27,270 nucleotides of DNA from IMG/VR virus record IMGVR_UViG_3300035698_028943, positions 1 through 27,270 of that record. One strand, written 5' to 3'. The DNA comes from a virus. The notes under the pieces are model-generated. The model had not been told where the DNA came from, did no database searches, and was given only the letters and a program-made list of their open reading frames with translations. Shown here in pieces: positions 1 to 27,270 of this stretch. The translations under genes and the position numbers were made by a program. Position 1 is the first letter of the stretch. Every line of letters starts with the position of its first letter.

Positions 1-2
1 AG

Positions 3-158
3 AGATGCTTTGATAGGCTAAAAAAAGAATGGGAACCGGTACTTGCAAAAAAAATAGATATGGTTCCAACGAATAAAGAAGCTCTAGCTGAGTTAATTTT
101 TGCTCTTCCTGAATATAAAGATAGATCCTCTAGAGAGAGAGAAAACCTTGTTAAATAA
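3..158 (+). CDS. C-terminal end of a truncated, unidentified protein
   Basis: An open frame enters from the left edge and ends at TAA 156-158, giving 51 residues of a C-terminus. The visible part is charged and probably helical, with a KKEWEPVLAKKID stretch and a final RSSRERENLVK. The other two frames on this strand stop within the first few codons, so this is the only frame that can be coding at the edge. No family is recognised. It lies upstream of and in the same direction as the small lipoprotein gene. Confidence 0.5.
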   Translation, partial: RCFDRLKKEWEPVLAKKIDMVPTNKEALAELIFALPEYKDRSSRERENLVK

Positions 159-215
159 TTTTTGCGAGCAGGCATTTGAATTTTTTTTGAGACTTCTGAA
201 ATTGGAAGATAAAGA

Positions 216-452
216 GTGAAGAGTTTAAAAACAATATATAGAGAGTTAACAAAAATGCATAAATTTTTAGGCTCAGTTCTCTGTATCGTATCAATTGGAA
301 TGACGCTTATTACCCTTGCAGCTTGTGGGATGATTAAAACCTACCCACAAGACAACTTGATTGAAGAAGCAGTAGAAGAAGCTATTAAAATTCACCTGGG
401 TCTTGATCTAGATCTGACTCCAGAGTCAGTAGAACACACTCCAGATATCTAA
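216..452 (+). CDS. small predicted lipoprotein
   Basis: Small protein with a hydrophobic N-terminus ending in a lipobox (L-A-A-C, Cys37 from the GTG start), so it is probably exported, lipidated and membrane-anchored in a Gram-negative envelope. After the Cys comes a short acidic helix (EEAVEEAIKIHLG) and a DLDLTPES tail. Two starts are possible. GTG 216 has GGAAG seven bases upstream. ATG 255 would give a more typical 23-residue signal peptide but has a weaker site. Size and lipobox recall Rz1-type spanin lipoproteins, but no Rz partner is visible and the sequence is not Pro-rich, so this is not claimed. Its last 68 bases overlap the 3' end of the opposite-strand gene. Confidence 0.55.
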   Translation: MKSLKTIYRELTKMHKFLGSVLCIVSIGMTLITLAACGMIKTYPQDNLIEEAVEEAIKIHLGLDLDLTPESVEHTPDI

Positions 453-741
453 TACTGCATAGACCAGAAGGAAGAAAGACAACTTTGCTTCCCTCTCCAA
501 ACCATTTACACAGAGAGCAAGGGTTCACATCCCACCATCCATTTATTCCCGAGTAGTAAATAGGAGAATCTCCATTCCAACGCTCAATTATTAAAGTCTG
601 TCTTTCTTGCACAGGAGCTGACGCATCCAAATGCACAACCATATAAAGCTGATTAATCTCTGGAAGCTCGTCCCAGCTATGCATGTCAGCCTTTAAGCTA
701 AACGAACACAGAAAAGTCGCTAAAATCAAATATATCTTCAT
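385..741 (-). CDS. small predicted secreted protein
   Basis: 118-residue protein with a clear N-terminal signal peptide (MKIYLILATFLCSFSLKADM), probably cleaved after Ala18 of the S-L-K-A motif. The mature part is rich in Trp and Tyr and has four Cys residues in the second half (CSLC and two later), which could form disulfides in the periplasm. It starts eight bases after the exonuclease stop and is likely the last gene of that minus-strand operon; the ribosome-binding site is weak (AGAGA). No family is recognised. Its 3' end overlaps the plus-strand lipoprotein gene, so one of the two C-termini may be shorter in reality. Confidence 0.5.
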   Translation of the reverse strand: MKIYLILATFLCSFSLKADMHSWDELPEINQLYMVVHLDASAPVQERQTLIIERWNGDSPIYYSGINGWWDVNPCSLCKWFGEGSKVVFLPSGLCSIRYLECVLLTLESDLDQDPGEF

Positions 742-749
742 GTTTATCT

Positions 750-1634
750 CTATTTTTTTGGTGGGTAAATTCTGTACCAGCCTGGAACGTTAGGTTTTTT
801 GTAGTATAGGTCTACATCAACTCCATCCATCCTCATCTGATCAATATCATACTTTCCAGGAGCGGCTATCTTTTGAACTCTAAAACCAAACGCTTTGAAG
901 TTCCCCTCTCCGCCGTAGGTTTCTATTTTAGCCTTGAGCTCTTTACGTCTCAAGTTGATTGACTTCTCTCTATCACTAAGGTCTCTATACTCCAAGAGAT
1001 ACTCTTTAAGTTCTGGATCGCTAAGGTCTAAGAAGTCATCCTTGTTTGGATCAGGAGCTTTTCCTATTTGTACGCTGTGCCAAAAGTCCTTACCCTTAGA
1101 ACGCATCTTTTTGATCTGAGACTCTATGCCAAACATTTCTACTGTTATACAAGAGTTATGTCTGTAATCCCATATAGCCATAATGGCTCTTTTAGGATTG
1201 GTAAGCATGATCTGCCATTGCATCTGATCATACCAATATCCAGGTATAGATTGAGTGAGACGAGCCTTATCTAGGATGCCCTCACTTATAGGACATTTGA
1301 TCTCCACAAGAGTATTAGAGTCAAAGTCCCATCCATCTAAAGAAGCTCTAAATTGGGGGTTATCTGAGTCTTCTACGCAAATAGCCTTAAGGTTAAACTG
1401 AAAGTGTTCGTTCAACCACTGTCTTGCAATATCTTCGTTCTTGATACCGTGGGCCATAGCAAAGTTAACAGGGTCTTCTGTTCTAAAGCCACACTTGATC
1501 TCCCAAAGCTTTAGCGGAGTAGAATAAGTGTTAGTGCCTGTGATAATAGCTATGTCTGAAGCTCCAATTCCTGAACGACGCCACTTAAGCCACTCTTCAC
1601 TACCCTGTCCTTGATCAAAAGAAATAATTTTCAT
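750..1634 (-). CDS. YqaJ-type viral recombination exonuclease
   Basis: 294 residues of the lambda-exonuclease/YqaJ nuclease fold (PD-(D/E)xK superfamily). It degrades one strand of linear dsDNA to give ssDNA for the annealing protein. Visible family marks are the N-terminal GSEEWLKWRRSGIGASD motif, a helix with Glu67 (AHGIKNE), catalytic Asp100 (SLDGW), the E111-I-K113 pair, and the Q-rich helix YDQMQWQ around 136-141. This gives a full set of metal-binding and catalytic residues at a normal family length. It lies in one minus-strand run with SSB, and the Erf protein is encoded upstream, so the three form a Red-like system. The ATG at 1634 is confirmed by the GS-x-EW motif a few residues in. 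Confidence 0.93.
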   Translation of the reverse strand: MKIISFDQGQGSEEWLKWRRSGIGASDIAIITGTNTYSTPLKLWEIKCGFRTEDPVNFAMAHGIKNEDIARQWLNEHFQFNLKAICVEDSDNPQFRASLDGWDFDSNTLVEIKCPISEGILDKARLTQSIPGYWYDQMQWQIMLTNPKRAIMAIWDYRHNSCITVEMFGIESQIKKMRSKGKDFWHSVQIGKAPDPNKDDFLDLSDPELKEYLLEYRDLSDREKSINLRRKELKAKIETYGGEGNFKAFGFRVQKIAAPGKYDIDQMRMDGVDVDLYYKKPNVPGWYRIYPPKK

Positions 1635-1641
1635 TTTAGTG

Positions 1642-1800
1642 TTATTCCTTTTTTATAAATTTGTCACAACTCTGAGTATTTTCATTGAAAGGCGGTGTCA
1701 TATACCAGCTAGTGTTTATGTTGTTTGTACAGCTAATATATCTTGCGCACTTAGTCTTTAAAGGACATTCATCAGCCCTACATTTTACCATTTTTGTCAT
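1642..1800 (-). CDS. tiny Cys-rich protein between SSB and exonuclease
   Basis: 52-residue ORF that starts directly after the SSB stop (TAA then ATG) and ends seven bases before the exonuclease ATG, so it fills the gap exactly. Five cysteines stand at 7, 12, 18, 24 and 45 (VKCRADECPLKTKCARYISC), a spacing that suggests metal binding. Small phage proteins with such Cys clusters are common next to replication genes; their function is mostly unknown. Translation probably depends on coupling to SSB. The tight fit and Cys pattern support a real gene; function is not assigned. Confidence 0.6.
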   Translation of the reverse strand: MTKMVKCRADECPLKTKCARYISCTNNINTSWYMTPPFNENTQSCDKFIKKE

Positions 1801-2211
1801 TTAGAAAGGAATCTCCTCATCAAATATAGAAGACTCTGAAACTTTTACCACTTGTGGCGCTGTAGCTACTTCAATAGAATTACGTGTTTCTTCTTTAGCA
1901 ACAGCAACTCCTACAAATTGGATACTATCTGGCTCCATCTGCAGCCTAATCTTAGTCTGTCCATCTTTTGCCTGGTACGTTTCAGGAGTTTTAAAGTTTC
2001 CAGTGACAAGCACTCTACTGCCTTTCTTTAGGTATGGCATCATCTTTTCAAAGACTTCAATTCTTTTTCCCCAAAGCTGGCAATCATACCATACTGTTTG
2101 ATCCTTTCGTGGACTTACAGCGAGCGAAAAGCTGACAACCTTATGGCCATTTGCAGTACATCTTTCCTCGGGGTCTCTTCCCAAGTTTCCTAGCAGGGTT
2201 ATCTTTTGCAT
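1801..2211 (-). CDS. ssb: single-stranded DNA-binding protein
   Basis: 136-residue SSB with one OB fold at residues 1-105: it starts MQKITLLGNLGRDPEER and has the WYDCQLWGK strand and a KGSRVLVTGNFK segment typical of bacterial and phage SSBs. A short linker leads to the acidic tip DEEIPF at the C-terminus, the tail that recruits host or phage DNA-repair partners. It coats ssDNA during replication and recombination. Start ATG 2211 has AAGGAT upstream with an 8-base gap. It heads the minus-strand run SSB, Cys-rich protein, exonuclease, secreted protein, downstream of the gene-free repeat region, which probably carries its promoter. Confidence 0.95.
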   Translation of the reverse strand: MQKITLLGNLGRDPEERCTANGHKVVSFSLAVSPRKDQTVWYDCQLWGKRIEVFEKMMPYLKKGSRVLVTGNFKTPETYQAKDGQTKIRLQMEPDSIQFVGVAVAKEETRNSIEVATAPQVVKVSESSIFDEEIPF

Positions 2212-2222
2212 ATGTAATCCTT

Positions 2223-2327
2223 TTTTAGTGTGATTTTTAGTTTTTATGGTTGCTTTTAGCCACGTTTTTTAGCTTTTAGTGTCGTATTCGTCTCCAATCA
2301 GTGTGTTTTTCAAGATTGATTTTTTAG
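2223..2327. repeat. AT-rich block with repeated TTTTAG words
   Basis: TTTTAG occurs at 2223, 2235, 2254, 2267, 2274 and 2322 in a strongly AT-rich stretch next to the iteron-like array. Short AT-rich repeats beside iterons often mark the DNA-unwinding element of an origin. The words also lie in the probable ssb leader, so they could instead be promoter or operator sequence. Confidence 0.4.
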
Positions 2328-2400
2328 CATTTGTCTATGAAGAAGCTCCCCCAAAAAAAAAGAGTTCCCAAAAGCACATTTGCGGGGAAAAAACACACTA

Positions 2401-2538
2401 ATCGGGGTACCTGTAGGGAAAATCGAGGTACCTGTTGGGAAAATCGGGGTACCTTGATCATTTTTTGGGGAAAATTGGGGTAAGTAGGCCATTTTTTTGG
2501 GGAAAATCAGGGTACCTGAGGGGAAAATAGGGTAGCTG
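2401..2538 (+). repeat. iteron-like direct repeats, helically phased
   Basis: Five imperfect copies of GGGGAAAATCGGGGTACCTG start at about 2416, 2437, 2468, 2500 and 2521. A half copy (ATCGGGGTACCTG) at 2401 is aligned 21 bases before the matching part of the next copy. Spacings are 21, 21, 31, 32 and 21 bases, close to 2 or 3 turns of B-DNA each time, so a bound protein would meet all copies on one face. Copies 2, 3 and 5 are the best preserved; copies 4 and 6 lack the intact GTACC core. Likely initiator or regulator binding sites. Confidence 0.7.
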
Positions 2539-2604
2539 CTACTTTGAGTGGGGGATTGAAATCTTGGCACTTTTGTGGCTTTTGTCCTTTTTGTGCTAGG
2601 TAAT

Positions 2605-2635
2605 TAAAAAATGCCTCCCCTAGTGACAGAGGAGG
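2605..2635 (-). terminator. rho-independent terminator after the annealing-protein operon
   Basis: Read on the minus strand, a CCTCC/GGAGG stem (arms 2614-2618 and 2631-2635, 12-base loop) is followed by C-A and a run of six T. It lies about 90 bases beyond the stop of the small DNA-binding gene at 2726, and would separate that operon from the SSB-exonuclease operon. The stem is short, so it may be leaky. Confidence 0.5.
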
Positions 2636-2725
2636 ACTTCTTTGTGTAGAGATATTCGGAGGCCTATGAAATGCAGCCCTTACCCCTATCCCTAGACCGT
2701 ATACACGGGGTAAAGTTAGTCTTCT

Positions 2726-2980
2726 TTAGCGCGACTCCGAGTACGAATTTACAAGGTTGCATTCTTGAATCACCTTTATGCATTCCAACAGTTTCTGTTC
2801 ATCAACAAGAACTCTATTTCCAATCTTTAAGAAAACATCTTCTGTAATGCCGTTTTCAGGAGAGTTTGACTTGAGAGACCAAATTGTAGACTCGGTATTA
2901 GGCCAAGATCCATTTTTACGATTTTTTTCGGCGAGACCTGAAACCGTAAAGTAAGTATTTGTTAAATTAGATTTATTCAT
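2726..2980 (-). CDS. small excisionase/MerR-like HTH DNA-binding protein
   Basis: 84 residues. The layout (FTVSGLAEKN near residue 11, a Trp-containing second helix, then a hairpin KIGNRVLVDEQKLLECI at about 52-68) matches the small winged-HTH proteins of the excisionase/MerR-like type common in phages and mobile elements. In that family the I-G-x-R-V-L-V/I-D-E hairpin forms the wing. It probably binds DNA as a transcription or recombination accessory factor. It lies four bases after the Erf-gene stop, in the same operon, and just upstream of the iteron-like region, so that region is a possible target. The family call rests on pattern only. Confidence 0.6.
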   Translation of the reverse strand: MNKSNLTNTYFTVSGLAEKNRKNGSWPNTESTIWSLKSNSPENGITEDVFLKIGNRVLVDEQKLLECIKVIQECNLVNSYSESR

Positions 2981-2984
2981 AATG

Positions 2985-3659
2985 TCAAGATTCCTTCGCC
3001 CTTTTTATTTCTCGGATTCGCTCTAGGCATTTAGAGTAATGCTTCTCTGAGAGAGCGGAAAGCTTTGAAATGCTAAACCCTTTTAGTATGCTTTCGACAA
3101 TATCTGGCATTCCTTCAAGCTCATTACTGATTACCTGTAGTTGAGGCTTAGATATTGTAGATGCTCCAGACGCAGCAACTCCCATACTTCTAGGAGACTC
3201 CATAGCTTTCTCACCGTCATCGTCCTCTTCACTTGCAATAACACAGGCCATAGAGGCATATGAGTATCTACGTAGGTAGGTAATGTAGCTTCCCAAGGTT
3301 TGGATATCAGACTTAGGAGGAGTGATTGGCATTCTAGATTCCATCCACTGGCCTGATGCGTGACATAGTCTCGTAAAGAGGTAGAGAATACCAGACCCAT
3401 TAGGTAGCACTCTTTGAATTATCGATAGGCCATTCTTAGCTAGAGAGGGACGTGAAGCTTTCACAATCCCTGCTAGGTCACAGTACTTACTTTTGAAAAA
3501 TGGGTTTACGCTGTCTGTCTTAGCAATCTCCATCTCCATCTGCGCTTTAGCAAGAGCTGTAAATAGCTGATCTAGATCTTGTGATTCATAAGGGTTTGCC
3601 TTTACTACAGCTGGTGTAGAGCCTACTTGCTCGTTTATTGTTTCATCTTGTGTTTTCAT
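2985..3659 (-). CDS. erf: Erf-family single-strand annealing protein
   Basis: 224-residue recombinase of the ERF family, which anneals complementary ssDNA during phage recombination and genome circularisation. Family marks: LFTALAKAQ at about 32-40, NPFFKSKYCDLAGI at 52-65, and the signature GSYITYLRRYSYASMACVI from 123, ending in the acidic EEDDDGE at 144-150. The C-terminal part (about 155-224) is variable, as is usual. Start ATG 3659 has GAGG just upstream. It works with the exonuclease and SSB encoded farther along the same strand. Confidence 0.92.
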   Translation of the reverse strand: MKTQDETINEQVGSTPAVVKANPYESQDLDQLFTALAKAQMEMEIAKTDSVNPFFKSKYCDLAGIVKASRPSLAKNGLSIIQRVLPNGSGILYLFTRLCHASGQWMESRMPITPPKSDIQTLGSYITYLRRYSYASMACVIASEEDDDGEKAMESPRSMGVAASGASTISKPQLQVISNELEGMPDIVESILKGFSISKLSALSEKHYSKCLERIREIKRAKES

Positions 3660-3680
3660 ATTTTCCTCTGTGTATTTTGG

Positions 3681-4073
3681 TTATTTCTTTCCTTTGGAAT
3701 TCTCAGCTGTCTCTTTCATAAGCTCGACACCTAGCTTGAAAAACTCTCCCTCGAACCCTTCTTTCTTCTCAGCACCTTTAACTAGATTGTCTGACATTAG
3801 CTTCTTGCCAAGGTTGAACATCTCTTCCTCTAAGCTGCCTTCTGGAGGTTTAGGAATTGCAATAGCGGGCGTTAGCTTTGGTACCTCGACTTTGTAGAAG
3901 TGTGCTATCTCTTCAATACAGCTTTCAATCTTAGGAATGTCACCTCTTAGATAGACTTGCTCTACAAGCTCTTCTACCCATTCCCTAACTCTGTCATATT
4001 TTTCGTGATAGTTTATTGGTGCAAAATCTGCAAAATCTATTACTTCTTCATCAATGAATTGTCTTGTTTTCAT
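3681..4073 (-). CDS. unidentified early protein with a doubled motif
   Basis: 130-residue acidic protein, first gene of the minus-strand early operon. The frame stays open farther upstream, but ATG 4073 is chosen because AAGGAG stands seven bases before it and because the longer form would run through the divergent promoter. The C-terminal third has two related segments, EEEMFNLGKKLM and EGEFFKLGVELM, about 26 residues apart, joined by a Lys/Glu linker. The N-terminal part is probably helical (REWVEELVEQVYLRG). No family is recognised. Its place in front of erf suggests a role in early replication or recombination, by inference only. Confidence 0.7.
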   Translation of the reverse strand: MKTRQFIDEEVIDFADFAPINYHEKYDRVREWVEELVEQVYLRGDIPKIESCIEEIAHFYKVEVPKLTPAIAIPKPPEGSLEEEMFNLGKKLMSDNLVKGAEKKEGFEGEFFKLGVELMKETAENSKGKK

Positions 4074-4084
4074 TATATAGCTCC

Positions 4085-4133
4085 TTGTTATATATCTTTC
4101 CAAAGGATAACATATGTCCATATGATATCACAA
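4085..4133. promoter_or_regulatory. divergent overlapping promoters with a 24-bp operator
   Basis: Plus direction: TTGTTA (4085-4090), 17 bases, TAACAT (4108-4113). Minus direction: TTGTGA (4133-4128), 18 bases, TATCCT (4109-4104). A near-palindrome fills 4106-4129, made of GATA-A-CATATG-T and its mirror with two mismatches per arm. It covers the plus -10 and lies between the minus -35 and -10, so a dimer bound there would block both promoters. The HTH protein encoded at 4149 is the obvious candidate ligand. The promoters fit sigma-70 spacing; activity is inferred. Confidence 0.65.
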
Positions 4134-4148
4134 GGAGAAAAAAATTAA

Positions 4149-4382
4149 ATGGATAGAATTGTAGAGTCAGCACTAGAAATAATTAGAAAAAAGAAAATCC
4201 CCTTAAGTAAGCTGCACCTTCTTACAGGTTACTCAGTTTCACACCTTTCAGCAGTTTTGAATGGTTTGAAGAATTGTTCCCCTCAGTTTTGTCGCTTGAT
4301 CTCTTATGCCTTATTTATGATGGTAGGGACTGAAACCTTAGATGTGAAAAAACCCCTGGAGGACCTTTGGACACCATATTAA
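4149..4382 (+). CDS. Cro/CI-like HTH repressor
   Basis: 77-residue protein that is almost all one HTH domain of the lambda-repressor/XRE type: helix 1 ALEIIRKKK, helix 2 PLSKLHLLTG, recognition helix YSVSHLSAVLNGLKN, then CSPQFCRLISYAL. There is no C-terminal dimerisation or protease domain, so it is Cro-like in size. It starts with ATG just after AAGGAG (4132-4137), next to the 24-bp dyad, and is divergent from the erf operon. This is the typical layout of an early-gene switch that represses itself and its neighbour. The missing helix-1 length makes the fold call good but not certain. Confidence 0.65.
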   Translation: MDRIVESALEIIRKKKIPLSKLHLLTGYSVSHLSAVLNGLKNCSPQFCRLISYALFMMVGTETLDVKKPLEDLWTPY

Positions 4383-4678
4383 TAGCTTGTATATCTGCCA
4401 TAGTCTTTTTATGTGTATTTCTAGCTTATCTTTGGAGGCACAATCACAGGTTGCTTTTTGAGATATTAAAGAACCAAAAAGAAATCGAACGGAAATTCGA
4501 TTACTTCGACAGACACTGGCTTGCAACATTGAAAGAAGTGGAAAAAAAAATCCACGGATCTTCTGAGGATGTGGCGAGCATTAAGAACTCGTTTAGAGAT
4601 TTTCAGTCCAAGTTTTTGGAACTGGATAAAAAAATAGACACAGTTATGAAACAGTCAGATAACTACTTTAAAGAATGA
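4367..4678 (+). CDS. membrane-anchored coiled-coil protein
   Basis: 103 residues: an N-terminal membrane helix (ILIACISAIVFLCVFLAYLW, about 4-23) and then a charged helical region with heptad-like pattern to the end (KNQKEIERKF, LKEVEKKIHG, FLELDKKIDTVMK). It is probably anchored in the inner membrane with a cytoplasmic coiled coil. The start is unusual: TTG 4367, four bases after GGAGG, with a 16-base overlap with the repressor gene; no ATG or GTG comes before the membrane helix in this frame. Translation is probably coupled. Function unknown; an exclusion or membrane-tethering role is possible. Confidence 0.65.
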   Translation: MDTILIACISAIVFLCVFLAYLWRHNHRLLFEILKNQKEIERKFDYFDRHWLATLKEVEKKIHGSSEDVASIKNSFRDFQSKFLELDKKIDTVMKQSDNYFKE

Positions 4679-4682
4679 ATAT

Positions 4683-4994
4683 ATGAAAAAAAAACAAACC
4701 ACGGAGAAAGCATATTCTCTCCGTAGCTTGACCGTTATGACAAATAACTCGAACCAAGATCTGTATTATACCTTGATACACAGAGTAAAAATAAAGAAAA
4801 TCCTGAGAGGCGGCACCATTAGTGACCATCATGGTACATCTCTATACATTAGTCGCCATTACTGCTCATTTCTATACAAAACCGACATGTGCCCATGCTG
4901 CCAAAGTACTCGAGCTGTACTAGCAATATATGAGGGTAGAGCAGTTTTATTATGTCTGGGTATATCGTGCTTGATAAAATTATATAAGAGGTAG
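4683..4994 (+). CDS. Cys-rich putative zinc-binding small protein
   Basis: 103 residues, basic, with most Cys in the C-terminal half: CSFLYKTDMCPCC near 62-74 and C-x4-C near 92-97. This suggests a metal-binding knuckle, although the spacing does not match a named zinc ribbon. The gene starts five bases after the previous stop, in the same direction. The ATG is preceded only by a weak AAAGA, so translation may depend on coupling. It is the last gene before the structured leader of the replication gene. No family recognised. Confidence 0.5.
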   Translation: MKKKQTTEKAYSLRSLTVMTNNSNQDLYYTLIHRVKIKKILRGGTISDHHGTSLYISRHYCSFLYKTDMCPCCQSTRAVLAIYEGRAVLLCLGISCLIKLYKR

Positions 4995-5003
4995 TAAAAG
5001 GTA

Positions 5004-5146
5004 CTCCAAAGGGTAACAGCCCCTTGGAGCGTAGAGAGTTTAGAGTTTTCTAAATTCGAACCTCCTAACTCAACAAAAGGAGACTCATATGAAGTTAGAC
5101 TTATCTAAACTAGGGTCCTTAAAAACTTTAAAAATAGGAAGGACCC
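5004..5146 (+). promoter_or_regulatory. structured RNA leader of the replication gene
   Basis: Four hairpins can form in a row. (1) CTCCAAAGGG/CCCCTTGGAG, 5004-5013 with 5020-5029, one mismatch, 6-base loop, no T run after it. (2) GAGTTTAGA/TCTAAATTC, 5036-5044 with 5049-5057, 4-base loop. (3) CTCCT/AGGAG, 5062-5066 with 5078-5082, which would mask the leader-peptide ribosome-binding site. (4) GGGTCCTT/AAGGACCC, 5113-5120 with 5139-5146, a perfect 8-bp stem that covers the ribosome-binding site of the replication gene up to its ATG. Such an arrangement suggests control of translation of the downstream gene. Confidence 0.6.
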
Positions 5147-5163
5147 ATGGCTATATATATTAA
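5089..5163 (+). CDS. 24-residue leader peptide overlapping the replication gene
   Basis: Short ORF (MKLDLSKLGSLKTLK...) with a strong ribosome-binding site, AAAGGAG at 5076-5082 and six bases before ATG 5089. It is read through both arms of the RBS-masking hairpin and stops 17 bases inside the replication gene, in another frame. Ribosomes on it would open the stem and expose the next start. In plasmid R1 a 24-codon leader (tap) does the same for the initiator RepA; this is an analogy of layout, not of sequence. Five of 24 codons are Leu (four TTA, one CTA). The peptide itself is unlikely to have its own job. Confidence 0.55.
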   Translation: MKLDLSKLGSLKTLKIGRTHGYIY

Positions 5164-6235
5164 AGAACAGGATCATTTATTTCCAACAAAAGAAGTTTCT
5201 TTACCACTCAAAAAGTCGTATGAAAGCACCTGGATAGTGCTAGATTCTGATCTTGAACTACTTAAGTGCCCTCGTTTAGCTATGATGATTGCTATCATTC
5301 GTGCTCTTAGCAAAAAGGAAGGCTTTTGTTACACTAGGAATTCTTTCTTCATGCAAAAGCTTTCTATATGTAACAAGACTGTAGAAAAACATCTTAAAAT
5401 CCTTGAAGACCTCAACTTAATCCACAGAAATTCTTGGGCTATTCCTAACAAAGGAAGCAAAAGACACATTGTCCCGAAAGAGAATTCTGATCGTTACTGG
5501 AGAGAATACTTATCTAAACCTGGGATCAATCCGGTAGCAATAAATAGGTTTCTTTTGAATTTCGGTCCACAACAAAAAGTGGAGTATAAACCCCCTACTG
5601 TAAAGCAAAATCCCGACCCGGTAAAAAGTTCCCATACCCCCAAATATTCCAAACCCCCAGAATCTGAGGGGGTGTCAATACGGCAGGGACAAAAAGTTGG
5701 TACCGTATTCTTAACGAATAACAGACTTATACAAGAAGAACAACGTATACAGAAGAAGAGCGTCGTCGTGCCCTTTCCAGTGACTCTAAGAGAAGAGCTT
5801 AAGAAGAGCAAGATAGAACCCGAGATGATTGAGATAGCTGTAAAGTTTGCTAAAGAGGACCCTGAGCGCTTCAAAAAGCTTAGAAACCCTGTAGGTTGGT
5901 TTGTAGCAGGCATTAAGCAAGGGTGGATACATGACGAGATAGCAAAGCATGAGCTCTTAAAGAGCCAGAGGTCGCCATACGCTGATGCTAGTGAGATAGC
6001 TGAGAACAAAATCAGGTATAACAGAGTGGCTAAAGAAGCAAAGAGATACGAAACTGATAGCTATGCCATAGTTCACAATGATCTAGAGGTTATATTTACT
6101 CATAAGCCTTCAGGAGGCTCTCCAATAGCTTTAGAGCGAATAGAATTTAGAGATTTAGAGTTCAGCATGAAAATAAAGCATCGATTGAAAGAGATGAAAT
6201 CCGAAAAAGAACGGGAGAATCTCAATGATATATGA
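5147..6235 (+). CDS. winged-helix replication protein, possible initiator
   Basis: 362 residues. The N-terminal 20-115 has the pattern of a winged-helix DNA-binding domain (LAMMIAIIRALSKKEGF, then NSFFMQKLSICNKTVEKHLK, then LEDLNLIHRNSW), as in phage replication proteins of the lambda O and replisome-organiser type. A Pro-rich linker (about 148-180) follows, then a helical C-terminal domain (EMIEIAVKFAKEDPERFKKL, NPVGWFVAGIKQGW) seen in many phage replication proteins. It probably binds the origin and recruits host helicase; no helicase gene is seen in the window. The RBS, AGGAAGG, is buried in the leader hairpin. The linker DNA is C-rich with a local hairpin. RusA overlaps its 3' end by 11 bases. 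Confidence 0.7.
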   Translation: MAIYIKEQDHLFPTKEVSLPLKKSYESTWIVLDSDLELLKCPRLAMMIAIIRALSKKEGFCYTRNSFFMQKLSICNKTVEKHLKILEDLNLIHRNSWAIPNKGSKRHIVPKENSDRYWREYLSKPGINPVAINRFLLNFGPQQKVEYKPPTVKQNPDPVKSSHTPKYSKPPESEGVSIRQGQKVGTVFLTNNRLIQEEQRIQKKSVVVPFPVTLREELKKSKIEPEMIEIAVKFAKEDPERFKKLRNPVGWFVAGIKQGWIHDEIAKHELLKSQRSPYADASEIAENKIRYNRVAKEAKRYETDSYAIVHNDLEVIFTHKPSGGSPIALERIEFRDLEFSMKIKHRLKEMKSEKERENLNDI

Positions 6236-6659
6236 AATTGAAGGAAGGCCTATACCCTGGATGAGAGCTGGGCGTCGTGGTTGGAGATACTACGATAGAC
6301 AGATGGAAAAGAAGAAAGAAGCAAAGGTTTGTATTCTTAAGCAGATGGAAGGACGAGGTCGCTACTCAGAGCCTATTAAGCTGACTATCGAGTTCCACAT
6401 GGTCATTCCAGTATCTTGGTCGAAGGCACGACGAGTAAACGCTGTTAAAAAGCCTCACGTAAGTGTTCCAGATATAGACAACTTGATAAAGTTTGTACTG
6501 GATTCTATGAACGATGTTCTTTGGTCAGATGATTCTATAATCTACGAGATAGTTTCACGAAAGGTGTATGCCCATAGTGACCCTAAGACAATATTTATAG
6601 TAGAAACCTTAAACGGAGAAACCCTTGAACCTTTGCCTAGTTTACAGCTCGAATGCTGA
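6225..6659 (+). CDS. rusA: RusA-type Holliday junction resolvase
   Basis: 144-residue RusA-family endonuclease, which cuts four-way junctions made during phage replication and recombination. The hallmark motif VPDIDNLIKFVLDSMNDVLW (81-100) carries the acidic pair Asp83 and Asp85 and Lys89, followed by Asp102/Asp103 (SDDSII), the usual metal-binding cluster. The N-terminus (YEIEGRPIPWMRAGR) also fits the family, and the length is normal. It overlaps the replication gene by 11 bases, so the two are co-translated. It would resolve branched products of the Erf-exonuclease system encoded on the other strand. Confidence 0.93.
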   Translation: MIYEIEGRPIPWMRAGRRGWRYYDRQMEKKKEAKVCILKQMEGRGRYSEPIKLTIEFHMVIPVSWSKARRVNAVKKPHVSVPDIDNLIKFVLDSMNDVLWSDDSIIYEIVSRKVYAHSDPKTIFIVETLNGETLEPLPSLQLEC

Positions 6660-6762
6660 ATTTCCTCCCATGTGCTATGGAAAGGAAATAGCTTTAGATG
6701 TATTGTCAGAACTGCGAGACTTAGGATTCAACCACACTAAGATGTTGATATTATGGCGTTAA
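6625..6762 (+). CDS. possible 45-residue ORF bridging RusA and the next gene
   Basis: A TTG at 6625 with GGAG six bases upstream opens a 45-codon frame inside the end of rusA. It ends at TAA 6760-6762, ten bases inside the next gene. The C-terminal half looks like an amphipathic helix (GKEIALDVLSELRDLGFNH). It fills the only gap in this otherwise gapless operon. The TTG start, short length and lack of any known family keep it doubtful; a shorter form from ATG 6670 has no ribosome-binding site. Confidence 0.3.
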   Translation: MNLCLVYSSNAEFPPMCYGKEIALDVLSELRDLGFNHTKMLILWR

Positions 6763-7133
6763 ACGAAGTAGAACTACAGTACGAGTTTCCTTGGCTTTTC
6801 GAAGACTTGACTCTTGATTGCCTTGAAGGATGGAAAAAGATTATCCATGATCTTTGTTTGGATTTAGAGGAGATTATAGGAGATGGGTTTCTTCTAGACT
6901 TTTGGACTGAACAGAGCTGCCCTAAGATAAAAAGAATTTCTAAGGAGTATGGACGCATGAAAGTTGATATTATTCGTGAGACCGATGAAATGCGAAAGCG
7001 AATAAATAAAGCTCAGGTTCAAAGTTCTTACACTTGTGAAAGATGCTCTCAACTTGGGCGTGTCAGATCTCTTAACAAGCTCCCAGTAGTTCGATGCGAA
7101 GAATGTATTAAGATAAACATCTTAGAAAATTAA
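6753..7133 (+). CDS. phage protein with C-terminal zinc ribbon
   Basis: 126 residues. The order of elements (L-E-G-W-K-K-I-I-H-D-L-C-x-D-L-E-E-I near 24-40, then a KEYGRMKVDII segment, then C-E-R-C ... C-E-E-C at about 94-118) matches a widespread uncharacterised phage family. In that family a GW(x)nL helix, a K-x-G-x-L-R-F segment and a CxxC...CxxC zinc knuckle follow each other. Zinc binding is likely; the role is unknown. It lies between rusA and two tiny genes in the early operon. Confidence 0.65.
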   Translation: MALNEVELQYEFPWLFEDLTLDCLEGWKKIIHDLCLDLEEIIGDGFLLDFWTEQSCPKIKRISKEYGRMKVDIIRETDEMRKRINKAQVQSSYTCERCSQLGRVRSLNKLPVVRCEECIKINILEN

Positions 7134-7156
7134 TACATAAAAAGGATTGTTTCTCC

Positions 7157-7369
7157 ATGAACTTGCTTCACATACGTCTTGCAGACGCTACATATATCGT
7201 ACAAAAAGACAAAATCTGTTTTGTAAAGATGAATAACCTCTCTATAGAGTTCTTCACCGTAACTGGCAATATAAGGATGGACTTCACAACCAAAGATAAG
7301 TGCTCTTTGATGCTAGATAGAATAATGAGTTATCTTGAATCTCACAGGAAAGGAAATTTAACATTATGA
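7157..7369 (+). CDS. small unidentified early protein
   Basis: 70 residues, predicted mainly beta strand at first (LLHIRLADATYIVQKDKICF, VKMNNLSIEFFTVTG) and a final helix (SLMLDRIMSYLES). ATG 7157 has AAAGGA 11 bases upstream. Its stop overlaps the next start (ATGA at 7366-7369), so the pair is translationally coupled. No family recognised. Confidence 0.6.
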   Translation: MNLLHIRLADATYIVQKDKICFVKMNNLSIEFFTVTGNIRMDFTTKDKCSLMLDRIMSYLESHRKGNLTL

Positions 7370-7554
7370 AAACCCTAGTAGTATACCACAAAGACTCGTA
7401 TTACAAGTTTGATAACCTATATAATAAGCATATGTTCGAGGTAGGAGCCTGCTCTATCTTAAAGGTCTTCGAGGTTGATAAGATAACGGGAGAAGACCGC
7501 ATGGTTGCATGCTTTAGAGAATGGTCTTATTTTCTTATAGATGATCAAGTATAG
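7366..7554 (+). CDS. small unidentified early protein
   Basis: 62 residues starting in an ATGA overlap with the gene before, preceded by AGGAAA. Aromatic-rich (YYKFDNLYNKHMFEV, WSYFLIDD), with no Cys cluster and no membrane segment. It is the last gene of the early plus-strand run; a promoter for the packaging genes follows it. No family recognised. Confidence 0.55.
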   Translation: MKTLVVYHKDSYYKFDNLYNKHMFEVGACSILKVFEVDKITGEDRMVACFREWSYFLIDDQV

Positions 7555-7560
7555 GCTGCA

Positions 7561-7589
7561 TTTAAAAGTGATTTTGCTTACTGTAAAAT
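7561..7589 (+). promoter_or_regulatory. candidate sigma-70 promoter of the packaging genes
   Basis: TTTAAA (7561-7566), 17 bases, TAAAAT (7584-7589), 15 bases before the small terminase ATG. The -10 matches five of six consensus positions and the -35 four of six. It lies in the 50-bp gap between early and virion genes, the right place for a late or middle promoter. Confidence 0.45.
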
Positions 7590-7604
7590 AAAAAGATTTA
7601 TCTT

Positions 7605-8066
7605 ATGAAAGAACGGTCGATACATGTATCTGAAGAATATCTAGAAACAGTCTGCGAATGGATGATTGAGTTTGCCAACATGGATGACTCATATACGATT
7701 CCTCAATTTGTCCAGTTCAAAGGTATCGGCTATCAATACATAAAATACTTCTGCAGAATTAACGATAAAGTCAGCAACACCTTTGAGATCATGAAGTCGG
7801 TTCTCCACAACAGGTGGCTGTTACTTGCTATGAGACTTGAAGAACTTCCAGCACATAGATCGAAGATGCTTATGAGATATCTAAAGCTTTACGATTCTCA
7901 TGGTGTAGATGTTGAGATAGAGATCAAATCGGCTATAGCAGAAGTGGAGACTAAAACCAACATGAAGGTAACGGCTGACAATTATGCTGCAGCAGAGCTT
8001 CAACAGCCTTATACAGGAATCTACCAATCGAACGATAACAAACGTAGAGGTGGAGACAAAGCTTAA
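7605..8066 (+). CDS. putative terminase small subunit
   Basis: 153 residues, the gene directly before the large terminase, which is where the DNA-recognition subunit normally lies. The N-terminal half is helical (EEYLETVCEWMIEFAN, a FVQFKGIGYQYIKYFC segment that could be a helix-turn-helix) and the next part is a long helical stretch (NRWLLLAMRLEELPAHRSKMLMRYLKLY) like the oligomerisation part of small terminases. The tail is short, polar and basic (NDNKRRGGDK), a plausible DNA or TerL contact. The call rests on position and layout; no strict family motif is visible. Confidence 0.6.
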   Translation: MKERSIHVSEEYLETVCEWMIEFANMDDSYTIPQFVQFKGIGYQYIKYFCRINDKVSNTFEIMKSVLHNRWLLLAMRLEELPAHRSKMLMRYLKLYDSHGVDVEIEIKSAIAEVETKTNMKVTADNYAAAELQQPYTGIYQSNDNKRRGGDKA

Positions 8067-10386
8067 CTCTTTTAAGCCGCGTCCTTATCAGGCTCCTATA
8101 CTTAAGGCCTTAGACAGTGGGTTTAAACGTGTTCTTGCCATACTCCCTAGAAGAGCTGGTAAGGATATCACCGCTCTTAACTATGTCATAAGACAGATGT
8201 GGGAGAACCCAGGTGTTTACTATTATATCTTCCCTACCTACTCTCAAGCCAAGAAGGTGATATGGGATTCAATGACGAACGAAGGTCAAAGGATTCTAGA
8301 TTACTTCCCTGAAGATCTTCTCACTCAGAAGAACTCTCAAGAGATGAAAATTAGGATGCAGGCTAAGAATGGTTCCGAGTCTTTATTTCAGCTTGTTGGT
8401 AGTGACAACTATGATTGCTTTAGTGATGACACAGAAATCCTATCTGAAGATGGTTGGGTTAAATTTAAAGACCTTGATCAATCTTTATCTGTCGCGACTT
8501 TAAACAGTGAAACATCTGAGTTTGAATGGCAGACTCCCACTCAACATGTAGAATATGACTTTGATGGGGATCTATATTGCATAAAGAATTCATCTGTAGA
8601 TTTTGCTGTTACGCCTAATCATAGGTTCTTTGTAGAGTCACCTAAGGGTGTTAAAAAGTTTAAGCAGATACAAGACCCAACGATAATAAACGATAAGATA
8701 CCTAGTGGATGCATGTGGACGGGTGTAAGTCCTGAAACCATCATGGGCTATCCGGCAGAGGCATTTGTAAAGTTTTTAGCGATGTACTTATCTGAAGGAA
8801 GTTGTTTCTCTAATGAAAAGTGTTATCGTATAACCATCAGCCAGACTAAAAAAGGTGTTAGAGATGAGATTGTAGATATTCTAAATGAAATGAAGCTTTC
8901 TTATACTAGTTTTGATGGTGGATTCAACATAGAAAACAAAGAGCTTTTTAAATACTGCTCTCAGTTTGGAAAGCAACAGGAAAGATTTATCCCTAAATAT
9001 GTGCTTAATCTTTCTAATCATCTTCTTCATATTCTATTTGAATATCTTGTTTTGGGTGATGGGCATAGGTGTGACACTTATATAGCCTATTATTCTTCCA
9101 GCAAAAAATTAATAGACAATGTTCAGGAAGTAATCATAAAAATAGGTCTATCAGGGAATGTTCGTTTGAAGCATGAGAAGGGTTACACTAGTAAAATCAA
9201 AGAGAGAGAGGTAATAGCTAAACGTAATCTTTATGAGATTAGAGTTAGATTCTCAAAGTTTAAAAGGTTTCACGGGAGTGCTAACAGGCCATACATCCAC
9301 AAGAGTCCTTACACAGGCAAAGTATATTGCGTCAGTGTACCGAATGAAATTATCAAGGTGAGAAGAAATGGTTTCGAAATGTGGTCTGGAAATTCTCTCA
9401 TGGGTACCAATCCTCGTGGTGTTGTCTTCTCTGAATACGCCCTTCAAGATCCACGTGCATATCAGTACATTCGTCCTATACTTACTGCTAACGGTGGTTG
9501 GGCTCTTTTCATTTCTACTCCTAGGGGCAAGAATCATCTCTGGACTTTAGCAGAGCTTGCAAGAGTTTCACCTGACTGGTTTTATATTAAGCTTTCGGTA
9601 GAAGACACAAACCATATCCCTATGTCTGAGATTGCTAAAGAGCGTCGTGAAGGGCTAATGAGTGAGGATATGATACAGCAAGAGTATTATACGTCATTCG
9701 AAATGGGGATTGAGGGAGCGTACTACAACAAGTACATAGATATAGCTAAACGTGAAGGACGCATAGCAGATGTTCCATGGGAGAATGGTTTTAAGGTTCA
9801 CACGGCTTGGGATATAGGAGTACGTGACTCTACAACGATTATCTTCTTTCAGACAATTGGACAGACCATTCGAATCATAGATTGCTATGAAAACTCTAAG
9901 GAAGGACTTGAACACTATGTATCAGTACTTCAAAGTAAACCCTATGTATATGGAACACATATTGCACCTCATGATATACGGGTAAAAGAGTGGGGATCGG
10001 GAATCACTAGAATTGAAAAGGCTCGACAGCTAGGAGTAAAATTCACTATGTCAGAGAATCTTGAGATACCAGATGGCATAGAGGCTTGTAGATCACTTTT
10101 CAATAAGCTTTGGTTTGACGAAATTAAGTGCAAAACGCTAATAAAAGCCCTAGAAAATTACAGACAAGAATATGATGTAAAAAGAAAAGTATACAAATCA
10201 CGTCCTTTACATGATTGGAGCTCACACTTTGCAGATGCTTTTAGATATTTGGCAGTATCAGTTCCAAAAACACGTGATGGACTCAGTGCACAAGAACTAG
10301 AAGCTCGCTATCAAAATGCGAGATATGGAAACCAAGGAAAGTTACCTGCAATGTTTAGAGACGATAACAATTTAGGAGCCCGTTAA
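8050..10386 (+). CDS. terL: terminase large subunit with an in-frame intein
   Basis: Packaging motor ATPase and headful nuclease. Codon numbers here count from the upstream ATG 7984. Walker A is LPRRAGKD (54-61), then an intein (145-470), then Walker B GVVFSEY (about 479-485). The RNase-H-like nuclease shows AWDIGV (Asp610), PHDIRV (Asp664) and HFADAF (Asp751), the acidic triad. Without the intein the protein is about 450-475 residues, normal for a P22-like TerL. The start is not settled: ATG 7984 would overlap the small subunit by 83 bases without a good ribosome-binding site; GTG 8050 overlaps by 17 and keeps the conserved KPRPYQAPILKAL segment. The intein must splice out for the ATPase site to form. 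Confidence 0.93.
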   Translation: METKLNSFKPRPYQAPILKALDSGFKRVLAILPRRAGKDITALNYVIRQMWENPGVYYYIFPTYSQAKKVIWDSMTNEGQRILDYFPEDLLTQKNSQEMKIRMQAKNGSESLFQLVGSDNYDCFSDDTEILSEDGWVKFKDLDQSLSVATLNSETSEFEWQTPTQHVEYDFDGDLYCIKNSSVDFAVTPNHRFFVESPKGVKKFKQIQDPTIINDKIPSGCMWTGVSPETIMGYPAEAFVKFLAMYLSEGSCFSNEKCYRITISQTKKGVRDEIVDILNEMKLSYTSFDGGFNIENKELFKYCSQFGKQQERFIPKYVLNLSNHLLHILFEYLVLGDGHRCDTYIAYYSSSKKLIDNVQEVIIKIGLSGNVRLKHEKGYTSKIKEREVIAKRNLYEIRVRFSKFKRFHGSANRPYIHKSPYTGKVYCVSVPNEIIKVRRNGFEMWSGNSLMGTNPRGVVFSEYALQDPRAYQYIRPILTANGGWALFISTPRGKNHLWTLAELARVSPDWFYIKLSVEDTNHIPMSEIAKERREGLMSEDMIQQEYYTSFEMGIEGAYYNKYIDIAKREGRIADVPWENGFKVHTAWDIGVRDSTTIIFFQTIGQTIRIIDCYENSKEGLEHYVSVLQSKPYVYGTHIAPHDIRVKEWGSGITRIEKARQLGVKFTMSENLEIPDGIEACRSLFNKLWFDEIKCKTLIKALENYRQEYDVKRKVYKSRPLHDWSSHFADAFRYLAVSVPKTRDGLSAQELEARYQNARYGNQGKLPAMFRDDNNLGAR
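8416..9393 (+). mobile_element. LAGLIDADG intein in the large terminase
   Basis: 326 residues from Cys1 (CFSDDTEILSEDGWVKF, block A) to the final Asn326, with Ser as the first residue of the C-extein. Block B is TPNH (66-69). The two homing-endonuclease motifs are FLAMYLSEGSC (120-130) and LFEYLVLGDGH (207-217), so it is a two-motif DOD endonuclease. Block F is VYCVSVPNEI (303-312). Removing it joins GSDNYD to SLMGTNPRGVVFSEY, which restores a normal terminase sequence just before Walker B. The residue before the last Asn is Gly instead of the usual His. Self-splicing and homing are inferred from the intact motifs. Confidence 0.92.
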
Positions 10387-12476
10387 TGACTCTATTCCCA
10401 AATACCACTGCAAATTGGTTTTATCCCGAGGAAACTCATAATGACAACACCCTTAAAGAAAGGATGGAAGACACCTATGCGCAAAGTATTACAATCAATC
10501 AAAGTTTTTGGGCAGAAGCTGACACCGATTCAAGATTTAAAGCCGGAGACCAAACGTTATGGAATGACATTTACAGCCACTTGCCTGCTTTTAGGCGTCG
10601 TGTTTTTAATTTTAATAGGATACGTCGCGTTTGTAATATGATAACTGGTTACCAAAGGCGTAACCGAAAATCAACTGTTGTAACTCCTGTAGAGAATTCG
10701 GATGATGCAACAGCTAATCAGTTCTCAAAAGTAATGATTTGGGCTATGCAGCAAGACAACACATTGTCTACTATTTCTGAAGCGTTTGATGGTGCAGTTA
10801 CTGCGGGGATGAATCTTCTTTCTGTTTGGATGGACTACAGATCTGACCCCATCAATGGCGATATCAAAGTAGATAACGTCTCTTATAACGGCTACCTAAT
10901 AGATCCTTTCTTCAAGAAGCATGACCTCTCAGACTGTAACTTTATTTGGACTCGTAAATGGCTTACTAAAGTTCAGATAAAGTCTTTGCTCCCTGATAGA
11001 AAGAAAGATATTGAGGCAATGTCGGGTCGTGGTAATGGTGATGGAAAGTTTCAGTACATGCCTGAATCCTATAATACAGACATGGATAACCTTCTTACAT
11101 ACGATGAGTATTGGTACAGAGACTACAGAACACAAAAGCTAATCGTTGATGTAAAGACCGGTGAGACACTTGAGTGGAAAGGGAGTGAAGAAGACTTAGA
11201 ACGCTTCCTGGATAAGTTTCCTGAGCTCACAGCAATAGATAACGAGATACAAACCTGTAAGCTCGGAATATTAGTTCAAGGGCAAGTCATGTATCATGGT
11301 CTTAATCCTATGGGAATAGACATGTATCCTTTTGTCCCCGTTCTTGGATATTACGAGCCGCAGCTTCCAGACTTCCCCTGGAGGATCCAAGGTGTTGTAA
11401 GGGGTTTAAGAGACAGTCAGTACCTTTACAATCGTCGAAAAGTAATAGAGCTAGACATTTTAGAATCTCAGATCAACTCAGGATGGAAGTATAAAGAAGA
11501 CTCCCTTGTTAACCCTAATGACGTATTCCTAGAAGGACAAGGAAGAGGCCTCGCTCTTAAGCAAGAAGCTCAAATGTCTGACGTAGAAAAGATTCAACCT
11601 CCTGCTATTCCTCAATCTATGATCGAACTTTCAAAGATTCTCGGAGATGAGATTCAGCAGATTTCAGGTGTAAACGAAGAGCTTCTAGGTTCAGCAGATG
11701 ACGATAAGTCTGGTATTCTTTCAATGCTTCGACAAGGCGCTGGACTTACTACTCTTCAAGTTCTTTTCGATCAGCTAGACTTCTCTCAAAAGCTTTTAGG
11801 TAGAATATTTATAGACCTTATACAGAACAATTTCTCTCCTGGAAAGATACAACGAATTATATCCGAAAAGCCTTCAGAACAGTTCTACAACAAAGCATTC
11901 GGAAAATACGATGCTGTAGCCGAAGAAGGACTTAACACATCTACTCAACGTCAGATGCAGTTTAAGCAGCTTCTAGGCCTTAAAGAGTTAGGAGTACCCG
12001 TACCAACAGACCTGCTGATCCGTTCATCTACGCTTCAAAATAAAGAAGAGCTCGTGGAAGCGATAGGAAAGGAAGAGCAGAGCCAGCAGCAAATGCAACA
12101 GAGTCAACAGCAGATTCAGATGATGAAAATGCAAGGAGACATGCAAGAGCAAATGGCCAAAATAAAAGACCTCGAGTCACGTGCAGAGGCAAACGCGGGA
12201 TTAGGGCTAGAAAGAGCATCCCGTGTTGTTGAAAATAGAGCGCTTGCCGTTGAGCGTCTTGCAGAAGCCGAGAAAGACAGAGAGCTTGGTACACTTCATC
12301 AGGTAAAAGCGATGAAGGAGCTTGAATCAATGGATCTTAGTCAACTTGAACGTCTATTCAAATTGACAGAAGCCCTTAAAGAGACTGAGTCAGCCTCTGA
12401 GAGGGAAGATAAAATTAGCGTTCAAACCCCAAACATAGAAGAATTAGCAGTTTCTGCTAAAGGAGTCAGTCAATGA
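10386..12476 (+). CDS. portal protein, P22 gp1-like
   Basis: 696-residue portal, the 12-fold ring through which DNA enters and leaves the head. It has the look of the P22-type portal family: AFRRRVFNFNRIRRVCNMITGYQRRNRKSTVVTP near 60-95, FNRRK-like YLYNRRKVIELDI (about 345) and ISGVNEELLGSADDDKSGI near 430. A long Gln-rich coiled coil (about 560-610, QQQMQQSQQQIQMMKMQ) and helical tail follow, as in P22-like barrels. It starts in a TAATG overlap with the terminase and ends in an ATGA overlap with the next gene. Confidence 0.9.
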   Translation: MTLFPNTTANWFYPEETHNDNTLKERMEDTYAQSITINQSFWAEADTDSRFKAGDQTLWNDIYSHLPAFRRRVFNFNRIRRVCNMITGYQRRNRKSTVVTPVENSDDATANQFSKVMIWAMQQDNTLSTISEAFDGAVTAGMNLLSVWMDYRSDPINGDIKVDNVSYNGYLIDPFFKKHDLSDCNFIWTRKWLTKVQIKSLLPDRKKDIEAMSGRGNGDGKFQYMPESYNTDMDNLLTYDEYWYRDYRTQKLIVDVKTGETLEWKGSEEDLERFLDKFPELTAIDNEIQTCKLGILVQGQVMYHGLNPMGIDMYPFVPVLGYYEPQLPDFPWRIQGVVRGLRDSQYLYNRRKVIELDILESQINSGWKYKEDSLVNPNDVFLEGQGRGLALKQEAQMSDVEKIQPPAIPQSMIELSKILGDEIQQISGVNEELLGSADDDKSGILSMLRQGAGLTTLQVLFDQLDFSQKLLGRIFIDLIQNNFSPGKIQRIISEKPSEQFYNKAFGKYDAVAEEGLNTSTQRQMQFKQLLGLKELGVPVPTDLLIRSSTLQNKEELVEAIGKEEQSQQQMQQSQQQIQMMKMQGDMQEQMAKIKDLESRAEANAGLGLERASRVVENRALAVERLAEAEKDRELGTLHQVKAMKELESMDLSQLERLFKLTEALKETESASEREDKISVQTPNIEELAVSAKGVSQ

Positions 12477-12754
12477 AAAAGCAAGATATGAAAGACCGTA
12501 TGGATGAGTCTATGGGAATGAAAAGATACGAAGAAAGACATAGAAAAGGTCCTATGGACTCACAGTTTTACGGTATGATTTCAGAAGATAACTCAGAGCC
12601 TGCAAACTTGCCTCAGCATGTTGTGCAAAAAACCTATCCTAAACCTGCTCATTTTAATTCTCACGAACTTGATGACACTATCCGTGGTCTAGATGACACA
12701 CGTACTGATGACATTAAGAAGATGGAGCGCTACGAATCAGTAGATAAGTATTAG
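12473..12754 (+). CDS. small head-region protein with KDRxDES motif
   Basis: 93 residues, highly charged, coupled to the portal gene by an ATGA overlap. The N-terminal KDRMDESMGMKRYEER shares the motif K-D-R-x-D-E-S-x-G-M with the gene at 12937. The middle is MDSQFYGMISED. The rest is polar and probably flexible. It lies among other tiny genes between portal and scaffold; such proteins are often minor virion or assembly factors. Function not known. Confidence 0.65.
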   Translation: MKKQDMKDRMDESMGMKRYEERHRKGPMDSQFYGMISEDNSEPANLPQHVVQKTYPKPAHFNSHELDDTIRGLDDTRTDDIKKMERYESVDKY

Positions 12755-12763
12755 GAGTCTATT

Positions 12764-12940
12764 ATGGCTATGCCAAGACCCTCAGGTGAAGCTCAGGAAA
12801 TTGCAGAGAAAGTAGTCCCAGGACTATATAAATCTAAAAGATCCAAGAGGGCACCTGTAGATGACGATCCGCGAGGTTCGATGTCAGAGGTAGAAATTAT
12901 GCAAACAAATCAAATTGAGAGTAAGGAAGGTTTAAGATGA
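12764..12940 (+). CDS. 58-residue small head-region protein
   Basis: ORF from ATG 12764 (AGGAG at 12753-12757, seven bases upstream) to TGA 12938-12940, which overlaps the next ATG by four bases. It fills the space between its neighbours exactly. The sequence is basic then acidic (LYKSKRSKRAPVDDDPRGSM), with no Cys and no membrane segment. No family recognised; the good ribosome-binding site and coupling support it as real. Confidence 0.65.
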   Translation: MAMPRPSGEAQEIAEKVVPGLYKSKRSKRAPVDDDPRGSMSEVEIMQTNQIESKEGLR

Positions 12941-13176
12941 AAAGAATGAAGCAAGGTTTTAATTCGAGATTAGATGAGTCCATCGCTGAAAGAAATGGTC
13001 CTAAGAGCCAGTCTTTGAAAGATCGTAGAGACGAATCTAAAGGAATGGAAAAGAAAGAGACTGGACATGCATACGCTGGTGACAAAGAGATGGATAAGAA
13101 GTATAAGCATCACATGGCAGTGGCGCATCACAAGTATCTAGCTAATAAGCATCGTAAAAAGTTGCATGAAAAGTAA
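12937..13176 (+). CDS. small basic head-region protein with doubled DES motif
   Basis: 79 residues, very basic, His- and Lys-rich (KYKHHMAVAHHKYLANKHRKK at the C-terminus). It has two forms of one motif: SRLDESIAER near 10-19 and KDRRDESKGMEKKE near 28-41, the second close to the motif at the start of the 12473 product. This suggests duplication within and between these tiny genes. ATGA overlap with the gene before. A role in binding DNA or the portal is possible; none is shown. Confidence 0.65.
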   Translation: MKRMKQGFNSRLDESIAERNGPKSQSLKDRRDESKGMEKKETGHAYAGDKEMDKKYKHHMAVAHHKYLANKHRKKLHEK

Positions 13177-13183
13177 AGTTCGT

Positions 13184-13208
13184 CCGGTCATGATTTGCTT
13201 GTGACCGG
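13184..13208 (+). other. inverted repeat between small head genes
   Basis: Perfect 7-bp stem CCGGTCA/TGACCGG with an 11-base loop, in the 52-bp gap after the stop at 13176. No T run follows, so it is not a standard terminator; it may protect or separate message ends. Confidence 0.45.
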
Positions 13209-13228
13209 TAAATTTATAGGATTAACAG

Positions 13229-13525
13229 ATGAAAAAGAAACCAGAAAAGAAAGTATCTATCGCCAAGGGTGTTAAAGTTACCAAAGCTAAAGAAACGAAA
13301 ATGCAGAAAAAGCCAGGTGGTTCCAATGTAGGTGACTATAAGAAAGTTTCCAAAGGGGAGTTTGCAGGACCTGCAGGAGGAGCTCCAAAGGGTTCTTTCC
13401 CTATCAATACTTTGGCTAGAGGACGTTCAGCTTTAAGACTCGCTCATAATGCTCCTGATCCTGCAGCACTACGAAGAAAAGTATACACTAAATATCCAGA
13501 GCTTAAACCCTCTAAAAAAAAGTAA
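13229..13525 (+). CDS. conserved small phage head protein
   Basis: 98 residues: a Lys-rich N-terminal 32 residues, then a segment seen widely in phages: GDYKKVSKGEFAGPAGGAPK (35-54), GSFPINTLARGRSALRLAHN (55-74), then APDPAALRRKVYTKYPEL. The A-G-P-A-G-G-A-P-x-G-S/T-F-P-I-N-x-x-x-R-x-x-A-L-x-x-A-H-N-A-P pattern is a recognisable domain of phage structural or prohead-linked proteins, sometimes fused to longer proteins. The exact role is not established. Probable minor head component. Confidence 0.7.
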   Translation: MKKKPEKKVSIAKGVKVTKAKETKMQKKPGGSNVGDYKKVSKGEFAGPAGGAPKGSFPINTLARGRSALRLAHNAPDPAALRRKVYTKYPELKPSKKK

Positions 13526-13541
13526 AGTAAAACGGTTTTAC

Positions 13542-13826
13542 ATGAGATATGAATGTCCGTCATGCAAGATGGCTTGGTCCGATCTAATGAAACCTATAGA
13601 AATGCTTTCTATGCCTTTATGTATATTTTGCTCATGTCGTCATACCGAAAAAGAGCTTTTGAATTGGCAAATGGATCATTTAAAAGAAATTCCTTCTAAA
13701 CACTTTCCTGTTGTATTAAGAAATTTTTATCGTTATGTTGAAGGCAAATTAAATATAATTGAAGAGAGATTACATGATAAACAAGAAAAAGATCCTTCCA
13801 TTAGAAAATGCACCTGTAAAGATTGA
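13542..13826 (+). CDS. zinc-ribbon small protein
   Basis: 94 residues from ATG 13542, chosen because the Cys knuckle follows at once (MRYECPSCKMAW) and because the longer open frame would run through the previous gene. Cys pairs C-P-S-C (5-8) and C-I-F-C-S-C (27-32) plus a late C-T-C suggest zinc binding. The rest is helical (LNWQMDHLKEI, FPVVLRNFYRYVEGKLNIIEERL). The ribosome-binding site is poor. It overlaps the next gene by 53 bases if that starts at 13774, so one of the two ends may be inexact. Confidence 0.55.
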   Translation: MRYECPSCKMAWSDLMKPIEMLSMPLCIFCSCRHTEKELLNWQMDHLKEIPSKHFPVVLRNFYRYVEGKLNIIEERLHDKQEKDPSIRKCTCKD

Positions 13827-14316
13827 AGAGCCCATAGGTAAAGTAGCCTTAGACCTACAGTCAAAAGGTTTAATGGATACTGACGCTATTGAGATGCAAC
13901 GTGAGATACATAAAGGCTCTAACTCTAAAAAGTCTTATGATGAAGAGGTGTGGGACACAATAGATAGAGGGCGCAAAGACTCTCTGATTCAAGGTGACTT
14001 CTATGTAGTCGTTCTCTTTAAAAAGGAAAGAGCCTTACAAAACGTTGTTCGACAATACTTTTTCTATCGCCAGTCTTGTCCAACACCAGAGTTTGACCAA
14101 ACAGTCTATAGATATACTGCTAAATCTGACGCTATCGACTTTTTATGGACGGTTCCTAATAACGTAGCATGCATGAATCTTCCATTAATGCGTGATGACC
14201 TCCCAGAAGACCAGCAGACGCTTATTTATATGATCGATGCTTTTAATGCTGGTGACTTAGACAAGTATGCTGCTAAACTTAACAAAGAACAGGTTAGGCC
14301 TTACGTGGCTATTTAA
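13774..14316 (+). CDS. unidentified virion-module protein
   Basis: 180 residues from ATG 13774 (AGAGAG close upstream; the frame is also open to a TTG at 13759). The N-terminal 60 residues are polar. Then comes an alpha/beta part: DFYVVVLFKKERALQNVVRQ near 89-108, FYRQSCPTPEFDQTVYRY and SDAIDFLWTVPNNVACMNLP. The last 40 residues are helical and acidic. Similar genes lie before the scaffold in other N4-gp56-capsid phages as far as I recognise the pattern, but the role is unknown. It ends the transcript: a strong terminator follows. Confidence 0.65.
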   Translation: MINKKKILPLENAPVKIEEPIGKVALDLQSKGLMDTDAIEMQREIHKGSNSKKSYDEEVWDTIDRGRKDSLIQGDFYVVVLFKKERALQNVVRQYFFYRQSCPTPEFDQTVYRYTAKSDAIDFLWTVPNNVACMNLPLMRDDLPEDQQTLIYMIDAFNAGDLDKYAAKLNKEQVRPYVAI

Positions 14317-14337
14317 ACTGTTCATTTATGCCTTCAT

Positions 14338-14379
14338 GTCCTCTTCCTTGCGTCGACCAATGGGAAGGGGACTTTTTAT
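14338..14379 (+). terminator. strong rho-independent terminator
   Basis: 10-bp stem GTCCTCTTCC/GGAAGGGGAC (14338-14347 with 14363-14372, one G-T pair), 15-base loop, then TTTTTATT. It closes the portal-side transcript and separates it from the scaffold and capsid genes, so these can be expressed at their own level. Confidence 0.85.
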
Positions 14380-14415
14380 TATATATAAATAATTAAGTTG
14401 TTATTAAATCTAAAA

Positions 14416-14444
14416 TTGAATAAAACCATTATAGGTACTATACG
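14416..14444 (+). promoter_or_regulatory. candidate promoter of the scaffold and capsid genes
   Basis: TTGAAT (14416-14421), 17 bases, TATACG (14439-14444), in an AT-rich gap straight after the terminator. Position and spacing fit sigma-70; the -10 is imperfect. It would give a leader of about 60 bases that can fold (next entry). Confidence 0.4.
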
Positions 14445-14508
14445 AGTAGCCATCGTTATAGGCTGTACCTAAACTGACGTAATTAGCGTTGACGTCGAAC
14501 GCAAGGAG
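14432..14508 (+). promoter_or_regulatory. foldable 5' leader of the scaffold gene
   Basis: TAGGTAC (14432-14438) pairs with GTACCTA (14465-14471), enclosing AGCC/GGCT (14448-14451 with 14461-14464). A second hairpin, GCGTT/AACGC (14486-14490 with 14498-14502), ends one base before the ribosome-binding site AAGGAG (14503-14508). Such stems can set mRNA stability or translation rate for a highly made protein; the role is inferred. Confidence 0.4.
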
Positions 14509-14512
14509 AAAT

Positions 14513-15232
14513 ATGGCAGAAGAAATTGGAAACGTAGCTGAAGATATTCAACAAGAGGAAGTCGTTTCACCTCAAGACCAAGGTCAAGAAGCCCAAACTC
14601 CTGATGTCGAAACTAAGGATGCTAAAGAGTCTTACTCGAAAGAGCAGAACTTTAACAGACTTCGAGAGACTAAAGAACAGCTTGAAAGAGAGAATAGAGA
14701 ACTGCGCCAGTATTACGATTCTCAAGCAAAAAAAAATAATTCTTCCCAAGAGGATGATGAGATGGTCTTAGAGGATGATGATATTGTAGAAGGTAAGTTT
14801 GTTAAGAAGCTCTATAGCGAGCTCAAAGAGCTGAAGAAGTTCAGAGATAACTATGAGCAAGAGAGAGTAGCTAGCATTCCTTCCCGTCTTAAGAGTAAGT
14901 TTTCTGATTTCGATCAGGTTGTTACACAAGAAAATGTAGAGAAATTAAAAAAATCTGAGCCTGAGATTTATGCTTCCATTATTTCTGGAAATGATCTCTA
15001 CAACAAGGGTGTATCAGCTTATAAAACGCTAAGAGCTATGGGAATTGTAAAAGATGATACGTACAAGGCTCAAAAAGATGTAGTCCAACAAAACCATGGT
15101 AAGCCTGTTTCCGCACAAGCTATCCGTGGACAAGGGGCACTATCTGAAGCAAATATCTTTGCTAAAGGCCTTACACCTGAATTGAAGAAACAATTGCATA
15201 AAGAAATGACAGAAGCTGCTAAGGCTCATTAA
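14513..15232 (+). CDS. capsid scaffolding protein
   Basis: 239 residues, acidic, Gln/Glu/Lys-rich and mostly helical, just upstream of the capsid gene, the classic place and make-up of a scaffold. A disordered acidic N-terminus (1-45) is followed by a coiled coil (FNRLRETKEQLERENRELRQ), an acidic patch (EDDEMVLEDDDI), a second helical region and a basic helical C-terminus (ELKKQLHKEMTEAAKAH), which in scaffolds contacts the capsid shell. ATG 14513 is chosen over an upstream TTG because AAGGAG lies four bases before it. A run of nine A near 14730 lies within the gene. Confidence 0.8.
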   Translation: MAEEIGNVAEDIQQEEVVSPQDQGQEAQTPDVETKDAKESYSKEQNFNRLRETKEQLERENRELRQYYDSQAKKNNSSQEDDEMVLEDDDIVEGKFVKKLYSELKELKKFRDNYEQERVASIPSRLKSKFSDFDQVVTQENVEKLKKSEPEIYASIISGNDLYNKGVSAYKTLRAMGIVKDDTYKAQKDVVQQNHGKPVSAQAIRGQGALSEANIFAKGLTPELKKQLHKEMTEAAKAH

Positions 15233-15873
15233 TAGTATCGATTGTTACAGTTAACTTTATGCGTGACCCATCGGCAATTATCGGGATAGTACCCTAGGTT
15301 GTTGTCGATGCGGTCTAGCGTAAGTCCATTTGGTTCTCCCATATCTTCAAAGAAATTCTCAAACTGTTGCCACCTTTGACATACAGTGATTCCTCTCCCA
15401 CCATAGCGATAAAAAGAAGTACACTGCGGATTTCTACATCTGGCGAGCATTGATGACCATACCTTGTATATTTTTGTCATATGCATTCCATGTCGGGTAT
15501 TGCTTATAGCGCCCTGTTTATTTCCACATTTACGGCATTGCATTCCTCTACTTCGCTTTCGACGTAAATCTGCCCCGTAATGCACTCCAGGCTCTCCACA
15601 AGCGCATTGAGTTACATAACGATATAGATTATTTTTGATATCAATGAGTTTAATCACTATCCAAGCGCCATATCTTTTGCCTACCATATCTAAGGGCTTG
15701 TCTCTATCAATTCTCATGCATGACATACACTTACTGGATCTTCCGGCTCGAAGTGTAGTACCGGAAATAACAGAAATATTTCCACAACTACAGGCACATT
15801 CATAGTGTTTTCCAGGTTTATCAATTTCAACAAACTTAAGAACCTTCCATTCTCCAAACATTTTATTTTCCAA
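15229..15873 (-). CDS. HNH-type free-standing homing endonuclease-like protein
   Basis: 214 residues on the opposite strand between scaffold and capsid. Two N-terminal zinc modules (CACSCGNISVI ... CMSC; CACGEPG ... CRKCGN) precede a C-terminal domain of a common phage type: IYKVWSSMLARCRNPQC, YRYGGRGITVCQRWQQFENF, LTLDRIDNNLGYYPDNCRWV, then an NR-Y end. In this type the Asp-Arg-Ile-Asp-N and N-C-R-W parts belong to the HNH-like nuclease core. The start is TTG 15873 (AAAGGA five bases upstream) or ATG 15861. Its stop overlaps the scaffold stop. Orientation and place mark it as a mobile insert and not part of the virion. Confidence 0.8.
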   Translation of the reverse strand: MENKMFGEWKVLKFVEIDKPGKHYECACSCGNISVISGTTLRAGRSSKCMSCMRIDRDKPLDMVGKRYGAWIVIKLIDIKNNLYRYVTQCACGEPGVHYGADLRRKRSRGMQCRKCGNKQGAISNTRHGMHMTKIYKVWSSMLARCRNPQCTSFYRYGGRGITVCQRWQQFENFFEDMGEPNGLTLDRIDNNLGYYPDNCRWVTHKVNCNNRYY

Positions 15874-16048
15874 TTATTTCCTTTCCGTTTAGTAATAATT
15901 ATGATTATATTATGTTAGCGTAACGAATGGTTCGCTGCATTCATTATCAGCGTAATAGAGCTTCGCTATCTCGTGACGTATTAGGTTCGTCCCCTTTAGA
16001 ACTACTACAAGTTTAGAACATATAAAAAGGAAAATCAAGGTCTAAGAG
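15874..16048. promoter_or_regulatory. capsid-gene upstream region
   Basis: 175 bases with no ORF, between the antisense HNH gene and the capsid ATG. It starts AT-rich (TATATTATG near 15913) and carries a hairpin AGCG-T-AAC/GTT-CGCT at about 15918-15937. A promoter for the capsid gene is expected here, but no pair of -35 and -10 boxes stands out. The capsid ribosome-binding site is weak (AAGG, about nine bases before the ATG). Confidence 0.35.
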
Positions 16049-16996
16049 ATGACTACAACAACCAGCACGTTAACAGCTCCGGTACAGCAATCATTTGGTT
16101 ACAAATTGCTGAGCGTTCCTGTACCCAACATGATCCATAACATACCTGCAATGCTCAAGCAAATGCCCCGTCATGGTGGTACAACCTTGAGATTGCGCAG
16201 ATACAATCCTTTAAGTACAGCGACTGTGCCTCTAGGAAATAGTGGTGTAACACCTCCTCCACAGACACTCTCTGCTATCAACATTGATGCAGAGATTGAC
16301 TTCTACGGAACTTACATCATTTTAAACGAGCAAGTTACTCTTCAGAATCAGGACCCTGTCTTGAACGAAGCGGCTCAACGTCTAGGTGTTTCACTAAGAC
16401 AAACAGAAGATGAACTGACACGTAACATGCTTGCATCTACAGCGTCATTCATTAACGCAACAGGCGGAACAAATGGAGACAATCCTACAGAGCTCACGCG
16501 TAGTGATGTTGACGAGGTAATTAGAAGCCTTGCAGACAACAATGCGTACACCATTGCTGATAATATCATTGGTGAAGACCGCTTTGGTACAGCTCCTGTT
16601 CGTGATGCTTATTTTGCTCTAGGTAGCACTAAGCTTATTGGAGATTTGGAGAATATTAATGGCTTTATTGCAAAGGCTCAATATCCTTCACCAATGCATG
16701 CTTTGCGTGAAGAGTGGGGTTCCGTTTCTAACCTTAGATTCTTAATCTCATCTATTGGTTCTGAATCTGTTGGCGCATCTAATCTTGGAGCTAACGTATA
16801 CAACGTATTTTGCGTTGGTATGGAAGCATACGCTGTCGTAGAACAAGATGGTTACAGCTCACAGTTCATCTACAGACCACCAATCTATGATGGTCCTTTA
16901 GCATTGAACGCATCTGTAGGATATAAATTCGCACAGGTACCTAGAATCACAAACGATGCATGGGTTATTAACCTACGCACAACCCTAGCAGCATAA
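16049..16996 (+). CDS. major capsid protein, N4-gp56 family
   Basis: 315 residues forming the icosahedral shell (HK97 fold by family). Marks of the N4-gp56 family: MPRHGGTTLRLRRYNPL (about 39-55), PLGNSGVTPPPQTLSAINI, the strand DFYGTYIILNEQVTLQNQDP and the following LNEAAQRLGVSLRQTEDELT with RNMLASTASFIN. The C-terminal part has the usual SSQFIYRPPIYDGPLALNASV and GYKFAQVPRITNDAWVINLR segments. The length is short for the family but complete. Preceded by the scaffold and followed by a probable decoration protein with a very strong ribosome-binding site. Confidence 0.92.
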   Translation: MTTTTSTLTAPVQQSFGYKLLSVPVPNMIHNIPAMLKQMPRHGGTTLRLRRYNPLSTATVPLGNSGVTPPPQTLSAINIDAEIDFYGTYIILNEQVTLQNQDPVLNEAAQRLGVSLRQTEDELTRNMLASTASFINATGGTNGDNPTELTRSDVDEVIRSLADNNAYTIADNIIGEDRFGTAPVRDAYFALGSTKLIGDLENINGFIAKAQYPSPMHALREEWGSVSNLRFLISSIGSESVGASNLGANVYNVFCVGMEAYAVVEQDGYSSQFIYRPPIYDGPLALNASVGYKFAQVPRITNDAWVINLRTTLAA

Positions 16997-17006
16997 GGAG
17001 GCTCAT

Positions 17007-17981
17007 ATGTCCGATACAATTATCCAACAAGGGCGCTTTACATCTACTGGGGCCTCACAAGAGATTCAAGTTCGATCAGATATTGATTGGATGAAAATCG
17101 TTAACTACACTATTGCAGATGCCGCTCAGACGACAGCTGTGGGTGTAGAATACTACTGGCAAAGAGGAATGGAAGCAGACACAGGCATTGCATACAAAAA
17201 ATCCAATGCTGCTAATGCTGCTGATCTGGTAGATGCATTGGCATCTGGAGGATTCACTCTTCTAGATACAAGTGGATCTCCATTAGGAACAGTAAATGCT
17301 ACTATCACAGCTGTTAGCACAGCAACACCACCAGTTGCTACAAATTCAGGAACGAACGGTCTCGTTGCTGGTGATGTAGTAAGACTCGTGAATGTTGCTG
17401 GAGCACAACAGCTTGGTGGAGTTGACTTCACTGTAGGTAATGGAACACTTTCAACTACAACTTTTAGCTTGGATTACATGCCAGCAGTAGCTGTAGGAAC
17501 AACAGGTTCTTGGAGAAAGATCAATTTCCAACCTCAGTTTTATCCTCGCCATCGTTCTATCAGTTCTATTACTGCAGCGTCGAGTGCTGTAGTCGTCATG
17601 ACAGTTACTCATGGTTACATTGTGGGACAAGAGGTTCGCCTCAAAGTTCCTGCAGCGTTTGGAATGGTAGAAGCTGACGGACTATTGGGAACGATCACAG
17701 CGATCAATACCACAACTAACGCTATCACTCTTGATATTGATTCAAGCGCGTTCACAGCATTCTCATTCCCATTGACTGCAGCTGTACCTTACAGCCCAGC
17801 AATAGTAGTGCCTGTTGGTGAAGCCGCGTCTGAGGCATATGCTAATCTTCTAGATGATGCTACTAACAACGTTTCTTTTCTTGGAATGAAGTTGGCAGCT
17901 GGAGCTAATAGCCCTGCGGGTGCTACAAGCGATGTCATCTACTGGACAGCTGGTAGTTCGTATAGTGTAAGTAATTCGTAA
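17007..17981 (+). CDS. virion surface/decoration protein with FCCH-like repeats
   Basis: 324 residues, Ala/Thr/Ser/Val-rich and mainly beta. AAGGAGG stands six bases before ATG, one of the strongest sites in the window, so it is probably abundant. Two related beta modules are visible, at about 100-155 (ITAVSTATPPVATNSG, GLVAGDVVRLVNVAG, FTVGNGTLSTTTFSLD) and 190-255 (ISSITAASSAVVVMTV, GYIVGQEVRLKVP). They resemble the small FCCH-type repeats often found in phage structural proteins. A third copy is in the 720-aa tail protein. Likely capsid decoration or head fibre; this is inferred from its place next to the capsid gene. Confidence 0.65.
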   Translation: MSDTIIQQGRFTSTGASQEIQVRSDIDWMKIVNYTIADAAQTTAVGVEYYWQRGMEADTGIAYKKSNAANAADLVDALASGGFTLLDTSGSPLGTVNATITAVSTATPPVATNSGTNGLVAGDVVRLVNVAGAQQLGGVDFTVGNGTLSTTTFSLDYMPAVAVGTTGSWRKINFQPQFYPRHRSISSITAASSAVVVMTVTHGYIVGQEVRLKVPAAFGMVEADGLLGTITAINTTTNAITLDIDSSAFTAFSFPLTAAVPYSPAIVVPVGEAASEAYANLLDDATNNVSFLGMKLAAGANSPAGATSDVIYWTAGSSYSVSNS

Positions 17982-17988
17982 GTACGTT

Positions 17989-18014
17989 TGGGGGCTATTT
18001 GGCCCCCATATTTT
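17989..18014 (+). terminator. rho-independent terminator after the capsid genes
   Basis: Perfect 7-bp stem TGGGGGC/GCCCCCA (17989-17995 with 18002-18008), 6-base loop, then TATTTT. It lies eight bases after the decoration gene stop and 16 bases before the next gene, so capsid genes can be made in excess of downstream tail genes. Confidence 0.8.
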
Positions 18015-18029
18015 AAAAATGGAGTCAAT

Positions 18030-18389
18030 ATGAGCGCAGTATCAATTCAAAAACCTAGAAATACTAGAAAAATAACTGCCGATGAGATGAGAAAGCTTAG
18101 AGAAGGCGACCATAGAATGGTTAAAGGCATCTTTAGATGTTACGAGCCAAGAGGCGGTTCTTTCACTTTCAGTTTCAAAAAATATAAAGGTGATCAAATC
18201 TTGAAATATACTATGGTGGATGGTGAAACATATGAGATACCTCTAATGGTCGCCAAGCACTTAAACCAAGATTGTTGGTACCCAAAACATTCCTACGTTA
18301 TGGACCTAAATGGTCTACCAAGCGTAGACGCAGGTAAAAAGGTGCAAAGATGCAGCTTTGAAAGTTTAGAATTTTTCATGGATGAATAA
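18030..18389 (+). CDS. small head-tail region protein
   Basis: 119 residues from ATG 18030 (GGAG upstream). An in-frame TTG at 17988 would place the terminator inside the gene, so it is rejected. The sequence is basic, with a core of mixed strands (MVKGIFRCYEPRGGSFTFSF, GDQILKYTMVDGETYEIPLM) and a HLNQDCWYPKHSYVMD segment of a type seen in phage proteins beside N4-gp56 capsids. Probably a minor head or head-completion protein; function unknown. TAATG overlap with the next gene. Confidence 0.65.
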   Translation: MSAVSIQKPRNTRKITADEMRKLREGDHRMVKGIFRCYEPRGGSFTFSFKKYKGDQILKYTMVDGETYEIPLMVAKHLNQDCWYPKHSYVMDLNGLPSVDAGKKVQRCSFESLEFFMDE

Positions 18390-19378
18390 TGAGCACACTT
18401 GCAGACATAAGAACAAAAGTCAGAAGGCTAACAGGAAGACCCTCACCCCAGCAAATAACAAACGCTGAGATTGACGAGTATGTAAATACTTTCTACCTTT
18501 ACGATATGCCAGAAACTCTTCGGCTTTTTTCTCAAGAGTCTGTATTTGAGTTTATGACAGAAGCAAATGTTGATCGGTACGACATGAATACAATGCAGGT
18601 ATGGACGGGCGTGTCGAACCAGCCTGCCGTTGACGTGTATATAACCGTGAAACCACCTATCTACGTAGCAGGTTATCAAAGCTCATGGTCGCAAGACCGT
18701 CAGCAGTTCTTTGGACAATACCCCCCTTTAGCACAAATAACCTCTACGGTAGTGGGTGATGGAACTCCAGGTCCATATGCTGTTACTTTTGCAAACACCC
18801 CTATTCAACAGAATAAGGTTACAGTAGGAGCGATAGACAATACGGACGTTGCAGCTAACCTGATTGATGTTCCAACTGATAGGACAAATGGCACTTGGGA
18901 GATAATAAACACGAACACTTCAGCTACAGGATCAATCAACTATATTACTGGAGCTGTTACGGCAACCTTTGCCAATAATATACCCTCCGGAAATGTTGTA
19001 ACTTTTTCAGCTGTTCCCTATACCGCTTCAAGACCTCTATCAGCTCTCTTCTATGATAACGTAATAACTCTCAGGCCAATACCTGATGCGAGCTATTTAG
19101 TAACCATGGAAGCATATAGAAGACCCACATCACTTGTAGATTCTACAGACTTCCCAGAGCTTAAGCAGTGGTGGCAATATTTAGCTTATGGAGCCGCTAA
19201 AAAGGTATTCGAGGACTCTCAAGACTCAGATGGGATAAACGCTATTTTAAGCGCTTTAAAAGAGCAGGAGAGACTAGTCCTAAGAAGAACGATTGTTCAA
19301 AGGACAAATCAAAGAACTAGCACAATTTATACCGAGATGACCTCTTTCGGTTACGGAAACCAACAAAATGGATTCTAG
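18389..19378 (+). CDS. putative head-tail adaptor / tail accessory protein
   Basis: 329 residues. The N-terminus (LADIRTKVRRLTGRPSPQQI, then ITNAEIDEYVNTFYLYDMPE) is the helical pattern of P22 gp4-like adaptors, which extend the portal toward the tail. At about 130-205 a beta-rich insert follows (GDGTPGPYAVTFANTPIQQN ... GSINYITGAVTATFANN). The protein then returns to the adaptor body with ITLRPIPDASYLVTMEAYRR and the helical FPELKQWWQYLAYGAAKKVF. The insert looks like an Ig-like or surface module. Family call from layout and position. Confidence 0.65.
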   Translation: MSTLADIRTKVRRLTGRPSPQQITNAEIDEYVNTFYLYDMPETLRLFSQESVFEFMTEANVDRYDMNTMQVWTGVSNQPAVDVYITVKPPIYVAGYQSSWSQDRQQFFGQYPPLAQITSTVVGDGTPGPYAVTFANTPIQQNKVTVGAIDNTDVAANLIDVPTDRTNGTWEIINTNTSATGSINYITGAVTATFANNIPSGNVVTFSAVPYTASRPLSALFYDNVITLRPIPDASYLVTMEAYRRPTSLVDSTDFPELKQWWQYLAYGAAKKVFEDSQDSDGINAILSALKEQERLVLRRTIVQRTNQRTSTIYTEMTSFGYGNQQNGF

Positions 19379-19401
19379 TAATAAAAACATAAGGACTCCT
19401 A

Positions 19402-19953
19402 ATGGCTTATAATCCAAGTATTCCACAAGCTTCAGATGATCCATCTCAGAGCCAATCCCAAATTCTAGAGAATTTCTCACAGATTAATAGTATCGTCGGC
19501 ATAAACCATCAAAGTTTCGCAGACACAGGACCAGGAAAGCATAAGTTTCTTCAAATGCCAGAGCAATCATCTGCTCCTGTAACTGCTGCGGATGAAGGTG
19601 GAGTTTATACAAAAGCTGTTTCGGGAAGTACTCAGTTATTTTTTAGAGAAGAAAGCTCTGGAACTGAACGACAGCTAACTTCAGCATTTACAGCTGCAAC
19701 GAATGGAACAGTTACAATTCCCGGTGGTTTAATGATTCAGTGGGGACTTGCAACATCACTGGGAGATGACGGAGCGATTAGTTTTCCAACAGCTTTTACA
19801 ACTGCTGTATACTCTATTCAGCTCACTCTTAGAAGAGGGTCATCAAGCAGTAGGATTGTTTTTGTCAGCTCAGGCACCGAAACAACTACAGGGTTCAACA
19901 TCAAGACTAATTCCAGTTCAACAGATGTGTACTGGTACGCAATAGGACTCTAA
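19402..19953 (+). CDS. tail fibre-like protein with gp53-like C-terminus
   Basis: 183 residues. The N-terminus (QSQSQILENFSQINSIVG ... FADTGPGKHKFLQMPEQ) is a short attachment region often found in phage tail proteins. The C-terminal 75 residues (GGLMIQWGLATSLGDDGAIS, FPTAFTTAVYSIQLTLRR, DVYWYAIGL) match the G-x-x-I-Q-W-G ... F-P-x-A-F ... pattern of gp53-like fibre tips. It is short for a full fibre, so it may be a small tip or tail-surface protein that meets the host receptor. AGGA lies upstream; TAATG overlap with the next gene. Confidence 0.65.
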   Translation: MAYNPSIPQASDDPSQSQSQILENFSQINSIVGINHQSFADTGPGKHKFLQMPEQSSAPVTAADEGGVYTKAVSGSTQLFFREESSGTERQLTSAFTAATNGTVTIPGGLMIQWGLATSLGDDGAISFPTAFTTAVYSIQLTLRRGSSSSRIVFVSSGTETTTGFNIKTNSSSTDVYWYAIGL

Positions 19954-22115
19954 TGGAGCTTAAGCCATACCTAATCGGTCCATTTGAGACAGGGCTTCAG
20001 AATAATATTGAGCCTTGGCTTTTACCTGAAGATGCATTTGAATTCTTAGAGAATGCCTATGTATGGAGAGGTCGCGTAAGAAAAAGATTTGGTTCTTCCT
20101 ATATTGGAGAAACGGAACTTAATTCAAGGTTAAGAGTAAATTTAGGATCGACCAACAACACAGGAAACTATACCGGTTCTGGAGTTGGCATAGTATTTGA
20201 AATCGGTCAAATGTTCTCTGTTGGAACAGAAATCTATACCGTTGAATCCACCGGCAATCCAGCCGCAACACTTGCCACTACAGCTGGCACCTCTGCCACA
20301 TACGACACAACTACGGGCGCATTAATTATCAACTCTCTACTTGGATTGACAGCGGTATACTTCTACCCTGCCACTCCTGTTATGGGGTTGCTTCTTAGAG
20401 AGAGTTCTAATATCAACTTTGAAGATGTGATAGGATTTGACACTCAATTTGCTTATAGGAGAGTTACCGGAGCCTGGGAGAGACTTGGAACAGCACTTTG
20501 GGCCGGTAGCGATTCTGACTTTTATTGGTCGGTCAACTTTAGAGGTACAAATCCCTATGATACCTATTTCTACGTTGTAAATGGTGTTGATGCTGATCAA
20601 ATAAAATACATCCCTCTTGGCTCTACTACTTGGACAGCAATAAGGCCTCAGCTTGATGCTGGAGCGAGTCGTTTCCTAGATACATCTAAGATAATTATCG
20701 GATTCAAAGACCGTCTGGTTGTACTAAATACACGTGAGACAGAAGGTTCGACAGTAAGAACATTTCAGAATAGAGCCCGTTGGAGTCAAAACGGAAACCC
20801 AGTCTCTGTTGCAACCTCATGGCTGGATGATACTCCAGGAAGAGGTGGCTACATTGATGCTGGAACTCAAGAAGCTATTGTTACCTGTGAGTTTATCAAG
20901 GATCGGCTAATAGTCTATTTTGAAAGATCTACTTACGAGCTTGTATACACAGGCGACTCAACCCTTCCTTTTACATGGCAGCAATTGAACAATGAGCTCG
21001 GCGCTGAAAGCCGTTTTAGTATTATAGGATTTGATAAAGGAGCTGTAGGGGTTGGAAATGTAGGGGTGCATTCTTGTAATGGGGTTAATGTTGAGCGGAT
21101 TGATCAGAAGATACCTAACGAGGTATTTAAGATTCATAATGGAAATGATGGTCCTAAGCGCGTGTATGGTATTCGTGATTATTTTAATGAGCTTGTTTAT
21201 TGGACTTTCCCTGACGCTACAGGTGATCCAACATATCCTACACAAGTTTTAGTATGGAACTACCATAACAATTCCTGGGCAATGTTTGAGGATAGCTTTA
21301 CATGCTTTGGAAACTTTCAAAAGGATGTAGATCTAGCATGGCAAGACTTAGGCGCCCTATTTACTAATTGGGAAGGGTGGGAAGGAGAGTGGGATAGTGC
21401 CCAAGGTCAAAGTCAATTTCCTCTTATCATAGCGGGAAATCAACAAGGCTTCACCTTTACCATAGAAAATGACAGGTCTTCTAATGAGCAGTCTCTTTAT
21501 GTCACAAACATGGTTACAGGCTCGCAGGTAGTGACAGTGATCAATCATAATCTTAAGGTAGATGACTATGTTCTAGTTGAAGATGGTGTAGGGGTGACTG
21601 ATCTTAATGGAGTCGTAGTTCAGATAGAGACAGTAGTCGATGCGGATTCTTTTACATTTGATACCGCTTTTTCGGGCACATATCTTGGTGGGGCAAAGCT
21701 TTCTAGAATCTCAAACTACAATATTACATCTAAGCAATGGAATCCTGGAACACCTTTTGGTAAGCAGTTTCGAATGCCTTATATAGACTTTTTGTTAGAT
21801 CGAACTTCTGATGGAGAAGTATCTGTAGACTATCTAATTGATTCTACATCTGGCGAAAGCATCCAAGATCAGGTTGATCCATCAGTTTTACTTGGTAACA
21901 ACACGCTATATACTCGTCCTGAAGATGGATCAACTTATCAGGCTAATCAGGTAAGAATATGGCATAGATACTATCTACAAATAGAAGGGATGATGATTCA
22001 GATTAAGATATTTTTATCTGATGAACAGATGAGAGACTTGGATATTTCACAATCTGACTTTCAAATAGATGCGATGATATTATATGTATCTCCATCAGGG
22101 AGAATTGTAGGTTAA
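19953..22115 (+). CDS. large tail hub/stabilisation protein
   Basis: 720 residues, beta-rich. The start (KPYLIGPFETGLQNNIEPWL, LPEDAFEFLENAYVWRGRVRKRFG) matches phage proteins that close the portal-tail joint, as P22 gp10 and T7 gp12-like proteins do. A propeller-like middle follows (DRLVVLNTRETEG, VTCEFIKDRLIVYFERSTYE, LGAESRFSIIGFDKGAVGVG, VERIDQKIPNEVF). Near 510-575 lies a small beta module (VTNMVTGSQVVTVINHNLKV, DDYVLVEDGVGVTDLNGVV) like those in the decoration protein. The order adaptor then hub fits P22-like tails; the exact homologue is inferred. Confidence 0.7.
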   Translation: MELKPYLIGPFETGLQNNIEPWLLPEDAFEFLENAYVWRGRVRKRFGSSYIGETELNSRLRVNLGSTNNTGNYTGSGVGIVFEIGQMFSVGTEIYTVESTGNPAATLATTAGTSATYDTTTGALIINSLLGLTAVYFYPATPVMGLLLRESSNINFEDVIGFDTQFAYRRVTGAWERLGTALWAGSDSDFYWSVNFRGTNPYDTYFYVVNGVDADQIKYIPLGSTTWTAIRPQLDAGASRFLDTSKIIIGFKDRLVVLNTRETEGSTVRTFQNRARWSQNGNPVSVATSWLDDTPGRGGYIDAGTQEAIVTCEFIKDRLIVYFERSTYELVYTGDSTLPFTWQQLNNELGAESRFSIIGFDKGAVGVGNVGVHSCNGVNVERIDQKIPNEVFKIHNGNDGPKRVYGIRDYFNELVYWTFPDATGDPTYPTQVLVWNYHNNSWAMFEDSFTCFGNFQKDVDLAWQDLGALFTNWEGWEGEWDSAQGQSQFPLIIAGNQQGFTFTIENDRSSNEQSLYVTNMVTGSQVVTVINHNLKVDDYVLVEDGVGVTDLNGVVVQIETVVDADSFTFDTAFSGTYLGGAKLSRISNYNITSKQWNPGTPFGKQFRMPYIDFLLDRTSDGEVSVDYLIDSTSGESIQDQVDPSVLLGNNTLYTRPEDGSTYQANQVRIWHRYYLQIEGMMIQIKIFLSDEQMRDLDISQSDFQIDAMILYVSPSGRIVG

Positions 22116-22622
22116 ATGACGTCTAGCTTTAGCGGGAATCCTAACAACATCCTTCCAGAAAACTACATCATACCTGAAGATCCAGGTCAAAAAGATCTTA
22201 TGCTAAGGTTATATTTAAATAGCATAGCATCGGCTACAAATACTAAAGATTCGGGGATTTACGATGCTGTAGATACGGTCACAGGTCAGCAATTCCTTCC
22301 AACTTTTAGCAGTACTACAGCTTCTAATGTTAGCTATAGGGGAGTACTAAGAAAAGTATTCGATTTCGGAGCCCTTCCAAATGCCACTACTAAAACTCTA
22401 GCTCATGGAATTACTCTCACTGCTGACAACTCAGTAACAAAGATGTATGCAGCTGCAACCGACCCAAGTACAACATGGATACCCATACCTTTTGCATCAC
22501 CTACTTTAAATTTAAATATTTCATTGGAAATGGATGCAACAAACATTACAATCACAACAGGTGTCGATCGAACAGGTTTCACTAGGTGTTTTGTTGTGAT
22601 CGAATGGATAAGCGTAACATAA
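22116..22622 (+). CDS. tail-associated structural protein
   Basis: 168 residues, starting directly after the hub stop. The N-terminus is polar (NNILPENYIIPEDPGQKDLM). The core (VLRKVFDFGALPNATTKTLA, HGITLTADNSVTKMYAAATD, PSTTWIPIPFASP, ITITTGVDRTGFTRCFVVIE) is a beta-rich pattern found in many phage tail or fibre-linked proteins, with the F-G-x-L-P-N-x-x-x-K-x-x-x-H-G-I signature. Probably a virion protein of the distal tail. No enzymatic motif seen. Confidence 0.65.
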   Translation: MTSSFSGNPNNILPENYIIPEDPGQKDLMLRLYLNSIASATNTKDSGIYDAVDTVTGQQFLPTFSSTTASNVSYRGVLRKVFDFGALPNATTKTLAHGITLTADNSVTKMYAAATDPSTTWIPIPFASPTLNLNISLEMDATNITITTGVDRTGFTRCFVVIEWISVT

Positions 22623-22667
22623 GAATGGCCTCTACATTTATTCTGTTTGGAAAGCATAGGAGTACAT

Positions 22668-23207
22668 ATGAAGCCAATACCAGGATTCGAAGGACATTAC
22701 AGTGTTGATAGAGAAGGTAATATATGGAGTCTTCCTAAGATTATTGAATGCAGTAACGGATATGGGCAGATTAAATATTTGACAAAGTTAAGAAAACTTA
22801 AACCTGGATTAAGTAATTCTGGTTATCATCAAGTCGTTTTAACAAAGAAGGGAAAAACTTTTAATCATTCTGTACATCGATTATTAGGATATACTTTTTT
22901 AAATTTAAAAAAGGGGTTAGATATTAATCATAAAGATGGAAATAAGATAAATAATTTCTTATCAAATCTTGAAGTCTGCACACGAAGTGAAAATTTACAA
23001 CATGCCCAAAAAATTGGGTTAATAAGAGATTTAAAAGGGGAAAATCATCCTACATGCAAAACACCTAAGGGAATGAAAGAAGATCTTGAAAAAGATATTG
23101 AGAATAAGATCTCTTCTTTACAAGCATGTAAAAAATATGGAATAAATAGAACCACCTTTTATTCTATTAGAAATAGAAAACATTGGTGGTATAGGAGTAA
23201 AAAATGA
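22668..23207 (+). CDS. NUMOD4-HNH homing endonuclease
   Basis: 179 residues from ATG 22668 (AGGAG six bases upstream; the frame is open to 22647). NUMOD4 motif at the N-terminus (IPGFEGHYSVDREGNIWSL), then an HNH core (HSVHRLLGYTFLNL, LDINHKDGNKINNFLSNLEV, CTRSENLQHA), then a C-terminal HTH-like repeat (SSLQACKKYGINRTTFYSIR), the usual build of intron-type and free-standing phage endonucleases. It is visibly more AT-rich than its neighbours. It sits between two virion genes, both apparently intact, so it is a free-standing insert. ATGA overlap with the next gene. Confidence 0.88.
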   Translation: MKPIPGFEGHYSVDREGNIWSLPKIIECSNGYGQIKYLTKLRKLKPGLSNSGYHQVVLTKKGKTFNHSVHRLLGYTFLNLKKGLDINHKDGNKINNFLSNLEVCTRSENLQHAQKIGLIRDLKGENHPTCKTPKGMKEDLEKDIENKISSLQACKKYGINRTTFYSIRNRKHWWYRSKK

Positions 23208-23731
23208 GTTTTTTAAATTTTTTATTTGGGAAACCCGAACAGATGCAACAAGTATCTAACCTTACAGGACAACAGCAAAGCGCTATGGATCAAACCTTAG
23301 GTGGAGCTCAAGGACAACTACCGAACATTTTTCAGAACTTACAGCAGATTCTTTCTGGTAATCCAGAAATGATGCAGCAGTTTCAAGCGCCTGCTATGAG
23401 GCAATTTGAAGAGCAAACTTTGCCTTCTATTGCTGAAAGATTTACAGGAATGGACGCTCAAAAGAGCTCAGCTTTTGGACAGCAGCTAGGGCAGGCAGGA
23501 GCTGCTTTATCTGAGAATCTCGCAGCTAAGAGAGGCGGAATGCAAACTAATGCTATTTCACAGCTAATACAGATGTTGGGACAGGGAATGGGACCTTCTT
23601 TTGAAAACGTATTTAGGCCTCAAAGCCAAGGGTTTCTAGGACAACTTGGTTCTGCAGGAATGCAGGGATTAGGGGGTGCTAGTGGAATGGGTACAATCAT
23701 GAAATTATTACCCTTATTGGGATTAAAGTGA
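23204..23731 (+). CDS. Gln-rich internal/ejection protein
   Basis: 175 residues, very rich in Gln, Gly, Ala and Met, with few charges in the second half. The middle (QQFQAPAMRQFEEQTLPSIA, SSAFGQQLGQAGAALSENLA) is a helical pattern common in phage proteins just upstream of DNA-ejection proteins; the C-terminus is glycine-rich and hydrophobic (LGQLGSAGMQGLGGASGMG, IMKLLPLLGL). It probably rides inside the particle and enters the host envelope with the DNA. Role inferred from composition and position before two similar proteins. Confidence 0.65.
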   Translation: MSFLNFLFGKPEQMQQVSNLTGQQQSAMDQTLGGAQGQLPNIFQNLQQILSGNPEMMQQFQAPAMRQFEEQTLPSIAERFTGMDAQKSSAFGQQLGQAGAALSENLAAKRGGMQTNAISQLIQMLGQGMGPSFENVFRPQSQGFLGQLGSAGMQGLGGASGMGTIMKLLPLLGLK

Positions 23732-23738
23732 GGAACAG

Positions 23739-24806
23739 ATGGTACAGTCAATAAGCCAAGAGGGCCTAGGGGAATTGCTAGGAGGAAGCTTAGGGAAGGG
23801 GTTTTCTGAGGGGTCCATGAGTATGTTGAACAACATAGTTACCAGCCGAATGAAAGAACAGCAGAACAAACAGAAACTAGCTAGGTTAAGTTCTATTCTC
23901 ACTGGAGAAAGTTCAGATATTCAACAAGACCAGTCAGATATTCAGCAGAACCAAATGGGAATAGAGCAGAATCAAGAAGATATAGCAGAAAATCAGGAAA
24001 TGCTATCTCAACAACAACCTCAAGCTCAGAAAAAACCATTTAACCCCTCTGATGTCAGTGATAGCCAAATTTTACAAATCGCTAATGAATTTCCGGAATA
24101 TGCAAAGATTCTACAAAGCCAAAAAGATTCGTCATTTAAGCACGCAGCTTCACAGTTCAAAGAGACAAAAGAGGCACGAAAAAGTATAACTGACAAGGCT
24201 AGAGCGGCTAGAGACAATATGGTACGCCTAGATCGTATGGAAAAACTGAATGAACGAAAGCTTACTAGCCCTCTTTTTTATGATTTTCTTAGGAAAGGAG
24301 GGTTGGACTTTGCAGCTTTGCTAAATCCTGACTCTCAAGAGACTGTTAAACTGACTAACGACATGCTTTCTAATGTTAAAGAGATTTTTGGAGCTAGAAT
24401 TTCTAACTTTGAAGTTGAGGCTTATCTTAAATCCATAGCAACTCTTTCCCAAACAAAAGAAGGAAGATCAAGAGTGATTAGAAATCAAAAGCTCTTAAAT
24501 GAGGGCTCTCTAGTACGCTTTAAGGCCATGAAAGAAATTATGGCTGAAAATAATGGCATACCTCCTTTTGATATCGATGAGCAAATAGAAGAAAGAAGCG
24601 GTAAAAAGCTTGATGAAATAGGCAAGTTATTCGTAGGTGGCAAAGAAGGCGATGATACGGAAGTTATAGAAGAAGAATCTGTTAAAACAGAAAATATATT
24701 CGATAAGATGCCAAAAGCCTCAGAGTATAGCGGTAGAATAATTACGGATGACAAAACCGGAAAAAGGTATCGAAGTGACGGCAGTAAATGGAAGGTAATT
24801 GACTAA
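23739..24806 (+). CDS. coiled-coil ejection protein
   Basis: 355 residues. A hydrophobic Gly/Ser N-terminus (GLGELLGGSLGKGFSEGSMS) is followed by exact heptad repeats at about 59-87: SDIQQDQ, SDIQQNQ, MGIEQNQ, EDIAENQ, with Ile fixed and Q at the seventh place, a strong parallel coiled coil. A helical body follows (FKHAASQFKETKEARKSITD, RDNMVRLDRMEKLNERKL) with an ISNFEVEAYLKSIATLSQTK core. The C-terminal GRIITDDKTGKRYRSDGSKW is a small motif seen at the ends of phage structural proteins. TAATG overlap with the next gene. Likely a DNA-ejection protein. Confidence 0.7.
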   Translation: MVQSISQEGLGELLGGSLGKGFSEGSMSMLNNIVTSRMKEQQNKQKLARLSSILTGESSDIQQDQSDIQQNQMGIEQNQEDIAENQEMLSQQQPQAQKKPFNPSDVSDSQILQIANEFPEYAKILQSQKDSSFKHAASQFKETKEARKSITDKARAARDNMVRLDRMEKLNERKLTSPLFYDFLRKGGLDFAALLNPDSQETVKLTNDMLSNVKEIFGARISNFEVEAYLKSIATLSQTKEGRSRVIRNQKLLNEGSLVRFKAMKEIMAENNGIPPFDIDEQIEERSGKKLDEIGKLFVGGKEGDDTEVIEEESVKTENIFDKMPKASEYSGRIITDDKTGKRYRSDGSKWKVID

Positions 24807-26170
24807 TGGGCTTTGTACTAGAAGAAGAAATCCAAGATAAGAACGGGTCTGTAGAAGAGATTAAAGCAGAAGAGACCTTCCCTCAAAAGGTAGGGAGAAA
24901 TGTAGCTCGTACAGGTGCAAGAATTTTAGAGACTGTCGCCGGTACTCCAGGCAATATCCAAGGTTTAGGTAGCAGTTTGCTAGGTGCAGGAGCTAAAGCC
25001 TTAGGAGTTCCCGATGAGGTAGTAGAGAAATCTAAAAAGTTTTCTGATATTTTATCTCCTCTTGGAGGACTTAAGACCACTCCTCAAATAAGAGAGCAAG
25101 TTACAGAGAAAATTACTGGTGATTATCTTAAGCCCCGAAGTCCCGGAGAGCAATTTTCTGATGATTTCGTAGAGGACGTAACAGCTTTGGTTATGCCAGG
25201 TCCTAAAGCATTAAAAGGACCAAAACTTCAAAAATACTTGAAAAGTGGACTGAGAGCTATAGGAGTAGCAGCTGCGGGGAATACTGCTGGAGAAATTGCT
25301 GAGGCCCTAGGAGCGTCACCAACGACAAAGAACTATATCAAAATTGGTACTATGGTGATGTCCGATATGCTTGGAAAGGGAGGAGCGAAAAACCATGTAA
25401 AAGAGCTGTACAAGGACGTTGACAAAACCATTAATCCTGCGAGTAGTATTTCAGGCAAAAAACTCTACACACAAATGGATAGACTTAGAAAGAACGTTTC
25501 AAAGGGATTAAGTACTCCTTCTACAGATGCAGTATTAAAGGTCACCAAGGAATTGCAGAAAAAAATTAGAAACGGAAGAATAACAGTTGAAGAATTGATG
25601 GCTTCCAAAATTAACCTAAATGAACTGAGATCAAAGGCACTGTTTGAAACTACTGGAAAAGCTAATCGGGCTGGAGCTAAAAAGCTTTTTAACAATATAT
25701 CTGAAAGTCTCAATGATTCACTTAAGGAATATGGCAAAAAAAACCCTGAGTTTGGCAAAGCATTTGCCACTGCAGAAGAGGGGTTTGCTACACTAGCTCA
25801 GTCAAATAAGTTAACTAATTATATAAGTAAAAATATTAAAAAACCTGTTGGAAGTGGCGTTGGGGGAGGAGCATTATACGCTTTACTTCATAAAGGTGCT
25901 CTCTTTGGATTAGGACTTAAAGCCGCAGCTGGAGCTGGTGCAGGACTCGCTGCACATAAGGGTGCGCAAATAGCGTATCGAATAATGAAATCTCCTACAC
26001 TAAGAAAATACTATGGAAAAGTTATTTCTTCAGCGAGTAAGAAAAATGCGGTTCAGATGAACAAAAATATTGTTCAACTTAATCATGAACTAGAAAAAGA
26101 AGATAAAAAAAAGAAAGATAGCAAGAAAGCTAGTAGTGATCGATTTAGACTAGAAGTCAGTGAAAACTAG
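24806..26170 (+). CDS. large ejection protein with glycine-rich membrane segment
   Basis: 454 residues, the last of three probable internal virion proteins. The N-terminal 60-100 is amphipathic and Gly-rich (NIQGLGSSLLGAGAKALGVP) and the middle is helical (KKLYTQMDRLRKNVSKGLST, EYGKKNPEFGKAFATAEEGF, the latter typical of phage ejection proteins). At about 355-395 is a Gly/Ala-rich hydrophobic stretch (VGSGVGGGALYALLHKGALF, GLGLKAAAGAGAGLAAHKGA) fit to cross a membrane. The end is strongly charged. It would form part of the conduit through the host envelope. No lytic transglycosylase motif seen. Confidence 0.7.
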   Translation: MGFVLEEEIQDKNGSVEEIKAEETFPQKVGRNVARTGARILETVAGTPGNIQGLGSSLLGAGAKALGVPDEVVEKSKKFSDILSPLGGLKTTPQIREQVTEKITGDYLKPRSPGEQFSDDFVEDVTALVMPGPKALKGPKLQKYLKSGLRAIGVAAAGNTAGEIAEALGASPTTKNYIKIGTMVMSDMLGKGGAKNHVKELYKDVDKTINPASSISGKKLYTQMDRLRKNVSKGLSTPSTDAVLKVTKELQKKIRNGRITVEELMASKINLNELRSKALFETTGKANRAGAKKLFNNISESLNDSLKEYGKKNPEFGKAFATAEEGFATLAQSNKLTNYISKNIKKPVGSGVGGGALYALLHKGALFGLGLKAAAGAGAGLAAHKGAQIAYRIMKSPTLRKYYGKVISSASKKNAVQMNKNIVQLNHELEKEDKKKKDSKKASSDRFRLEVSEN

Positions 26171-26184
26171 CAGTTAAATACATT

Positions 26185-26295
26185 TCATTCGTCGTCATCC
26201 CCAAAAAAGCAGCACATTTCTGAATTAATTTCTTCAAATTTTTCTTTACGAAAATAACCATAAAACACAAAACCCAAAACAAGAATTAACAACAT
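26185..26295 (-). CDS. 36-residue small membrane protein
   Basis: ATG 26295 has AAGGAG seven bases upstream, an excellent site. The peptide is one membrane helix (MLLILVLGFVFYGYF) followed by a charged tail with a Cys pair and DDDE at the end. It probably sits in the inner membrane with its tail in the cytoplasm. It lies on the minus strand between late plus-strand genes, near the ribbon-helix-helix gene. Function unknown. Confidence 0.5.
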   Translation of the reverse strand: MLLILVLGFVFYGYFRKEKFEEINSEMCCFFGDDDE

Positions 26296-26310
26296 ACCTA
26301 CACTCCTTCT

Positions 26311-26409
26311 TTATCTAAATTTTTCCTCATTTACCCCCCTAGTGAGTTTCGCTAACCCCCTAGATAAATAGATTTTTCTCTCTATGAAGACCCCCCTATT
26401 CAAAGGCAT
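26311..26409 (-). CDS. possible 32-residue basic peptide
   Basis: A short frame from ATG 26409 to TAA 26313-26311. Three G-rich repeats in the DNA each encode an Arg-Gly pair (NRGVF, SRGLA, TRGVN). It lies between two better supported small genes on the same strand with a 15-base gap to the next. The ribosome-binding site is weak, so the repeats may be a DNA element and the frame chance. Confidence 0.2.
   Translation of the reverse strand: MPLNRGVFIERKIYLSRGLAKLTRGVNEEKFR
26335..26398 (+). repeat. three C-rich direct repeats
   Basis: CCCCCTA occurs at 26335, 26356 and 26392 (spacings 21 and 36) in an otherwise AT-rich gap; two of the copies continue as CCCCCTAG. These are possible protein-binding sites, or codons of the tiny peptide in the entry above. 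Confidence 0.4.
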
Positions 26410-26456
26410 ATATTTCGTTTGCCCCTTACGCTAAATTCTATGGTGTGCATCCACAT

Positions 26457-26600
26457 CTACTCCACTTCTTTAGCTAAAGATTGCATTATCGCTTGGATAA
26501 CATAGACACTCCGAGCTACATTCCTCTTGGAAGCATACTCGCTAAGCATCTTGTAAAGCGGGTCAGGTATATTAAAAATAAATCGTCTTCTTGTAGTCAT
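26457..26600 (-). CDS. 47-residue ribbon-helix-helix (Arc/CopG-like) regulator
   Basis: Compact ribbon-helix-helix layout: basic N-terminus and strand RRRFIFNIP, helix A DPLYKMLSEYASKRN, turn, helix B SVYVIQAIMQSLAKE. In this fold dimers insert the paired strands in the DNA major groove; the alternate residues Arg-Phe-Ile-Phe-Asn would be the contact face. Length is close to Arc and CopG. AAAGGA lies seven bases before ATG 26600. Its promoter region has a perfect 12-bp dyad over the likely -10, so it probably represses itself. A shared 10-mer suggests that the early operator at 4106 may be a second target. Confidence 0.75.
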   Translation of the reverse strand: MTTRRRFIFNIPDPLYKMLSEYASKRNVARSVYVIQAIMQSLAKEVE

Positions 26601-26603
26601 GTT

Positions 26604-26642
26604 ATATCCTTTGATATACTTATGATATCATATTTTGGATAT
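26604..26642. promoter_or_regulatory. promoter and operator of the ribbon-helix-helix gene
   Basis: A perfect dyad TATGATATCATA (26621-26632) lies inside an outer inverted repeat ATATCC/GGATAT (26604-26609 with 26637-26642). On the minus strand TTGCAA (26651-26646) is followed after 18 bases by TATCAT (26627-26622), a likely promoter with its -10 in the dyad. The word TATGATATCA also occurs in the early operator (4121-4130). Confidence 0.6.
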
Positions 26643-26643
26643 T

Positions 26644-26694
26644 TGTTGCAATATTTAAAAACATAGTAGATAAGTAGAGAAAAATTAACCGGAG
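26644..26694 (+). promoter_or_regulatory. candidate promoter and RBS of the fibre-like gene
   Basis: TTGTTG (about 26643-26648), 18 bases, TAGATA (near 26667-26672), then GGAG (26691-26694) six bases before ATG 26701. The gene needs its own promoter because minus-strand genes separate it from the late operon. The -35 is poor. Confidence 0.35.
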
Positions 26695-26700
26695 TTTAAA

Positions 26701-27270
26701 ATGGCTAGAAGTACTGAAGCATATTCATTGGGGTCTCCTTTAAGTAAAGTTTTCCCCCAACCTATAGTTTCGACTAGAGATCCAACTACTAATGATACCA
26801 AATATCCAATAGGTCAAGTTTGGGTGAATACCAATTCCAATCAGTCTTGGATGCTAACTTCTGATGTTGCGGGATCTGCTACATACGCTTTAGCAAGCCC
26901 AGGTGCCAGCGATGTAGACACTATAAGTGGAGATTCAGGAGGGGCCAGATCACCAACAGCCGGTGATATGATTATTGCAGGTGGCACAAACATCACTTCG
27001 GCTGGTGCAGCAAGTACTATTACGATTAACATGGATGCTGCGATTACTCTTGAAACATCTGTTACATCGCCAATCTACACATCAGACGCAGGATTAGCTA
27101 TTAACATGCCAGCTGGAGCATTTGACCTAACAGTTAAGCTTGCTGACGACGCGGGTGCTCAAAAGTTAAGCTTCACAGATGCTGCATCGGCAGAGATTGC
27201 AAGCCTTGATTCAGACGGAGCTTTTAGCCTTCTTGCAGGCGATCTAGCAGTTACTCGCTCTTCTGCAGCT
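26701..27270 (+). CDS. tail fibre/tailspike-like protein, 3' truncated
   Basis: 190 residues are visible and the frame is open to the right edge. The N-terminus (FPQPIVSTRDPTTNDTKYPI, GQVWVNTNSNQSWMLTSDVA, GSATYALASPG) is a motif often found at the start of phage fibre and fibre-base proteins, where a G-x-x-W-x-N-T hairpin precedes a repetitive shaft. The rest is Ala/Thr/Ser/Asp-rich with short beta repeats (DMIIAGGTNITSAGAASTIT, INMDAAITLETS), a trimeric-shaft look. It probably recognises the host surface. The C-terminal domain, which would decide between fibre and spike, lies outside the window. Confidence 0.7.
   Translation, partial: MARSTEAYSLGSPLSKVFPQPIVSTRDPTTNDTKYPIGQVWVNTNSNQSWMLTSDVAGSATYALASPGASDVDTISGDSGGARSPTAGDMIIAGGTNITSAGAASTITINMDAAITLETSVTSPIYTSDAGLAINMPAGAFDLTVKLADDAGAQKLSFTDAASAEIASLDSDGAFSLLAGDLAVTRSSAA

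Follow-up and report, generated by a model that had tools for sequence, protein, structure and literature searches.

A predicted two-strand control element at the start of a phage replication initiator gene

In bacteriophage lambda, the pO-oop-tO segment places a leftward promoter over the start of the initiator gene O, from which a short self-terminating RNA (OOP, 77 nt) is made that ends at a terminator just upstream. OOP overlaps the cII gene over 55 nt, O carries iterons inside its own coding sequence, and the role of OOP in lambda replication is still debated. OOP acts on cII and was reported to be without effect on O-P mRNA stability, and for pO an interference between convergent polymerases has been proposed (PMC3985674). 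In plasmid R1, the copA-copT-tap-repA region combines a short leader overlapping the initiator start, a ribosome-binding site held in a stem and an antisense RNA against the leader region, and both tap coupling and the CopA antisense RNA have been described (PMC12361487). Plasmids of the pMV158 type also direct a small antisense RNA (ctRNA) against the rep leader (PMC12361487).

In this study we focus on the window, which spans all 27,270 bases of an IMG/VR virus record and in which the start of the replication initiator gene (rep) resembles lambda pO-oop-tO in layout and R1 tap-repA in its leader and stem, and is a member of neither. As in lambda, a predicted leftward promoter overlaps the initiator gene start, and the short self-terminating RNA expected from it would stop at a terminator just upstream. 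The -10 element lies at +2 in lambda and at +9 to +17 here; because it sits inside rep, the predicted RNA extends over both the ATG and the SD of the initiator gene, unlike that of lambda. Moreover, it would be about twice as long as OOP and would end at about 4997-5003, whereas the upstream gene ends at 4994, and this failure of the upstream-gene overlap sets the locus apart from OOP. Iterons inside the initiator gene, as in lambda O, are clear in 13 of 19 relatives and weak in the window, and the leader ORF and the stem over the ribosome-binding site are additions relative to lambda. The short leader overlapping the initiator start, the stem (here predicted) and the putative antisense RNA against the leader region recall R1. 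However, the R1 antisense promoter lies upstream of the leader and the predicted one here inside the initiator gene, CopA has no Rfam match here, and the R1 initiator is RepA whereas the one here matches phrog_270/HTH_36 and belongs to a phage, not a plasmid; the locus is thus set apart from R1 by the site of its predicted promoter, by its RNA family and by the kind of initiator. Neither the CopG gene nor the plasmid replicon of pMV158-type systems was identified here.

We place at roughly 0.5 the probability that positions 5000-5190 form a two-strand control element, in which an OOP-like antisense RNA limits the initiator and a tap-like coupled leader has been added in this phage. The features concerned are collected in Table 1.

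Table 1. Features at and around the rep start, in window coordinates
Feature	Position	Strand	Evidence
Leftward terminator: 11-bp hairpin of -17.8 kcal/mol with an interrupted U-tract	5003..5030	-	counterpart in 15/19 relatives
Putative antisense RNA of the OOP type, about 150 nt	4997..5150	-	predicted from promoter plus terminator; z of the fold about -4.6
Dyad 1, TTAGAGTTTTCTAA, either a hairpin or half of a paired operator	5040..5053	.	
Weak stem over leader SD, 5' arm	5062..5066	+	-5.3 kcal/mol for stem
Leader SD AAGGAG, 6 nt before leader ATG	5077..5082	+	
Weak stem over leader SD, 3' arm	5078..5082	+	
Leader ORF, 24 codons, stop ending at rep base 17	5089..5163	+	ORF and comparison of relatives
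Dyad 2, TTAGACTTATCTAA	5095..5108	.	
Stem masking rep SD, 5' arm, GGGTCCTT	5113..5120	+	fold, shuffles
Stem masking rep SD, 3' arm, AAGGACCC, contains rep SD	5139..5146	+	fold, SD accessibility, shuffles
rep, the replication initiator gene; product with an N-terminal winged-helix domain	5147..6235	+	phrog_270 E 2.9e-6, HTH_36 below cut-off, AF2 model
Predicted -10 TTTAAT, antisense promoter (alternative TAATAT 5157-5162)	5159..5164	-	promoter scan; window synonymous test p=0.04
Predicted -35 TTGGAA, antisense promoter	5181..5186	-	promoter scan
Candidate origin within rep, with degenerate iteron-like repeats	5636..5673	+	weak in window

The assignment of the gene as a phage replication initiator rests on weak but consistent evidence: the match to phrog_270, annotated 'replication initiation protein', a sub-threshold HTH_36 match, an AF2 model in which residues ~33-140 form a winged-helix domain predicted with confidence, and the place of rep directly upstream of a RusA resolvase gene. 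The model is disordered at the N-terminus (1-26) and in a linker (143-206). Compared with the PDB, the fold returned generic winged-helix matches only, none at E<=0.001. No rep homologue above about 31% identity was found with the window rep, rep alignments A2, A5 and A7, or tblastn against INPHARED.

The anatomy described in the first-pass annotation is present in full. The rep SD (AAGGA, 5139-5143, followed by 3 nt and the ATG) is buried in a perfect 8-bp stem of -10.9 kcal/mol by itself, and the leader ORF, whose 24 codons equal in number those of tap of R1 and which translates to MKLDLSKLGSLKTLKIGRTHGYIY followed by the stop, starts behind a strong SD and runs through both arms. The short stem CTCCT/AGGAG is present, the leader SD is predicted to be 20% unpaired, and the two hairpins noticed further upstream correspond to the terminator hairpin and to one around the first dyad. 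The stem and leader of the window exceed chance expectation. Indeed, the unpaired probability of the rep SD is 0.032, against a 5th percentile of 0.059 among 418 family gene starts, and no other window gene scored has a lower value. Over 20,000 shuffles, the 75 nt upstream contained a perfect complement to the SD arm 39 times. Of the control genes, 3/497 have an 8-bp stem masking the SD and 7/494 have a leader ORF, defined by an ATG, an SD >=5, a length of 8-45 codons and a stop lying 1-40 nt into the gene; none has both. The sense-strand fold of 4990-5200 has z=-2.8. That the stem is a by-product of the leader peptide was ruled out, as 1 in 20,000 synonymous leader recodings keeps it. Attenuation of the Trp type through leader codons was dropped, no run of a single codon family being seen beyond the Leu/Lys richness of an AT-rich genome, and GGGTCCTT was rejected as a repeated binding site because further exact copies are absent.

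Translation of rep in this phage probably requires that ribosomes on the leader first open the stem. Folding of the rep mRNA leader would shut the rep SD, and ribosomes translating the leader would melt the stem and terminate 17 bases into rep, from where the rep ATG could be entered or used for re-initiation, a translational coupling such as that of tap-repA.

Comparison with relatives drew on 80 related phage contigs gathered via the portal protein, in which reps were located by tblastn and profile, further loci by anchoring on RusA and ERF, and start codons picked by SD; the set is partly non-independent, with common N-termini in L016, L018, L035 and L092. The window rep protein shares only 17-31% identity with the aligned rep proteins, so that the upstream DNA is unalignable, and the layout is therefore what can be compared. 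A leader running through the rep SD and stopping 4-17 nt inside the gene was found in 4/20 reps (the window, L014, L023 and L011) versus 7/494 controls (p=5e-4), and these four leaders are mutually unrelated in sequence. In L014 the SD (unpaired 0.001) is masked by a stem of its own within the leader, UUUUCCCU/AGGGAGAA, unrelated to that of the window, which makes it by prediction a second case of the leader and stem design. The R1 tap-like reading proposed at first thus fits the anatomy, the leaders of L014, L023 and L011 and the stem of L014, but it is not a family rule, since 16/20 reps are without a leader and the rep SD is open in L023 and L011. A search of Rfam, at the gathering cut-off and at E<=5, gave no convincing match.

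Tandem repeats of 32-59 nt reach the rep start in four relatives (L014:2580-2708, L023:5056-5156, L011:127-233 and L066:854-1051), and each unit bears an SD and start codon or a remnant of them; leader ORFs may arise by duplication of the initiation region. Separately, the initiator module is duplicated in L014 and L004, where the full-length winged-helix rep gene comes second, behind a small winged-helix gene (L014:2776-3063 and L004:922-1272).

On the opposite strand, a scan of the 330 nt upstream of rep revealed leftward intrinsic terminators in 15/19 relatives versus 15/200 controls (p=8e-12), and rightward ones in 0/19 relatives versus 15/200 controls. A plus-strand terminator or attenuator at 5003-5030 was accordingly rejected, rightward terminators being absent there from the relatives. 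The U-tract of the window terminator is interrupted (ACCUUUUAC). Leftward promoters scored on an assumed sigma70 consensus, which may differ from that of the host, gather at the rep start, the first base of the -10 falling at +9 to +17 of rep in the best of them. A score >=4 is reached at +8 to +18 in 13/20 reps versus 18/250 controls (p=2e-9), and +12 is the top-scoring leftward-promoter position across -150 to +250. All 13 of these reps also have the leftward terminator. As the position range was picked after viewing the data, it was checked in two ways. When the first 20 rep codons are recoded synonymously, the promoter score falls (combined p=1e-6 for the 13 reps, 9e-5 for all 20), and more distant reps outside the earlier set (L127, the second L153 gene, L113 and L130) have a promoter at +15 and a terminator at about -117 to -169, although they count as about one extra case because they share an N-terminal peptide. 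In lambda (cII end 38653, O start 38686), the same promoter scan returned pO as its top hit, and its rule places the OOP start 10 nt before O, the actual distance being 11. The promoter of the window is ordinary, with a score of 5.2 and an equally good best site in 48% of control regions. At 4695-4730, in the first codons of the 4683-4994 gene, lies a further leftward terminator, which is very strong, with 15 bp and nine T, and may be a second stop for leftward transcripts.

The RNA predicted from promoter and terminator measures about 65-190 nt across relatives, starts near the rep ATG and covers the rep SD; that of the window would fold into three hairpins. By dinucleotide shuffles, the antisense strand outfolds the sense strand in L023 (z -7.2 versus -1.9), L092 (-6.1 versus -0.5), L031 and L026, which points to selection on an antisense RNA. 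Good folding is seen on both strands of the window, whose promoter and U-tract are of moderate quality only, so that the case for this phage leans on its relatives. Among them, the predicted antisense RNA is better conserved than the leader. The first-pass annotation had raised such an RNA near 5000-5060 as a possibility; the position predicted here is different, with a start close to the rep ATG at ~5150 and an end at ~5000, a geometry of lambda OOP and not of R1 CopA.

Transcription from the promoter in the first rep codons to the hairpin at 5030-5003 would yield an RNA complementary to the whole leader and its SD as well as to the SD and ATG of rep, and for this reason we propose that it blocks initiator synthesis. 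As each phage genome copy would make the antisense RNA, its dose should rise with replication and limit the initiator, acting as a brake on replication. Convergent transcription from the same promoter may also dampen rightward read-through, as proposed for lambda pO, and polymerase interference may add to, or replace, the effect of the RNA. The OOP-like position does not prove control of rep translation, since lambda OOP acts on cII and is reported to leave O-P mRNA stability unaffected.

The sense-strand leader and stem might instead control rep by coupling alone, the antisense signals of the window being decayed or inactive. The weak promoter and U-tract of the window and the example of L014, with leader and stem but without antisense signals, agree with this, but both signals stand at their family positions in the window, the synonymous test there supports the promoter, and the hairpin upstream corresponds to the conserved leftward terminator, so that we hold such a one-sided control to be unlikely. 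The converse, a functional promoter and RNA with an incidental leader and a stem that is simply the 5' hairpin of the antisense RNA, would account for relatives that mostly have antisense signals and lack a leader; a perfect stem folds on either strand, and around the leader SD the antisense stem has 9 uninterrupted pairs, the sense stem 5. Against it are the enrichment of leaders among relatives, the strength of the leader SD and a U-G pair in the L014 stem that fits the sense strand only, and this too appears improbable.

Collisions of leftward with rightward polymerases near the origin, and not RNA pairing, could be the way in which the promoter acts. This was proposed for lambda pO (PMC3985674), whose layout is alike, but the predicted RNA spans the rep SD and is strongly structured in relatives, unlike a mere by-product, and we consider interference as the sole mechanism quite unlikely.

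Iteron-like repeats with a period of 23-28 are found mid-rep, clear in the 13 relatives mentioned above and in 11% of control genes. In L011, L016, L023, L092, L045, L031 and others they are direct repeats with internal dyads, ~400-630 nt into rep, at the disordered linker, and are likely origin iterons. In addition, the dyad TTAGAN4TCTAA, a pair absent from the first-pass annotation, has exactly two copies in the 27-kb window (expected 0.09), 55 bp apart and flanking the leader SD; two copies within 100 nt occurred in 0/400 shuffles, and dyads upstream of rep exist in several relatives as well. Such dyads or inverted repeats could bind a phage regulator or Rep as an operator or origin, with RNA structures as by-products, but GGGTCCTT has no further exact copies, the iterons of relatives lie inside the gene and the promoter and terminator enrichment would be left unexplained, which makes a purely DNA-level element very unlikely.

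Beyond this locus, we suggest only tentatively that tailed phages have a copy-number switch of two layers: an antisense RNA placed like OOP, but with its start shifted onto the initiator start codon, would directly block translation of the initiator, and some members would add a tap-like leader over a masked ribosome-binding site. If true, it would unite the designs of lambda OOP and plasmid R1, with position, not sequence, conserved across an uncultured phage family. An RNA over the initiator ribosome-binding site and off the upstream gene would separate the two roles proposed for OOP, on cII and in replication control, and a coupled leader before a phage initiator would mean that copy control of the plasmid kind has arisen in phages. 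The signature, a leftward promoter in the first codons with a leftward terminator upstream, can be searched for in any phage genome.

A single portal match was found among genome contigs, on L167 (JANQJL010000105.1) of a Simkaniaceae (Chlamydiota) MAG, at 62% identity; no rep homologue was found on that contig. Two further Chlamydiota genomes (L255, L256) carry full-length portals at 37% identity, and 4/151 genomes gave any match. The phage family may infect environmental chlamydiae, with MAG binning errors possible. Elsewhere in the window, the large terminase ORF (7984-10386, 800 aa) has an apparent intein with a LAGLIDADG domain between the terminase halves, and an HNH_3/NUMOD4 homing-endonuclease-like gene (22647-23207) lies amid the virion genes.
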